The notes under the pieces were generated by a model. It did no database searches and was not told the origin of the DNA. It saw only the letters and a list, made by a program, of their open reading frames with translations. DNA of 64,000 bases. Source: Lachnospiraceae bacterium (GTDB taxonomy: Bacteria; Bacillota; Clostridia; Lachnospirales; Lachnospiraceae). The translations under genes were made by a program, and so were the position numbers. Shown here piece by piece: positions 1 through 64,000 of the stretch; the stretch's first letter is position 1, and every line of letters starts with the position of its first letter. The stretch is taken from contig JAJPXQ010000030.1 in assembly GCA_021205385.1 (NCBI GenBank), positions 1-64,000 of the forward strand, in the 5' to 3' direction.

Positions 1-1334
1 ATTTCGCTGGTGAGCAGGACATAATAGCCATCAAATTTCTCTTCTTCCCGGATCATATCTTCATCCAGTTCCAGGATGGATGAGGCAGTCAGGATTTCCC
101 CGGTTTCTTTATCATAATCTACTTTTTTTATATATTTGGCAGCACCATAGGAAGTTGCCCTTGTGTAGCTTCCCGGGTTGTTTGCAAGGTCTGTGGCTTT
201 CGCAAGCGCAGCAGCCCGGTCGACTTTTGCCTTTTTCGCGTATTTCTCACTCCAGAAAACGACCTGTTTTTCATCAACGGTTTTATCCATTTTTTTGCCG
301 GAAGTTGTAGTGACATGGATCGTGCGGGGGTATCGGCGGGACTTTCTTTTGTATTCTGCTCCAAGCCACTGGTAGCCTTCCTCATCAAGCACGTATTCCT
401 TCATGGATTTATCAGCGCCGCGCACAGACATACTGAATACATAGCCGTCCTTCGTGGGTGTATTGATTGTGTACCAGATGTTATCCCCGGTAGTCATTCC
501 TTTGTCTGCCACAGAAATGACCCTGCCAAGGCCAAACTGTTTCTTGATCCGCCCGAAGTTTGGGCGGTAAGTGAGACAGTCATTGGTGTTTCCGGGGAAC
601 AACTCATAGGTAATGGGAATCCCGTTATTATCCATGAACAGCCCCATCTGTACGATCGGGTTGGGACGGTGTTCTTTTGAAACACCTTTCCGCTTAAAGT
701 CATCCTGCTCATCCGATTCAAAGTAATAATTCGTCACATCATAATAGATCAGACTGGTATCCCTGCCATATTTTCCCCTGATCTTATCATTAAGCCAGAT
801 CTGGAGGTTTTCCCGATGTTTATTAAGGAAAGTCAGGCACCGGTAAACATCATCCAGGGAATAATCCGTTTTTTCAAAGAATATTTCCCTGTTTTCGTAG
901 GAAGATTTTTTGGAGGCAGGGAATAAAAGCCTGGAATAGACCAGCATCTTCATGATGGTATTTGCGTCGTATTGTTCTTTGGTGTGGCGCTGCCGATTGA
1001 TGAGGAACTTATTGATTTCAAGCTCATGGTAGATCTGGCTGAGCGCAGCATAGCCAAAGTTTTTCCGCAAAGCTGTGTCTGAAGTACAGAGCCTGTCAGA
1101 ATCGTAGAAAGTAAAGTTGATGGGAGCCTTGCGGGCTTTCTTTTCTTCTTTCAGCTGCTCCACGCGCTTCTGGAAATGAGCGATCGGGTCATCGTACTGC
1201 TTTTGCAGGTCATCGAGGTACCCCAGAGATTCTATGGTGATATGTTTTGCGTTTTGGGTAGCCTTATCATAATAGCTATCAGTAATGGACAGGTAAATAC
1301 GTCCGCTTTTTGTCTTGGATTGTTTTAAATACAT
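1..1334 (-). CDS. IS1634-family DDE transposase, C-terminus cut by the window edge
   Basis: The minus strand is open from an ATG at 1334 to the window start, about 444 codons. The N-terminus (MYLKQSKTKSGRIYLSI) and internal stretches such as SLIYYDVTNYYFES, SVADKGMTTGDN and EEKFDGYYVLLTSE are typical of IS1634/IS1549-group transposases. The aspartates of YYDVTNYYFE and VADKGM fit the first two acidic residues of the DDE site, and the glutamate should lie just beyond the edge. An AGGAAAGGA ribosome-binding site precedes the ATG. No internal stop or frameshift is seen, so the enzyme may be active. It moves the element by cut-and-paste or a related DDE reaction. Confidence 0.88.
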   Translation of the reverse strand, partial: MYLKQSKTKSGRIYLSITDSYYDKATQNAKHITIESLGYLDDLQKQYDDPIAHFQKRVEQLKEEKKARKAPINFTFYDSDRLCTSDTALRKNFGYAALSQIYHELEINKFLINRQRHTKEQYDANTIMKMLVYSRLLFPASKKSSYENREIFFEKTDYSLDDVYRCLTFLNKHRENLQIWLNDKIRGKYGRDTSLIYYDVTNYYFESDEQDDFKRKGVSKEHRPNPIVQMGLFMDNNGIPITYELFPGNTNDCLTYRPNFGRIKKQFGLGRVISVADKGMTTGDNIWYTINTPTKDGYVFSMSVRGADKSMKEYVLDEEGYQWLGAEYKRKSRRYPRTIHVTTTSGKKMDKTVDEKQVVFWSEKYAKKAKVDRAAALAKATDLANNPGSYTRATSYGAAKYIKKVDYDKETGEILTASSILELDEDMIREEEKFDGYYVLLTSE

Positions 1335-1492
1335 GATATAGTATTCCTTTCCTGGATATAATACTAATTATACCACAAAACTCAATAGTACGCAATATAA
1401 AAAAGTCAAAATTTAGAAATAAAAATGGCTTGAAACTATAGAAAAATCAATGTTTCAAGCTAGATTTAAAATATATGTTGTTGCAAAACTAT
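1..1492 (-). mobile_element. IS1634-family insertion sequence, right part, truncated by the window edge
   Basis: The transposase gene and about 160 bp beyond its start codon form one insertion sequence. The outer end is placed near 1492 because a VanZ-like reading frame is intact up to 1493 and loses its sense there. A hairpin (1428-1436 pairing with 1452-1460) lies between the end and the transposase start. The other end and the target duplication lie outside the window, so the boundary is inferred from the broken host gene. Confidence 0.7.
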
Positions 1493-1579
1493 GGAAAAAG
1501 AGAAGATCAGGCACATCATGCCGATCGCCGGCAGAAAGGAAAAGGGCTTTAAAAGCGCCCGTAAAAATGTTCTTATCAT
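1466..1579 (-). pseudogene. VanZ-like membrane protein, N-terminal fragment interrupted by the IS
   Basis: From an ATG at 1579, with a good AAGGAG site upstream, the minus strand encodes MIRTFLRALLKPFSFLPAIG and then MMCLIFSFS. This resembles the first transmembrane segment of Lachnospiraceae VanZ-family proteins. After FSFS (about 1493) the frame enters IS sequence and stops at 1466. I read it as a gene cut by the IS1634-family insertion, with the rest of the gene beyond the left edge. VanZ-like proteins are small membrane proteins with poorly defined roles, some linked to glycopeptide tolerance. The family call rests on about 29 residues. Confidence 0.55.
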
Positions 1580-1638
1580 ATAGAAGAATCTCCTTCGTCA
1601 AAATCAAATTTGCCTCATCATAGCACGAAAAATACCGC

Positions 1639-1667
1639 TTGACAAGGAGAGAGGTATTTTATATAAT
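1639..1667 (+). promoter_or_regulatory. Consensus sigma-A promoter of the str operon
   Basis: TTGACA at 1639-1644 and TATAAT at 1662-1667 are separated by exactly 17 bp, a perfect consensus. It lies about 87 bp upstream of rpsL and fits strong constitutive transcription of ribosomal genes. Confidence 0.85.
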
Positions 1668-1753
1668 AATCAAGCATGCGTGCAGATGTACGCATGTATT
1701 TTCAGCGAGTCTGAAAAACAGCAGTCACCCACATCATACAGGAGGTGAAAGGA

Positions 1754-2176
1754 ATGCCAACATTCAACCAGTTAGTCAGAAAGGGAAGGAAGACCTCTGT
1801 CAAGAAGTCCACGGCCCCGGCTCTGCAGAAGGGATACAACTCCCTGAAAAAGAGACCGATTGACGCGTCCTCACCGCAGAAGCGCGGCGTGTGCACAGCT
1901 GTCAAGACCGCGACTCCGAAGAAGCCGAACTCCGCGCTTCGTAAGATCGCCAGGGTACGTCTTTCCAACGGTATCGAGGTTACCAGCTACATTCCCGGAG
2001 AAGGTCACAACCTTCAGGAGCACAGCGTTGTGCTGATCCGCGGAGGCAGGGTAAAGGATCTGCCTGGTACCAGATATCACATTGTCCGTGGTACACTGGA
2101 TACGGCAGGTGTCGCGAAGAGACGCCAGGCGCGTTCCAAATACGGCGCAAAGCGCCCCAAAGACGCTAAGAAGTAA
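1754..2176 (+). CDS. rpsL: 30S ribosomal protein S12
   Basis: S12 sits at the decoding centre of the 30S subunit and affects translational accuracy. The 140-residue product starts [13 protein letters not shown] and contains [18 protein letters not shown] and [20 protein letters not shown], hallmark S12 blocks. The lysine in KKPNSA, often mutated in streptomycin-resistant strains, is unchanged. The ATG at 1754 follows GGAGGTGAAAGGA; a GTG at 1745 lies inside that ribosome-binding site and is rejected. The longer loop between the N-terminus and KRGVCTAV is usual for Firmicutes. It is the first gene of the str operon, downstream of a consensus promoter. Confidence 0.98.
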
Positions 2177-2349
2177 GATTACAAAAGTATCCACAAACAG
2201 AACTATGATTGTTGGCAGCGCGTAAGCGATGCCTTATGCCGGGGTTCATCAGAGAACCTGTGACTGCGGGGTTTTTTAAGATCGAGGAATACCGGGCATG
2301 GACACACGTAGAACGACACATGTGAGTACCGATGAATTAAAAAGTGAAT

Positions 2350-2864
<515 letters not shown>

Positions 2865-2896
2865 ACGAGGCAGTTTAACAAGGAGGAATTTTTCCA

Positions 2897-5014
2897 ATGG
2901 CCGGAAGAGAATATCCGTTGGAGAGAACCAGGAATATCGGGATTATGGCTCATATCGACGCGGGCAAGACCACGCTGACCGAGCGTATCCTGTACTATAC
3001 TGGCGTGAATTATAAGATCGGAGAGACTCACGAGGGCACTGCTACCATGGACTGGATGGAGCAGGAGCAGGAGAGAGGTATCACGATTACTTCCGCCGCT
3101 ACGACCTGTCACTGGACGCTGCAGGAACACTGCAAGGCAAAACCGGGCGCGCTCGAGCATCGTATCAATATCATCGACACCCCGGGCCATGTGGACTTTA
3201 CCGTAGAGGTGGAGCGTTCCCTTCGTGTGCTGGACGGCGCTGTGGGCGTCTTCTGTGCGAAGGGCGGTGTCGAGCCTCAGTCTGAGAATGTATGGCGTCA
3301 GGCTGACACCTACAATGTACCGCGTATGGCTTTCATCAATAAGATGGACATCCTCGGTGCGGATTTCTACAATGCCGTGGACATGATCAGGACCCGTCTG
3401 GGCAAGAACGCGATCTGTCTGCAGCTGCCGATCGGCAAGGAAGACGATTTCAAGGGAATCATCGACCTGTTCGAGATGAAGGCTTATATTTACAATGACG
3501 ACAAGGGCGAGGACATCTCCATCGTCGATATCCCGGAGGATATGGTGGATGATGCGGAGCTGTATCACACCGAACTTGTGGAGAAGATCTGTGAGCTGGA
3601 CGATGACCTGATGGCGCAGTATCTGGATGATGTGGAGCCTTCTGTAGAAGACATGAAGGCGGTCCTGAGAAAGGCCACCTGTGAGTGCACCGCCGTTCCG
3701 GTATGCTGCGGCAGCGCGTACCGCAACAAGGGCGTGCAGAAGCTCCTGGACGCAATCCTTGAGTTCATGCCGGCGCCGACGGACATCCCGTCGATCAAGG
3801 GCACGGATATGGATGGCAATGAGATCGAGAGACATTCCTCCGATGAGGAGCCTTTCGCAGCTCTGGCGTTCAAGATCATGACCGATCCTTTTGTCGGCAA
3901 GCTGGCGTTCTTCCGTGTATATTCCGGAACGATGAACTCCGGTTCCTATGTATACAACTCGACGAAGCAGAAGAAGGAGCGCGTAGGCCGTATTCTTCAG
4001 ATGCATGCGAACAAGAGACAGGAGCTCGACAAGGTGTACTCCGGCGATATTGCCGCTGCGGTCGGATTCAAGCTGACCACGACCGGCGACACGATCTGTG
4101 ATGAGCAGCATCCGGTCATTCTGGAGTCCATGGAGTTCCCGGAGCCGGTTATCGAGCTCGCGATCGAGCCGAAGACCAAGGCCGGTCAGGGCAAGCTGGG
4201 CGAGTCTCTCGCGAAGCTGGCCGAGGAGGATCCGACCTTCCGCGCGCACACCAATCCGGAGACCGGACAGACGATCATCGCCGGTATGGGCGAGCTCCAT
4301 CTGGAGATCATCGTAGACCGTCTGCTGCGTGAGTTCAAGGTTGAGGCCAATGTTGGTGCGCCGCAGGTTGCCTACAAGGAGACCATCACGAAGCCGGCGG
4401 ATGTGGACAGCAAGTACGCAAAGCAGTCCGGCGGACGTGGACAGTATGGTCACTGCAAGGTCAAGTTTGAGCCGATGGATGCGAACGCGGAGGAGACTTA
4501 TACCTTCGAGTCGACGGTTGTCGGCGGTGCGATCCCGAAGGAGTATATCCAGCCTGTGAGCGAGGGTATCGAGGAGGCTATGAAGTCCGGCATTCTCGGC
4601 GGCTTCCCGGTGGTCGGCATCCATGCGAACGTCTACGACGGTTCCTACCACGAGGTCGACTCTTCTGAGATGGCATTCCACATTGCGGGTTCTCTGGCAT
4701 TCAAGGAAGCGATGAAGCAGGCTGCTCCGATTCTGCTCGAACCGATCATGAAGGTCGAGGTCACGACTCCCGAGGATTACATGGGAGACGTTATCGGCGA
4801 CATCAACTCCCGCCGCGGACACATCGAAGGCATGGAGGATATCGGCGGAGGCAAGATGATCAAGGGCTATGTGCCGCTGGCTGAGATGTTCGGCTATGCG
4901 ACTGATCTGCGTTCGAAGACGCAGGGCCGCGGCAACTATTCGATGTTCTTTGAAAAGTATGAGCCGGTGCCGAAGAGCGTGCAGGAGAAGGTTCTGGCCG
5001 CAAAGGCGAAATAG
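2897..5014 (+). CDS. fusA: Elongation factor G
   Basis: EF-G is the GTPase that drives ribosomal translocation and, with RRF, ribosome recycling. The 705-residue protein has the G1 motif AHIDAGKTT (18-26), the switch I motif [13 protein letters not shown] near residue 92 and NKMD near 147, followed by domains II-V at normal length. The C-terminal [12 protein letters not shown] segment is typical. An AAGGAGGA site at 2879-2886 precedes the ATG. It lies 32 bp after rpsG, so it is cotranscribed. Two other EF-G-superfamily GTPases occur in this window (a TetM-like fusion and TypA), and this one is clearly the housekeeping factor. Confidence 0.98.
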
Positions 5015-5018
5015 GGGC

Positions 5019-5047
5019 TTGCAAAATCAGCCTGTTTGAAATATAAT
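5019..5047 (+). promoter_or_regulatory. Internal promoter of tuf
   Basis: TTGCAA at 5019-5024 and TATAAT at 5042-5047 are separated by 17 bp, in the gap between fusA and tuf. It would give EF-Tu extra transcription beyond the str operon message. Confidence 0.7.
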
Positions 5048-5101
5048 CAACCATAGTGAAAAAAATCGAAGAGATATCTGTTTAAGGAGGAAAACAAGAA
5101 A

Positions 5102-6289
5102 ATGGCAAAGCAGAAATTTGACAGATCGAAGACCCATTGCAATATTGGTACTATCGGTCACGTAGACCATGGTAAAACCACTCTGACCGCGGCGATCACG
5201 AGAGTTCTCGCTGAGAGAGTTCCGGGCAACTCCTTCACCGAGTTTGATAAGATCGACAAGGCTCCGGAGGAGAGAGAGCGTGGAATCACGATCTCTACCG
5301 CTCACGTGGAGTACTCCACTGAGAAGAGACATTATGCGCATGTTGACTGCCCAGGCCACGCGGACTATGTCAAGAACATGATCACCGGTGCTGCGCAGAT
5401 GGACGGCGCGATCCTGGTTGTCGCCGCTACCGACGGTGTGATGGCGCAGACCAAGGAGCACATCCTTCTGTCCCGTCAGGTTGGCGTTCCGTATATCATC
5501 GTCTTCCTGAACAAGTGCGACATGGTGGACGACGACGAGCTGATCGAGCTTGTTGAGATGGAAGTTACCGAGCAGCTCGAGGAGTACGGCTTCACGGATT
5601 GCCCGATCATCAAGGGTTCCGCTCTGAAGGCTCTGGAAGATCCGAGCAGCGAGTGGGCTGACAGCATCATGGAGCTGATGAACACGGTTGACGAGTATAT
5701 CCCGGATCCGGAGCGCGATAAGGATAAGCCGTTCCTGATGCCGGTTGAGGATGTCTTCACGATCACCGGCCGCGGCACCGTGGCTACGGGCCGTGTGGAG
5801 CGTGGTACGCTGCATCTGAACGAGGAAGTCGAGATCGTCGGCGTGAAGGAAGAGACCCGTAAGACGGTTGCTACTGGTATCGAGATGTTCCGTAAGCTCC
5901 TTGACGAGGCGCAGGCTGGTGACAACATTGGTGTCCTGCTTCGTGGTGTCCAGAGAACGGATATCGTTCGTGGACAGGTTATCGCAAAGCCGGGCAGCGT
6001 GACCTGCCATACCAAGTTCACCGCTCAGGTGTACGTTCTGACGAAGGATGAGGGTGGCCGTCATACGCCGTTCTTCAACAACTATCGTCCGCAGTTCTAT
6101 TTCAGAACGACCGACGTGACCGGCGTCTGCAATCTTCCGGAGGGCACTGAGATGTGCATGCCGGGCGACAACGTCGAGATGACCATCGAGCTGATCCACC
6201 CGATCGCTATGGAGCAGGGTCTTACCTTCGCTATCCGCGAGGGCGGCAGAACTGTTGGCTCGGGCCGTGTGGCTTCGATCATCGAGTAA
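5102..6289 (+). CDS. tuf: Elongation factor Tu
   Basis: EF-Tu delivers aminoacyl-tRNA to the ribosomal A site as a GTP complex. The 395-residue protein has GHVDHGKTT (18-26), [24 protein letters not shown] at 137-140 and the C-terminal [10 protein letters not shown] block. Length and domains are normal. AAGGAGG precedes the ATG. It is the last gene of the str operon and has its own promoter at 5019-5047, with a strong terminator just downstream. Confidence 0.98.
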
Positions 6290-6307
6290 TCTGTAAATAT
6301 GTACTTT

Positions 6308-6337
6308 TCAGCCCTCTGGCAACAGAGGGCTGATTTT
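6308..6337 (+). terminator. Rho-independent terminator of the str operon
   Basis: A perfect 11-bp stem (TCAGCCCTCTG/CAGAGGGCTGA) with a GCAA tetraloop is followed by TTTT. Confidence 0.9.
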
Positions 6338-6370
6338 GTATAACAGTTCAGAACAGGGGAAAGGAAGGCT

Positions 6371-8959
6371 ATGGCGGCGTTTGAGAAGGTGAAATCCGGG
6401 TTTCCGAGCGTAGATGAAGCGCTGGATTATATCCGGCTGGGCGACAATGTGGTGTTGCAGGTCAGCAGCATTGAGGAATTCCGTTTTTTCGTGGAGCCCT
6501 ATGTACGGCAGGCGAAGGAGGACAAGCGTCGGCTTGTCTATTTCCGTTTTGCGGGACATGAGCCGCTGGTGGCAGAGGATGATGCTGTATGGTATTGCCT
6601 TGACCCGGCGGAGGGGTTTGAGCAGTTTGCAATCAAGGTGCATCGCCTGATCGAGCAGGAGGGTTACGACGTATTCTACGTCTTTGACTGTCTTTCGGAG
6701 CTGCAGGGCGCGTGGGCGGCCGATCTGATGATGGGAAATTTCTTCTGTGTAACCTGTCCGTTCCTTTTCAAACTTGATACGGTGGCCTTCTTCCCGGTGA
6801 TCCGCGGACGGCACTCCTATGAGACGATCGCGCGGATTCAGGAGACGACGCAGCTTTTCCTTGATATTTACTCGGATGAGGAGAATATGTACCTGCATCC
6901 GGTGAAAGTCTGGAATCGCTACTCGGCGACGATGTTCCTGCCGCACCGCGCAAAGCGCAGCGATGGAGTGTTTAAAACACTGACGGACGCGGTTGGCATG
7001 AGCCGCTATTACGCGGTCGTGGGACAGTATCTGAGCAGTGAGGATCAGAACCTCGACAGCTGGGAGCGTTATTTCCAGAAATGCCAGCGGGAGTCTGCGT
7101 CGATGGATACGGAGGAGATCCACGCGGAGCTCTGTCGGATGATGATGACAAAGGACGCGCATGTGGCACGGCTTTTCGAAAAATTTTACAGTCTGGAGGA
7201 CTATCTGAAGGTCAAACGCCGGATGATCGGCAGCGGGCGCATCGGCGGAAAATCCTGCGGCATGCTGCTCTCCCGCAGCATTGTCGAGAACTGCCTGCCC
7301 GATGTACGCTGGCGGCTCGAACCGCATGACTCCTTCTTTATTGGCGATCATGTCTTCTATACCTATCTCGTATTTAACGGACTCTGGGATCTGCATATCG
7401 CCCAGAAGGACGGAAAGGGTTACTATGAGCTCGGCGAAAAGCTGTCGGAGGGAATCCTGTCAGGCGAATTTCCGGACAATATCCGCGTGGAACTGCGCAG
7501 AATGCTGGAATACTTCGGGCAGGCTCCGATTATTGTCCGGTCGAGCAGTATTCTGGAAGATGGTTTCGGAAATGCCTTTGCCGGAAAATACGAGTCCGTG
7601 TTCTGTGCCAATCAGGGCAGTGATGAAGAGCGCCTTGAGAAGCTGGAGGCCGCTATCCGGACGGTATATGCGAGTACGGTTGACGCTTCGGCGCTGGAGT
7701 ACCGCGCGGCCAGGGGACTCGACACGGTCGAGGAACAGATGGCAATTCTGGTGCAGCGTGTGTCGGGCTCGCTGCATGGCGATTACCTGTTCCCGTCTGC
7801 GGCGGGAGTTGGCTATTCCTATGACACGTACGGCTGGAGCAAAAATATGGATCCGCAGAAGGGCATGCTGCGTATGGTGCTCGGTCTGGGCACACGCGCT
7901 GTGGACCGGACAGACCGGGATTACCCCCGTATTATCCATATCGACCAGCCGGAGCACAGTTATCTCACGACGATGGACGAGAGAGTGCGCTTCTCCCAGC
8001 GAGTCGTGGATGTCATTGATCTGAAGAAAAACGCGCTGGTAGAGATCCCGCTCGATGATGTGGTGAATGTGACGCCCGTGTGGTACCACACGCTGGTGAT
8101 GGAACACGATTACGAGGTGGAACGAAGGCTCTATGACCGCGGCATCCAGCGGGAAGTCTGCTTTGGAACCTGCCGCGGCTATGTGCAGGATAAGCAGTTC
8201 CTGTCCGATATGGAGCAGATTCTGTCCGTACTGCAGCGGGAGTACACCTATCCGGTTGATATCGAATTTACGGTAAATTCCAACAAGAATAAGGAGTATG
8301 TCATCTGCCTTCTACAGTGCCGTCCGCTCCAGACCTTTTCCGCGCAGTCGCATGTCGAGATTCCGGAGGTGCCGCGAGAGCACACTCTGTTCCACACGCA
8401 CGATGCTTCGATGGGACTTCCGCAGGATAAGGTGATCGATGAGATCGTCTTTGTCGACGCGGCGGCCTACTACGCCTATCCCTATGCGAGGAAGGCGACG
8501 GTGGCGGCGCTGCTGACCGATATTAATCTGAGTTACCGGGACAGCGGGAAACACGTGCTTCTGATGGTCCCGGGGCGGATCGGCACCTCCTCGCCGGAGC
8601 TGGGCATTCCGGTCAAGTTCTCCGGTATCTCAAACTTCTGTGCGATCGTGGAGACAGACGAGGAGGATTCCCTCTACGCGCCGGAGCTGTCGTTCGGCAG
8701 TCATATGTTCCAGGATCTGGTGGAGGCGGAGATCTTCTACACGGCGCTGTTTCATGTGACGAAGGAAGATGAGCAGAAGAGGACTGCGTTTTTCGAAACA
8801 TGCGGGACGCAGCGCGCGCTGCCGGAGCAGTTCGAGGAGCTGTCCCACATGGTAAAGATCTATAGTTTTGAAGAGAAAAATCTGAAGCTGTACTATGATA
8901 TCAAGAGCGGTGAGACGCTGTGTGCGCTGGCACCGGATCAGAGTGTCTTCAGTTCATAA
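6371..8959 (+). CDS. PEP/pyruvate-binding (PPDK N-terminal) domain protein
   Basis: The 862-residue protein carries the ATP-grasp-like PEP/pyruvate-binding domain of PPDK and PEP synthase from about residue 280 on (KRRMIGSGRIGGKSCGMLLS, later PIIVRSSSILEDGFGNAFAGK). The first 250 residues resemble a degenerate KaiC/RAD55-like ATPase fold; I see no clear Walker A there. The phosphohistidine swivel domain and C-terminal TIM barrel of true PPDK/PpsA are absent, so it cannot run the full dikinase reaction alone. The ATG at 6371 follows GGAAAGGAAGG. It overlaps the convergent DUF362 gene by 22 bp. The cellular role is unknown. Confidence 0.8.
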   Translation: MAAFEKVKSGFPSVDEALDYIRLGDNVVLQVSSIEEFRFFVEPYVRQAKEDKRRLVYFRFAGHEPLVAEDDAVWYCLDPAEGFEQFAIKVHRLIEQEGYDVFYVFDCLSELQGAWAADLMMGNFFCVTCPFLFKLDTVAFFPVIRGRHSYETIARIQETTQLFLDIYSDEENMYLHPVKVWNRYSATMFLPHRAKRSDGVFKTLTDAVGMSRYYAVVGQYLSSEDQNLDSWERYFQKCQRESASMDTEEIHAELCRMMMTKDAHVARLFEKFYSLEDYLKVKRRMIGSGRIGGKSCGMLLSRSIVENCLPDVRWRLEPHDSFFIGDHVFYTYLVFNGLWDLHIAQKDGKGYYELGEKLSEGILSGEFPDNIRVELRRMLEYFGQAPIIVRSSSILEDGFGNAFAGKYESVFCANQGSDEERLEKLEAAIRTVYASTVDASALEYRAARGLDTVEEQMAILVQRVSGSLHGDYLFPSAAGVGYSYDTYGWSKNMDPQKGMLRMVLGLGTRAVDRTDRDYPRIIHIDQPEHSYLTTMDERVRFSQRVVDVIDLKKNALVEIPLDDVVNVTPVWYHTLVMEHDYEVERRLYDRGIQREVCFGTCRGYVQDKQFLSDMEQILSVLQREYTYPVDIEFTVNSNKNKEYVICLLQCRPLQTFSAQSHVEIPEVPREHTLFHTHDASMGLPQDKVIDEIVFVDAAAYYAYPYARKATVAALLTDINLSYRDSGKHVLLMVPGRIGTSSPELGIPVKFSGISNFCAIVETDEEDSLYAPELSFGSHMFQDLVEAEIFYTALFHVTKEDEQKRTAFFETCGTQRALPEQFEELSHMVKIYSFEEKNLKLYYDIKSGETLCALAPDQSVFSS

Positions 8960-10059
8960 GAGCGTGTGCCAAGTCCGATCTTCTCCGCCTGATCCAGCGT
9001 GGCCTTCCATTCAATATTGGGGTTGCTGTCCTTGAAATGATCGTGGTGGCATTCCCAGTCGGCTCTTGCAAGATGGTCGCTGAGCTGGCTGTTCGGCAGT
9101 GGCTGCGCGGCGAGGCAGGCGTCGGCACAGGCCTGGTCGAGCGCGACCGGGTCGAAGCTGGCGAACATGCCGAGATCCGGCAGGATCGGAGCATCGTTCT
9201 CCCCATGACAGTCGCAGTTCGGACTGACGTCCTGTACGAGCGCGATGTGGAAGCAGGGGCGTCCGTGGCATACAGCCTGCGCGTATTCGGCCATCTTGCG
9301 GTCAAGCAGCTCATTTGCACTGTCATTGTCATTATAAACGGCGTCGTAGCTGCATGCGCCAATGCAGCGGCCGCAGCCCTTGCACTTGTCATAGTCGATG
9401 ACTGCTTTTTTATCCGGATAAGAGATCGCATCACTGCCGCATTCTTTCGCACAGCGGCGGCATCCGCGGCACAGTTCGGCGGCGATAGCGGGCTTTCCGC
9501 TTTTGTGCTGTTCCATCTTACCGGCCCGGCTGCCGCAGCCCATGCCGATATTCTTGATCGCGCCGCCGAAGCCGGTCGCCTCATGCCCCTTGAAGTGTGT
9601 GAGGCTGATAAAAATGTCGGCATCCATGATGGCGCGCCCGATCTTTGCGGTTCTGCAGTATTCGCCGCCGACCACAGGGACTTCTACTTCGTCGGTTCCG
9701 CGCAGCCCGTCGCCGATGATGATCTGGCAGCCGGTTGTGATGGTGTTGAAGCCGTTCAGGTTCGCGCAGTCCATATGTTCCAGCGCGTTCTTGCGGCTTC
9801 CCGGATATAACGTATTGCAGTCGGTGAGGAAGGGCATCCCGCCCTGTTCCTTACAAAGATCCGCGACTACTTTTGCGTAGTTGGGCCGAAGGAAGGCCAG
9901 ATTGCCAAGCTCACCGAAGTGCATCTTGATCGCGACGAATTTGCCGTCCATGTCGATATTGCGGATGCCGGCGGCCGTACACAGACGGCGCAGTTTATCC
10001 AGCTGACTGGTACCGACAGGACATCGAAAGTCTGTGAAATAGACTGTTGATTTTTCCAT
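8938..10059 (-). CDS. DUF362 domain protein with a 4Fe-4S ferredoxin domain
   Basis: The 373-residue protein has a DUF362 core (VAIKMHFGELGN near the start, then SLTHFKGHEATGFGGAIKNIGMG) and a two-cluster ferredoxin insert (CRGCRRCAKECG and CKGCGRCIGAC). Such proteins are common in anaerobes and are probably cytoplasmic iron-sulfur proteins of unknown reaction. An upstream in-frame ATG at 10095 exists, but the ATG at 10059 follows AAGGAGG at good distance and begins MEKSTVYFTDFR like its homologues. Its 3' end overlaps the preceding convergent gene. Confidence 0.88.
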   Translation of the reverse strand: MEKSTVYFTDFRCPVGTSQLDKLRRLCTAAGIRNIDMDGKFVAIKMHFGELGNLAFLRPNYAKVVADLCKEQGGMPFLTDCNTLYPGSRKNALEHMDCANLNGFNTITTGCQIIIGDGLRGTDEVEVPVVGGEYCRTAKIGRAIMDADIFISLTHFKGHEATGFGGAIKNIGMGCGSRAGKMEQHKSGKPAIAAELCRGCRRCAKECGSDAISYPDKKAVIDYDKCKGCGRCIGACSYDAVYNDNDSANELLDRKMAEYAQAVCHGRPCFHIALVQDVSPNCDCHGENDAPILPDLGMFASFDPVALDQACADACLAAQPLPNSQLSDHLARADWECHHDHFKDSNPNIEWKATLDQAEKIGLGTRSYELKTL

Positions 10060-10148
10060 TTTGTAATGCCTCCTTGATAATAATGAATCAATCATAGCAT
10101 AGATTTTGTGGAAATTCTACCGCAAAAAAGAAGACACGGCACATATAT

Positions 10149-10178
10149 TTTGACGCGGCGGAAGAAATCTACTATAAT
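10149..10178 (+). promoter_or_regulatory. Promoter of the glycogen debranching gene
   Basis: TTGACG at 10149-10154 and TATAAT at 10173-10178 are 18 bp apart. The promoter lies downstream of an in-frame ATG at 10108, which rules that ATG out as the start of the next gene. Confidence 0.75.
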
Positions 10179-10215
10179 AAAAAAGGCTCTACGACAAAAT
10201 AATGGAGGGGAAGAC

Positions 10216-12357
10216 TTGAAAAATTTTGTTAGAGAATATACACCGAAATATCCCCTGTCCGTGCGGCCGATGGCCGAGATCAAGGGTTACCCGGTAAGGC
10301 CCGGCGATTTTACATCCTACGGGGCGATTGCGACGCCGGTAGGCGTCAATTTCACGATACATACGCACTACGGGACAAGCTGCGAGCTGCTGCTCTACCA
10401 CCGAGAGGAGGAGGAGCCCTATGTCGTGCTGCCGTTTCCGGAGGAATATAAGATCGGGGACGTCTACTCGATGCTTGTATTTGGCCTCGATATTGAGGAC
10501 TTTGAGTATGCTTACCGTATCGACGGCCCTTATGATCCGAAGCAGGGACTTTTGTTCGACCGGAACCGGGTGCTGCTCGATCCTTACGCGAAGGCGGTGG
10601 CTGGCCAGCATATCTGGGGGGAGCACAAGAACGGAAATTATCGCGCGCGCGTCGTGCGGGACACCTTTGACTGGGGCGATATGCCGCAGTCGAAGCAGAA
10701 TCTCTGCGATCTCGTGATTTATGAGCTGCATGTACGCGGTTTTACCCGTCATGCATCTTCGGGAGTGCAGCATCCGGGCACCTTCGCGGGGTTGATGGAA
10801 AAAATCCCTTATCTGAAGGAGCTGGGCATTAATGCGGTGGAGCTGATGCCGATCTTTGAGTTCGATGAAGAGATCAATGCGCGCGAAGTAAATGGAGAAC
10901 GTCTGCTGGAGTACTGGGGCTACAATACGGTTGCTTTCTTTGCACCGAACTCGGCCTATGTCTCTGAACCGGGGCGCAACCGGGAAGGCTATGAGCTGAA
11001 GAAACTGATCAAGGCGCTTCATGACAATGGGATAGAGGTCATTCTGGATGTTGTATTTAACCATACGGCGGAAGGAAACGAGCATGGGCCGAGCTTCAGC
11101 TTTAAGGGAATTGACAACTCTATCTACTACATGCTGACGCCGGATGGGAACTATTATAATTTCAGCGGCTGCGGCAACACGCTGAACTGCAACAACCCGG
11201 TAGTGCAGCAGATGATCCTTGAATGTCTGCGCTACTGGACGATCTCGTACCGCGTGGACGGTTTTCGTTTCGACCTGGCCAGTATTCTGGGGAGAAACAA
11301 GGATGGTTCTCCGCTCGCACAGCCGCCGCTTCTGCGGAATCTGGCCTATGATCCGATTCTGAGCCGGGTGAAGCTGATTGCGGAGGCCTGGGACGCCGGA
11401 GGGATGTACCAGGTCGGCAGCTTTCCGGCCAGCCGCCGCTGGGCGGAGTGGAACGGGAGATATCGCGACGCGCTCAGAGGCTATCTGAAAGGCGACGCCT
11501 GGCAGTCCTGGGATGCGGCCTACAGCATCTGCGGCTCGCCCGACCTCTATGGCGGGGGAACGGGGGAGCTGGACAATTATCGTGGTGATTATGACGGACT
11601 GAATTCCTGCGTGAATTTTATCACCTGTCATGACGGCTTCACGATGTATGATCTGTATGCTTATAATGAGAAGCACAACGAGGTCAACGGCTGGGGCAAT
11701 ACGGACGGCCATAATGACAATCGAAGCTGGAACTGCGGCGTGGAGGGAGAGACCGACGATCCCGAAGTGCTGAAGCTCCGCTTCCGCATGATCCGCAACG
11801 CCTGTGCGCTTCTGATGTGCAGCCGGGGGACGCCGATGTTCCTGGCGGGCGACGAGTTCGGCAACACGCAGTATGGAAACAACAACTGTTACTGTCAGGA
11901 CAACGAGTTTTCCTGGCTGGACTGGAGTATGCTGGAGAAAAACAGGGATCTGTTTGCGTTCTTCAAGTATATGATCGCGTTCCGCCGCGGGCATCGCGTG
12001 ATACGGGAGCGCCTGCCGCGGGCTGTGTGCGGGATGGATGAGATGCACATCCATCCGCCGGATGGAGAGCTCGTGGATATTCCGCGGGACGCAAAGATCT
12101 TTTCGGCGAGCTTTGCCGGTTACGACGCGCAGAAGGGAAAGGACGATCTGGTGTATGTGACAGTAAACACGCACTGGGAATCCATCCCGATCACGCTTCC
12201 GCGCGTGTGGGGACGTGTAGGATGGCATCTGTGTGTCAATACGAACGGGGATGAAAAGGGCAGATACTGCTATCCGGAAGAGGAAGCGCCGTTCATTGAA
12301 CATGAATTTATCATGCCGTCCCGGTCTGTGGCAGTTTTTGTGGGGACACATTACTGA
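10216..12357 (+). CDS. glgX: Glycogen debranching enzyme, GlgX/isoamylase type
   Basis: A GH13 enzyme that hydrolyses alpha-1,6 branches in glycogen or limit dextrin. The 713-residue protein has an N-terminal CBM48-like domain (about 20-140), then the TIM barrel with DVVFNHTAEG, the nucleophile aspartate 353 in DGFRFDLAS, the acid glutamate 390 in AEAWDAGG, and FITCHDGFTMYDL. The start is chosen as TTG at 10216 because GGAGGGG lies 5 bp upstream and a promoter lies between this codon and the earlier in-frame ATG. It is a single transcription unit; no other glycogen genes are nearby. Confidence 0.92.
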   Translation: MKNFVREYTPKYPLSVRPMAEIKGYPVRPGDFTSYGAIATPVGVNFTIHTHYGTSCELLLYHREEEEPYVVLPFPEEYKIGDVYSMLVFGLDIEDFEYAYRIDGPYDPKQGLLFDRNRVLLDPYAKAVAGQHIWGEHKNGNYRARVVRDTFDWGDMPQSKQNLCDLVIYELHVRGFTRHASSGVQHPGTFAGLMEKIPYLKELGINAVELMPIFEFDEEINAREVNGERLLEYWGYNTVAFFAPNSAYVSEPGRNREGYELKKLIKALHDNGIEVILDVVFNHTAEGNEHGPSFSFKGIDNSIYYMLTPDGNYYNFSGCGNTLNCNNPVVQQMILECLRYWTISYRVDGFRFDLASILGRNKDGSPLAQPPLLRNLAYDPILSRVKLIAEAWDAGGMYQVGSFPASRRWAEWNGRYRDALRGYLKGDAWQSWDAAYSICGSPDLYGGGTGELDNYRGDYDGLNSCVNFITCHDGFTMYDLYAYNEKHNEVNGWGNTDGHNDNRSWNCGVEGETDDPEVLKLRFRMIRNACALLMCSRGTPMFLAGDEFGNTQYGNNNCYCQDNEFSWLDWSMLEKNRDLFAFFKYMIAFRRGHRVIRERLPRAVCGMDEMHIHPPDGELVDIPRDAKIFSASFAGYDAQKGKDDLVYVTVNTHWESIPITLPRVWGRVGWHLCVNTNGDEKGRYCYPEEEAPFIEHEFIMPSRSVAVFVGTHY

Positions 12358-12375
12358 ATGAAAGTGGAAAAGCAG

Positions 12376-12404
12376 TTGAAAATAACAGGAAATTGTAATA
12401 GAAT
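12376..12404 (+). promoter_or_regulatory. Promoter of gdhA
   Basis: TTGAAA at 12376-12381 and TAGAAT at 12399-12404 with a 17-bp spacer, 47 bp before the gdhA start. Confidence 0.7.
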
Positions 12405-12406
12405 AA

Positions 12407-13786
<1,380 letters not shown>

Positions 13787-13802
13787 GAAATTCATGAAAG
13801 TA

Positions 13803-13834
13803 AAAACAGGCGGGCCGTTCGGCTCGCCTGTTTT
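13803..13834. terminator. Bidirectional terminator between gdhA and glnA
   Basis: A 14-bp stem (AAAACAGGCG, one G-T pair, GCC / GGC, CGCCTGTTTT) around a GTTC loop. A- and T-runs at the ends serve both strands. Confidence 0.88.
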
Positions 13835-13842
13835 GCTTCTGT

Positions 13843-15954
13843 CTACACTTCAAAAATCAGGTCGCCGTAGGAGGGCATTGGCCAGACCTCTTTATCGACC
13901 AGCATTTCGAGACGGTCGACTGGCCGGCGCAGCGCATCCATGGCAGGAACCACGTAGTCGTGGTAGTAATGCGCCCGTGTCTCATTGTCCTCGATCGTGG
14001 GAGCCTCCGCGGCCACTTTTTTCAGAATGCGGACCGCGCCATTCGCTTCATTGAGAAGTGTGCTGATGTCGCGGAGCAGCTCGGACTGTACGGTCGGCGT
14101 CGCCCCGGCGGCCTTCACGGACTGGATAATGGAGGAAAGCGTACCGGTATAGCCGATGACAGCGGGCAGGATCTGCTTGACTGTCATGTCGATCATCGTC
14201 AGTGCCTCGATATTGATCGCCTTGTTGTAGGTCTCATACTGAATCTCGGCGCGGGAGCGCAGCTCGGCTTCGTCAAAGACGTGGAAACGTTCAAACATGG
14301 TGATGGATTTTTCGGTCACAAGAGCCGGGATCGCATCGACCATCGACGGCAGATTGGGCAGCCCGCGGCGCGCGGCCTCTGCCACCCACTCTTCCGAATA
14401 GCCGTTTCCGCTGAAGACGACCTTGCGGTGTTCGCTGAAATACTGGATCAGCAGATCGTGGAGCGTGGCATTGAAATCATCGGCCTTCTCGAGGATATCG
14501 CAGGCATCCGCGAAGGCTTCCGCCGCAATCGTGTTCATGACAACCGTAGAGTGCGCAATGGAGTCTCGCGAGCCAACCATGCGGAACTCGAATTTATTGC
14601 CGGTGAAGGCGAAGGGCGAGGTGCGGTTGCGGTCGGTCGCGTCCTTCATGAAATCCGGAAGCGTCTTCACGCCGGTATGCAGATGGTGACTCTTCAGGCT
14701 GTGCGTCGCGTCACCGGTGCTCAGGATCTGGTCAATCACATCGTCGAGCTGCTCGCCGAGGAAGACGGAGATGATCGCGGGCGGCGCCTCATGCGCACCG
14801 AGCCGCAGGTCGTTTCCGACATTGGCGGCGGATTCGCGGAGCAGATCCGCATGGGTGTCGACTGCCTTCAGAATGCAGGCAAGAACGAGCAGGAACTGCC
14901 GGTTCTCGTGCGGGCGCTTTCCGGGGTCAAAGAGATTGATACCGTCGTCCGTGGTCAGCGACCAGTTGTTGTGCTTGCCGGAGCCGTTGACGCCGGCGAA
15001 GGGCTTCTCATGGAGCAGGCAGACCAGCCCCTGCTGTGCAGCCACGCGCTTGAGCGTCTGCATCATGATCTGATTGTGATCGGCGGCCACATTGGCCTCT
15101 GCATAGATCGGAGCAAGCTCATGCTGCGCCGGGGCGACTTCGTTGTGCTGCGTCTTGGCCGGAACGCCCATCTTCCAGAGCTCCTCATTTACCTGCCGCA
15201 TGTAGGCGCCGATGCGCTGGCGCAGCGTGCCAAAATAATGGTCGTCCAGCTCCTGCCCCTTCGGCGGCATTGCGCCGAACAGGGTGCGTCCGGTGTAGAT
15301 CAGATCTTTTCTCTGTAAATATTTTTCCCGGTCGATCAGGAAATACTCCTGTTCGGCTCCAACGCTCGGGATAACCTTGTGTGATGTCGTGTTGCCGAAA
15401 AGCCGGAGAAGGCGCAGTGCCTGCTCTTCGACGGCTGCCATGGAGCGCAGAAGCGGTGTCTTCTGGTCGAGCGCCTCGCCGGTGAAGGAGCAGAAGGCGG
15501 TCGGGATACACAGAATCGCGCCGGCGGCGTCTTCGCGGATGAAGGCCGGAGAAGTGCAGTCCCAGGCTGTGTAGCCTCTTGCCTCAAAGGTGGCGCGCAG
15601 GCCTCCTGACGGGAAGGAAGAGGCGTCCGGTTCGCCCTTGATCAGGTCTTTGCCGGAAAATTCCATGAGCACAGAACCGTCCTCGCGGGGAGGCGTCAGG
15701 AAAGAGTCGTGCTTCTCCGCTGTGAAACCAGTCAGCGGCTGGAACCAGTGCGTATAGTGGGTCGCCCCCTTCTCGATCGCCCACTTGCGGATCGCCGCGG
15801 CGACCACGTCCGCGATCGCGGGGTCCAGTTCCTTGCGTCCTTCGATGGTCTTGCGGAGCTCGTAGTAGACGTTTTTCGGGAGATACTGGCGCATAACCTT
15901 GTCGTTGAAGACATTTGTCCCGAAAATATCCATAATTGACTGTTTGTTCTCCAT
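13843..15954 (-). CDS. glnA: Glutamine synthetase type III
   Basis: Makes glutamine from glutamate, ammonia and ATP. The 703-residue length and blocks such as [50 protein letters not shown] and [11 protein letters not shown] are diagnostic of the GSIII (GlnN) class found in Bacteroides and Clostridia, not the 440-residue type I. The ATG at 15954 (MENKQSIMD) follows AAAGGA; a farther upstream ATG at 16020 lacks a ribosome-binding site. It faces gdhA across a shared terminator. The family is sometimes called glnN. Confidence 0.94.
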
Positions 15955-16080
15955 AAAAACGGAATCCTTTCTTCGTTGGAATGGTGTTTCAGACAGATTT
16001 ATGATACAATATTTAATCATGAATCACAATAAGAAACAAAAAAATTTTCTGTGGATGGGTTATGAAGGAGGAAACTACCA

Positions 16081-17253
16081 ATGACAAGGGAGCCGGTGAT
16101 TGAATTCCGGGATTTCAGCTTCCAGTATTACAGTCAGGCGGAGCCGACGCTCCACGATATCAACCTGACGATCTGCAAGGGAGAGAAAGTGCTGATCGTC
16201 GGACCGAGCGGCAGCGGAAAGAGTACGCTGGGACACTGCCTGAACGGCCTGATTCCGTTTGCCTACAAGGGAACTATGAGCGGCAGCCTCAAAGTTGCGG
16301 GGGAGGAGACGCAGGACGGCAATATCTTTGAATTGTCAAAGAAAGTCGGCACGGTGCTGCAGGATTCCGACGGACAGTTCATCGGGCTGACGGTCGGCGA
16401 GGATATTGCTTTCACGCTGGAAAATGACTGCGAGGAACAGGGACGGATGAAGGAGGTCGTGCAGAGCGTCGCGGATATCGTCGACATGGGGACGCTTCTG
16501 AATTCCTCACCTTTCGAGCTCTCCGGCGGGCAGAAGCAGCGTGTGGCTTTTGCGGGCGTTATGGTGAACGACGTGGAGATCCTGCTCTTTGACGAGCCGC
16601 TGGCCAATCTCGACCCGGCCACCGGGAAGACCGCGATCGACCTCATCGACCGCATTCAGAAGCAGTACCAGAAGACGGTCGTCATCATCGAACATCGTCT
16701 GGAGGATGTGCTCTATCGCGACGTGGACCGGATCGTCGTGGTCAGCGACGGGCGCATCGCGGCAGATATGACGCCGGACGAACTCATTTCCTCTGATATT
16801 CTGATCAATCTCGGTATTCGTGAGCCCCTGTACGCGACCGCTCTGAAATATGCGGGCGTAACGGTGACGCCGGACATGCACCCGGGGCATCTTGCGACGC
16901 TCGACATGGAGCGGGTGCGTGAGCCGCTGCAGAAGTGGTTCCAGTCGAGAAAGCCGCGTGGGACTGCGCCGGAGCAGGAAGACATCTTATCAGCGGAGCA
17001 TCTTTCTTTTCAATATACGAAAAAACGGAAAATTCTGCAGGACATCAATTTCCATATCAAGGCGGGCGAGATGGTCAGCATCGTCGGGACGAACGGCGCC
17101 GGGAAGAGCACGCTCGCCAAGGTGATCTGCGGCTTCGTGCACGAAGACGAGGGTGCGCTGTATTTCGAGGGCGAGTCCATGGCGGACTGGACGATCAAGG
17201 AGCGCTCGCAGAAGATCGGCTATGTCATGCAGAATCCGAACCAGATGATCTGA
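16081..17253 (+). CDS. ECF transporter double ATPase, N-terminal part ended by an in-frame TGA
   Basis: First part of a YkoD-like energy-coupling ATPase with two ABC domains. NBD1 is complete: GPSGSGKST (41-49), LSGGQKQRVAFA and LLFDEPLANLDP. NBD2 begins with GTNGAGKST (336-344) and reaches the Q-loop QNPNQMI, where codon 391 is TGA (17251-17253). The same frame then continues with [16 protein letters not shown] through the remaining NBD2 motifs. A serine codon TCA changed to TGA is the simplest explanation. The ATG at 16081 follows AAGGAGG. Without readthrough the product has one full and one partial nucleotide-binding domain. It heads a cluster with EcfT and an S component. Confidence 0.8.
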   Translation: MTREPVIEFRDFSFQYYSQAEPTLHDINLTICKGEKVLIVGPSGSGKSTLGHCLNGLIPFAYKGTMSGSLKVAGEETQDGNIFELSKKVGTVLQDSDGQFIGLTVGEDIAFTLENDCEEQGRMKEVVQSVADIVDMGTLLNSSPFELSGGQKQRVAFAGVMVNDVEILLFDEPLANLDPATGKTAIDLIDRIQKQYQKTVVIIEHRLEDVLYRDVDRIVVVSDGRIAADMTPDELISSDILINLGIREPLYATALKYAGVTVTPDMHPGHLATLDMERVREPLQKWFQSRKPRGTAPEQEDILSAEHLSFQYTKKRKILQDINFHIKAGEMVSIVGTNGAGKSTLAKVICGFVHEDEGALYFEGESMADWTIKERSQKIGYVMQNPNQMI

Positions 17254-17259
17254 AAGCCG

Positions 17260-17790
17260 ATGATCTACGACGAGGTGGCGCTGGGACTCAGGCTGCGCGG
17301 GGTGCCGGAGGAGGAGATCGGGCCGAAGGTCGAAAAAGCGCTGAAGATCTGCGGGCTCGCGCCCTTCCGGAAATGGCCGGTCTCGGCGCTGAGCTTCGGG
17401 CAGAAGAAGCGTGTGACGATCGCCTCCATCCTCGTGCTCGACCCGAAGGTGCTGATCCTCGACGAGCCGACGGCGGGGCAGGATTACCGGCATTACACGG
17501 AGATCATGGAATTCCTGAAGGGGCTGAACGCACAGGGCGTGACGATCCTGATGATCACGCACGACATGCATCTGATGCTCGAATATACGCCGCATGCGAT
17601 CGTCATCAGCGATGGAAAGAAGATTGGCGACAGCACGGCGGTTGATATTCTGACCGATGAGGAGATCGCCGGTCAGGCGAACCTCAAGATCACCTCTCTG
17701 TACGAGCTCGCGAAGATGGCGGGGATTGATGACGCCAGGGGTTTTGTACAGTATTTCATTGATTACGAGAGGGAGGTGCACCGGGGATGA
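17260..17790 (+). CDS. ECF transporter double ATPase, C-terminal part after the in-frame TGA
   Basis: Continues the reading frame of the preceding gene, starting at the second sense-codon ATG after the stop. It contains the signature [13 protein letters not shown], Walker [13 protein letters not shown] and the H-loop ITHDMHL that complete NBD2. No ribosome-binding site precedes 17260, so separate translation would depend on coupling or readthrough. With the preceding part the intact protein would be about 569 residues. Its last codons overlap the EcfT start (ATGA). It could be a sequencing error, a true nonsense mutation, or tolerated readthrough. Confidence 0.7.
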
Positions 17791-18620
17791 AAAATAAGCT
17801 GTTTGACTATGTGGAGCGCGACAATTTTATTTTCCGGCTGTCCGGCCTGACAAAGATTCTCTGCTTTTTCTGCCTGACCTTCGCGGTCATGCTGAGCTAC
17901 GATATCCGTCCGATTCTCTGCGTGTTCGTGTTCTCCTTTGTTGTACTGCACGTTTCGGAGATTAAACTCTCGCAGATACGGCTGATGCTCTACTACACCA
18001 TGGTCTTTCTGCTGCTGAACTTTATTCTGACCTTCCTCTTCAGTCCGCAGTACGGCGTGCAGATCTACGGGACGAAGCATGTGCTCTTTCAGATCACGGA
18101 GCGCTATGTGGTGACGCAGGAGCAGCTGCTCTATCAGATCACAAAGCTTGTGAAGTATGCCTCGGTCATTCCGCTCGGCATGCTGTTCCTGCTCACGACC
18201 AACCCGAGCGAGTTCGCGGCGAGCCTCAGCAGCATCGGCGTGAGCTACAAGGCGTCCTACGCGCTCGCCCTGACGCTGCGCTATTTCCCGGATATGATCC
18301 GCGATTACAACGATATTGCCCTGGCGCAGCAGAGCCGCGGTCTCGACCTGTCAAAGAAGGAAAAGCTGGGCGTGCGCCTGAAAAATATTATGAATATCTG
18401 TGTGCCGTTGATCTTCTCCACGATGGACCGGATCGAGGTCATCAGCAATGCGATGGATCTGCGCGGCTTCGGCAAACATAAAAAACGGACCTGGTACGCG
18501 AAGAAGCCGCTGCGAAAAGCGGATTATCTGAGTATGCTGTTCTGCGCGGCGGTCTTCGCGCTGACGATCTGCATCAGCGTTTTCATTAACCACAGCCGTT
18601 TCTGGAACCCGTTCATATAG
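17787..18620 (+). CDS. ECF transporter transmembrane component EcfT (CbiQ/YkoC family)
   Basis: The 277-residue integral membrane protein couples the ATPases to an S component. Hydrophobic segments lie near residues 22-90 and 120-150, with another near the C-terminus. The coupling-helix region [10 protein letters not shown] and the later [16 protein letters not shown] match the two conserved A-R-G motifs of EcfT. It overlaps the ATPase stop by 4 bp, so translation is coupled. It is followed 10 bp later by the SAM adenosyltransferase-like gene. Confidence 0.88.
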
Positions 18621-18629
18621 GAGGACAAT

Positions 18630-19490
18630 ATGAGTAAATTTGACAAACCGATTCTGGTCTTTCAGACCGATTTTACCTATCTGGAGGGTGCGGTCAGCTC
18701 GATGTACGGCGTCGTGAAGACGGTGGACCGCGAGCTGGAGATCTTCGACGGCACGCATCAGATCCCGCAGTACGACACCTGGAGCGCGAGCTATCGGCTG
18801 CATCAGAGTCTGCAGTTCTGGCCGAAGGGGACGATCTACGTGTCGGTCGTGGATCCCGGCGTCGGGACGCAGCGCCGCGCCTGCGTGGCGAAGACCGTGG
18901 ACGGCTATTATGTGGTGAGCCCGGACAACGGCTCGCTGACGCATGTGAAGAAATTCATCGGTATTGAGGAGGTGCGTGAGATCGATGAGAGCGTGAACCG
19001 CCTGCAGAGCACGCGCGGGACGAGCGTCTTTCATGGGCGCGATCTCTTTGGCTACACGGCGGCGCGCCTCGCTTCCGGCATCATCGATTTCGAGGGCGTC
19101 GGTCCGGCCTATCCGGTGGAGGAGATCGTCGAGCACCCGATTCTTGCGCCGGAGGTTTCCGAGGGCTGCGTGAAGGGCATTTTTGAGATCAACGACCCGA
19201 ATTTTGGCAATCTCTGGACGAATATTCCGCTGGAGAGCTTTGAACAGGCGGGCTTTTGCTACGGCGACATGGTGCGCGTGCGGGTGATGCATGCGGGCGA
19301 GGCTGTTTTCACCGGCAAGGTGCGCTTCTGTCCTTCCTTCGGATTTGTGGAGAAGGGAGAGGCGATGATCTACAACAATGAGCTCATGCATATTTCCATG
19401 GCGGTCAGCCAGGGAAACTTCTGTGAGAAATACGGACTGTCCTACGGAACGGACTGGGAAGCCTCGTTTTTCATTGACAAAAATGCCTGA
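18630..19490 (+). CDS. SAM hydroxide adenosyltransferase family protein (DUF62)
   Basis: Members split S-adenosylmethionine with water into adenosine and methionine; relatives are the fluorinase and chlorinase. The 286-residue protein has the N-terminal ILVFQTDFTYLEGAVSSMYG, VSVVDPGVGTQRR and VSPDNGSLTHV motifs, then a C-terminal barrel with INDPNFGNLWTNI. The start ATG follows AGGAGG. It sits inside an ECF transporter operon, which suggests the transported compound is a SAM-breakdown product or related nucleoside; that link is inference. Confidence 0.85.
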   Translation: MSKFDKPILVFQTDFTYLEGAVSSMYGVVKTVDRELEIFDGTHQIPQYDTWSASYRLHQSLQFWPKGTIYVSVVDPGVGTQRRACVAKTVDGYYVVSPDNGSLTHVKKFIGIEEVREIDESVNRLQSTRGTSVFHGRDLFGYTAARLASGIIDFEGVGPAYPVEEIVEHPILAPEVSEGCVKGIFEINDPNFGNLWTNIPLESFEQAGFCYGDMVRVRVMHAGEAVFTGKVRFCPSFGFVEKGEAMIYNNELMHISMAVSQGNFCEKYGLSYGTDWEASFFIDKNA

Positions 19491-19563
19491 AAAGACTATA
19501 GTCAAAGAGTCAGGGGGCGAAAAACGCCCACAGAAGAATATTTCACGAGGGAGGCAAATTCCA

Positions 19564-20127
19564 ATGAAGAAAAAACTTTTTGAATTTAAAACAAGGACGA
19601 TTGTGGCGACCGGTCTCGGCGCGGCGCTGTTCACGCTGTTATTTATGTACGTAAAGATCCCGACCGGCATTCCGGAGACGCAGATACAGACCGCTTACGG
19701 TGTGGGCGCGTTCTTTGCGGCGATGTTCGGCCCGATCTGCGGCGGCCTGATCGCCTTTATCGGACATTTCCTTTCCGATTCCGTGCAGTACGGCTCCGCC
19801 TGGATGAGCTGGGTCATCGCATCGGGATTTACCTGCTTCTTTATCGGACTGGTCTATCCGAAGCTGAAAGTTGACGAGGGCATTTTCACCGGAAAAGATA
19901 TGCTCCTGTTCAATGTCTATCAGATCATCGCAAACGCGATCGCCTGGATCATCATTGCGCCGGTGCTGGATATTGTGATCTATGCCGAGTCGCCGAGCCT
20001 TGTGTTTACGCAGGGCGTCGTGGCGGCGATCTCAAACGCGGTCTCCGCGGGCGTGATCGGCACGATTCTGCTGAAGCTGTACAGCGGCACGAGAGCTTCC
20101 AAGGGAAGCCTGTCGAAGGAAGACTGA
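19564..20127 (+). CDS. ECF transporter S component, UPF0397 type
   Basis: The 187-residue membrane protein starts MKKKLFEFKTRTIVATGLGA and has about five hydrophobic helices, including YGVGAFFAAMFGPICGGLIA and GSAWMSWVIASGFTCFFIG. This matches the UPF0397 family of ECF substrate-binding subunits, often labelled riboflavin-type without proof. GAGGGAGG precedes the ATG at 19564. It is the last gene of the ECF cluster. The substrate is unknown; the neighbouring SAM-splitting enzyme hints at adenosine or methionine-related compounds. Confidence 0.85.
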   Translation: MKKKLFEFKTRTIVATGLGAALFTLLFMYVKIPTGIPETQIQTAYGVGAFFAAMFGPICGGLIAFIGHFLSDSVQYGSAWMSWVIASGFTCFFIGLVYPKLKVDEGIFTGKDMLLFNVYQIIANAIAWIIIAPVLDIVIYAESPSLVFTQGVVAAISNAVSAGVIGTILLKLYSGTRASKGSLSKED

Positions 20128-20148
20128 GCAGAATATCCGGGGAAATCG

Positions 20149-20180
20149 GGGCTGCCGCCTTCTGATGCGGCAGCCCTTTG
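20149..20180 (+). terminator. Terminator of the ECF cluster
   Basis: GGGCTGCCGC pairs with GCGGCAGCCC around an 8-base loop, followed by TTTG TT. Confidence 0.85.
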
Positions 20181-20201
20181 TTATACAGGAGGATAGGGAA
20201 A

Positions 20202-21185
20202 ATGAGAATGTTTGTGTACAGCATGCGTGATTTTGACGAGCTTCCCTGCTTTGAGAAGTACTGCGCGAAATACGGAGTGGACTACGATTATACGGTCGAG
20301 ACTCCCTGCCTCGATAATCTGGAGATGGCGCGCGGCTATGAGGTCGTCAATATTATCACCACCGTCATCGATCGCCCGATGCTGGAAAAACTGCATGAGA
20401 TGGGTGTGAAATGCCTCGCCACGCGAACGATCGGTTATGATCATATCGATACAGCCTGTGCGAAAGAGCTCGGGCTTTCGGTAGTCCATATCAGTTATTC
20501 GCCGAACAGTGTTGCCGACTACACGGTCATGATGATGCTGATTGGCTGCCGGAAGCTCAAACATATCATGGAGCGAGCCGATGTACAGGACTACACGCTG
20601 AAGGGCAAACTCGGGAGGGAACTGCCGGACTGCACGGTCGGCGTCATCGGCACAGGCCGGATCGGAAAGACGGTGATCCGCGACCTGAGCGGCTTTGGCT
20701 GCAAGATCCTTGCCTACGATGTCTATGAGAGCGACGAGGTACGAAAACACGCGGAATATGTAGATCTGGATCGTCTTTACGCGGAGAGTGACATTATCAC
20801 GCTGCACGCTCCCGCGACGGAAGATAATTATCACATGATCGGTGAGGACGCGATCGCAAAGATGAAGCCGGGCGTGATCCTGATCAACTGTGCGCGCGGT
20901 TCTCTGGTGGATACGGACGCACTGATTGAGGGGATTGAGAGCGGCAAGGTCGGTTTCGCCGGGCTCGATGTGGTCGAGCATGAGAGCGGCCTCTACTATT
21001 TCAACCGCATGGGCGAACCGCTGAACAATCCGAAGCTTGCGATCCTGCGCTCCTATTCCAACGTGCTGGTGAGCCCGCACACCGCTTTCTACACGGACGA
21101 GGCCGTCGCCAATATGGCGGAGAATTCGATTGTCGCCAGCATGGATGTGATGGCCGGCAGGGAGACGCCGTATCTCGTGAAGTAA
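20202..21185 (+). CDS. D-2-hydroxyacid dehydrogenase (D-lactate dehydrogenase/VanH-like)
   Basis: An NAD-dependent enzyme reducing a 2-keto acid such as pyruvate to the D-hydroxyacid. The 327-residue protein has the Rossmann motif VGVIGTGRIGK, the catalytic arginine in INCARGSLVDTDAL, a glutamate in DVVEHESG, and the histidine in LVSPHTAFYTDEA. The fermentative D-lactate role is likely; the substrate is not proven by sequence. The ATG at 20202 follows AGGAGGATAGG; an earlier in-frame ATG at 20178 lies in the terminator region and is rejected. Confidence 0.9.
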   Translation: MRMFVYSMRDFDELPCFEKYCAKYGVDYDYTVETPCLDNLEMARGYEVVNIITTVIDRPMLEKLHEMGVKCLATRTIGYDHIDTACAKELGLSVVHISYSPNSVADYTVMMMLIGCRKLKHIMERADVQDYTLKGKLGRELPDCTVGVIGTGRIGKTVIRDLSGFGCKILAYDVYESDEVRKHAEYVDLDRLYAESDIITLHAPATEDNYHMIGEDAIAKMKPGVILINCARGSLVDTDALIEGIESGKVGFAGLDVVEHESGLYYFNRMGEPLNNPKLAILRSYSNVLVSPHTAFYTDEAVANMAENSIVASMDVMAGRETPYLVK

Positions 21186-21200
21186 GGCATAAGTGAAAAT

Positions 21201-21239
21201 TTCCCCGCATACATTTTAAAAAGTGTTCCTGCGGGGGAA
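21201..21239 (+). promoter_or_regulatory. Hairpin between the dehydrogenase gene and spoIIID
   Basis: TTCCCCGCA (21201-21209) pairs with TGCGGGGGAA (21230-21239, one G bulged) around a 20-base loop, followed by six T residues. It looks like a terminator, but the T-run merges into the TTG start of spoIIID and the 3' arm holds the only Shine-Dalgarno-like purine run. It may both end the upstream transcript and hide the spoIIID start. Confidence 0.55.
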
Positions 21240-21243
21240 TTTT

Positions 21244-21498
21244 TTGAAAGATTATATTGAAGAGCGCGCCATCAACGTCGCAAACTATATCGTCACGAAC
21301 AACGCGACGGTGCGGCAGACGGCGAAGAAATTTGGGATATCGAAGTCAACAGTGCACAAGGATTGTTCTGAGAGGATCCGCTTTATCAATCCGGCCCTGG
21401 CCCAGGAGGTCCGGAAGGTGCTGGATGTAAACAAATCGGAACGGCACATAAGAGGCGGCATGGCGACGCGGGAAAAATATCTGCATCAGCACAGATAA
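21244..21498 (+). CDS. spoIIID: Sporulation transcription factor SpoIIID
   Basis: A small helix-turn-helix regulator of mother-cell genes during sporulation. The 84-residue protein contains VRQTAKKFGISKSTVHKDCS (HTH) and the conserved tail RHIRGGMATREKYL. The start is TTG at 21244, giving the canonical N-terminus KDYIEER after the initiator; GGGGGAA lies upstream. It is a single gene between the dehydrogenase and guaA, and it shows that the organism comes from a spore-forming lineage. Confidence 0.93.
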   Translation: MKDYIEERAINVANYIVTNNATVRQTAKKFGISKSTVHKDCSERIRFINPALAQEVRKVLDVNKSERHIRGGMATREKYLHQHR

Positions 21499-21512
21499 TG
21501 AAAGAATCCGCC

Positions 21513-21541
21513 TTGTAATAGCCGGGCTTTTCAGGTAGAAT
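21513..21541 (+). promoter_or_regulatory. Promoter of guaA
   Basis: TTGTAA at 21513-21518 and TAGAAT at 21536-21541 with a 17-bp spacer. No purine riboswitch is seen in the 38-bp leader. Confidence 0.65.
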
Positions 21542-21579
21542 AATAAACGGTAGAAAATGAACAGAGGAGGAAAACCACT

Positions 21580-23121
21580 TTGGCGAGAGAAATGGTCATT
21601 GTACTGGACTTCGGAGGCCAGTACAATCAGCTGATCGCACGCAGGGTCAGGGAATGCAATGTCTACTGTGAGGTGCATCCCTACACGCTGAGCCTCGAGA
21701 AGATCAGGGAGATGAACCCGAAGGGGATTATTTTTACGGGGGGACCGAACAGCGTTTATGATATGGCCTCCCCCCATTATCAGAAGGAAATTTTTGAGAT
21801 CGGAGTGCCGATCCTGGGTATCTGCTATGGGTCTCAGCTCATGGCCTGGGCGCTCGGCGGTGAGGTGAAGACTGCGCCGGTCAGTGAGTACGGGCATACG
21901 CAGGTACAGGTGGACAAGTCCTCTGTGCTGTTCCATGATGTGGAGGAAAATACAGTCGTCTGGATGAGTCACACCGATTACATCGCACAGGCGCCGGAGG
22001 GCTTCCGCGTGACGGCACATTCGGACGTCTGCCCGGTGGCCGCGATGGAATGCCCGGAAAAGAAGTTTTACGCGACGCAGTTCCATCCGGAGGTCATGCA
22101 CACGAAGGAAGGACAGAAGATGCTTCGCAACTTCGTCTACGACGTATGCGGCTGCTCCGGCGACTGGCAGATGGGCTCCTTCGTGGAGGAGACGATTCAG
22201 CAGGTCCGCGAGAAGGTTGGAGACGGAAAAGTGCTCTGTGCGCTGTCCGGCGGTGTCGACTCTTCTGTGGCGGCGGTGCTGCTCTCGAAGGCGATCGGAA
22301 AACAGCTGACCTGCGTCTTCGTCGACCACGGCCTGCTCCGCAAAAATGAGGGCGACGAGGTAGAGGCGGTTTTCGGACCGGACGGCCCCTACGAGCTGAA
22401 TTTCATCCGCGTCAACGCGCAGCAGCGCTATTATGACAAATTAAAGGGCGTGACGGAGCCGGAGGCGAAGCGCAAGATCATCGGCGAAGAGTTCATCCGT
22501 ATCTTCGAGGAGGAAGCGAAGAAGATCGGCGCGGTGGACTTCCTCGTACAGGGCACGATTTATCCCGATGTGATCGAGTCCGGCCTCGGAAAATCTGCTG
22601 TCATCAAATCGCACCACAACGTAGGCGGCCTGCCGGACGTGGTGGATTTCAAGGAAATCATCGAGCCGCTGCGCATGCTCTTCAAGGACGAGGTCCGCAA
22701 GGCCGGACTGGAGCTGGGCATTCCGGAATACCTGGTTTATCGCCAGCCCTTCCCGGGACCGGGACTCGGCATCCGCATCATCGGCGAGGTGACCGAGGAG
22801 AAGGTGCGGATCGTGCAGGACGCGGACTACATTTACCGCGAGGAGATCGCCAAAGCCGGCCTCGACAAAGGCCTGGGGCAGTATTTTGCCGGCCTGACCA
22901 ATATGCGTTCTGTGGGCGTCATGGGAGATTTCCGCACCTACGACTACGCGGTGGCGCTGCGCGCGGTGAATACGAGCGATTTCATGACCGCGGAGTGCGC
23001 GCAGATCCCGTATGAGGTGCTCTTTAAAGTGACGAACCGGATCATCAATGAGGTGAAGGGCGTGAACAGAGTCATGTATGATCTGACGAGCAAACCGCCC
23101 GGGACAATAGAGTTCGAGTAA
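21580..23121 (+). CDS. guaA: GMP synthase (glutamine-hydrolysing)
   Basis: Converts XMP to GMP with glutamine and ATP. The 513-residue protein has the class I amidotransferase domain with nucleophile cysteine 82 in GICYGSQ and a FHPEV histidine/glutamate motif, then the ATP pyrophosphatase domain with the PP-loop [10 protein letters not shown], and the C-terminal dimerisation domain ending [10 protein letters not shown]. The start is TTG at 21580 after AGAGGAGG; no ATG lies in a fitting position. Confidence 0.97.
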
Positions 23122-23133
23122 ACAGAGAAATGT

Positions 23134-23176
23134 CCGGAATGCCTTATTTTATAAGGAATCCGGGCATTTTTATATG
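23134..23176 (+). terminator. Terminator of guaA
   Basis: CCGGAATGCCTTA pairs with TAAGGAATCCGG through one bulge, followed by GCATTTTTATA. Confidence 0.65.
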
Positions 23177-23244
23177 CCGTTTGCGTGCATTTTGAGTACA
23201 AAATTTGTAATCAGGTGTTGCCAGTGCCTTATGGGTTAGGAATG

Positions 23245-23273
23245 TTGCGTTTCCCGATTTGCTGTGCTACACT
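23245..23273 (+). promoter_or_regulatory. Possible promoter of the K+ channel gene
   Basis: TTGCGT at 23245-23250, 17 bp, then TACACT at 23268-23273. It is the best match in the 244-bp gap after guaA, but its elements are weak and it lies 92 bp from the gene. Confidence 0.4.
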
Positions 23274-23365
23274 TGATAGCAACTAATTAATAATATTCGC
23301 CGAAAGATCGACCAGATGACGATATTTGTACACGCATACAGAATAAGAAAGAACAAAAACGGAAA

Positions 23366-24088
23366 ATGAAAAACAAGATTTATGAGATTATTGAGAAAAG
23401 CGAAAACGGAAACAGACTCAGTTCATTATACGATATTTTTATGTTGATCACTATCGTATGCAGTCTTGTCCCGCTGGCTTTTAAAAATTCAACGTCTCTG
23501 TTTGATCTGGTGGATAAAGTAACGGTTGCAATATTTATTATTGACTATGTGTTAAGAGAGTTTACTGCTGATCTGAAGTTGCGAAAGGGTGCAGTATCTT
23601 TTGTGCTTTATCCGTTCACGCCTATGGCAATTATAGATTTACTGTGCATTCTTCCTTCGTTTTCCGTTCTGGCGTCTGGATTTAAGATTTTGAAGATTGT
23701 TCGCCTGTTCCGCACTTTCAGGGTATTTCGGTCCTTTAAGCTGTTACGTTACTCTAAGAGCATTACAATCATTTTGAATGTAATCCGATCCCAAAGTGCA
23801 GCTTTATTGACTGTTTGTGGACTTGCCTGCGGTTATGTATTGATTTCTGCATTGATTGTATTTAATGTGGAGCCGGATACATTCAATTCATTTTTTGATG
23901 CCATCTATTGGGCTACAGTTAGTCTCACTACTATGGGTTATGGAGATATTTATCCGGTATCCACGGCTGGACGAGTTGTTACGATGTTATCATCTTTTGT
24001 AGGTATCGCAATTGTTGCCTTGCCATCAGGCATTATTACGGCCGGATATATGGATGAAATAAGAAAAAATCAAGAAGGTACATGTTGA
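23366..24088 (+). CDS. Voltage-gated-like potassium channel (ion transporter family)
   Basis: The 240-residue membrane protein has an S4-like voltage sensor with repeated arginines (IVRLFRTFRVFRSFKLLRYS), a pore helix and the selectivity filter TTMGYGD, followed by an S6 helix (GIAIVALPSGIITAGYM). Hydrophobic segments before the sensor fit S1-S3. Length and order match small bacterial Kv-type channels without a cytoplasmic regulatory domain. The ATG at 23366 has only a weak GGAAA site. It is the first gene of the AT-richer accessory island. Confidence 0.88.
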   Translation: MKNKIYEIIEKSENGNRLSSLYDIFMLITIVCSLVPLAFKNSTSLFDLVDKVTVAIFIIDYVLREFTADLKLRKGAVSFVLYPFTPMAIIDLLCILPSFSVLASGFKILKIVRLFRTFRVFRSFKLLRYSKSITIILNVIRSQSAALLTVCGLACGYVLISALIVFNVEPDTFNSFFDAIYWATVSLTTMGYGDIYPVSTAGRVVTMLSSFVGIAIVALPSGIITAGYMDEIRKNQEGTC

Positions 24089-24126
24089 GATGGTAAAGCA
24101 GATTGTAGAGAATGAGGCGAAGAATG

Positions 24127-24363
24127 ATGAAGACACTGAATGAATATATGACGATGTCTTATCGTATGAAAATCGCAGAGGATAGGGATGAGGGCGGATA
24201 TGTGGTTTCTTTTCCTGACTTGCTGGGATGCCTTACTTGTGGCGAGACCGTGGAATCAGCGGTGGCTAATGCTATAGATGCAAAAAAAGCATGGTTGGAG
24301 ACGGCCATCGAAGATGGAATAGAAATTCAGGAACCGGATTCCTTGGAGGATTATACGGGATAG
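24127..24363 (+). CDS. HicB-family antitoxin-like protein, without HicA
   Basis: The 78-residue protein has the HicB fold signature: MKIAEDRDEGGYVVSFPDL followed by LGCLTCGETVESAVANAIDA and WLETAIEDG. HicB antitoxins neutralise the HicA mRNA nuclease. No HicA reading frame lies upstream or downstream, and the C-terminal DNA-binding extension of longer HicB proteins is absent. GAGGCGAAG lies ahead of ATG codons at 24124 and 24127; the start could be either. It is probably an orphan relic or an antitoxin acting on a distant toxin. Confidence 0.75.
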   Translation: MKTLNEYMTMSYRMKIAEDRDEGGYVVSFPDLLGCLTCGETVESAVANAIDAKKAWLETAIEDGIEIQEPDSLEDYTG

Positions 24364-24390
24364 TTTAAGGGTTTTGATGGAGGTGAAGGC

Positions 24391-24597
24391 ATGTCTGAAA
24401 AAAAATTGAATAATACCATATTCCTTATGTATCTTGTTACCGATAGTTACTGCAAAGCGCATAATATTACGACAAGAGAATTTTTGGACTTAGAAAAAAA
24501 ATATGCCATATTAAATTATGTATCAGAGTGTCCGGACATTTTTGACAGTATGACGGAAGGGGAGATGGTACAGGAGGTTGAGCAGTATGTTTCCTGA
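24391..24597 (+). CDS. DUF3791-like small protein
   Basis: A 68-residue protein (MSEKKLNNTIFLMYLVTDSY and on to EGEMVQEVEQYV) similar to DUF3791 proteins, which in many Firmicutes precede a DUF3990 gene. GGAGGTGAAGG precedes the ATG. It overlaps the next start by 11 bp, the arrangement of coupled toxin-antitoxin-like pairs. The function is unknown; an antitoxin role is inferred from gene order. Confidence 0.6.
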   Translation: MSEKKLNNTIFLMYLVTDSYCKAHNITTREFLDLEKKYAILNYVSECPDIFDSMTEGEMVQEVEQYVS

Positions 24598-24691
24598 AAT
24601 AAAAACAACTCTTTATCATGATACAGTCTCTGAAATTATGTCTGTAGATGTCAATGCCGGAAGAAACCGAAAGGATTTTGGTAAGGGATAG
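24587..24691 (+). pseudogene. DUF3990 gene remnant, N-terminal 34 residues
   Basis: The frame starts at ATG 24587 after CAGGAGG and reads MFPEIKTTLYHDTVSEIMSV, then DVNAGRNRKDFGKG and a stop. The LYH...GR...DFGKG pattern is the start of DUF3990, a domain related to ADP-ribosyltransferase folds, normally 150 or more residues and continuing with GFY. The remainder is missing, so the likely toxin is inactivated. Confidence 0.55.
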
Positions 24692-24757
24692 GAAAGCAGG
24701 AAGTTGCAGATGCTGTGGTAAAAAGTATTCGGGAAATAGATTGGCGGGGAGCATTGT

Positions 24758-25006
24758 ATGACAGAGGGAAAAGCTCGGGTTACATTAGGACTTTCGGTTG
24801 TGACATTTACAAAATATCTGATGGGGCGTTTTAATCTATCACATGAAGATGCTTATAAGAAACTGATTAATACAGATTTCTTTGAGCGTTTGAATGATCT
24901 TGAAACAGGTTTGTATTTAGAACCGGATCAGTATCTGTGTAAGGCGTGCGTTCTGGAGCTGGAACAGGGGAAGGCAGCCATGTATGACTTTATCAACGAA
25001 GAATAA
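24758..25006 (+). CDS. Small protein of unknown function following the DUF3990 remnant
   Basis: An 82-residue, mostly helical protein (VVTFTKYLMGRFNLSHEDAY, later LEQGKAAMYDFINEE) with a GGGGAG site before the ATG. It may be a second DUF3791-like partner of the decayed DUF3990 module, since such modules often carry a small gene on each side. I do not recognise a defined function. Confidence 0.5.
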   Translation: MTEGKARVTLGLSVVTFTKYLMGRFNLSHEDAYKKLINTDFFERLNDLETGLYLEPDQYLCKACVLELEQGKAAMYDFINEE

Positions 25007-25045
25007 TGTAAGGGTTAGAATTAAATCGTTATAAAATGAAAAGAG

Positions 25046-25090
25046 GGTGTCTCAAAAGTCGCGAAAATGACTTGAGGGCCCCCTTGTTCT
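25046..25090. repeat. Possible IS1182-like insertion sequence end
   Basis: GAGGGTGTCTCAAAAGTC followed by an inverted AAGTC/GACTT pair resembles the terminal repeats of IS1182-type elements. No transposase is nearby, so this would be a solo end or relic. It is a recognition from memory and unsupported by a second end. Confidence 0.25.
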
Positions 25091-25133
25091 TTAGCGTGCT
25101 ATTTGCACACACTTCACGGTAAGTATTTTTTAC

Positions 25134-25167
25134 AGTAAGCGTCCCCAATTTAGGCGCTTACTTTTTA
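25134..25167 (+). terminator. Terminator before the duplicated promoter
   Basis: AGTAAGCG pairs with CGCTTACT around a 13-base loop, followed by a TTTTTA run. It insulates the promoter at 25207 from upstream genes. Confidence 0.65.
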
Positions 25168-25190
25168 TGCAAAGCTTATAACACAACTGT

Positions 25191-25242
25191 ATACAGTAAA
25201 TATATCTTGAAATGAATATACTAATAATATATAATATATACA
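25191..25242 (+). repeat. 52-bp promoter-bearing direct repeat, copy 1
   Basis: Matches 27701-27752 at 49 of 52 positions, in the same orientation and 2510 bp apart. It contains TTGAAA (25207-25212), a 17-bp spacer and TATAAT (25230-25235). A perfect 12-bp palindrome ACTGTATACAGT (25186-25197) overlaps its left end and is absent from copy 2. It drives the unknown genes starting at 25273. Confidence 0.8.
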
Positions 25243-25272
25243 TAATAAAAGAATGTGAATGGAGTTTGCCGG

Positions 25273-25443
25273 ATGAAGAATCAGATATTTGTGATTGGAC
25301 TGGATATGGAAAATAAATCTGCTGAGGAAATCGCGCGGGATGCGGCGGTCCAGATCGTCGCGATTACAGACGATTTGTATCAAAAGCAGAAGGAAACAGA
25401 GCAAACGTCGAGGGGAGAGCGCATGAATGAGAACTGTTTATGA
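25273..25443 (+). CDS. Small hypothetical protein
   Basis: A 56-residue acidic protein, MKNQIFVIGLDMENKSAEEI then ARDAAVQIVAITDDLYQKQK. I recognise no family. It is the first gene after promoter copy 1 and overlaps the next gene by 17 bp, so the two are probably translated together. The ATG at 25273 has a modest GGAG site 10 bp upstream; an ATG at 25255 is also possible. Confidence 0.5.
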   Translation: MKNQIFVIGLDMENKSAEEIARDAAVQIVAITDDLYQKQKETEQTSRGERMNENCL

Positions 25444-26017
25444 AATTGTCAAATTTTCAAGACCGAAAAAGAAAGAGCTAAGTATCATTGATTGTTTTTC
25501 GGAGTACAACAGATATGATATCACGGATGAAGACGAATGCGAGTCTGGTGAATATATTCGACTTTTTCGGGCAGATGATAGCTATATGGAGAACCTCGTT
25601 GACAGTAGGTTTGCTGTGCAAATGGAACTCCCGCAGATGGTGACGGATTATGAAAAGCTGTATTTGGCTTTGGGCTTTGCTGAGGAATCTGTGAAAAAGA
25701 GACATATTCACTTTGTTCGCAGTAATGGTTGGGATACGTACTGTTCGGATGGGGTGCAGACAAAACAATATAGTATATACGATTTGCAGAACTATGAGAA
25801 AAAGGTAATTAAAAAATGCATTGCCATTAAGATGGAGACTCTTTGGATAAGCAGCGAGGAGTACGTTTACCCTGACAGGGATAGAGTGAACCAGTTTATT
25901 CCGGATATAGATAAATATCGCTATGTACCGATCAACAATCGTATACTCGCGAAAGCGGAAATTCCTTTTTTAATTTATGAGAGGAACAGAGGAAAATGCC
26001 TTATAGAGAAATATTGA
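25427..26017 (+). CDS. Hypothetical protein, 196 residues
   Basis: An uncharacterised, probably soluble protein starting MRTVYEIVKFSRPKKKELSI and rich in aromatic and charged residues; no signal peptide or membrane segment is seen. GAGGGGAGAGCGC lies ahead of the ATG. It overlaps the preceding small gene and shares its promoter. The two may form a toxin/immunity or antitoxin-type pair given the surrounding island, but nothing in the sequence proves this. Confidence 0.55.
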   Translation: MRTVYEIVKFSRPKKKELSIIDCFSEYNRYDITDEDECESGEYIRLFRADDSYMENLVDSRFAVQMELPQMVTDYEKLYLALGFAEESVKKRHIHFVRSNGWDTYCSDGVQTKQYSIYDLQNYEKKVIKKCIAIKMETLWISSEEYVYPDRDRVNQFIPDIDKYRYVPINNRILAKAEIPFLIYERNRGKCLIEKY

Positions 26018-26050
26018 GAAGGGTCTGATAGATAAGACAGGAATGATTTT

Positions 26051-26233
26051 ATGGAACAGCTTAGTATTCGTGTAGAGGATGATGCAAAGGAACTTGGTAG
26101 AGAAAAACGGATTCCGTTTGAAGTATCTGCTGATCCTTTTTATTCAGAGGCTAATATGCAACGCCTTCGCCGTTCTGTAGCACAGATGGAAACAACCGGA
26201 GGTACAGTGCATGAGGCAAATCCGAATGATTAG
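26051..26233 (+). pseudogene. RelB/DinJ-type antitoxin with internal deletion
   Basis: The 60-residue product begins like RelB/DinJ antitoxins (MEQLSIRVEDDAKE) and ends like them (RIPFEVSADPFYSEANMQRL). The middle, which normally holds the ribbon-helix-helix core with a T-A-INIFL motif (about 30 residues), is missing. The DNA-binding domain would not form, so it is most likely a decayed antitoxin. Confidence 0.65.
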
Positions 26234-26309
26234 GGCATGGTCCGACGAAGCATGGGAAGATTTTGAGGAGATGGGTGTTATCGGAAAAATGTATGAAAGA
26301 AGGCGATAG
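26211..26309 (+). pseudogene. YoeB/RelE-type toxin remnant
   Basis: Overlapping the antitoxin end, an ATG at 26211 opens 32 codons reading MRQIRMIRAWSDEAWEDFEE and ending MYERRR. The IRAWSDEAWEDF start is that of Txe/YoeB toxins, which run to about 85-90 residues. The catalytic C-terminal half is gone, so the mRNA interferase is dead. Confidence 0.55.
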
Positions 26310-26311
26310 AT

Positions 26312-26677
26312 GTGGCAGTAGGTATTTGTGAAGTAGATGAAAATAAAAAAATTCTGAGATTAGATCGAGACTGGCTTGGACAGGGATGGGGCTTTAAGGA
26401 TGAGGATGCTTTTGAATATAGATCCAAGGCGCCTTGCTATGTGCCGGAATTATCAGATAAAGTATATACAAGAGAAGACTTTATAAATCTTTGTGATAAT
26501 CAGTCGGAAATTGCAGAATTAATCTTCCATCTCGTAGATTGGCAAAGCCCGGAGACTTTACTTGATGAAGAGATAGTAGAGGGAGAATTAATTATATGTA
26601 AAAACTGTGGCAGAATGTTTAAAAGTTTTTGGAGTGATGAATGCAGCCACTGTGGGACAATAAACTGTAAAGAGTGA
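26312..26677 (+). CDS. Hypothetical protein with a C-terminal zinc ribbon
   Basis: A 121-residue protein with an acidic N-terminal domain and a C-terminal CxxC...CxxC zinc ribbon (CKNCGRMFKSFWSDECSHCG). The start is GTG at 26312 after AAGAAGG. I do not recognise the N-terminal domain. It follows the toxin-antitoxin remnants directly and converges on the class II aldolase gene, with 2 bp between them. Confidence 0.6.
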   Translation: MAVGICEVDENKKILRLDRDWLGQGWGFKDEDAFEYRSKAPCYVPELSDKVYTREDFINLCDNQSEIAELIFHLVDWQSPETLLDEEIVEGELIICKNCGRMFKSFWSDECSHCGTINCKE

Positions 26678-26679
26678 CA

Positions 26680-27321
26680 TTATTTACCGTCCTTCTTGAT
26701 AAGAGTTTTAAGAAGCTCCACTTCCTCATCCGGCAGGGCCTTTTCTCCTCCGAGGATATGCGCCATGATAAGAATCTGCGCTGTTTTCTCTACGGCCTCG
26801 CAGATGGCAAATGCCTTCTGCATGGTCGGAGCCACGGCCAGAAATCCATGATTTTCCAATAATACGGCATCGTGATCAGGCAGATATTTTTCAAATCCCC
26901 TGCTGATCTCGATTGTCCCCGGGGTTCCATAGGGTACCAGGGGTATTTCCTGGAAAAGTTCGAGCATTTCCGCGAAAGCCCTGCTGCATATGGGCTTCCC
27001 CGCAACAGCAAATGCGGTAGCGCAGGCGCTGTGAGTATGAATGCATGTATTTACATCCGGGCGTACCCGATATGCCTGTATGTGCATTTTATATTCCGAT
27101 GAGGGTATCGTGCCGCATTCGGGATTCAGGACTGTCCCGTTCTCATCAAGTTCGACAATCATTTCCGGAGTCATGGTCTCCTTGTCTGCCTGCGACGGCG
27201 TGATGAGATACCGGTCCTCAAAGCGCATGGATACGTTGCCCTCAAACAGGTTTATCATATTGCGGTGATATAATTCCCTCGTAACCTTTACAATGGTTTC
27301 TTTTGCTTCCTGTTTATTCAT
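26680..27321 (-). CDS. Class II aldolase (L-fuculose-phosphate aldolase-like)
   Basis: A zinc-dependent aldolase or adducin-family enzyme of 213 residues. Zinc ligands are seen in CIHTHSACATAFA and LLENHGFLAVAPT, with a glutamate in SRAFAEMLEL, and the N-terminal NLFEGNVSMRF glycine-rich loop binds the phosphate. It probably cleaves a sugar-1-phosphate such as L-fuculose-1-phosphate into DHAP and an aldehyde. The ATG at 27321 follows GAGGAA. It is 10 bp downstream of the XRE regulator gene and cotranscribed with it, an unusual partner; no kinase or isomerase of a fucose pathway is present. Confidence 0.85.
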   Translation of the reverse strand: MNKQEAKETIVKVTRELYHRNMINLFEGNVSMRFEDRYLITPSQADKETMTPEMIVELDENGTVLNPECGTIPSSEYKMHIQAYRVRPDVNTCIHTHSACATAFAVAGKPICSRAFAEMLELFQEIPLVPYGTPGTIEISRGFEKYLPDHDAVLLENHGFLAVAPTMQKAFAICEAVEKTAQILIMAHILGGEKALPDEEVELLKTLIKKDGK

Positions 27322-27331
27322 AATCATTTCC

Positions 27332-27655
27332 TCATTTCCACAGACGGATGGTTTGCAGCAGCTTTTCCTTGTCTTCTGTACTCATTTCTGCCAGTTCATC
27401 CATGATTTCCCGGTCGAGCGCGGAAGCCTGGTATTCAGAATCGATTTTCCCGATCAGAGAATCCAGCGAGATATTCAGAAGCTTTGCGTAATAGACCAGG
27501 ATTCGCAGAGACATCGCGGTCCGGTTGTTCTCCACATTGCTGATATAGCCAGGCGTAACGCCCAGAGAAGCGGCGACCTCAGCCTGTGTCAGTTTTTTCT
27601 GGATGCGGAGTTCTTTCATTTTGCCTCCGAGGTTTTCATAATCATTCTGCGTCAT
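27332..27655 (-). CDS. XRE-family transcriptional regulator
   Basis: A 107-residue regulator with an N-terminal helix-turn-helix (MKELRIQKKLTQAEVAASLG then VTPGYISNVENNRT) and a C-terminal extension with a coiled or helical tail. AGGAGG lies upstream of the ATG at 27655. It is divergent from the NYN gene, and the gap contains promoter-repeat copy 2. A natural reading is that it represses promoter copies 1 and 2; this is inference. Confidence 0.88.
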   Translation of the reverse strand: MTQNDYENLGGKMKELRIQKKLTQAEVAASLGVTPGYISNVENNRTAMSLRILVYYAKLLNISLDSLIGKIDSEYQASALDREIMDELAEMSTEDKEKLLQTIRLWK

Positions 27656-27700
27656 GAGCGGCCTCCTGTAATTGCCCTGGTCAAATAGTCTATAAAAAAT

Positions 27701-27752
27701 ATACTATAAATATATCTTGAAATAAATATACTAATAATATATAATATATACA
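27701..27752 (+). repeat. 52-bp promoter-bearing direct repeat, copy 2
   Basis: Matches 25191-25242 with three mismatches. It contains TTGAAA (27717-27722), 17 bp and TATAAT (27740-27745), directed at the NYN gene, and lies in the divergent gap 46 bp from the XRE start. Confidence 0.8.
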
Positions 27753-27822
27753 AACAGGAACACACGTTTGGCAATTGGGGTAAAGCGAAAGGACATGAAT
27801 GTAAGGGACGGGTTTGGGAGTG

Positions 27823-28494
27823 ATGGGAGATGGAAACAGACTGCATTTTCTGGTTGATTATGAGAATGTGAGGGAAGCGGGGCTGGATGGCGTGGAGTAC
27901 CTGCATGATACGGATATCCTTACGATCTTTTTCAGTGCTGCCTGTAAGAATGCCTCCAGAAGGATGATGGATTCTATCTGGCGATCAGGCTGTGAATTCT
28001 ATGCATACAAATTGAAAAATACCGGGAAAAATGCGCTGGACTTTTATATCGCTACCCGTGTTGGCGAGCTGTTGGGAGCGGGCTTTTCCGGTAAATTAAT
28101 TATCGTAAGCAGAGATAAGGGATATGGAGCGGTGAAGGACTATTGGATGGAGCGGGGGATTCCTTCGGCTCGGATACTGCGGAGCTCTTCTGTGAGGGCC
28201 GGTATCGTTTCTTCCAATGAAAACAGCCTTCGCCAGAAGCGGATCGCTGCGGAATCCGCACAGGTCAGTATTGAGAATGAATATGGGAAATATCAGGAAC
28301 GCCAACGCATAAGGCACAGGCTGGAGGCTATATTCCGCGGCACAGAATATGAAGAGAAGCTTGTGAAAATCTGTGAACTGGCGGAAGAGGAGCAAAAACC
28401 AAAGGATTTATACATTGGCTCGCTGAAACGCTTCGGGAGAACAGATGGAACGAAGATATACAGGTACCTGAAGCAATTGGATGTGAGTGCATGA
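27823..28494 (+). CDS. NYN (PIN-like) domain protein
   Basis: The 223-residue protein begins HFLVDYENVREAGLDG, the first acidic site of NYN/PIN-like nucleases; later ALDFYIATRVGEL and IIVSRDKGYGAVKDYW supply the second and third. These domains are metal-dependent RNases. The C-terminal 100 residues are basic and helical (KYQERQRIRHRLEAIFRGTE) and may bind nucleic acid. An ATG at 27823 is chosen over a GTG at 27820. It is transcribed from promoter copy 2, divergent from the XRE regulator. A role in RNA cleavage under XRE control, possibly in defence, is inference. Confidence 0.8.
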   Translation: MGDGNRLHFLVDYENVREAGLDGVEYLHDTDILTIFFSAACKNASRRMMDSIWRSGCEFYAYKLKNTGKNALDFYIATRVGELLGAGFSGKLIIVSRDKGYGAVKDYWMERGIPSARILRSSSVRAGIVSSNENSLRQKRIAAESAQVSIENEYGKYQERQRIRHRLEAIFRGTEYEEKLVKICELAEEEQKPKDLYIGSLKRFGRTDGTKIYRYLKQLDVSA

Positions 28495-28570
28495 TCATGG
28501 TAATTGATTTTTTCAATGGATTTATAATAGTGGCTGCGTTATAATAGAAAATAATGTGGAGGTTGAGAAA

Positions 28571-28708
28571 ATGTATGAACTGATCCAGGTCTCCGATCGC
28601 AGTTATTATATCCAGAGTCCGGCAAAGATCGGGCTTGTGAGGCTGAAGGATACGGAGAAACTGGATATAAGTTTTGAGAATAACAGGATGCTCTGGAAGC
28701 AAAAATAA
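28571..28708 (+). pseudogene. MBL-fold metallo-hydrolase, N-terminal remnant
   Basis: After GGAGGTTGAGAAA, an ATG at 28571 opens 45 codons beginning MYELIQVSDRSYYIQSPAKI then GLVRL. This matches the start of a metallo-beta-lactamase-fold family of about 300 residues. The sequence then loses similarity, apparently through a frameshift, and the HxHxDH metal site is missing. Confidence 0.5.
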
Positions 28709-28724
28709 AAGGACAGGAAAGTAC

Positions 28725-29372
28725 ATGGTAAAATCAAACTACGAGGTTACGAGAGACCGCACAGAACTTCGTTTTCTGGAATATGACCAGCAGAAGATGA
28801 TTGAAAAATTTCATCTGGAACACGACACACATTATCTTTACCTGAAGTTTGTGGGAAGGGATTATCGGATTGATCGCGAGACAGGGCGGATCGAGTGGAC
28901 GGAAGATGCATTCTCCCATGTGGAGCATGCGGGTTTTAATGAGGTGCTCTCTATTTGTGACGTGCTGTGCGACTCGAAGGAGAACTGCCATCTCTCCGGC
29001 AGATTTGTGAAGGTGAACAATCTGAGGGGAACCGTTCGCTCTTCCGGCCTGGGAGACGATCTTTATGGAAATTATACAAGGTATTTCGATACGAGAACCC
29101 CGGCGCTTCGGAAGGCCTGTGAAGCTTTGGGCGGAGAAAAGCAGCGGATTGGAGACGTGTCGTATTTGCTGCATCCGTTTCCCTTTTTGCCGCTGGTACT
29201 GCAGTTCTGGGAATCGGATGAGGAGTTTCCAGCCAGCCTGAAGATCATGTGGGACGAAAATACGCTGGATTTTCTGCGGTATGAGACGACTTACTATGTG
29301 GTGGGCCATGTGCTGGACAGGCTGAAGGAACTGATGGGCTCCTGTGACAATCAGGAACCGTCTGCTATATAA
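28725..29372 (+). CDS. DUF3786 domain protein
   Basis: A 215-residue soluble protein typical of the DUF3786 family in anaerobic Firmicutes and Deltaproteobacteria, with DYRIDRETGRIEW, the ICDVLCDSKENCHLSGRFVK stretch and PLVLQFWESDEEFPAS. Its function is unknown; relatives often sit near corrinoid or iron-sulfur genes. The ATG at 28725 follows AGGAAAG; longer in-frame starts run into the upstream remnant. The C-terminus ends 28 bp before the ZIP gene. Confidence 0.82.
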   Translation: MVKSNYEVTRDRTELRFLEYDQQKMIEKFHLEHDTHYLYLKFVGRDYRIDRETGRIEWTEDAFSHVEHAGFNEVLSICDVLCDSKENCHLSGRFVKVNNLRGTVRSSGLGDDLYGNYTRYFDTRTPALRKACEALGGEKQRIGDVSYLLHPFPFLPLVLQFWESDEEFPASLKIMWDENTLDFLRYETTYYVVGHVLDRLKELMGSCDNQEPSAI

Positions 29373-29400
29373 TGAAACAGGATGGAAAGAGTGTCATAGT

Positions 29401-30186
29401 ATGATAATAGAGGTATTAAGAGGAATTCTGATCCCCTTTCTGGGTACATCCCTGGGGGCAGGCTGTGTATTCTTTATGAGAAAATCGATTCACCCGCTGC
29501 TGCAGCGGGCGCTGATCGGCTTCGCCTCTGGGGTTATGGTAGCGGCTTCCATCTGGAGTCTGCTGATCCCGGCGATCGAGCAGGGAGAGGGCGCGGCGGC
29601 GGTACTTCCTGCTGTACTGGGTTTCTGGGTCGGTATCCTGTTTCTGCTGTTGCTGGATCATGTGATTCCGCACTTGCATATGAACAGCGAGGAAGCCGAG
29701 GGACCGGACAGCGCGAAGGCGCGTCTGAAAAAGACGACAATGCTCGTACTGGCCGTGACGCTGCACAATCTTCCCGAGGGCATGGCGGTAGGCGTAGTCT
29801 ATGCCGGCTATATGAGCGGAAACTCCAATATCACTGCGCTCGGCGCACTTGCTCTGTCTGTCGGTATTGCGATTCAGAATTTCCCGGAAGGCGCGATCAT
29901 CTCCATGCCCCTGCGCGCGGAAGGCGTCGGAAAAGGGCGGGCTTTTCTGTATGGCGTGCTCTCGGGCATTGTGGAGCCGCTGGGCGCGCTGCTCACAATC
30001 TTCGCCGCCGGGCTGCTTCTTCCGGCGCTGCCGTTTCTTCTGAGCTTCGCGGCGGGCGCGATGATGTATGTGGTCATCGAGGAGTTGATCCCGGAGATGT
30101 CAGAAGAACCGCATTCCAACATTGGCACGGTGCTGTTTGCACTTGGCTTTACGGTGATGATGGCGCTGGATGTGGTGCTGGGATAA
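29401..30186 (+). CDS. ZIP-family divalent metal transporter
   Basis: The 261-residue inner-membrane protein has eight predicted helices and the two metal-site motifs of ZIP proteins, TLHNLPEGMAVG in TM4 and IAIQNFPEGAIIS in TM5, with a histidine-containing loop (HVIPHLHMNSEE) before TM4. It most likely moves zinc or iron into the cytoplasm. The ATG at 29401 is preceded by GGAAAGAG at a slightly long distance. Confidence 0.9.
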   Translation: MIIEVLRGILIPFLGTSLGAGCVFFMRKSIHPLLQRALIGFASGVMVAASIWSLLIPAIEQGEGAAAVLPAVLGFWVGILFLLLLDHVIPHLHMNSEEAEGPDSAKARLKKTTMLVLAVTLHNLPEGMAVGVVYAGYMSGNSNITALGALALSVGIAIQNFPEGAIISMPLRAEGVGKGRAFLYGVLSGIVEPLGALLTIFAAGLLLPALPFLLSFAAGAMMYVVIEELIPEMSEEPHSNIGTVLFALGFTVMMALDVVLG

Positions 30187-30201
30187 ATTTGGGAAAAACA
30201 C

Positions 30202-30230
30202 TTGACAGGCATAGCAGAAACTGGTATATT
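30202..30230 (+). promoter_or_regulatory. Promoter of the rubrerythrin gene
   Basis: TTGACA at 30202-30207, 17 bp, then TATATT at 30225-30230. Confidence 0.8.
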
Positions 30231-30237
30231 AAAACAG

Positions 30238-30252
30238 TAATAATTATTGTTA
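30238..30252 (+). promoter_or_regulatory. PerR/Fur-type operator at the rubrerythrin promoter
   Basis: TAATAAT-T-ATTGTTA is a 7-1-7 inverted repeat with one mismatch, close to the PerR box consensus. It lies 7 bp downstream of the -10 element, so bound repressor would block transcription until peroxide stress. Confidence 0.55.
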
Positions 30253-30276
30253 TTGAAAACCAGAGGAGGAAAACCA

Positions 30277-30819
30277 ATGAAGGAATTAAAAGGAACGAAG
30301 ACTGAGCAGAACCTGATGACCGCATTCGCGGGAGAGTCCCAGGCGCACACGAAGTATCTCTATTACGCGAGCCAGGCGAAGAAGGACGGCTACGTGCAGA
30401 TGGGGGATATCTTCACGGAGACCGCGCTCAATGAGAAGGAGCACGCAAAGATGTGGTTCAAGCTGCTGCACGGCGGTAAGGTGCCGGCCACGATGGAAAA
30501 TCTTGCAGACGCCGCTGCCGGTGAGAACTATGAGTGGACCGACATGTACGACGGCTTCGCGAAGACTGCGAAGGAAGAGGGCTTTGATCACATTGCTTTC
30601 CTCTTCGAGGAGGTCGGCAAGATCGAGAAGGAGCATGAGGAGCGCTATCGCAAGCTGATCTCCAATATCGAGGGTGATCTGGTCTTCACGAAAGACGGAG
30701 ATGCCGTCTGGCAGTGTTCGAACTGCGGTCACATCTGCGTGGGCAAGAAGGCTCCCGAGGTATGTCCGGTATGCGCACATCCGCAGAGCTATTTCCAGGT
30801 CAGGGCACAGAATTACTAA
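30277..30819 (+). CDS. rbr: Rubrerythrin
   Basis: A peroxide-reducing diiron protein of anaerobes. The 180-residue protein has an N-terminal ferritin-like four-helix domain with the E...ExxH ligands ([37 protein letters not shown]) and a C-terminal rubredoxin domain ([10 protein letters not shown]...[11 protein letters not shown]) with four cysteines. AGAGGAGG precedes the ATG. A strong promoter and PerR-like box lie upstream and a strong terminator follows, so it is a single peroxide-responsive gene. Confidence 0.95.
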
Positions 30820-30836
30820 AATTGTCTGTAATTGTC

Positions 30837-30874
30837 CGGTCACCGCAAAATCTGTTTTGCGGTGACCGTTTTTT
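30837..30874 (+). terminator. Terminator of rbr
   Basis: A perfect 14-bp stem (CGGTCACCGCAAAA/TTTTGCGGTGACCG) with a TCTG loop and a TTTTTT tail. Confidence 0.9.
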
Positions 30875-30927
30875 ATGTTACAATGTCCGCATAGCTTTGT
30901 GAATCTGCAGGTATGGAGGAGGATATT

Positions 30928-31428
30928 ATGGAACGACTGCTGGCCGCCATGATGGAATATGACAAAGGAGACCCGAAGCGCATTCAGCACTTTATCAAGG
31001 TGTATGAGTTTGCGCGGACGATCGGAAAGCTGGAAGGACTCGACGGGCACACGCAGTTTGTGCTTGAGAGCGCGGCGATCGTGCACGATATCGGTATTCA
31101 CTCGGCGGAGAAGAAATATGGCAACTGCTCCGGGAAATATCAGGAGCTCGAGGGACCGCCGGAGGCGGAAAAACTGTTGAAAAGCCTTGACTGGCCGGAG
31201 GATGTGACGGAGCGGGTGTCATACCTGGTGGGACACCATCACACTTACTCGCAGATTGAGGGCAGCGACTATCAGATTCTGGTGGAGGCGGATTTCCTCG
31301 TCAATCTTTTCGAGGATGAGTCTTCCGGACAGACACAGAGAAGCGTTTACCGGAAAATTTTCCGCACGCAGGCGGGAAAACGCCTCTTTGCGGCGCAGTT
31401 TCCGGACGCAGTGGAAGAGGTATCATGA
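30928..31428 (+). CDS. HD-domain phosphohydrolase-like protein
   Basis: A 166-residue HD-superfamily protein with a histidine in IQHFIKVYEFA, the HD pair in AAIVHDIGIHSAEKKYG and the later histidines in YLVGHHHTYSQIEG and EADFLVNLFED. These are metal-dependent phosphohydrolases; the substrate could be a nucleotide. The ATG at 30928 follows GGAGGAGG. It overlaps the GTPase-NYN gene by 4 bp (ATGA), so the two are translationally coupled. Confidence 0.85.
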   Translation: MERLLAAMMEYDKGDPKRIQHFIKVYEFARTIGKLEGLDGHTQFVLESAAIVHDIGIHSAEKKYGNCSGKYQELEGPPEAEKLLKSLDWPEDVTERVSYLVGHHHTYSQIEGSDYQILVEADFLVNLFEDESSGQTQRSVYRKIFRTQAGKRLFAAQFPDAVEEVS

Positions 31429-34097
31429 AAGGGCATATCTGCATTGCGGTACTGGCGCATGTCGACGCGGGAAAGACGACGCTGTCGGAGGCAATGCTCT
31501 ATCTCTGCGGCGCGATCCGGCGGCTGGGCCGCGTGGATATGCGAAACGCGTTCCTGGATACGGATGAACTGGAGCGTGCGCGGGGCATCACGATCTATTC
31601 CAAACAGGCGGAATTTACGCTCGGAGATTATCAGATGACGCTGCTGGATACGCCGGGACATGTGGATTTCTCAGCGGAGATGGAGCGCACGCTGCAGGTG
31701 CTCGACTATGCGGTGCTTGTGGTCAGCGGTGCGGACGGGGTACAGAGTCACACCCGCACGCTCTGGAAGCTGTTACGGCGCTATGGAATTCCGGTGTTTC
31801 TCTTTGTCAACAAGATGGACCAGCCGGGGACAGACCGCGCGGCGCTCATGGAGGAGCTGAAAAGAGAGCTGGACGAGGGCTGTGTGGACTTTGGAGGCGA
31901 AGATCCGGCCTTTCTGGAAAATGTCGCGGTCTGCGAGGAGCAGGCGCTCGAGCATTACCTGGAGAGCGGAGTGCTCTCAGAGGAGGAAATTGCGCGTCTT
32001 ATCCGGGAGCGGAAGGTTTTCCCGTGCTGGTTTGGCTCGGCGCTCAGATTGGACGGGGTGGAGACTTTTCTCGCAGGAATGGGGCATTACATGCGTTGTC
32101 CTGTCTGGGGCGACGCTTTTGGCGCACGCGTTTTCAAGGTCAGCCGGGACGGGCAGGGCAGCCGTTTAAGCTGGCTGCGTGTAACCGGCGGGACGCTGCA
32201 TGTGAAGGATGTGCTGCCTGCTGGAAAGGTTAACCAGATCCGTGTCTATTCCGGGGAAAAATATGAGACGAGGAGCGAGGCGGAGGCAGGAATTGTGTGT
32301 GCGGTGACGGGTCTTGACGGGACGCGTCCCGGCGAGGGTCTGGGCGCCGCTGAGGGGACGAATCTGCCGATCCTCGAGCCGGTGCTGAGCTATCGGGTTC
32401 TGCCGCCGCATGGCTGCGATCCGCAGCAGCTCTATGGAAAGCTCCGGCAGCTCGAGGAGGAGGAACCGGAGCTGCACATTCGCTGGGACGAGGAGCTGCG
32501 GGAAATTCAGGCGCAGCTCATGGGCGAGGTGCAGATCGAGATCCTGAAGGCCAGGATTCTCGAGCGCTTCGATCTGTCGGTCGATTTTGACGAGGGAAAC
32601 ATCGTATATAAGGAAACGATCCGGAATACCGTGGAAGGCGTCGGACACTTTGAACCGCTCCGCCATTATGCGGAGGTACATCTTCTGCTGGAGCCGGGAG
32701 AGCCGGGCAGCGGTCTGACCTTTTCGTCTTCCTGCAGCGAGGGCGAGCTTGCGCTGAACTGGCAGAGGCTGATTCTGACGCATCTTCAGGAGAAGACGCA
32801 TCGTGGGGTGCTGACCGGCTCGGAGATCACCGATCTACATATCACGCTGGCGGCTGGAAAGGCGCATCTCAAACATACGGAGGGCGGGGATTTCCGTCAG
32901 GCTACCTATCGCGCCCTGCGCCAGGGACTGATGCAGGCCGAGAGCGTGCTGCTGGAGCCCTGGTATGAGTTCCGACTGGAATTGCCTGCGGACAGTGTGG
33001 GGCGGGCGATGTCCGATCTGGAGCGCATGGGCGCCGCGCAGGAGCCGCCGGATCAGGCGGGCGGCATGGCGGTGCTGAGAGGGAGCGTTCCCGTAGCCGC
33101 CATCCGCAATTATCAGCGGGAGCTGAACACTTACACTCGTGGACAGGGGCAGTTGAACTGCACACTGAAGGGCTACGCGCCCTGTCACAATGCGGAAGAA
33201 GTGATAGAGCGCTGCGCCTATGATCCGGATGCTGACATGGATAATCCCTCTGCCTCAGTATTCTGCTATCACGGCGCGGGGACGGTCATACCCTGGTATG
33301 AGGTGCCGGAGCATATGCATCTGGAGAGCGTACGGAAAGAAGAGAGAGGCGAAGCGGGAAGCGTACCGGTCTTCACGCCGCCGCGAAGGGAGAGGAAAGC
33401 GGCGGACAGTGCGCGGGAAGAAAAAGAGCTTGAGGAGATTTTCACGCGCACCTACGGCGCGCCGAAGGAGCGATCAGGCGGTTCCGTCTCCCGACGCGTC
33501 TATGGAAAAGAGCCGGGACGAGCCGGGAACCGGGACGCATCCGGAAAAGAAAAACCGGAGAAGCCCTATGTCTACAGGCCGAAGCCCGCGCTGCCGGAAT
33601 ATCTGCTGGTGGACGGCTACAATGTGATCTTTGCCTGGGAAGACTTAAGCGAGCTTGCAAAGACGAGCATTGCCGGGGCGCGCGAAAAGCTGCAGGATAT
33701 TCTCTGTAATTATCAGGGCTACCGGCAGTGTCAGGTGATTCTGGTCTTTGATGCTTACCGGGTGGAGGGACATAAAGAAGAGATCTTTCATTATCACAAT
33801 ATCGATGTTGTGTATACGAGGGAAGCGGAGACCGCGGACAGTTATATCGAGCGGACCGCACACCAGATCGGGCGGAAATACCGCGTGACGGTCGCAACCT
33901 CGGACGGCCTGGAGCAGATCATCATCCGCGGACAGGGCTGCGTGACAATGTCCTCGCGCGAGCTGAAGGAAGAGATCGAGCGCAGCAACCGGGAGATTCG
34001 CGAGACTTATGTGGACCGCTTCCCGAAAAATAAAAATTATCTGTTTGGCGGTCTGGGGGACAGGCTGGCAGGGCAGGAGGATAAAGATGGAACGTGA
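31425..34097 (+). CDS. EF-G/TetM-like GTPase fused to a Rae1/YacP-like NYN nuclease domain
   Basis: An 890-residue fusion. Residues 1-640 are a full ribosomal-protection-type GTPase with AHVDAGKTT (11-19), [13 protein letters not shown] (from 75), NKMD (from 129), and domains III-V similar to TetM/TetW. A charged linker (about 640-720) follows. Residues 723-870 are a NYN domain close to Rae1 (YacP), with acidic residues D730 (LLVDGYN), D776 (VFDAYRVEG), D805 (ETADSYIER) and D827 (ATSDGLEQ) aligned to the nuclease site. Rae1 cuts mRNA in the ribosomal A site. The fusion suggests a factor that docks like EF-G and cleaves mRNA on the ribosome; tetracycline resistance is not implied. Confidence 0.88.
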   Translation: MKGHICIAVLAHVDAGKTTLSEAMLYLCGAIRRLGRVDMRNAFLDTDELERARGITIYSKQAEFTLGDYQMTLLDTPGHVDFSAEMERTLQVLDYAVLVVSGADGVQSHTRTLWKLLRRYGIPVFLFVNKMDQPGTDRAALMEELKRELDEGCVDFGGEDPAFLENVAVCEEQALEHYLESGVLSEEEIARLIRERKVFPCWFGSALRLDGVETFLAGMGHYMRCPVWGDAFGARVFKVSRDGQGSRLSWLRVTGGTLHVKDVLPAGKVNQIRVYSGEKYETRSEAEAGIVCAVTGLDGTRPGEGLGAAEGTNLPILEPVLSYRVLPPHGCDPQQLYGKLRQLEEEEPELHIRWDEELREIQAQLMGEVQIEILKARILERFDLSVDFDEGNIVYKETIRNTVEGVGHFEPLRHYAEVHLLLEPGEPGSGLTFSSSCSEGELALNWQRLILTHLQEKTHRGVLTGSEITDLHITLAAGKAHLKHTEGGDFRQATYRALRQGLMQAESVLLEPWYEFRLELPADSVGRAMSDLERMGAAQEPPDQAGGMAVLRGSVPVAAIRNYQRELNTYTRGQGQLNCTLKGYAPCHNAEEVIERCAYDPDADMDNPSASVFCYHGAGTVIPWYEVPEHMHLESVRKEERGEAGSVPVFTPPRRERKAADSAREEKELEEIFTRTYGAPKERSGGSVSRRVYGKEPGRAGNRDASGKEKPEKPYVYRPKPALPEYLLVDGYNVIFAWEDLSELAKTSIAGAREKLQDILCNYQGYRQCQVILVFDAYRVEGHKEEIFHYHNIDVVYTREAETADSYIERTAHQIGRKYRVTVATSDGLEQIIIRGQGCVTMSSRELKEEIERSNREIRETYVDRFPKNKNYLFGGLGDRLAGQEDKDGT

Positions 34098-34722
34098 GAT
34101 AGACTGGAAGGAAGTGTCGGACGGACGCTTCTACCGGGCGAATGATATGGTGCGGGTGGACTGCGGAGGCTGCGCGGGCTGCTCGGAGTGCTGTCGGGGT
34201 ATGGGCGAATCCATCGTGCTCGACCCGCTCGATATATTCCGTCTGTGTGGCGGCCTGCATACGGATTTTAACGGTCTTTTGCAGGGAAGCATTGAGCTGC
34301 ATATTGTCGATGATCTGATTCTTCCGAATCTTTGTATGTCCGGCCCTGAGGAAGCCTGTGTATTTCTTGACGCCTCCGGCCGTTGCAGCGTCCACGCCTT
34401 ACGCCCCGGATTCTGCCGGATGTTTCCGCTGGGCCGCTGCTATGAGGACGGCTCCTTTCGCTATTTTCTGCAGGTTCACGAATGTCCGAAGCCGGACAAG
34501 GGTAAGGTGAAGGTGAAGAAATGGCTCGACACGCCGAATCTGAAAGAATATGAAGCCTATATTACCCGCTGGCACTATTATCTGAAGGATTTGACGGCAG
34601 AAGTCCGGGAGGATTCCTCGCGGCTGAAACCGGTCAGCATGGAGCTGTTGCAGAGATTCTACGTCACGCCCTACCGCTGGGACGAAGATTTCTATGAGCA
34701 GTTTTACGAGCGCATAAAATAA
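34087..34722 (+). CDS. YkgJ-family cysteine cluster protein
   Basis: A 211-residue protein with the YkgJ CxxCxxCC motif (CGGCAGCSECCRGMGES), a later CRMFPLGRC and CSVH cysteine set, likely binding an iron-sulfur or zinc centre. AGGAGG precedes the ATG at 34087, and it overlaps the GTPase-NYN stop by 11 bp, so it belongs to the same operon. The biochemical role of the family is unclear. Confidence 0.85.
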   Translation: MEREIDWKEVSDGRFYRANDMVRVDCGGCAGCSECCRGMGESIVLDPLDIFRLCGGLHTDFNGLLQGSIELHIVDDLILPNLCMSGPEEACVFLDASGRCSVHALRPGFCRMFPLGRCYEDGSFRYFLQVHECPKPDKGKVKVKKWLDTPNLKEYEAYITRWHYYLKDLTAEVREDSSRLKPVSMELLQRFYVTPYRWDEDFYEQFYERIK

Positions 34723-34759
34723 ACCGCTGCAGAGATTGCTGTATTCTCTGCAGCGGTTT
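34721..34759. terminator. Bidirectional terminator between the YkgJ gene and dapL
   Basis: A 15-bp perfect stem (AAACCGCTGCAGAGA/TCTCTGCAGCGGTTT) with a 9-base loop between convergent genes. Confidence 0.85.
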
Positions 34760-34776
34760 CCGGTTTCGTCCATCTA

Positions 34777-35982
34777 TTATGCAAACAGCTTTTCAAAGCG
34801 CTGCATCGCCTCGACCGTCTTTTCATAATTTCCGAACGAGGTCAGGCGGAAGAAGTTCTTTCCGTTTTCCCCAAAGCCCGCGCCGGGCGTGCCGACGACC
34901 TGGATATTCTGAAGCAGGTAATCGAAGCATTCCCAGGACTCCATACCGTTCGGGCACTCGAACCAGATGTAAGGCGAATTGATGCCGCCGTAGAAGCGGA
35001 TGCCGAGACGGCTCATCGTGTCGGCGATGACGCGCGCGTTTCTCTTATAATAATTGATGTTCTCCTGGCATTCCGCGATGCCCTCCTCGGAGAAGACGAG
35101 CTCCGCGCCTTTCTGCACGATGTAGGAGGCGCCGTTGAATTTTGTGGACTGGCGGCGGTTCCACATCGCGTTCAGCGACATCTCCTCGCCGGTCGAGGCA
35201 GTAAAGACGAGCTCCTTCGGGACGACCGTGTAGCCGCAGCGCGTACCCGTGAAGCCGGCGGTCTTCGAGAGGGAGCAGAACTCGATCGCGCATTTCTTCG
35301 CGCCTTCGATCGCGAAGATGCTCCGCGGAAGCTCCGGATCGCTGATGAAGGCCTCATAGGCGGAGTCGAAGAGGATGATCGCCTCGTTTGCAAGCGCGTA
35401 GTCGACCCATTCCTTCAGCTGCGCTTTGTTGTAGCAGGCCCCGGTGGGATTATTCGGCGAGCAGAGATAGATCACGTCCGCGTGCTGGGATTTATCCGGC
35501 ATCGGCAGGAAACCATTGTCCGCGTTCCCGGAGAGGTAGGTCACCTGATTGCCGCACATGATGTTCGTGTCGACATAGACCGGGTAAACCGGGTCGGGGA
35601 CGAGTACGACGTTGTCGTGGCCGAAGAGGTCCGTGATATTGCCGGTGTCGCTCTTGGCGCCGTCGGAGATAAAGATGGCGTCCGGATCGACCTCCACACC
35701 GTTTCTGTGATAGTAGGCGGCGACGGCCTTCCTGGTCTCCTCATAGCCCTGCTCGGGACCATAGCCCTTGAAGGTCTCTGCGCTCGCCATCGCCTCGACG
35801 CCCTGATGAAGCGCGTCCACGACGACCTTTCCGAGCGGCAGCGTCACGTCGCCGATGCCCAGCCGGATGATCTGCGCGCCCTTTTCCGGATTGCTCTCCT
35901 TGTAGGCCGCTGTGCGGTGGGCGATCTCAGAGAAGAGATAGCTGGCTTTCAGATTCAGATAGTTTTCATTTAATTTTGGCAT
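34777..35982 (-). CDS. dapL: LL-diaminopimelate aminotransferase
   Basis: A PLP enzyme converting tetrahydrodipicolinate directly to LL-diaminopimelate for lysine and cell wall. The 401-residue protein has IRLGIGDVTLPL, FKGYGPEQGYEE, YLCSPNNPTGACYNK and the PLP lysine in FCSLSKTAGFTGTRCGY. AAAGGACG lies ahead of the ATG at 35982. It is 20 bp downstream of pyrG and probably cotranscribed. dapA and dapB occur separately at 48.8 kb, so the organism uses the DapL variant of the pathway. Confidence 0.95.
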   Translation of the reverse strand: MPKLNENYLNLKASYLFSEIAHRTAAYKESNPEKGAQIIRLGIGDVTLPLGKVVVDALHQGVEAMASAETFKGYGPEQGYEETRKAVAAYYHRNGVEVDPDAIFISDGAKSDTGNITDLFGHDNVVLVPDPVYPVYVDTNIMCGNQVTYLSGNADNGFLPMPDKSQHADVIYLCSPNNPTGACYNKAQLKEWVDYALANEAIILFDSAYEAFISDPELPRSIFAIEGAKKCAIEFCSLSKTAGFTGTRCGYTVVPKELVFTASTGEEMSLNAMWNRRQSTKFNGASYIVQKGAELVFSEEGIAECQENINYYKRNARVIADTMSRLGIRFYGGINSPYIWFECPNGMESWECFDYLLQNIQVVGTPGAGFGENGKNFFRLTSFGNYEKTVEAMQRFEKLFA

Positions 35983-36002
35983 AGCGGATGCAGCGTCCTT
36001 TC

Positions 36003-37613
36003 TTATATGGAATCTTTCGCCTTCAGCGCGGCCTCGATAAAGCCGCGGAACAGCGGGTGCGGGCGGTTCGGCCTGGATTTCAGCTCCGGATGCGCCTGCG
36101 TCGCGAGGAAGAAGGGGTGATCTTTAAGCTCAATCATCTCTACAATGCGCCCGTCCGGGGAAATGCCGGAGAGTACCATGCCGTGTTCGGTCAGCACCGA
36201 GCGGAAGTCGTTGTTGACCTCATAGCGGTGGCGGTGGCGCTCATGAATCAGTTCCTCGCCGTACAGTTCATAGGCCTTCGTGGACTTGTCGAGGACGCAG
36301 GGGCAGGAGCCCAGCCGCAGCGTGCCGCCGATATCCTCCACGCCATTCTGATCCGGCATCAGCGCGATGACCGGGTAGCGCGTGTTCGGGTCGAGCTCGA
36401 TGCTGTGCGCATCCTCCAGGCCGACCACGTGGCGGGCAAATTCAATGATAGCCACCTGCATGCCGAGGCAGAGCCCGAGATAAGGCACCTTGTGCTCGCG
36501 GGCATACTGCGCGGCCAGAATCTTTCCCTCGACGCCGCGGTGACCAAAGCCGCCGGGTACGAGAATGCCGCTGACATCGCCGAGCAGCTCGTCCACGGTC
36601 TCTTCCGTGACGGTTTCAGAGTCGATCCATTTGATATTGACGACCGCGTGATTCACGATGCCGCCGTGCTTGAGCGCCTCAACGACAGAAATATAAGCAT
36701 CGTGGAGCTGGATGTATTTGCCGACGATCGCGACATTTACTTCTGTCTGCGGATTGCGCAGCTTTTCGACCATCTCGATCCAGTCGGTGAGATCCGGCTC
36801 CGGGCAGGGCAGCTTCAGGCAGTCGCAGGCGGCCTGCGCCAGATGCTCGGCCTCCATTGCAAGCGGAGCTTCGTAGAGGTATTCCACGTCGAGGTTCTGG
36901 AGAACGTGCTCGCGCGGTACATTACAGAAGAGTGCAATCTTTTCCTTGATGCCCTTCTCGAGCGGATGCTCCGTGCGGCAGACGATGATGTCCGGCTGGA
37001 TGCCCATGCCCTGCAGCTCCTTGACCGAGGCCTGCGTGGGCTTGGTCTTCATCTCCTGGGAGGCCTTCAGGTAAGGAATCAGCGTGACGTGGATAATGAT
37101 TGCGTTCTCGTGGCCGACCTCGTGCTGGAACTGACGGATCGCCTCGATGAAAGGCTGACCCTCAATATCGCCGATCGTACCGCCGATCTCGATAATCGCA
37201 ATATGTGTCTCCTCGGAGGTATAGTTGCGATAAAAACGGCTCTTGATCTCATTTGTGATGTGCGGGATGACCTGCACGGTGCCGCCGCCGTAATCCCCGC
37301 GCCGCTCTTTCTGAAGAACAGTCCAGTAGACCTTTCCGGTTGTGACATTGGAGTTTTTATTCAGGCTTTCATCGATGAAGCGCTCGTAGTGTCCGAGGTC
37401 AAGATCGGTCTCCGCCCCATCGTCGGTGACAAAGACCTCGCCGTGCTGCACGGGATTCATTGTACCGGGGTCGATGTTGATATAGGGGTCGAATTTCTGC
37501 ATGGTGACCCGGTATCCGCGGGCTTTGAGAAGCCGTCCGAGAGAGGCGGCCGTGATTCCCTTGCCGAGGCCGGATACGACGCCACCTGTGACAAATACGT
37601 ATTTTACTGGCAT
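36003..37613 (-). CDS. pyrG: CTP synthase
   Basis: Makes CTP from UTP, ATP and glutamine. The 536-residue protein has the synthetase domain ([40 protein letters not shown]) and the glutamine amidotransferase domain with the nucleophile in LGLCLGMQ and the HPE motif in [18 protein letters not shown] precedes the ATG. A TATAAT-like -10 lies on the minus strand at 37649-37654. It is divergent from ftsH and followed by dapL. Confidence 0.97.
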
Positions 37614-37731
37614 AAGCTGTCCTCCTGCATTTTCAAAAAACTGCTTCCATTATAGCCGATACGAAAGGAAAAAGCGAGACATTCTTCACACTATTTTTAG
37701 AAATTCCTTTCAAATTTTGAAGTGGGGTGTA

Positions 37732-37760
37732 TTGATTTATCGGGGAAGGTTCACTATAAT
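37732..37760 (+). promoter_or_regulatory. Promoter of ftsH
   Basis: TTGATT at 37732-37737 and TATAAT at 37755-37760 with a 17-bp spacer, 28 bp before the start codon. Confidence 0.75.
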
Positions 37761-37788
37761 AGAAGTGTTACGTGCAAGGAGGAAAGCG

Positions 37789-39693
37789 ATGAGTGACAAT
37801 AGAACTCCGAACAGAGGCGGAGATAATAAAAATAATGGCAGAATGCCGAAAAACACCCAGAACATGATGATGTTTCTGGTTTTTCTTATGGTCGGATTCA
37901 TGCTCTGGAACATGGTGCGCACGCAGTACAGCTCTGCGACGACGCAGGAGATTACCTACAATGAGTTCCTGACCATGCTGGAAGAAGACCGTGTCTCGTC
38001 GGTCGAGGATACCGGCTATACCTGGGAGATCACGCTGAAAGAGGATGAGGACAGTGCCTACTCGGTGATCTATTATACGGGAAAGATGGATGACGACGAC
38101 CTGCTTCCGCTTATGATAGAGAAGGATGTGGAGATCATTCCCTATGTGCAGGACACCTGGTCCGGCATCCTGTGGAATATTCTGTCCATTCTGCTGCCGA
38201 TTCTGCTGCTGTGGGCTGTTTTTGGTGTCCTGATGCGCCGCATGGGCGGCGCCGGCGGGATGATGGGCGTCGGAAAGAGTAAGGCCAAGGTCTATATTGA
38301 AAAGGAGACCGGTGTCACGTTCCAGGATGTGGCCGGAGAGGAGGAGGCGAAGGAGAGTCTCGTCGAGGTCGTAGACTTCCTCCACAATCCGACGAAGTAT
38401 ACGGAGATCGGCGCAAAGCTGCCGAAGGGCGCGCTGCTGGTCGGCCCTCCGGGCACCGGCAAGACGCTGCTGGCAAAGGCTGTGGCCGGGGAGGCGCATG
38501 TTCCCTTCTTCTCGCTGGCCGGCTCTGACTTTGTGGAGATGTTTGTGGGTGTCGGCGCGTCCCGTGTCCGTGATCTTTTTGATGAAGCGAAGAAGAATGC
38601 GCCCTGCATCGTCTTTATTGATGAGATTGATGCGATCGGCAAGAGCCGCGATTCCCGGCTCGGTGGAAATGATGAGCGGGAGCAGACGCTGAATCAGCTT
38701 CTCGCGGAGATGGATGGTTTTGAGAGCAATCAGGCCTGTATTATCCTCGCGGCGACGAACCGCCCGGAGGTGCTCGACCAGGCACTGCTGCGCCCGGGCC
38801 GCTTTGACCGGCGGATTATCGTAGAGCGTCCGGATCTGAAGGGACGAGAGGATATTCTGAAGGTCCATGCGAAGAATGTAAAGCTCGATGAGACGGTGGA
38901 TCTGGCGGCGCTTGCGCTCGCCACGAGCGGCGCGGTGGGCGCTGATCTCGCGAATATGATTAATGAGGCAGCGATCCTTGCGGTGAAGAACGGACGCAAG
39001 GCGATCAGCCAGAAGGATCTGTTCAACGCGATGGAACTCGTCATGATGGGCAAGGAGAAGAAGAATAAGATCCTGAGTGAAGAAGAACGGAAAATCGCAT
39101 CCTACCACGAGGTCGGCCATGCTCTGACGACGGCGCTGCAGAAGGATGCGGAGCCGGTACAGAAGATCACGATTGTGCCGCGTACCTCAGGTGTGCTGGG
39201 CTATGTGCTGCAGACGCCGGAGGAGGAGAAGAACATGATGACCCAGAAGGAGATGGAGGCCCGGCTTGTGACCTATATGGGCGGCAGGGCTGCAGAGGAG
39301 ATCGTGTTCGACTCGGTGACGAGCGGTGCGTCCAATGACATTCAGCAGGCGACGCGTCTCGCGCGGGCGATGGTGACGCAGTACGGCATGTCGAAGAAGT
39401 TCGGTCTGATGAATCTGGAATCGCGGGAGAGTATGTATCTCGACAATGGCAGTGTGCTGAACTGCAGCGACGCGACGGCAGCTCAGGTGGATGCGGAGAT
39501 CATGCGCATTCTCGGAGAGGCCTACGAGGAGGCGAAGCGGATGCTGAGCGAGAACCGCGAGTGCCTGGATAAAATCTCTGACTTCCTGATTGAAAAAGAG
39601 ACCATCACCGGCAAGGAGTTTATGGAGATCTTCCACAAGGTCAGGGATTCGCAGTCCGACTATCATCAGGAAGAGCTTATCTTTGCTGAGTAG
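37789..39693 (+). CDS. ftsH: ATP-dependent zinc metalloprotease FtsH
   Basis: A membrane-bound AAA+ protease degrading misfolded and regulatory proteins. The 634-residue protein has an N-terminal TM segment ([18 protein letters not shown]), an external loop, a second TM segment ([18 protein letters not shown]), GPPGTGKT (219-226), the second-region-of-homology motif RPGRFDRR, and the zinc site HEVGH (440-444). The ATG at 37789 follows AAGGAGG. uvrC starts 5 bp after its stop. Confidence 0.97.
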
Positions 39694-39698
39694 CGCGT

Positions 39699-41516
39699 AT
39701 GGACTTTAATATTGAAGAGGAACTGAAAAAGCTGCCCGGAAAGCCGGGTGTCTATCTGATGCACGATGAGCGCGACGCGATTATTTATATCGGGAAGGCG
39801 ATATCCCTGAAAAACCGCGTGAAGCAGTATTTTCAGCCGAGCCGGAACCGGGGCGCGAAGATCGACCAGATGGTGACGCACATCGCCCGTTTTGAGTACA
39901 TTATCACGGACTCGGAACTGGAGGCGCTCGTGCTCGAGTGCAATCTGATTAAAGAGCATCGTCCGAAGTACAATACGATGCTGATGGATGACAAGACCTA
40001 TCCCTACATCAAGGTGACGGTGCAGGAGGATTTCCCACGCGTGTTGTTCACCCGGAAGCTTCTGCGGGACCACGCGAAATACTATGGTCCCTACACGAGC
40101 GCCGGGGCGGTGAAGGACACAATCGATCTCATTCATAAACTATATGGGATACGCACCTGCAACAAGTCCCTGCCAAAGCAGCAGGGAAAGGAGCGCCCCT
40201 GCCTGAATTATCACATTCACCAGTGCCCTGCGCCGTGTCAGGGCTATATTTCCAGAGAAGAATACGCAGTATCCGTGAAGAAGGCGCTTGGCTTTCTGAA
40301 CGGAGATTATGAGCCGATTTTAAAGGAACTCCGCGGGAAAATGGAGCAGGCCGCGGAGACGATGGAATTTGAGAAGGCCATCGAGTACCGGGAACTGCTT
40401 GAAAGCGTCAGCAAGATCGCGCAGAAACAGAAGATTACGAGCAGCGGGATGGAAGATCGCGATGTGATCGCGATGGCGGTCGACAAGGAGGACGCGGTCG
40501 TGCAGATCTTTTTCATCCGCGAAGGGCGGCTGATCGGAAGAGATCATTTCTGCCTGCATATTGCCGCGGACGACCGCGAGGAGGATATTCTGACCGCCTT
40601 TCTAAAGCAGTTTTACGCCGGGACGCCTTACATCCCGCGCGAGCTGATGCTGCAGCACGAGGTTGAGGACGCGGAGCTGATCGAAGAGTGGCTGAGTTCC
40701 CGCAAGGGGCAGCGTGTCTATCTGCGTGTGCCGAAGAAGGGCGAGAAGGAAAAGCTCGTGGAGCTGGCGCAGAAGAACGCGCAGATGGTGCTGACGCAGG
40801 ATCGCGAGCGCATCCGCCGCGAGGAGGGACGCACGATCGGCGCGATGAAGGAGCTCGCGAAGCTGCTGGGACTCCCGGAGCTGCGGCGTGTGGAGGCCTA
40901 CGATATTTCCAATATCAGCGGTTATCAGACGGTCGGCTCGATGGTCGTGTTTGAGCGGGGGCGTCCGAAACGCTCGGATTACCGGAAATTCCGCATCCGC
41001 GGCGTGCAGGGCTGTGACGACTATGCGAGTATGGAGGAAGTCCTGACGAGGCGCCTGTCCCACTATGAAAACTATCCTGATCTGATCCTGATGGATGGCG
41101 GAAAGGGCCAGGTGAATGTAGCGCTGAAGGTCATGGAGTGTCTGAACGTCCGGGTGCCGGTCTGCGGCATGGTGAAGGACGACCGCCACAGAACGAGGGG
41201 CATCTATTACAACAACGTGGAACTGCCGATCAGCCGGGACAGCGAGGCATTCCGGCTTGTGACAAGGATCCAGGATGAGGCGCACCGCTTCGCAATCGAG
41301 TACCATCGCTCGCTGCGCAGTAAGGAGCAGGTGCACTCGGTGCTGGACGATATTCCCGGCATCGGCCCGGCCCGGCGCAGAGCGTTGATGCGTGCTTTCC
41401 CGACGCTGGAGGCGATTCGCTCCGCTTCGCAGGAGGAGCTTGCGGCAGCCGAGGGGATGAACAGGCTCGCCGCGCAGCAGGTGTACAATTTTTTTCACGA
41501 GGAAGGAACTAAGTAG
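39699..41516 (+). CDS. uvrC: Excinuclease ABC subunit C
   Basis: The dual-incision nuclease of nucleotide excision repair. The 605-residue protein has the N-terminal GIY-YIG domain ([18 protein letters not shown]), a UvrB-binding region near 200, the RNase H-like domain ([30 protein letters not shown]) and a C-terminal helix-hairpin-helix pair ([16 protein letters not shown]). No strong ribosome-binding site is seen at the start, so it probably relies on coupling to ftsH, 5 bp upstream. Confidence 0.96.
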
Positions 41517-41530
41517 AAAGCAGGAGGAGA

Positions 41531-42466
41531 ATGGCCATGTCTACCGTAGCACTGAACAAAATGATTGAGAAACTGGAGCTGAAAAATCTGGTCCCGGAGG
41601 TCGATACGGACGGGATCATGATCAGCAGTCCGGACATCAACCGCCCGTCCCTGCAGCTCGCGGGTTATTTTGAGCATTTCGCGAGCGAGCGCGTGCAGAT
41701 CATCGGTTATGTGGAGTATACCTATCTGAAGAGTCTCGACCGGGATGTGAAGGTACGAAACTACGAGCGCTTCATGTCCAGCGAGATTCCCTGTGTCATC
41801 TACGCGTCGCGGACGGAGCCGGACGAGGATATGCTTGAGATGGCCCGTAAATATAAGAAACCAATCCTGGCCAGCGCCAGGATGACGACCTCGCTGATGG
41901 CGGAAGTTATCCGCTGGCTTGGCGTGGAACTCGCGCCGACAATCTCCATCCATGGCGTGCTTGTCGACGTCTATGGCGAGGGCATTCTGATCATGGGAGA
42001 GAGCGGCATTGGCAAAAGTGAGGCGGCTCTGGAGCTGATCAAGCGCGGGCACCGCCTGATCACCGACGACGTGGTTGAGATCCACAAGGTCAGCGACGAC
42101 ACGCTGGTTGGCACTTCGCCGGAGATCACGCGCCATTTCATTGAGCTGCGCGGTATCGGGATTATCGACGTGAAGACCCTGTACGGCGTGGAGAGTGTGA
42201 AAGAGACACAGGGTATCGACCTGGTCATCAAGCTCGAGGAGTGGGATAAGGACAAGGAGTATGACCGCCTCGGCCTCAATGAGGAGTATGTGGAATTCCT
42301 TGGAAATAAGGTCATGTGCCACTCGATTCCGATCCGGCCGGGCAGGAACCTCGCGGTCATCGTCGAGTCCGCCGCTGTGAACCATCGTCAGAAGAAGATG
42401 GGTTACAATGCGGCGCAGGAGCTGTATCGCAGGGTGCAGGAGAGTATTGAGAGAAACAAGCGCTAA
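41531..42466 (+). CDS. hprK: HPr kinase/phosphorylase
   Basis: Phosphorylates HPr on serine 46 and so controls carbon catabolite repression in Firmicutes. The 311-residue protein has an N-terminal domain (SLQLAGYFEHF, VQIIGYVEYTYL), the P-loop GESGIGKSE (from 156), and the HPrK signature ELRGIGIIDV. AGGAGGAG precedes the ATG; a second ATG two codons later is possible. It lies between uvrC and the ROK glucokinase in one operon. Confidence 0.96.
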   Translation: MAMSTVALNKMIEKLELKNLVPEVDTDGIMISSPDINRPSLQLAGYFEHFASERVQIIGYVEYTYLKSLDRDVKVRNYERFMSSEIPCVIYASRTEPDEDMLEMARKYKKPILASARMTTSLMAEVIRWLGVELAPTISIHGVLVDVYGEGILIMGESGIGKSEAALELIKRGHRLITDDVVEIHKVSDDTLVGTSPEITRHFIELRGIGIIDVKTLYGVESVKETQGIDLVIKLEEWDKDKEYDRLGLNEEYVEFLGNKVMCHSIPIRPGRNLAVIVESAAVNHRQKKMGYNAAQELYRRVQESIERNKR

Positions 42467-42479
42467 CGCAGGGGGAAGA

Positions 42480-43421
42480 ATGAAGAAATATTGCTTTGGA
42501 ATTGACGTCGGCGGCACGAGTGTGAAGATGGGATTTTTCCGGACAGACGGCGAGCTGCTGGAGAAGTGGGAGATTCCGACGAGGACAGAGAACGGGGGAG
42601 ACGCGATTCTGCCGGATATCGCGGTGTCTGCGCTTGCGAAGCTTGATGCGCGCGGTATAGAGAAGTCCGAGGTCGTCGGCATGGGAATCGGTATCCCGGG
42701 ACCCATTAATGCGGCGGGCGTCGTACCGCACACGGCGAATCTGGGCTGGGGTTATAAGGAAGTGACGCGGGAGCTCAGCGAGCTTACCGGTATCTCCAGT
42801 AAAGGAGCAAACGATGCCAATGTGGCGGCGCTCGGCGAGATGTGGAAAGGTGCTGCTGCCGGACATAAAAGCGGCGTGATGGTGACGCTCGGCACCGGCG
42901 TGGGCGGCGGCATCATTGTCGACGGGAAGATACTGGCAGGAGCGAACGGCGCAGGCGGTGAGATCGGCCACATTCACGTGGACGATCAGATTCCGGGCGT
43001 CTGCGGCTGCGGGAATCACGGCTGTCTCGAACAGGTGGCGTCAGCCAACGGGATCGTCCGACTCGCCCGCTGGATGGCGCAGGAGCGCGGGGAGATCAGC
43101 ACTTCTCTTGATATGGACCATCTGAACAGCAAGTTTCTCTGGGACGCCGTGAAGGCCGGGGATGCCTTTGCCTGCGAGGTCGCGGAACGCTTCGGGTACT
43201 ATCTGGGGCTTGCGCTGGCCAATATCGCAACCACCGTTGACCCGGAGGTTTTCATCATCGGCGGCGGTATGTCCAGAGCGGGGGAGATCATTCTCGATTA
43301 CATACAGAAATATTATATGCAGTATACCTTCAAGGCCTGCCGGGACGCGAGGTTTGTCCTCGCGAAGCTCGGAAACGATGCGGGTATCTATGGCTCGGCG
43401 AAGCTGGTGATTGAAGGCTAG
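42480..43421 (+). CDS. glk: ROK-family glucokinase
   Basis: Phosphorylates glucose with ATP. The 313-residue protein has the ATP-binding GIDVGGTSVKMGF, GIGIPGPIN, the catalytic aspartate in NDANVAALGE, TLGTGVGGGII and the zinc-binding CGCGNHGCLEQ of ROK kinases. GGGGGAAGA precedes the ATG at 42480, 14 bp after hprK. Its place next to hprK fits a sugar-control operon. Another hexose or ManNAc substrate cannot be excluded. Confidence 0.9.
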   Translation: MKKYCFGIDVGGTSVKMGFFRTDGELLEKWEIPTRTENGGDAILPDIAVSALAKLDARGIEKSEVVGMGIGIPGPINAAGVVPHTANLGWGYKEVTRELSELTGISSKGANDANVAALGEMWKGAAAGHKSGVMVTLGTGVGGGIIVDGKILAGANGAGGEIGHIHVDDQIPGVCGCGNHGCLEQVASANGIVRLARWMAQERGEISTSLDMDHLNSKFLWDAVKAGDAFACEVAERFGYYLGLALANIATTVDPEVFIIGGGMSRAGEIILDYIQKYYMQYTFKACRDARFVLAKLGNDAGIYGSAKLVIEG

Positions 43422-43602
43422 AGAGCGACTGCACCGCGCGCTGATTCCCCGGGAAGAGGTACAGGCCGCTGAGACGGACGAGCTGATCGACAGGATTTAC
43501 GACGGCTCCGTGGATAAGCTGTTCGCGGCGCTGCTCGGCAGGAAGAAGCTCTCCTCGGAGCAGATCGAGCGCCTGAAGCAGCTGGTCGACGAGCTGGAAT
43601 AA
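43411..43602 (+). CDS. BlaI/MecI-like C-terminal fragment
   Basis: A 63-residue product ending DELIDRIYDGSVDKLFAALL then GRKKLSSEQIERLKQLVDEL, which matches the C-terminal dimerisation part of BlaI/MecI/CopY repressors. The N-terminal winged helix is absent. The only start is TTG at 43411, which overlaps the glucokinase stop by 11 bp. It may be a gene remnant or a small domain protein; the conserved spacing to both neighbours leaves expression possible. Confidence 0.5.
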   Translation: MKARERLHRALIPREEVQAAETDELIDRIYDGSVDKLFAALLGRKKLSSEQIERLKQLVDELE

Positions 43603-43612
43603 GGAGGCGTCT

Positions 43613-44002
43613 ATGAGTTTACTGCGAATGAGCCTCAAGGGGGCAGAGGAGTTGCTGCTCGACTGGGAAGACAGCACGATGGCCGGGATGGAGGAACTCA
43701 TCTTTGGTTATGATGGGGATGAGTTCTATGTGGAATTTGCGGCGTCCCCGTCGTTGCAGATCTACGACAACGGCGTCATCGAGGCGGACTGGTCGCACAA
43801 TCAGGGATTTTCGGGGCGGTTCTGGCCTTACTATGTCTACCTGTATGATGCGGAGACTGACGCGTATCAGTTCTCGTGCGGCGTGGAGGCCTGGGACCGG
43901 GGAGTAAGTTCAGAAAATGGGCTGGGGATATTCCCGGAGGAGAATATCGCCGCGCTGGGCTATCCGAAGCCGGATGTGGAGGTTCAGAAACCGGCGGGAT
44001 GA
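43613..44002 (+). CDS. Hypothetical acidic protein, 129 residues
   Basis: A strongly acidic, aromatic-rich soluble protein (MSLLRMSLKGAEELLLDWED; later GFSGRFWPYYVYLYDAETDA). AAGGAGG precedes the ATG. No family, signal peptide or membrane segment is recognised. It follows the BlaI-like fragment by 10 bp. Confidence 0.6.
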   Translation: MSLLRMSLKGAEELLLDWEDSTMAGMEELIFGYDGDEFYVEFAASPSLQIYDNGVIEADWSHNQGFSGRFWPYYVYLYDAETDAYQFSCGVEAWDRGVSSENGLGIFPEENIAALGYPKPDVEVQKPAG

Positions 44003-44053
44003 CAGTCTGTTGCTGACTGGTTAGCGGAGCGTATTATTTTTGAACAGACAAAG

Positions 44054-44079
44054 GGGGCAAATCAGACATGATCTGCCCC
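44054..44079 (-). terminator. Probable terminator of the Rpn-type nuclease gene
   Basis: On the minus strand GGGGCAGATCA pairs with TGATTTGCCCC, followed by CCTTTGT. The T-run is short. Confidence 0.45.
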
Positions 44080-44118
44080 TGGAACGATGATTACTGTTGC
44101 TTTCCCCTGATATTCAGG

Positions 44119-44970
44119 TCATGCAGGAGATTGTGTCAGGCTTGAAATCAGCTCACGGACTGTATCCACGTCTTCTTCCAGCGCGTCAGCAATTTCTTCC
44201 GCGGTCTTGCCCTTTGCGAGTTTCTTTTTAACCTGCTCTGTGAGTTTCTCGGCGCGGCCCTCAGCCAGGCCGTTCTCCCGCGCCTCTTCCTGTGCGTAAT
44301 ATTTTTCTTCCCATGCCAGCATATATCTCACCCCGACTTTCTCATTTTGGCGAACTTCCCTCACGCGGTCATGGATTTTATGTATCCGCTCACTGTTTGC
44401 AATCTGTGCGGTCTCGTCTGTGGTATTTTCTACATAATGAAGAAACTCTGCCAGCTCCGGCGACACTTCCTCATCATTCCTGCCTCGGGTATTCAGAAAG
44501 ATGCGGGTCGCGCCGTCTTCCAGAATGCATCCAGGCACTTCCTGACAAACCGGCTTGAAGGTATAGCAGTATTTCCCGTATCCGAACAGATCAAAGGTCA
44601 TGATGAGGATGATGTAAATGTTGTTCAGAAGATTGTAATCCGGCACTCCGGGCGTCAACAGACCGGTATCAATAATACCCTGATAATAGCGGCTTCTCTT
44701 TGCCAGATCTTTCTTCCACTCCTTTTGCATCTCGGTATCGTACACATCTGTGTTCTCATCCATTGTGAACACATCCAGTCGGATGGAACGGGCCAGCGAA
44801 GAGACACGAACTTCTTTTTCCGTTTCCACTCTTTTCAGGGGTGGAATCTCTCTTCCGAGAATGATACTCAGGATTTCCCTGTGAGCCTGCGGATCTTCCA
44901 TGACCTCATCGAACAGAAAGCGATCGGCGAGGTTCAGCTCCTGTAATGGTACCATATTCTGTTTTTTCAT
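44119..44970 (-). CDS. Rpn/PD-(D/E)XK nuclease family protein
   Basis: A 283-residue protein of the recombination-promoting nuclease / PDDEXK_2 transposase-like family. The N-terminal LADRFLFDEVMEDPQ, SIRLDVFTMDENTDVYDTEM with a conserved D...ExQ, and RSRYYQGIID form the nuclease core. The C-terminal 80 residues are a charged helix (EEARENGLAEGRAEKLTEQV) followed by a small helical domain. AAAGGGG precedes the ATG. Such genes occur in many copies in Lachnospiraceae; whether they act as mobile nucleases or in defence is unsettled. Confidence 0.82.
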   Translation of the reverse strand: MKKQNMVPLQELNLADRFLFDEVMEDPQAHREILSIILGREIPPLKRVETEKEVRVSSLARSIRLDVFTMDENTDVYDTEMQKEWKKDLAKRSRYYQGIIDTGLLTPGVPDYNLLNNIYIILIMTFDLFGYGKYCYTFKPVCQEVPGCILEDGATRIFLNTRGRNDEEVSPELAEFLHYVENTTDETAQIANSERIHKIHDRVREVRQNEKVGVRYMLAWEEKYYAQEEARENGLAEGRAEKLTEQVKKKLAKGKTAEEIADALEEDVDTVRELISSLTQSPA

Positions 44971-45210
44971 ACTTTTTCCCCTTTATCTTAGCATAGTATA
45001 TCAAAATTGAACAGAAAAAAATCCGGCCGCATATCATTTTCTACTCAAGAATGAACGTTGGAATATCCCGGCGAAGAGCCGGAAGAGAACAACAGTTGAA
45101 TATAGGGGTAGTATACACGAAAAAAGTTCTGATGTCACTCGTCTTTACAATTTGTTCATAATTTTTGTGCAATATGCCTATGCTATCCATGAAATCTTCA
45201 TCAAAACCAA

Positions 45211-45247
45211 AAACAGGGCATTCCGGCTTTTTTGGAATGCCCTGTTT
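45211..45247 (-). terminator. Terminator of typA
   Basis: AAACAGGGCATTCC pairs perfectly with GGAATGCCCTGTTT around a 9-base loop. It lies 10 bp past the typA stop. Confidence 0.85.
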
Positions 45248-45256
45248 CCCTTCCCG

Positions 45257-47086
<1,830 letters not shown>

Positions 47087-47256
47087 ATTTATCAAACCTC
47101 ACTTCCACAAACGACTCTACTTTACCATATTTTCAAGGAAAAACAAGCCCCCATGCATATTTTTTCAAAAATTTGGAATATTTGGAAACAGCTTTACATA
47201 TACTTTACAGACAAAGTACGAAAAGAGACACTTCGTCAAACAGAAGGGAGAACAAA

Positions 47257-47889
47257 ATGATGTCAGATAAGATGATCGAAAACAACCAGGTATCCATTGT
47301 AGGAGAGGTCGTGTCGGACTTTTCCTTCAGCCATGAGGTCTTTGGGGAGGGCTTCTACATGCTGAGCGTGTCGGTGAAACGCTTAAGCGACTCCTGCGAT
47401 GTGATACCACTGATGATCTCCGAGAGGCTGATCAATGTAAACGAGGACTACCGCGGTTCCTATATCCGCGCTGCGGGACAGTTTCGTTCCTACAACCGCC
47501 ATGAGGAGAAGAAGAACCGGCTGGTGCTGTCGGTGTTTGTCCGAGAGCTGGAGTTCACGGACGAGGAGGTGGAAAATGCAAAAACCAACCAGATTTTCCT
47601 GGACGGCTACATCTGCAAGCCGCCGGTTTATCGCAGGACGCCGCTTGGACGCGAGATCGCGGATATTCTGCTGGCGGTGAACCGGCCCTATGGAAAATCA
47701 GATTATATTCCCTGTATCTGCTGGGGCAGAAACGCTCGTTTTGCCTCGGGTTTCGAGGTGGGAGGACACACGCAGATATGGGGACGTATTCAGAGCAGGG
47801 AGTATATGAAAAAGATTGACGAGGAGGAGTCTGAGCGCAGGATCGCCTATGAAATTTCTGTGAGCAAGCTGGAGTATCTGGACGCCTGA
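47257..47889 (+). CDS. Single-stranded DNA-binding protein-like (OB-fold)
   Basis: A 210-residue protein with an N-terminal OB-like region (NQVSIVGEVVSDFSFSHEVF) and a second part strongly like SSB proteins (TNQIFLDGYICKPPVYRRTP; DILLAVNRPYGKSDYIPCIC; HTQIWGRIQSREY). It lacks the acidic DDDIPF tail of housekeeping SSB. It is a known Clostridia variant, possibly with two OB folds. AGAAGGGAG precedes the ATG at 47257. Confidence 0.8.
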   Translation: MMSDKMIENNQVSIVGEVVSDFSFSHEVFGEGFYMLSVSVKRLSDSCDVIPLMISERLINVNEDYRGSYIRAAGQFRSYNRHEEKKNRLVLSVFVRELEFTDEEVENAKTNQIFLDGYICKPPVYRRTPLGREIADILLAVNRPYGKSDYIPCICWGRNARFASGFEVGGHTQIWGRIQSREYMKKIDEEESERRIAYEISVSKLEYLDA

Positions 47890-47976
47890 GCGTGAAATGC
47901 TTGCTTTTTTTCACCGGCCGGTGTATGATGAAAGACAAATTCGTGTTAGTTTCGTATTCAGAGATGTGAGGTACCC

Positions 47977-48465
47977 ATGATGCAAGGAAAACTGCAGATC
48001 TACTGCGGAACCGGAAAAGGAAAGACCACGGCTGCGCTCGGCCAGGCGATCAAGGAGGCGAGCCGCGGGAAGTCTGTCTTTGTCGTTCAGTTTCTGAAGG
48101 GAAGGCAGCCGGAGGAGATCGGTTTTATTCAGCGGCTGGAGCCGGAGATCAAGCTGTTCCGTTTCCAGCGCAGAGAGGCGGCATTTGAGGATTTGAGCCC
48201 ACAGGAGCGCCAGGAGGAGATCCCGAATATGAAAAACGGGCTCGCCTTCGCCCGGAAAGTGCTGGCGACCGGAGAGTGCGACGTGCTGATTCTGGATGAG
48301 ATTCTCGGTCTGATCGAGTATGAGATCGCTTCCCATGAGGATATCCGTGAGCTTCTGGATGTCTCGGACGGGACTGAACTGATTTTTACCGGAATCCATC
48401 TGTGCCCGGAGGTGATGGACTGGGCGGACAGTGTGTATCAGATTACCACTCTGAAGGAGAGCTGA
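47977..48465 (+). CDS. cobO: Cob(I)yrinic acid a,c-diamide adenosyltransferase (CobO/BtuR type)
   Basis: Adds the adenosyl group to cobalamin or its precursor. The 162-residue protein has the P-loop IYCGTGKGKTTAALGQAIKE and VLILDEILGLIEYEI (Walker B), typical of the CobA/CobO family; it is slightly short. GTGAGG precedes the ATG pair at 47977. It stands alone; no other cobalamin genes are in the window, so it may serve salvage. Confidence 0.88.
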   Translation: MMQGKLQIYCGTGKGKTTAALGQAIKEASRGKSVFVVQFLKGRQPEEIGFIQRLEPEIKLFRFQRREAAFEDLSPQERQEEIPNMKNGLAFARKVLATGECDVLILDEILGLIEYEIASHEDIRELLDVSDGTELIFTGIHLCPEVMDWADSVYQITTLKES

Positions 48466-48480
48466 GCCTCCATCTTCTGG

Positions 48481-48510
48481 TTGACAGAAGGAGTGCGGAA
48501 GTGCTATATT
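48481..48510 (+). promoter_or_regulatory. Promoter of the lysine riboswitch-dapAB unit
   Basis: TTGACA at 48481-48486 and TATATT at 48505-48510 with an 18-bp spacer, just ahead of the riboswitch. Confidence 0.75.
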
Positions 48511-48523
48511 GTAAGCGTTACAG

Positions 48524-48690
48524 AGATAGAGGTTGCGCGAGTCAGGAGTAGGCCGGGGGATGTGTACAGGCACAGAAGAAGCCGGCCGGAAGGGGTGAGC
48601 GCCGAAAGGCCGGACAGCCTGTGGGTTCGGTGCTTGGGCATAGGGTGAAGAATTCTATGACTGTCATCGTTTACAGATGGAGCGCTATCC
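48524..48690 (+). ncRNA. Lysine riboswitch (L box)
   Basis: The leader contains the L-box elements AGATAGAGGTTGCGCGAGTC, GGAAGGGGTGAGCGCCGAAA and TGCTTGGGC, and its ends pair (GATAG 48525-48529 with CTATC 48685-48689). It lies directly upstream of dapA. Lysine binding would favour the terminator at 48715-48745 and switch off lysine synthesis. Exact ends are approximate. Confidence 0.9.
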
Positions 48691-48714
48691 GGATGAAAGA
48701 ATGCAGGATTTCAG

Positions 48715-48745
48715 AGAGGCGCTGTCTATGACGCGCCTCTTTTCT
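48715..48745 (+). terminator. Riboswitch-controlled terminator before dapA
   Basis: AGAGGCGC pairs with GCGCCTCT around a 10-base loop, followed by TTTTC, between the riboswitch and the dapA ribosome-binding site. Confidence 0.85.
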
Positions 48746-48792
48746 TATTTTACTAAAGTTTTACTAAGAGACCATAAAGGAGGAGAATGCAT

Positions 48793-49698
48793 ATGTCAGT
48801 ATTTACAGGTGCCGGTGTTGCGATCATCACCCCGATGACCGTGACAGGAGAGGTGAATTATCCGAAGCTTGGAGAGATCCTGGAGTATCAGATTGCAAAT
48901 GGTACGGATGCCATTATCATCTGCGGGACGACCGGTGAGGCGTCCACGCTGAGTCACGAGGAGCACCTCGAGGCGATTCGTTATACGGTGGAGAAGGTGG
49001 CAGGACGGATTCCGGTCATCGCGGGTACCGGTTCCAACTGCACGGAGACGGCGGTTTATCTGTCTCAGGAGGCGGAGAAGTTTGGTGCGGACGCGCTTCT
49101 GCTGGTGAGCCCGTATTACAACAAGGCGACGCAGAAAGGTCTGATCGCACACTTTACGACGGTTGCGGAGTCTGTGGACATTCCGGTTATCCTCTATAAT
49201 ATCCAGGGCCGCACCGGTGTGAACATCGCGCCGGAGACGATTGCTTATCTGGCGGAAAATGTGAAAAATATTGTGGGCGTAAAAGAGGCCAGCGGCAATA
49301 TTTCTCAGGTAGCAAAAATTGCGAAGCTTACGGAAGGACTGGATTTCGATATTTATTCCGGAAATGACGATCAGATCGTACCGCTTCTGTCGCTCGGCGG
49401 CAAGGGCGTGATCTCGGTACTCTCGAACATCGCGCCGCGCGAGACGCATGACATTGTCGCGAAATATCTGGAAGGTGATGTGAAGGGAAGTCTGGAGCTG
49501 CAGCTGAAAGCGCTTCCGCTGATCGACAGCCTGTTCTGCGAGGTAAATCCGATTCCGGTGAAGGCCGCCATGAACCTGCTCGGCTGGGAGGTCGGTCCTT
49601 TACGTCTGCCGCTCACGGAGATGGAAGAGGCGCATCAGGAGCGGCTGAAGGCAGATATGGAAGCCTTCGGTATCAAGGCCAAAGGAGAACAGGGATGA
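48793..49698 (+). CDS. dapA: 4-hydroxy-tetrahydrodipicolinate synthase
   Basis: Condenses pyruvate with aspartate semialdehyde in the lysine/DAP pathway. The 301-residue TIM-barrel protein has the IICGTTGEASTL motif, the tyrosine in LLVSPYYNKATQ and the Schiff-base lysine 164 in VGVKEASGN. The ATG at 48793 is chosen over one at 48787 that touches the AGGAGGAG site. It is controlled by the lysine riboswitch and overlaps dapB by 4 bp. Confidence 0.97.
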   Translation: MSVFTGAGVAIITPMTVTGEVNYPKLGEILEYQIANGTDAIIICGTTGEASTLSHEEHLEAIRYTVEKVAGRIPVIAGTGSNCTETAVYLSQEAEKFGADALLLVSPYYNKATQKGLIAHFTTVAESVDIPVILYNIQGRTGVNIAPETIAYLAENVKNIVGVKEASGNISQVAKIAKLTEGLDFDIYSGNDDQIVPLLSLGGKGVISVLSNIAPRETHDIVAKYLEGDVKGSLELQLKALPLIDSLFCEVNPIPVKAAMNLLGWEVGPLRLPLTEMEEAHQERLKADMEAFGIKAKGEQG

Positions 49699-50453
49699 TA
49701 CGAATAATCATGCATGGCTGCAACGGTTATATGGGGCAGGTGATCACCGGTCTGGCACGGGACGAGGAAGGTCTCGAGATCGTTGCGGGTATTGACGTTG
49801 TCGATAACCGGGATAATGGCTATCCGGTCTATACGTGCCTTACAGACTGCCGGGAAGAGGCGGAGGTTCTGATCGACTTTTCCAACGCAAAGGCGGCAGA
49901 TGCACTGCTGGAGTATTGCGAGGGCAGAAGGCTTCCGGTCGTACTCTGCACGACAGGCCTTTCGCCGGAGCAGCTTGAGAAGGTAAAGCAGACAAGTGAA
50001 AAGATCGCGGTGCTGCGCTCCGCGAATATGTCTCTTGGCGTCAATATTCTCCTGAAGCTTGTGAAGGAGGCAGCCGGAGCGCTCGCGCAGGCAGGCTTTG
50101 ACATGGAGATTGTCGAGAAGCACCACAACCGCAAGCTGGACGCGCCGAGCGGTACGGCTCTCGCGCTGGCGGACGCCGCGGCGGAGGGGGCCTCGAACGG
50201 AGAATACAGCTATACTTACGACCGCAGCGCGCTGCACCGGAAGCGCGATCCGAAGGAGATCGGCATTTCTTCTGTGCGCGGCGGCACGATTGTCGGAGAT
50301 CATGACGTGATCTTCGCGGGCACGGACGAGGTCATCACGCTCAGCCACAGCGCCTACTCCCGCGCCGTTTTCGGAAAGGGCGCTCTTTCGGCCGCGCGTT
50401 TCCTGGCCGGAAAGCCGGCGGGACTTTACGGGATGGAAGACGTGATTGCATAA
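49695..50453 (+). CDS. dapB: 4-hydroxy-tetrahydrodipicolinate reductase
   Basis: NAD(P)H-dependent second step of the DAP pathway. The 252-residue protein has the Rossmann motif MHGCNGYMGQVI, the catalytic EKHHNRKLDAPSGTA block and SVRGGTIVGDHDV. The start overlaps the dapA stop (ATGA). Its product is the substrate of DapL, encoded at 34.8 kb. Confidence 0.96.
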   Translation: MIRIIMHGCNGYMGQVITGLARDEEGLEIVAGIDVVDNRDNGYPVYTCLTDCREEAEVLIDFSNAKAADALLEYCEGRRLPVVLCTTGLSPEQLEKVKQTSEKIAVLRSANMSLGVNILLKLVKEAAGALAQAGFDMEIVEKHHNRKLDAPSGTALALADAAAEGASNGEYSYTYDRSALHRKRDPKEIGISSVRGGTIVGDHDVIFAGTDEVITLSHSAYSRAVFGKGALSAARFLAGKPAGLYGMEDVIA

Positions 50454-50542
50454 TAAAAACGAATAATTTTTAATAAACTGTCCATACTTAGTACCAGCAG
50501 GTCAACGACTGTGTAAATCTTTACATGAAAAGGAGAGACATT

Positions 50543-50929
50543 ATGAAACAGTGGAAGAAGTATCTGGCCGTGGTACTGGTGGTGATGACGGTGTTTGCGC
50601 TGACCGCCTGCGGCAGAAATGCGACGACGGACGGCACGGACGATAACAATACGACGGCCACGGACGACGCGGCGGCCGACGACGGTGGAAATTCTGCCGA
50701 TGACATTCTCTTTGACACGGATGGAGACGGCGTCTACGACCACACGGATGTGGACGGCGACGGGCTTCTGGAAGAGATCGGAAGAGACGCCGATGACGTC
50801 GTGGATGATCTGGTCAATGACGTCACCGGGGCCGGCGATTCGCTTGTGGACGGCGCAGACGATGCCATGGACGGCACAGTGGACGGATCGTCAGACGCAG
50901 TGGACGGAGACGGCACGCTGGCAGAGTAG
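50543..50929 (+). CDS. Small acidic lipoprotein with a calcium-loop-like motif
   Basis: The N-terminus MKQWKKYLAVVLVVMTVFAL followed by TACG is a lipoprotein signal with the lipobox cysteine. The mature part of about 100 residues is extremely acidic (D, T, G rich), and DTDGDGVYDHTDVDGDG resembles thrombospondin type 3/dockerin calcium loops. It is anchored outside the membrane, with unknown function. AAGGAGAG precedes the ATG at 50543. Confidence 0.75.
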   Translation: MKQWKKYLAVVLVVMTVFALTACGRNATTDGTDDNNTTATDDAAADDGGNSADDILFDTDGDGVYDHTDVDGDGLLEEIGRDADDVVDDLVNDVTGAGDSLVDGADDAMDGTVDGSSDAVDGDGTLAE

Positions 50930-50939
50930 GAGACAGGAC

Positions 50940-50983
50940 GGGGACAGCCACGCAGGCTCGTGAACGAGCGGTCGGCTGTCCCC
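50940..50983 (+). terminator. Long hairpin after the lipoprotein gene
   Basis: GGGGACAGCC pairs with GGCTGTCCCC, with an inner GCTCG/CGAGC hairpin. It lacks a T-run, so termination is uncertain. Confidence 0.45.
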
Positions 50984-51043
50984 TGTCAGTATAAAGAACT
51001 TTCTGTGGAGTGATCGCGGAAAGCTGCGAAAGGATACATAAAC

Positions 51044-51820
51044 ATGGAATTTCGGCCATGCATTGATATTCACAATGGAAAAGTAAAGCAGATTGTGGGC
51101 GGCAGTCTGCGGGATCAGCAGGATGAGGCGCGGGAAAACTTCGTCTCAGAGCAGGATGCAGCTTTCTATGCGCGTTTTTACCGGGAAAGCGGCGCGCGCG
51201 GCGGACATGTGATTCTGCTGAATCATGAGGGAAGCGAGTATTACGGGTCCACGAAGAAGCAGGCGCTGCTTGCCCTCAGAACCTGGCCGGGCGGGTTGCA
51301 GGTCGGCGGCGGGATCCGCACGGACAATGCGGCAGGTTACCTGGAGGCCGGAGCCAGTCATGTGATCGTGACCTCTTATGTATTCCGGGATGGACGCGTT
51401 GACTGGGAGCGTCTGTGCGAGCTCACCGGGGAAGTCGGCCGGGAAAGGCTTGTGCTGGACTTAAGCTGCCGCAGGAAGGGCGACGCATATTACATCGTGA
51501 CGGACCGCTGGCAGCACTTCACGGATGTTATGCTGTCCCCGGCCGTATTTGATGACCTGGCCGCATACTGCGCGGAGTTTCTGATCCACGCGACAGACGT
51601 GGAGGGGCTCTCCCGCGGCATTGAGCGGCCGCTGGTGCGCCTGCTCGGGGACTGGGACGGAATTCCGGTTACCTATGCGGGCGGCGTCGGGAGTTTTGAA
51701 GATTTAAGAGAACTCAAAGAGCTGGGACAGGGCCGCCTGAATGTGACGGTCGGCAGCGCGCTGGACCTCTTCGGCGGGCCGCTGAATTATAAAGAGATTA
51801 TGAAATTCATTGCACAGTAG
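51044..51820 (+). CDS. ProFAR isomerase (HisA), eukaryotic-type
   Basis: A 258-residue TIM-barrel protein (MEFRPCIDIHNGKVKQIVGG, LQVGGGIRTDNAAGYLEAGA, ATDVEGLSRGIE, VTYAGGVGSFEDL) matching the HIS6-like group of phosphoribosylformimino-AICAR ribotide isomerases in plants, fungi and some bacteria. It performs the fourth step of histidine synthesis if active. No other his gene lies in the window. No clear Shine-Dalgarno is seen, only GCGAAAGGA. Confidence 0.8.
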   Translation: MEFRPCIDIHNGKVKQIVGGSLRDQQDEARENFVSEQDAAFYARFYRESGARGGHVILLNHEGSEYYGSTKKQALLALRTWPGGLQVGGGIRTDNAAGYLEAGASHVIVTSYVFRDGRVDWERLCELTGEVGRERLVLDLSCRRKGDAYYIVTDRWQHFTDVMLSPAVFDDLAAYCAEFLIHATDVEGLSRGIERPLVRLLGDWDGIPVTYAGGVGSFEDLRELKELGQGRLNVTVGSALDLFGGPLNYKEIMKFIAQ

Positions 51821-51868
51821 CCTTTTAAATGGTATACTTTCCATATCAAAATGAAAAGGGGTGACGTT

Positions 51869-52393
51869 ATGCGTTATATTATCAGCGGCAAGAACCTGGA
51901 TGTCACAGAAAGCCTTCGCGGGACGGTGATGGAGAAGCTGGGCAAGCTGGAGCGTTATTTTACTCCTGACACAGAGATTCATGTAACTCTGAGTGTGGAA
52001 AAGGAACGTCAGAAGATCGAGGTGACGATTCCGGTCAAGGGAAATATTATCCGTTCGGAGCAGTCCAGTACGGATATGTATGTCTCGATCGATCTGGTCG
52101 AGGAAGTGATCGAGCGTCAGCTGCGCAAGTACAAGAACAAGCTTGTGGCGCGGCAGCAGGACGGAGGAAATTTCCAGAAGGAATTTCTGGAAAAGGAAGT
52201 GGAGGATCAGGAGATTCAGATCCTTCGCTCGAAGAAATTTGATATCAAGCCGATGTATCCGGAGGACGCCTGCATCCAGATGGAGCTGCTCGGACATAGC
52301 TTCTTCGCGTTTGTGAACGCGGAGACAGATGAGATCAATGTGGTTTATAAGAGAAAGGGCGGCACCTACGGCATCATGGAGCCGGACGTGTAA
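51869..52393 (+). CDS. hpf: Long-form ribosome hibernation-promoting factor
   Basis: Dimerises 70S ribosomes in stationary phase. The 174-residue protein has an N-terminal S30AE domain (MRYIISGKNLDVTESLRGTV; DMYVSIDLVEEVIERQLRKY) and the C-terminal dimerisation tail (GHSFFAFVNAETDEINVVYK; GGTYGIMEP). AAGGGGTGAC precedes the ATG at 51869. It lies 11 bp upstream of secA, the common hpf-secA order of Firmicutes. Confidence 0.94.
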   Translation: MRYIISGKNLDVTESLRGTVMEKLGKLERYFTPDTEIHVTLSVEKERQKIEVTIPVKGNIIRSEQSSTDMYVSIDLVEEVIERQLRKYKNKLVARQQDGGNFQKEFLEKEVEDQEIQILRSKKFDIKPMYPEDACIQMELLGHSFFAFVNAETDEINVVYKRKGGTYGIMEPDV

Positions 52394-52404
52394 GGACATA
52401 GGAA

Positions 52405-54975
52405 ATGAGTGTTTTCAGTAAATTATTTGGAACTCACAGTGAGCGGGAGCTGAAGCTGATAAATCCGACGATTGACCGGATCGAGCAGCTGCGCCCGCAG
52501 ATGCAGGAGCGAAGCGACGAGGAGCTGCGGGATCTGACGCGCCAGTATCGCCAGCGTCTGGCGGATGGCGAGACGCTGGACGACCTGCTGCCGGAGGCCT
52601 TCGCGACGGTACGCGAGGCGGCGAAGCGCGTGCTTGGGATGGAGCACTATCGCGTGCAGCTGATCGGCGGTCTGATTCTTCACCAGGGGCGTATCGCCGA
52701 GATGAAGACCGGTGAAGGAAAGACGCTGGTATCGACGCTTCCCGCCTACCTGAACGCCCTGGAGGGTAAGGGCGTCCACATCGTAACGGTCAACGACTAC
52801 CTGGCAAACCGTGACGCGAACTGGATGGGAAAGGTGCACGAGTTCCTCGGGCTGACTGTGGGCGTCGTGCTGAACTCCTCGACGAAGGAGGAGCGCCGCG
52901 CGGCTTACAACTGCGATATTACTTATATTACGAATAATGAGCTCGGCTTTGATTATCTGCGCGATAATATGGTGATCTACAAGGAGCAGCTCGTACAGCG
53001 CGAGCTGCACTATGCGATCATCGACGAGATCGACTCGATTCTGATCGACGAGGCGCGCACGCCGCTCATCATTTCCGGCCAGAGCGGCAAGTCGACGAAG
53101 CTCTATGAGCTCTGCGATTATGTAGCGCACACGCTGAAGCGCGGCGAGGCCAGCAAGGAATTCTCGAAGATGGACGCCATCATGGGCGAGGAGATCGAGG
53201 AGACCGGCGACTTCATTGTCAATGAGAAGGATAAGATCGTTCACCTGACCGCGGACGGCATCAAAAAGGTCGAGCAGTTCTTCAAGATCGAGAATCTCGC
53301 CGACGCGGAGAATCTCGAGATCCAGCACAACATGGATCTGGCGCTGCGCGCGAATAATCTGATGTTCCGCGACCAGGACTACGTGGTGAAGGACGACCAG
53401 ATCTTCATTGTCGACGAGTTCACCGGACGTATCATGCCGGGCCGCCGCTATTCGGACGGCCTGCACCAGGCGATCGAGGCGAAGGAGCATGTGAAGGTAA
53501 AGCGCGAGAGCAAGACGCTCGCCACGATCACCTTCCAGAATTTCTTCAATAAATATAAGAAGAAGTGCGGCATGACCGGTACGGCGCTGACCGAGGAGCA
53601 GGAGTTCCGCGCGATCTACGGTATGGACGTTGTGGAGATCCCCACGAACAAACCGGTGATTCGCCAGGATCTGCAGGACGCGGTCTACAAGACGAAGAAA
53701 GAGAAACTCTTTGCGGTCTGCAATGAGATCGAGGCAGCGCACGCCAAGGGACAGCCGATCCTCGTCGGTACGATCACAATCGAGGCGTCGGAGGAGCTGA
53801 GCAAACTGCTCACAAAGCGCGGCATCCAGCATGAGGTGCTGAACGCGAAGTTCCACGAGCGCGAGGCGGAGATCGTCGCGCTGGCAGGACGGCACGGCGC
53901 GGTGACGATCGCGACGAACATGGCCGGCCGTGGTACCGATATCCAGCTCGACGAGGAGGCAAGAGCCGCCGGAGGTCTGAAGATCATCGGTACCGAGCGT
54001 CACGAGGCGCGGCGTATCGACAATCAGCTGCGTGGACGTTCCGGCAGACAGGGAGACCCGGGCGAGTCCCGTTTTTATATTTCGCTCGAGGACGACCTGA
54101 TGCGACTGTTCGGTTCCGAGCGCCTGATGAGCATGTTCAACGCGCTGGGTGTGCCGGAGAACGAGCAGATCGAGCACAAGATGCTGTCCGGCGCGATTGA
54201 GAAGGCACAGACGAAGATTGAGAACAACAACTTCGGAATCCGCAAGAACCTGCTCGAGTACGACCAGGTCATGAACGAGCAGAGAGAGATCATCTACGGC
54301 GAGCGCCGCCGGGTGCTCGACGGCGAGAGCATGCGGGATTCCATCTACAAGATGATTTCCGATGTGGTGGAGCGTGCGGTGGACGCTCTTATCGGCGAGG
54401 ATCAGGAGCCCGAGGAGTGGGATCTGTCCGGACTGAACGAGACGCTGCTTCCGATCATTCCCTTTGAGCCGATTACGGCGGAGCGCCTGGGCTGTGGGAA
54501 TAAGGCGGAGTTGAAGCATGCCCTGAAGCAGGAAGGAACCAGGCTCTACGAGGCAAAAGAAGCTGAATTCCCGAATCCGGAGATGATCCGTGAACTGGAG
54601 CGCGTGTTCCTGCTGAAGGTGATCGACCGCAAGTGGATGAATCACATCGACGATATGGAGCAGCTGCGCCAGGGCATCGGCCTGCAGGCCTACGGACAGC
54701 GCGACCCGCTCGTGGAGTACAAGATGAGCGGCTATGAGATGTTCGACGAGATGACTTCCGGCATCCAGGAGGATACGGTCCGATTGCTCATGCATGTGAA
54801 GATCGAAGAGAAGGCAGAGCGTGAGGAGGTCGCGCAGGTGACCGGTACCAATAAGGACGAGTCGCTGGCAAAGAAACCTGTGCAGCGGGCGACGGAAAAA
54901 GTCTATCCGAACGACCCCTGCCCCTGCGGCAGCGGAAAGAAATACAAGCAGTGCTGCGGAAGAAAGAGGGCATAG
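52405..54975 (+). CDS. secA: Preprotein translocase ATPase SecA
   Basis: The motor of Sec-dependent protein export. The 856-residue protein has the Walker [10 protein letters not shown] near residue 100, [29 protein letters not shown], the helical scaffold ([20 protein letters not shown]) and a C-terminal zinc-binding SEC-C tail [15 protein letters not shown]. The full length is normal. It exports the pilins and lipoproteins encoded in this window. Confidence 0.97.
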
Positions 54976-55023
54976 CTATAGATAAGGAGCCGCTTGTGCG
55001 GCAGATGTAAAATCATAAGATTA

Positions 55024-55070
55024 TTGGTCAGTTCGAGACCTTCCTGACCAGAAAAACAAAACTAAAGGAG
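55024..55070 (+). ncRNA. preQ1-I-type riboswitch upstream of queT
   Basis: TGGTCA (55025-55030) pairs with TGACCA (55045-55050) around GTTCGAGACCTTCC, followed by an A-rich tail ending ACTAAAGGAG. This fits a class I preQ1 aptamer with a pseudoknot between the tail and loop. The tail contains the queT Shine-Dalgarno, suggesting translational control. The motif is recognised by eye only. Confidence 0.65.
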
Positions 55071-55080
55071 ACAACTGAAT

Positions 55081-55563
55081 ATGAAGGAAAAAAAGACACT
55101 GTTTCTGACCCAGGCTGCACTGATCGCGGCCGTTTACGTGGTGCTCTGCGTGGTATTCGCGCCGATCAGCTACGGAGAGATCCAGGCGCGAATTGCCGAG
55201 GCGCTGACGGTTCTGCCGTATTTTACACCGGCGGCGATACCGGGGCTGTTTATCGGCTGCCTGCTGTCGAACGTTATCGGCGGAAGTATTCTGCCGGATG
55301 TGATTTTCGGCAGCATCGCGACGCTCATCGGGGCGATCGGGACCTGGAAGCTGCGCGGACACCGTTTCCTGGCCTTGCTGCCGCCGATCATCGCGAATAC
55401 GCTGATCGTGCCGTTCGTCCTGCGTTACGGCTACGGGACGAATCTTCCGATCCCCTTTATGATGCTGACGGTCGGCATCGGAGAGATCCTGGCGATCGGG
55501 GTGCTGGGAAGCATTCTTCTGAGCGTGCTGCTCCGCTATAAGGGTGCGATCTTCCGCGAATGA
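55081..55563 (+). CDS. queT: QueT-family queuosine precursor transporter, ECF S component
   Basis: The 160-residue membrane protein (LTQAALIAAVYVVLCVVFAP; YGEIQARIAEALTVLPYFTP; GLFIGCLLSNVIGGSILPDV) has five to six hydrophobic helices and matches QueT. It takes up a queuosine precursor with a shared ECF module. The ATG follows AAGGAG, which overlaps the preQ1 aptamer tail. It converges on spoVAE with a 1-bp gap. Confidence 0.9.
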   Translation: MKEKKTLFLTQAALIAAVYVVLCVVFAPISYGEIQARIAEALTVLPYFTPAAIPGLFIGCLLSNVIGGSILPDVIFGSIATLIGAIGTWKLRGHRFLALLPPIIANTLIVPFVLRYGYGTNLPIPFMMLTVGIGEILAIGVLGSILLSVLLRYKGAIFRE

Positions 55564-55564
55564 T

Positions 55565-55921
55565 CTATTTCTTCATTTGGGAATCGAAGATCAGACTCGC
55601 GAGGTAGCCGAACACAAGCGCCGCGCAGGTGCCGGCGGAACCGGCGGTGAAGCCGCCCTTGAAGACGCCGATCAGGCCTTCTTCATCCACGGCGGTCTTT
55701 ACGCCCTCCCAGAGTACATTTCCGAAGCCGGTGAGCGGGACACTGCCGCCGGCTCCCGCATAATCCAGAAAGGGTTTGTAGATGCCGACCGCGCCGAGGA
55801 CCGCTCCTGTGCAGACCAGCAGGACCATGATGCGCCCGGGCATGAGCTTTGTCTTTTCCATAAGGATCTGGACGAGCGTGCAGATCAGCCCGCCGATCCA
55901 GAAAGCATTGATATAGTCCAT
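55565..55921 (-). CDS. spoVAE: Stage V sporulation protein AE
   Basis: A 118-residue membrane protein (MDYINAFWIGGLICTLVQIL; PGRIMVLLVCTGAVLGAVGI; GFTAGSAGTCAALVFGYLAS) of the SpoVA dipicolinate channel set. The ATG at 55921 follows GAGGAG; longer in-frame starts run toward the tRNA promoter and are rejected. Other spoVA genes are absent here. Confidence 0.85.
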   Translation of the reverse strand: MDYINAFWIGGLICTLVQILMEKTKLMPGRIMVLLVCTGAVLGAVGIYKPFLDYAGAGGSVPLTGFGNVLWEGVKTAVDEEGLIGVFKGGFTAGSAGTCAALVFGYLASLIFDSQMKK

Positions 55922-56007
55922 AGAATTATCACTCCTCGTCTGCAGTATTTCCCGCAGGACCGGAAAATATGCAGCCGGCGCGCGGACATAAGGGGAAGAT
56001 TTTTTCA

Positions 56008-56036
56008 TTGACACGTTTCGCAAATTGTGCTATATT
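56008..56036 (+). promoter_or_regulatory. Promoter of tRNA-Trp
   Basis: TTGACA at 56008-56013, 17 bp, TATATT at 56031-56036. Confidence 0.75.
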
Positions 56037-56057
56037 ATGCAGGTGTCAATGACGCGT

Positions 56058-56130
56058 AGGGATATAGTTCAGTCGGTAGAACGTTGGTCTCCAAAACCAA
56101 ATGTCGAGGGTTCGAGTCCTTCTGTCCCTG
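56058..56130 (+). tRNA. tRNA-Trp (anticodon CCA)
   Basis: A 73-nt cloverleaf: acceptor AGGGATA/TGTCCCT, D arm with AGTTCAGTCGGTAGA, anticodon stem TTGGT/ACCAA with loop CTCCAAA, and T loop GGTTCGAGTCC. The CCA tail is not encoded. Confidence 0.95.
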
Positions 56131-56135
56131 CTTCA

Positions 56136-56165
56136 GGCTCCGGAAATATTCCGGAGCCATTTTTA
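56136..56165 (+). terminator. Terminator of tRNA-Trp
   Basis: GGCTCCGGAA pairs with TTCCGGAGCC, followed by ATTTTTAT. Confidence 0.85.
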
Positions 56166-56250
56166 TGTCAGAAAATGCGTAAACGACAGTTTTACATTTG
56201 ATTAAAAAAGTGCTATAGTAGATCGGAGACTGAGAAAGGAAGTGAAGGCC

Positions 56251-56775
56251 ATGAGGGAGGTCAGGGCCGGACAGTTTTACAGGCATTTCAAGGGCGGTAC
56301 ATACCAGACGCTGGCTGTGGCAGAGCATACGGAGACCGGAGAGCGGCTGGTGATTTATCAGGCGCTGTACGGTGACTATCGCGTGTATGCAAGGCCTTAC
56401 GACATGTTTGTGGGCGAGGTGGATCGCGGGAAATATCCGCAGGCCGGACAGATCTATCGCTTTGAAGAGATCGAGCCGCAGAGCAGCGCGTCGGAGCGGA
56501 AGGAGGGGCAGGCCCCCACGGCGTGTGAGGAAAAGCAGACAGAGCGGCAGGACGGGGTCAATCCGATTCTGCTGGAATTCCTCGATGCGGATACGCTGGA
56601 GGAGAAGACCCATATTCTGATCCGTTATCGGAATCAGATGGATGAGAGTCTGCTGAACAGTATCGCGATCGCTTTGGACGTCGTGGTGGAGAAGAAGGGC
56701 ATTCAGGAAAAATACGACGAAATCCTGAACTGTCTGTCGATGATGAAGCGCTTCGAGACGACGCGGCTTCGCTGA
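56251..56775 (+). CDS. DUF1653 domain protein
   Basis: A 174-residue soluble protein. Residues 1-65 form a DUF1653 domain (AGQFYRHFKGGTYQTLAVAE; ALYGDYRVYARPYDMFVGEV). A charged linker and a helical C-terminal part follow (NPILLEFLDADTLEEKTHIL). The function is unknown. The ATG at 56251 is supported by GGAAGTGAAGG; a GTG at 56242 is the alternative. It is 27 bp upstream of the Mrp-type gene. Confidence 0.85.
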   Translation: MREVRAGQFYRHFKGGTYQTLAVAEHTETGERLVIYQALYGDYRVYARPYDMFVGEVDRGKYPQAGQIYRFEEIEPQSSASERKEGQAPTACEEKQTERQDGVNPILLEFLDADTLEEKTHILIRYRNQMDESLLNSIAIALDVVVEKKGIQEKYDEILNCLSMMKRFETTRLR

Positions 56776-56802
56776 AAAGGAAAAAGAAAGAGGAGAGACG
56801 AT

Positions 56803-57642
56803 ATGGCTGAGAAATCATGCAGCAGCAAGGGCTGTACCAAAGAGAGCTGCGAGGGCTGTCCGAGCGCCGCGAAGCCGCAGAGCATGCTCGCGGAGCCAAA
56901 TAAGGCATCTCATGTAAAGAAAGTGATCGCTGTCGTGAGCGGAAAGGGCGGCGTCGGAAAATCATTGATCACCGCTTCGCTTGCCAATCTTATGAAAAAG
57001 CAGGGTTATGCGGTGGGTATCCTCGACGCAGATATCACCGGTCCTTCGATTCCGAAGATGTACGGGATTCACGGCCCGGCGGAGGCAGTCGGGGAAGACA
57101 TTCTGCCCGTTGTGACAGAGAACGGCATCCCGGTCATGTCGATCAACCTTCTGCTGCCGGACGAGGAGTCGCCGGTCATCTGGCGCGGACCGATTCTCGC
57201 AAATATGGTCAAGCAGTTCTGGAGCAATGTGATCTGGGGCGATCTCGATTATCTCTTTGTCGATATGCCGCCGGGAACCGGCGACGTACCGCTGACGGTG
57301 TTCCAGTCCCTGCCGGTTGACGGCATCATCGTCGTGACCTCTCCGCAGGATCTGGTCAGCCTGATCGTGAAGAAAGCGCTGAACATGGCGAAGAGCATGC
57401 ATATTCCGGTGCTCGGCCTGGTGGAGAATTACAGCTATGTGGTCTGCCCGGACTGCGGGAAAGAAATGCATATTTTCGGGGAGAGCGGCATTGAAAAGCT
57501 GGCGGAAGAAGTTGGACTGCCGGTGCTCGGACAGGTGCCGATTGAGCCGAAATTCGCCGAGTGCGCAAACGGAGACTTTGCAGGGGCGGAGAATGCGTAC
57601 CTGACGGCGGCGGAGGATCTGCTGATTTCCGTGAGGGGCTGA
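56803..57642 (+). CDS. Mrp/NBP35-type iron-sulfur carrier ATPase
   Basis: A P-loop ATPase that carries Fe-S clusters to target proteins. The 279-residue protein has a cysteine-rich N-terminus (CSSKGCTKESCEGC), the deviant Walker A SGKGGVGKSLIT, LDADITGPSIPKMYG, DMPPGTGDVPLTV, and the CxxC pair in CPDCGKEMHIFG. AAAGAGGAG precedes the ATG. A strong terminator follows, then the left repeat of the invertible segment. Confidence 0.93.
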   Translation: MAEKSCSSKGCTKESCEGCPSAAKPQSMLAEPNKASHVKKVIAVVSGKGGVGKSLITASLANLMKKQGYAVGILDADITGPSIPKMYGIHGPAEAVGEDILPVVTENGIPVMSINLLLPDEESPVIWRGPILANMVKQFWSNVIWGDLDYLFVDMPPGTGDVPLTVFQSLPVDGIIVVTSPQDLVSLIVKKALNMAKSMHIPVLGLVENYSYVVCPDCGKEMHIFGESGIEKLAEEVGLPVLGQVPIEPKFAECANGDFAGAENAYLTAAEDLLISVRG

Positions 57643-57665
57643 TATAATTATATAGTGGATATTTT

Positions 57666-57697
57666 AGCCGGGGGCAGAGATGCTCCCGGCTTTTTTT
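57666..57697 (+). terminator. Terminator of the Mrp-type gene
   Basis: AGCCGGG pairs with CCCGGCT around a loop, followed by TTTTTTT. Confidence 0.85.
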
Positions 57698-57705
57698 GCA
57701 TTGCA

Positions 57706-57730
57706 GCTCTCTAAGTAAGCCACTAAGAGA
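57706..57730 (+). repeat. Left inverted repeat (IRL) of the invertible segment
   Basis: The 25-bp sequence matches the reverse complement of 59187-59211 at 24 positions, with the inner 20 bp perfect. It has partial dyad symmetry (CTCTCTAAG/CTAAGAGAG around 7 bp), as expected for a tyrosine recombinase crossover site. Confidence 0.85.
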
Positions 57731-57786
57731 GCCATTGAAATGGCGGAACGATCGTTTTCGGTCGCCGCAGCGACATCTTTTTTTCT

Positions 57787-57815
57787 ATTATAGTGCATTC
57801 GTTTGCATTATTCAA
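57787..57815 (-). promoter_or_regulatory. Outward promoter inside the invertible segment
   Basis: On the minus strand TTGAAT (57815-57810), a 17-bp spacer and TATAAT (57792-57787). It is oriented leftward, out through IRL toward the Mrp-type gene. After inversion it would read rightward into the pilus genes. No equally good promoter lies between IRR and the pilin start. Confidence 0.75.
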
Positions 57816-57895
57816 GGGATAATGCGGAGAAAAAACGGCGGAAACGGAAAAAACAGTTCAGAAAAAACGGCAAAATTCCGCAAATGTGAAAGCTC

Positions 57896-57915
57896 AGTGG
57901 TCAGAATCGTGGTCA
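57896..57915 (+). repeat. 20-bp direct repeat, copy 1 (possible recombinase arm site)
   Basis: AGTGGTCAGAATCGTGGTCA is repeated exactly at 59120-59139. Each copy holds two TGGTCA units 12 bp apart. They bracket the recombinase coding region and could be binding sites for its N-terminal arm domain. Confidence 0.6.
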
Positions 57916-57958
57916 GAAAATCCGGATGAATATTTTAGAAAGTGAGGTCATATAATTT

Positions 57959-59161
57959 ATGGGAAGGCGTGGAGAGAACATTCGGAAACGCGAGGATGGA
58001 AGATGGGAGGCCCGGGTCATTCAGGGCGCTCCCAGGGAAGGCAGGACAAACTATAAATATTTTTATGGAAAATCCTACCGGGACGTGAAGCGAAAGAAGA
58101 CGGAGTACCTCCTTCTGCTTGAAAGTGAGGGCGCAGGGTCTGCGGACATGCCCTCTCCAGGCAGAATGGCAGGTGGCATTGCGGAGGAGCTGCGTTTTCG
58201 TCAGGTTGTGGAGGAATGGCTTGCCTCAAAGCAGACGATCGTGAAGGCGTCCACCCTCGCCTGTTACACCACGATGGCGGAGGCCTACATTCTGCCGAAG
58301 CTGGGGGATCTTACCCCTGCGCAGATTGATGCCTCTGTTCTGGCCGGATTTCTGGCGGAGCAGAAGGAACATGGCCGGCACAAAAACGGCGGCATGCTCT
58401 CCGGCAAGACGCTTGCTGATCTGCGCATGATCCTGATGCAGATTCTGAGCTTTGCGAAGGCGCGGGGAATGATCCGGGCGGTGCCGGACTGTCCGTCCGT
58501 CAATGTCCGCCCCGCGGCTCCCTGCGTCCTGACAAAGCGGGAGCAGGAGCTGCTCGAACAGGCCGTACTCAGCGAGGACAATCCTTTTTCTCTTGGCATT
58601 CTTCTCTCCCTCTACGGAGGTCTGCGTATCGGAGAAGTATGCGCTCTGAGATGGGGCGATTTTGACAGAGGGAACGGCACTGTCCACATATCCAGGACGG
58701 TATCCCGGATTGCGGATCTGGACGCCTCGACTCCTTCCCGGACGAAGCTGGTCATCGACACGCCCAAGACGGACTGTTCGATTCGCACCGTGCCGCTTCC
58801 GGCGCCGGTGTTCCGGTATCTGATGCAGCGCAGCCAGTGCGGGGAGAACTATGTCGTGACCGGCTCCGCGAAATACATGGAGCCGAGGGTCTGCCGGGAA
58901 CGATATAAACGCCTGCTGCGCCGCGCCGGAGTTCCCGGCCATACTTACCATTCGCTTCGGCACACCTTCGCAACCCGCTGTGTGGAAAATGGCGTGGACA
59001 TGAAATCGCTCAGCGAGATCATGGGCCATTCCGACGTGAAGATCACCATGCAGCGCTACATCCATCCGTCTATGGACGCAAAAAGAGAACAGATCGATAA
59101 ACTGCCATGTTTTGACGTGAGTGGTCAGAATCGTGGTCATCAAAACACTTCAGATGCCTGA
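57959..59161 (+). CDS. Tyrosine recombinase (phage-type integrase) within the invertible segment
   Basis: A 400-residue site-specific recombinase. The N-terminus (GRRGENIRKREDGRWEARVI) is an AP2-like arm-binding domain; a SAM-like core-binding domain follows (about 75-185). The catalytic domain has R223 (GGLRIGE), H331 and R334 (HSLRHTF), H357 (MGHSDVK) and nucleophile Y367 (MQRYIH). All are present, so it should be active. The ATG at 57959 follows GAAAGTGAGG at a slightly long spacing. It is flanked by inverted repeats and next to a sortase-pilus operon; no other phage genes are near, which favours a DNA-inversion role over a prophage. Confidence 0.93.
   Translation: MGRRGENIRKREDGRWEARVIQGAPREGRTNYKYFYGKSYRDVKRKKTEYLLLLESEGAGSADMPSPGRMAGGIAEELRFRQVVEEWLASKQTIVKASTLACYTTMAEAYILPKLGDLTPAQIDASVLAGFLAEQKEHGRHKNGGMLSGKTLADLRMILMQILSFAKARGMIRAVPDCPSVNVRPAAPCVLTKREQELLEQAVLSEDNPFSLGILLSLYGGLRIGEVCALRWGDFDRGNGTVHISRTVSRIADLDASTPSRTKLVIDTPKTDCSIRTVPLPAPVFRYLMQRSQCGENYVVTGSAKYMEPRVCRERYKRLLRRAGVPGHTYHSLRHTFATRCVENGVDMKSLSEIMGHSDVKITMQRYIHPSMDAKREQIDKLPCFDVSGQNRGHQNTSDA
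59120..59139 (+). repeat. 20-bp direct repeat, copy 2 (possible recombinase arm site)
   Basis: Identical to 57896-57915. It lies inside the last codons of the recombinase gene (encoding SGQNRGH). Confidence 0.6.
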
Positions 59162-59177
59162 TTTTCAGGGCTTTTTT
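59156..59177 (+). terminator. Terminator of the recombinase gene
   Basis: GCCTGA pairs with TCAGGGC (one bulge) around TTT, followed by TTTTTT. It overlaps the stop codon and precedes the right inverted repeat, blocking readthrough into the pilus operon in this orientation. Confidence 0.65.
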
Positions 59178-59186
59178 CCAGCATTT

Positions 59187-59211
59187 TCTCTTAGTGGCTT
59201 ACTTAGGGAGC
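59187..59211 (-). repeat. Right inverted repeat (IRR) of the invertible segment
   Basis: Reverse complement of IRL with one mismatch in 25 bp. It lies 132 bp before the pilin start codon. Confidence 0.85.
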
Positions 59212-59342
59212 AGCTGTGTATGGTCATCGCCATGCACAGTACTCTCCGGGTGTGGTACAGACTCCGGCCTTGATAGTATTACATGGATGGAGCATTTTTA
59301 TACTGGCGAGGATAGTAAAAAGTAGCACAAGGAGATCAAACT

Positions 59343-60962
59343 ATGTGTACGAGAAAAAATTTTGTCGCCTTTCTGCTGGCACTGCTTCTGACCATGGCGT
59401 CAGGGGTTACGGTTTTCGCAGCAAGTGGCTCTTCGAGTATTGTCATCAACTTTGTTGCCTCGGAGAGCCACACGTTCACGGCATATCAGATCTTCAGCGG
59501 GGAACTGAGCGGCGATGAGCAGAGTGGTTACGAGCTGACTAAAATCGCCTGGGGCGACGGTGTGACGACGAACGAGGACGCTGCACTAAAAGCCGCGCAG
59601 GCCGTGACGGTTGATGGTACGACACCTTTTGCAAACTGCACTTCAGCGGCGGAGGTCGCAGCGGTACTTGATGACTATGAAGATGACACTGCAGTGGTAA
59701 AAGCATTCGCAGAGGCGATGGAAGCGGTGAAGGGAACCGTCTCCGGGTCAACTTCGGCCGGGACAGCCGATGGCAGCGGCACCTATACCTACACCATCTC
59801 CGGCGTGGCTGCGGGCTACTATCTGGTCACGGACTCAACCACAGCCAGCACCAGTGACGCCGTCTCAGCCTACATTCTCTATGTGGCGGGGGATACTGCG
59901 CACATCAGATTCAAAAATGAAGTCCCGACTCCGACAAAGATTATCGTCGACTCTGCGTATGGTAATGATTATGGCACTTCCGCGGATGCGGACGGTTATG
60001 TGACATTTGAGATCACCGGAACCGTGCCCGGCGCGGACACCATGAGCAATTATGATACCTATACCTATATCTTCCACGATACGTTGTCTGCCAATCTGGA
60101 ATATGCAGACAGCCTTACGGTCAGCGCGAGTACAAAAGGAACTCTTGCAGAGAACACGGATTATACGGTGGATCAGAGCGGGCAGACGCTGACCATCACC
60201 ATGGTCAATGCAAAGGAGACTCTTGCAGGGCAGACCATCACGGTACGTTATCAGGCGAAGCTGAAAGCCAGTGCGAGTGCAGGCATAAAAGAGACCAATA
60301 AGGTCTACATCGAGTATTCGAACGATCCGAATGGAAGCGGTACAGGTGACACTACGGAGCTGACTGTGTATGTCTACACTTTCAAAATCCTTGTCAATAA
60401 GGTGGACGAGAAGGAGAAAGCGCTCGAAGGCGCCGGTTTCACGCTCTATAAAGCAGTAGAGGCAGATATTACAGCGTTCGAGGATGGGGAGACTTATTAT
60501 ACGCTGACAGGCGGGAGCCTGACTGAGGTGGCCTCCGGAAGTACATATGACAGTGAGAGTACCTACTATATTTACAGTCAGGTGGGAAGTGAGGTCACGG
60601 GAGTGGGAGTGACAACTTTCACATTCGAGGACCTGGGCGAAGGATATTATAGGCTGGCAGAGACCACGGTACCGCAGGGCTACAAGCAGGCGGATGACAT
60701 TGAATTTCAGATTACAGCGACGTATGGCGAAGATGGACAGATCAGTGATCTGACGGAGACGAGTGAGTATTTCACAGTCGATAATTCGGCAGGAACGCTG
60801 ACCACAGCAATCATGAATGTGGCCGGCGCCACACTGCCTTCCTCCGGCGGCATGGGTACTACCATCTTCTATATTGTCGGCGGAATACTGGCTGCCGCAG
60901 CGCTGCTTCTGCTGATTGTGAGAAAGTGCAGGCGGGACAGCCTTGCCCGGAAGAACAGATGA
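59343..60962 (+). CDS. Isopeptide-forming major pilin with LPSSG sorting signal
   Basis: A 539-residue secreted backbone pilin. It has a signal peptide (FVAFLLALLLTMASGVTVFA), an N-terminal domain (about 30-195), a fimbrial isopeptide-formation D2 domain (about 200-345; DGYVTFEITGTVPGADTMSN), a SpaA-like domain (about 350-480; ILVNKVDEKEKALEGAGFTL, ending in the E-box-like GYYRLAETTVPQGY), and the sorting signal LPSSG (498-502) with a TM helix and basic tail. Sortase should polymerise it into pili and attach it to peptidoglycan. AAGGAGA precedes the ATG. It heads the pilus operon and overlaps the sortase gene by 4 bp. Confidence 0.9.
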   Translation: MCTRKNFVAFLLALLLTMASGVTVFAASGSSSIVINFVASESHTFTAYQIFSGELSGDEQSGYELTKIAWGDGVTTNEDAALKAAQAVTVDGTTPFANCTSAAEVAAVLDDYEDDTAVVKAFAEAMEAVKGTVSGSTSAGTADGSGTYTYTISGVAAGYYLVTDSTTASTSDAVSAYILYVAGDTAHIRFKNEVPTPTKIIVDSAYGNDYGTSADADGYVTFEITGTVPGADTMSNYDTYTYIFHDTLSANLEYADSLTVSASTKGTLAENTDYTVDQSGQTLTITMVNAKETLAGQTITVRYQAKLKASASAGIKETNKVYIEYSNDPNGSGTGDTTELTVYVYTFKILVNKVDEKEKALEGAGFTLYKAVEADITAFEDGETYYTLTGGSLTEVASGSTYDSESTYYIYSQVGSEVTGVGVTTFTFEDLGEGYYRLAETTVPQGYKQADDIEFQITATYGEDGQISDLTETSEYFTVDNSAGTLTTAIMNVAGATLPSSGGMGTTIFYIVGGILAAAALLLLIVRKCRRDSLARKNR

Positions 60963-61840
60963 TGAAGAGCAGACAGGACTCTGCAGCGGCGCGGAGACGG
61001 GACCGCATATGGACAATCGTTCTGGTTGGCGTGTTCCTTGTAGGTCTGCTGATCCTGCTGTATCCGACGGTCAGCAACTGGTGGAATGCGCGCGTGCAGA
61101 CCCGGGCAGTGGCCGCTTACGATGCGGCGGCGACAGAGCTGACTGACTCAGCTTACGCTGAATACCTTGCAGCGGCTGAGGCATATAATGAAAGGCTTGC
61201 TGAGATTGGCTCCGCAGAGGCGATCGTTTCTCCGGAGCTGGTGGAAGAAGGCTATGAGGAACTGCTGGATATCTCTGATACGGGCGTCATGGGCTATGTC
61301 ACCATCGCGAAAATCAATGTGCAGCTCCCCATTTACCATGGCACGGACTCCGCGGTGCTGCAGGTCGGAGCAGGACATCTGGAAGGAAGCAGCCTGCCAG
61401 TGGGCGGCGAGAGCACTCACAGCGTGATATCGGCGCATCGCGGCCTGCCCAGTTCGCTTCTGTTCACGAATCTGGATAAGCTGGAGCTGGGCGATACCTT
61501 CACCGTCACGGTGTTGAACCGCGTGCTCACCTACCAGGTGGACCGGATTTCCGTCGTACTGCCTGATGAACTCGAAAATCTGTACATAGAAGAAGAAAAA
61601 GATTACTGCACACTCATGACGTGTACCCCTTATGGCATCAACAGTCATCGCCTGCTGGTGCGGGGTGTGCGGGTCGGAGATTCGGAAGAAGCGGTTACCC
61701 GGGTATCTGCAAATGAAAAACAGATGGACCTGATCCTCGTCGCATCGGCCGCCGCTGTGCCGTTGTTGCTGCTGGTTCTGGTCGGGCTGTTGCTGAATAC
61801 GCGAAGAAGGAAAAAACGGGAGGCAAATCATGATGAATAA
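60959..61840 (+). CDS. Class C (pilin) sortase
   Basis: A membrane transpeptidase that joins pilin subunits. The 293-residue protein has an N-terminal TM segment (IWTIVLVGVFLVGLLILLYP), an extended helical region, the catalytic H160 (SAHRGLP), C222 (TLMTCTPYG) and R231 (SHRLLVRG), and a C-terminal TM segment (LILVASAAAVPLLLLVLVGL), the layout of class C sortases. The start is an ATG pair at 60959, overlapping the pilin stop. It overlaps the next gene by 11 bp. Confidence 0.93.
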   Translation: MMKSRQDSAAARRRDRIWTIVLVGVFLVGLLILLYPTVSNWWNARVQTRAVAAYDAAATELTDSAYAEYLAAAEAYNERLAEIGSAEAIVSPELVEEGYEELLDISDTGVMGYVTIAKINVQLPIYHGTDSAVLQVGAGHLEGSSLPVGGESTHSVISAHRGLPSSLLFTNLDKLELGDTFTVTVLNRVLTYQVDRISVVLPDELENLYIEEEKDYCTLMTCTPYGINSHRLLVRGVRVGDSEEAVTRVSANEKQMDLILVASAAAVPLLLLVLVGLLLNTRRRKKREANHDE

Positions 61841-62582
61841 AATAAAAAGGGCATTTCGCTGCGGAATAAGCCTTCTGTCTGTGCTGGCGCTGCTGTCCGG
61901 CCTGGGTCTGAGTGTCTCTGCCGCCGCTGATGGAGCCTCGCTGGATCTTACGCAGACAGGCTCCGTCACGCTGGAACTTGCCGACGGTGACGGAAATACG
62001 GTTTCCGGCGGAAAGATCACCATTTATCAGGTGGCGGAGCTCTATTTTAATGATGGAGACATGGCATATCGCTATACCGACGATTTTGACGGCTGCAGCG
62101 CGACGCTGGATGTCACGGATACTTCCCTGGCGGCGACGCTGGCGGCTTATGTCAGGAACAAAGGAATCAGCGGGACAACGTCCTCCGTGAGTTCGAAAGG
62201 CAAGGTCACATTCAGCGGTCTGTCCCTGGGGCTCTATCTGCTGGTGCAGACCACAGCGTCCGAAAACTATGAGACGATCAGTCCTTTTGTAGTCACGGTG
62301 CCATATGAGAGCGACGGCGCGTGGGTCTATGAGGTGGACGCAAGCCCGAAAGTAGGAACCGTGACGCGGAAAGTGCCGGATGAACCGGATAAGCCACCCA
62401 GACCGAAAAAGAAAACATCGGAATCATCCAGTACAACCACGGTCAGCGTGACCTACGCGTCTACGCTTCCGCAGACCGGGCAGCTGAACTGGCCGGTACC
62501 GGTTCTGGCGTGCTGCGGCATGCTGCTCTTTGCTCTGGGCTGGGCTATGCGGATGTCCGGCAGGAAAGAGCAGGACGTATGA
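61830..62582 (+). CDS. LPQTG-anchored surface protein, probable minor pilin
   Basis: A 250-residue secreted protein with a signal peptide (CGISLLSVLALLSGLGLSVS), one pilin-like beta domain (SVTLELADGDGNTVSGGKIT; SLGLYLLVQTTASENYETIS), a proline/lysine/serine stalk, LPQTG (213-217), a hydrophobic helix and a short charged tail. It is likely a minor or basal pilin. GGGAGG precedes the ATG. It overlaps the genes on both sides. Confidence 0.87.
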   Translation: MMNKIKRAFRCGISLLSVLALLSGLGLSVSAAADGASLDLTQTGSVTLELADGDGNTVSGGKITIYQVAELYFNDGDMAYRYTDDFDGCSATLDVTDTSLAATLAAYVRNKGISGTTSSVSSKGKVTFSGLSLGLYLLVQTTASENYETISPFVVTVPYESDGAWVYEVDASPKVGTVTRKVPDEPDKPPRPKKKTSESSSTTTVSVTYASTLPQTGQLNWPVPVLACCGMLLFALGWAMRMSGRKEQDV

Positions 62583-63187
62583 AACAGAAGATCAGCATCT
62601 TCTGTATGCTCCTGGGCGTCCTGCTGCTGAGCGGGGCCATTGCGCTGCTAGCCTATAACATATGGGATAACATAAGGGCCGGCGACTCCGCGGATCTGGT
62701 GCGGCAGAGTCTGGAAGAAGCCGCAGATACGCAGGATGGCGCGGCGGATTCGCTGACAGATGGAAGCGACAGGGATGGTACCGAAATGGATACCGTGGAA
62801 ATCGACGGCTATGCGTACATCGGAACGCTGACGATTCCCGCGCTGAACCTGGAGCTGCCGGTGATGGCAGAGTGGAGCTATGCGGGACTGAAGATTGCGC
62901 CGGGGCGTTATGCGGGATCCGTCTGGTCAGATGATCTGGTGATCTGCGGACACAACTATACCCGGCATTTTGGCAATCTGAAATTCCTGCATTCCGGGGA
63001 TATTCTGTATTTTACAGACGTGAATGGAAATGAGTTCAGTTACGAGGTCGTGGCGAGTCTCATTCTTCAGCCTGAGGATGTGGAAGAGATGCAAAGCGAT
63101 GAATCGGAAGAATGGGATCTGACCCTGTTCACCTGTACCATCGGAGGAAGAAAGAGAGTAACCGTCCGCTGCAGCCGGACGGAATAA
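62579..63187 (+). CDS. Second sortase of the pilus operon
   Basis: A 202-residue sortase with an N-terminal TM segment (IFCMLLGVLLLSGAIALLAY), an acidic linker, and the catalytic triad H125 (ICGHNYTRHFG), C186 (LFTCTIGG) and R197 (VTVRCSR). It lacks the C-terminal TM segment of class C enzymes, so it more likely anchors the pilus to the wall or handles a specific substrate; its class is uncertain. The start overlaps the previous stop (ATGA). Confidence 0.87.
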   Translation: MKQKISIFCMLLGVLLLSGAIALLAYNIWDNIRAGDSADLVRQSLEEAADTQDGAADSLTDGSDRDGTEMDTVEIDGYAYIGTLTIPALNLELPVMAEWSYAGLKIAPGRYAGSVWSDDLVICGHNYTRHFGNLKFLHSGDILYFTDVNGNEFSYEVVASLILQPEDVEEMQSDESEEWDLTLFTCTIGGRKRVTVRCSRTE

Positions 63188-63229
63188 TATTTGGCAAAGT
63201 CCACTGTTCCTGATAGGGAGGATACTGTA

Positions 63230-64000
63230 ATGAGAGACAGAAAGAATAACACGAAGAGACACATGATGACACGCGTTCTGGCGTGGATACTTGTGTTTGC
63301 ACTCATGATGTCTTCGTCGAGCGCGACGGCTTTTGCGGAGCTGGGCGATTCCGATTCATCCGGAACCGGAACGGAGGCAGGGTATACAGAGGATGGGGAC
63401 ACATCCGGAACCAATGAGGAACAGAACGCGCAGAGCGACGATGACGAAAGCAGTGGAGCGGAAGACGATGCCGCGCAGAGCGATGAGACCGAAAGTGCCG
63501 ATGACGGGAACAGCGGCTCCGGGACCGGGGATGAGGAAGGTGCAGATGCCGGTAATGGCGAGACCGGCGAAACCGAAGCAGATGATGAGGATTCAGCGGC
63601 CGGAAATGGTGAGAACGACAGTTCCGGAACCGAGGAGGCCGGGGACGACGCATCGGAAGACGAGGATACACAGGATGAGTCGACAGAGACCGCGGTCCTG
63701 GAATCGAGCGTGGTGCAGACCCTGTATCAGGATGAGGAAGGAAATTATTTTATTGCTATTGAGATGACCGTCCAGGAGACCGCTTCTGTGGCGGCCGATG
63801 GTGTTTCTGTGAAGATGATTCTGCCAGCGGGCCTTTCCGTGACAGAGGAAAGCCGGACAGCGCTCACAGAGGACGGGAATGTCACCGTCATCGACTCTGT
63901 GACGGACGAGGTTGCGGCGGAGCTGGAGGAAGCCGCAGAGGACGAAGAATACGAGATGCTCCTGGCGGAGCTTGCCGATTGCACGGACGCGGAGCTGGCT
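63230..64000 (+). CDS. Secreted acidic surface protein, probable pilus tip adhesin (cut by the window edge)
   Basis: Open from ATG 63230 to the window end (257 codons). It has a signal peptide (LAWILVFALMMSSSSATAFA) and then about 130 residues of low-complexity D/E/S/G/T sequence, followed by a folded region (VVQTLYQDEEGNYFIAIEMT; MILPAGLSVTEESRTALTED). AGGGAGG lies 8 bp before the ATG. It is the fifth gene of the pilus operon. Large secreted proteins in such operons are often tip adhesins; the sorting signal, if any, lies beyond the edge. Confidence 0.75.
   Translation, partial: MRDRKNNTKRHMMTRVLAWILVFALMMSSSSATAFAELGDSDSSGTGTEAGYTEDGDTSGTNEEQNAQSDDDESSGAEDDAAQSDETESADDGNSGSGTGDEEGADAGNGETGETEADDEDSAAGNGENDSSGTEEAGDDASEDEDTQDESTETAVLESSVVQTLYQDEEGNYFIAIEMTVQETASVAADGVSVKMILPAGLSVTEESRTALTEDGNVTVIDSVTDEVAAELEEAAEDEEYEMLLAELADCTDAELA

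What the first reader, a model, noticed from the sequence alone, without database searches (positions are those of the whole stretch)
57706..63187. Self-encoded invertible switch predicted to control a sortase-pilus operon
Seen: 25-bp inverted repeats (24/25) bound a 1.5-kb segment with an intact tyrosine recombinase. A TTGAAT-17-TATAAT promoter inside the left repeat points outward. The operon right of the other repeat encodes pilin, class C sortase, LPQTG protein, second sortase and surface protein, and has no good fixed promoter. Flipping would aim the promoter at the pilus genes. This parallels Hin in Salmonella, where the recombinase lies in the switching segment, but here with a phage-type tyrosine integrase. 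The reference appears to be in the OFF state.
Basis: partly seen in the sequence, partly recalled or inferred. Interest (0 to 1): 0.95.

Follow-up and report, generated by a model that had tools for sequence, protein, structure and literature searches.

The report
Self-flipping promoter cassette before pilus operon
A 1.5-kb piece of this bacterial chromosome is bounded by mirror-image repeats and carries its own recombinase gene and an outward-pointing promoter-like sequence; it is predicted to flip back and forth and so likely switches the neighbouring pilus genes on and off, and dozens of related repeat-flanked cassettes sit beside other genes, mostly in Clostridia.

Summary
Inverted repeats (28 bp, 26/28; 25-bp core 24/25) bound 1,456 bp holding an intact tyrosine recombinase and a TTGAAT-17-TATAAT site pointing out through the left repeat. 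To the right lies a SpaH/EbpB-type pilin and class C sortase operon. Comparison supports inversion. In a sister species (G002) two contigs stop exactly at the inner edges of the two repeats, as expected if both orientations were in the sequenced population. In the recombinase's clade 65 of 85 full-context loci are repeat-flanked (0 of 25 distant viral integrases). An outward promoter with at least 10/12 matches occurs in 64 of 74 flanked cassettes (6.6 expected). Related operons occur with the cassette in opposite orientations. Neighbours include pilus, capsule, type VII secretion, polysaccharide and kinase/phosphatase genes. What seems new is the class: a Tn1549-like recombinase inside its own promoter inverton, widespread in Clostridia. 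Inverting fimbrial promoters, and recombinases inside invertible segments, are known: a new variant of a known kind. No flipped molecule or pilus transcript has been seen, 20 of 85 relatives lack repeats, and a weak fixed promoter candidate lies upstream of the pilin.

The parts
57703..57730 (+). left inverted repeat (25-bp core 57706-57730)
59187..59214 (-). right inverted repeat (25-bp core 59187-59211)
57731..59186 (.). predicted invertible segment, 1,456 bp
   Evidence: inversion inferred
57787..57815 (-). outward promoter-like site TTGAAT-17-TATAAT
   Evidence: recurrence in the family
57959..59161 (+). tyrosine recombinase, 400 aa
57897..57915 (+). first copy of GTGGTCAGAATCGTGGTCA, proposed arm-type site or operator
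   Evidence: family repeats; role inferred
59121..59139 (+). second copy of GTGGTCAGAATCGTGGTCA, 47 bp inside the right repeat and within the 3' end of the recombinase gene
   Evidence: role inferred
59157..59169 (+). weak terminator-like hairpin at the end of the recombinase gene
   Evidence: consensus match only
57666..57691 (+). terminator-like hairpin after mrp, left of the cassette
56803..57642 (+). mrp (NUBPL/ParA-type P-loop ATPase), left neighbour
59278..59304 (+). weak fixed promoter candidate ATTACA-15-TATACT (evidence against a pure switch)
59343..60962 (+). major pilin, SpaH/EbpB type, 539 aa
60962..61840 (+). class C sortase, 292 aa
61830..62582 (+). LPQTG-anchored SpaA-domain protein, 250 aa
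62579..63187 (+). second sortase, 202 aa
63230..64000 (+). start of a giant surface protein that runs past the window

Best explanation
The segment is a self-contained promoter-inversion cassette, bounded by 28-bp inverted repeats and carrying an intact tyrosine recombinase gene and an outward promoter-like site, and it is predicted to flip and thereby likely switch the sortase-pilus operon on and off. Inferred steps: the recombinase binds core sites in the two repeats and, through a predicted N-terminal arm-binding domain, the internal GGTCA repeats; it exchanges strands and inverts the 1,456 bp; in the present orientation the promoter fires leftward (OFF), and after inversion it would fire through the right repeat and a leader of about 200 nt into the pilin gene (ON). 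Because recombinase gene, arm-like repeats and promoter all lie inside the segment, both orientations should offer nearly the same substrate, so the reaction should be reversible. Shown by sequence comparison: the same arrangement (recombinase between repeats, outward promoter) recurs in a family of cassettes beside many unrelated genes.
For: Repeats, recombinase and promoter in place. In sister species G002 (mrp 99%, LPQTG protein 97% identical) one contig ends at the last inner base of the left repeat and another begins at the first inner base of the right repeat, the cassette itself not being in the MAG: the expected fork if both orientations were present. Of 85 relatives with 33% identity or more and enough flank, 65 are repeat-flanked; of 25 more distant viral integrases none; mismatched flanks reach that score in 0.8% of 1000 trials. 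Outward promoter with at least 10/12 matches in 64 of 74 flanked cassettes, 6.6 expected from shuffles, 13 on the inward strand. Cassette toward a co-directional operon in 27 and away in 13 of 74, 20 between divergent genes. Related operons with the cassette reversed: L058 and L064, four genes at 45-77% identity; also L044/L047, L071/L113 and others. In G008 a related pilus operon follows mrp without the cassette. Direct GGTCA-type repeats on both sides of the recombinase gene in 26 of 74 (1.3 expected from shuffles; 2 in inverted sense).
Against: No flipped molecule or transcript was seen. The G002 contig ends could come from missing coverage. The reversed pairs are different species, so separate insertions are possible, and same-orientation pairs are also common, including G007 beside the same pilus locus. 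20 of 85 relatives lack detectable repeats. Contig ends within 200 bp of a repeat are only mildly enriched, 8 of 59 against 1.7 expected, and only one (L109, 2 bp) lies at the edge. A weak fixed promoter candidate precedes the pilin. The window's promoter has 4 of 6 in the -35 box. The GGTCA repeats are not found in most members at that score (48 of 74 below it), and flanks from different loci reach 12 at the 95th percentile because loci share the motif.
Confidence: 0.78

Rival explanations
1. The segment inverts, but the pilus operon is driven mainly by its own fixed promoter, so inversion only modulates it, or mainly affects the left side by antisense transcription into mrp.
For: A 9/12 candidate with a 15-nt spacer lies at 59278-59304, and the same letters stand in G002. 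The hairpin after mrp has its T run on the plus strand only, so leftward transcription may not stop there. In G008 a related operon works from this place without any cassette.
Against: The candidate fails the usual spacer rule, whereas an outward promoter recurs in 64 of 74 cassettes.
Confidence: 0.13
2. A cassette that once inverted but is now fixed: repeats and gene persist without switching.
For: The window and G007 have the same orientation.
Against: The recombinase is open with its conserved residues, the repeats match 24/25 here and 24/24 in G007, and the G002 contigs break at both inner edges.
Confidence: 0.06
3. An ordinary small integrative element (Tn916-like) whose ends happen to be inverted repeats; excision rather than inversion is its reaction.
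For: The nearest solved relative is the Tn1549 integrase, solved with circular-intermediate DNA, and the cassette is missing from the G002 MAG.
Against: Sites in inverted orientation give inversion, not deletion (established for tyrosine recombinases). Excision would leave one joined contig in G002, not two contigs each ending in a repeat. My annotation of this 1.5-kb segment found no other gene (one search lists only shorter overlapping frames on the other strand).
Confidence: 0.03

Closest known systems
Hin switch of Salmonella (recalled; named in passages of PMC5903667)
   Same: Recombinase gene lies inside the invertible segment and the segment carries a promoter for a surface structure.
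   Different: Hin is a serine recombinase (recalled); here a tyrosine recombinase of the integrase type with arm-like repeats.
Fimbrial switches fimS (E. coli) and the Providencia stuartii segment (PMC5903667, section 13 read)
   Same: Promoter inversion before fimbrial genes; the Providencia segment (844 bp) encloses a recombinase gene.
   Different: Gram-negative fimbriae; fimS holds only a promoter. Relation of the Providencia recombinase to this family was not tested.
Clostridial invertons, group 139 with invertase group 35 (PMC11892184, passages and section 8 read)
   Same: Tyrosine recombinases linked to invertons in Clostridia.
   Different: There the recombinases are reported near invertons, mostly in positions that the inverton promoter cannot drive; the example given is about 250 bp long. 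Here the recombinase is inside. Whether the proteins are the same group was not tested.
RecV switches of C. difficile (PMC5903667 passages; others as listings)
   Same: Tyrosine recombinase inverting segments before surface and motility genes in a clostridium.
   Different: RecV acts on several sites elsewhere in the genome; here each cassette has its own recombinase.
Tn916/Tn1549 integrases (PMC8138268 passages)
   Same: Best sequence and fold match; arm-binding type of tyrosine recombinase.
   Different: Those integrases move conjugative elements by excision and insertion; here the only gene is the recombinase and the sites are inverted.
Bifidobacterium breve sortase pili (PMC9187656, abstract start seen)
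   Same: On/off variation of sortase pili.
   Different: Replication slippage, not DNA inversion.

Membership tests
Invertible promoter (inverton) | inverted repeats bounding a segment | tested here: met
Invertible promoter (inverton) | promoter inside that points outward | tested here: met
   by consensus only; family recurrence; no transcript
Invertible promoter (inverton) | both orientations found in one population | tested here: inconclusive
   contig ends at both inner repeat edges in G002 fit it; no reads available
Invertible promoter (inverton) | expression of the neighbour changes with orientation | not testable with these tools
   needs RNA
Tyrosine recombinase | integrase domain with conserved R, H-x-x-R, H, Y | tested here: met
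Arm-binding tyrosine recombinase (Tn916/Tn1549-like) | N-terminal arm-binding domain | tested here: inconclusive
   predicted three strands and a helix at 8-59 (pLDDT about 64-86 there); the first 60 residues matched no solved chain; the Tn1549 structures lack this domain (aa 82-397)
Tn916-type conjugative transposon | conjugation and excision genes within the element | tested here: not met
   the segment holds only the recombinase
Serine invertase (Hin/Gin) | serine recombinase | tested here: not met
   Pfam matches are phage integrase type only
Sortase-dependent pilus operon | major pilin plus class C sortase | tested here: met
   both above the curated cut-offs, the pilin narrowly

The most novel reading that the evidence does not exclude
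A plug-in phase-variation module: a Tn1549-like integrase that has become a self-sufficient flipping promoter cassette of about 1.4-1.5 kb, gained or lost as a unit, and placed in front of pilus, capsule, type VII secretion, polysaccharide and kinase operons across Clostridia, a plasmid included. Between divergent operons it would act as an either/or selector.
Probability: 0.55. Interest if true: 0.82.

Novelty: new variant of a known kind. Interest (0 to 1): 0.7.

Why it matters
If right, Clostridia carry a common, self-contained on/off switch that can be recognised from sequence alone: a recombinase inside its own repeats with an outward promoter. That would let one predict which surface structures of uncultured bacteria vary within a clone, and it asks how one type of cassette came to stand before so many unrelated operons. 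It would also give a sortase pilus that varies by DNA inversion, for which three searches of the held library showed me no report.

Tried and rejected
Strain-level flips: the genome collections hold one genome per species and no metagenome scan was allowed, so flipped assemblies of the window's own species could not be looked for. Fixed promoter: only a weak candidate. Function of neighbours: first genes reading away from the cassettes (92 of 93 taken; L108:1-430 left out because it runs to the contig end) and 44 control genes were scanned. The 92 are mixed (HTH_3 8, response regulator 5, FHA 5, LytTR 4, group 1 glycosyltransferase 3); no enrichment test was made, so I do not claim that surface genes prevail. 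That list also included L032 and L038, whose scores were below 15. Contig ends as general proof of flipping: weak. The N-terminal 60 residues against solved structures: nothing.

Rows dropped: six loci (L046, L048, L128, L136, L155, L158) gave no repeat measurement and are in no count; 17 of 102 relatives lacked enough flank; L156 is among the 74 flanked cassettes but not among the 102. Gene calls are from a simple codon-usage script of mine and some are wrong near contig ends. Of seven phage-record hits four were fetched.

Literature: ten searches (one search returned none). Passages were read in PMC5903667, PMC11892184 and PMC8138268 and one section each of the first two; all other papers were seen only as listings with abstract starts. 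The library lacks most subscription papers, so absence from print is not established.

Full report
WHAT IS THERE. Two arms, 57703-57730 and 59187-59214, are 26/28 complementary and bound 1,456 bp. A 22-nt core pattern with up to three mismatches occurs nowhere else in the 64 kb. Inside is one gene of note, a 400-aa tyrosine recombinase (57959-59161), whose R, H-x-x-R, H and Y positions are invariant in the 13 sequences aligned. On the minus strand between left repeat and gene lies TTGAAT-17-TATAAT (57815-57787), pointing out through the left repeat. A 19-bp sequence, GTGGTCAGAATCGTGGTCA, occurs exactly twice, in direct orientation, before the start and inside the 3' end of the gene. On the left, mrp ends before a terminator-like hairpin at 57666-57691. 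On the right follow a SpaH/EbpB-type pilin, a class C sortase, an LPQTG protein, a second sortase and the start of a giant surface protein.

THE SAME LOCUS ELSEWHERE. Of 17 genomes of the genus, the own one included, 10 have a recombinase of this family at E <= 1e-60, the own genome three (the other two at 61% and 39% identity). G007 has the counterpart (80%): mrp, repeat, recombinase, repeat, sortase and LPQTG genes in the same orientation, but no pilin hit in that stretch. G002 has mrp and the pilus operon on two contigs: one ends with the last inner base of the left repeat, the other begins with the first inner base of the right repeat (flanks 96% and 93.5% identical to the window). The cassette was not found in that MAG. 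A single orientation gives no reason to stop at just these bases; two orientations make an assembly graph fork exactly there. This is my strongest sign of live inversion, but it is indirect and missing coverage could mimic it. In G008 mrp is followed by a related pilus operon with no cassette, so the cassette seems to come or go as a unit.

A FAMILY OF SUCH CASSETTES. Together with genus and viral loci I measured repeats across each recombinase gene. Of 102 loci at 33% identity or more, 85 had enough flank and 65 of those are repeat-flanked; of 25 more distant viral integrases none is. Flanks taken from different loci score as high in 0.8% of 1000 trials. Of the 20 without repeats some gain a match with wider flanks (L032, 24/24), but for most of them none was found. 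Repeat sequences differ between loci; by eye many look like two facing half sites. The set is not fully independent: 12 pairs exceed 80% identity, five of them among viral loci. In a quick tree the 23 outgroup rows fall on one side of a branch (support 99), and repeat-bearing and repeat-less members are intermixed on the other. A plasmid record of Vescimonas fastidiosa MM35 (source Homo sapiens) carries a copy with a 29/29 repeat, and the four phage-catalogue fragments fetched each carry one (a second, partial copy in L204 has no repeat).

THE PROMOTER RECURS. In the 74 repeat-flanked cassettes the best outward site has at least 10 of 12 matches in 64 (6.6 expected from shuffles of the same DNA) and at least 11 in 33; the inward strand gives 13 and 1. 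At 9 of 12 the contrast is weaker: 70 outward, 34 inward, 29 expected. Eight cassettes score 8-9 outward and two (L081, L083) have no match by these rules. In most, the -10 box lies about 20-65 bp inside the left repeat.

ORIENTATIONS. By my gene calls, 27 of 74 cassettes have the recombinase pointing toward and 13 away from a single co-directional neighbour set, 20 lie between divergent genes, 3 between convergent genes, and 11 lack a gene call on one side. Related genes with the cassette reversed include L058 and L064 (four genes, 45-77%: FHA protein, PP2C, kinase and one more), L010/L028 against L040/L042/L099 (first gene, 38-44%; in L028 a weak AP2 match below the cut-off), L071 and L113, and L044 and L047. 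Same-orientation pairs are also common in that call. All are different species, so separate insertion is possible. By the promoter's direction the window and G007 would both be OFF.

NEIGHBOURS. Besides this pilus: a SpaA-domain protein and sortase (L075), capsule genes CpsB and LytR-CpsA-Psr (L028), FtsK/FHA and WXG100 type VII secretion proteins (L031, with a related gene beside L011 in the own genome), a glycosyltransferase (L035), signal peptidases (L071, L113). Others are regulators, helicases, another integrase (L030) or unknown.

MECHANISM (INFERRED). The predicted recombinase fold, with an N-terminal domain of three strands and a helix, best matches the Tn1549 integrase, whose solved part lacks that domain (mean pLDDT 79, pTM 0.55). 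Direct repeats on both sides of the gene, mostly built on a GTCA core, reach score 11 in 26 of 74 cassettes (1.3 expected from shuffles; 2 in inverted sense); in 22 of the 26 the 3' copy lies 40-64 bp from the right repeat. Flanks of different loci also share the motif (95th percentile 12), as expected of a family site. I read these as arm-type binding sites; the 5' copy may also be an operator. Since gene, promoter and these repeats move together, each flip should recreate nearly the same substrate.

AGAINST. No flipped molecule and no transcript has been seen. A weak fixed candidate promoter lies at 59278-59304. Twenty of 85 relatives lack repeats. Contig ends near repeats in other species are only mildly enriched (8 of 59 within 200 bp, 1.7 expected; only L109 at the edge).

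NOVELTY. Inverting fimbrial promoters, and recombinases inside invertible segments, are in print, a Providencia fimbrial example included, and clostridial invertons near tyrosine recombinases have been listed. My searches of the held library showed no paper on a sortase pilus under DNA inversion or on this class of recombinase inside its own promoter inverton, but that library is partial. I rate it a new variant of a known kind.

Noticed in passing
L032, L036, L038 (same genus): Cassettes lying between divergent gene clusters that look like surface polysaccharide genes, so that either orientation might serve one side (only L036's first gene was checked in Pfam; L038 has only a weak repeat).
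   Followed up: partly
L010, L028, L040, L042, L099: A related small protein (weak AP2 match in L028) is the first gene beside the cassette in five loci, perhaps a regulator that travels with it.
   Followed up: partly
window 63230-64000 and on (L014 8192-19901): The last gene of the window is part of a giant surface protein, at least 3,900 codons and still open at the end of the fetched stretch.
   Followed up: no
G000:C147 44648-45349 (L200): The own genome has a second pilus operon (sortase 64%, LPQTG protein 51% identical); its contig ends just before the pilin, and no core-like repeat was found in the stretch.
   Followed up: partly
L099 3054-3126 / 4551-4623 and L109 9750-9805 / 11209-11264: Repeats of 73 and 56 bp without mismatch, each arm seeming to hold two core-like sites.
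   Followed up: no
L033 7419-8753: A gene with a Cas12f1-like/TnpB-type zinc domain stands directly after the right repeat of a cassette.
   Followed up: no
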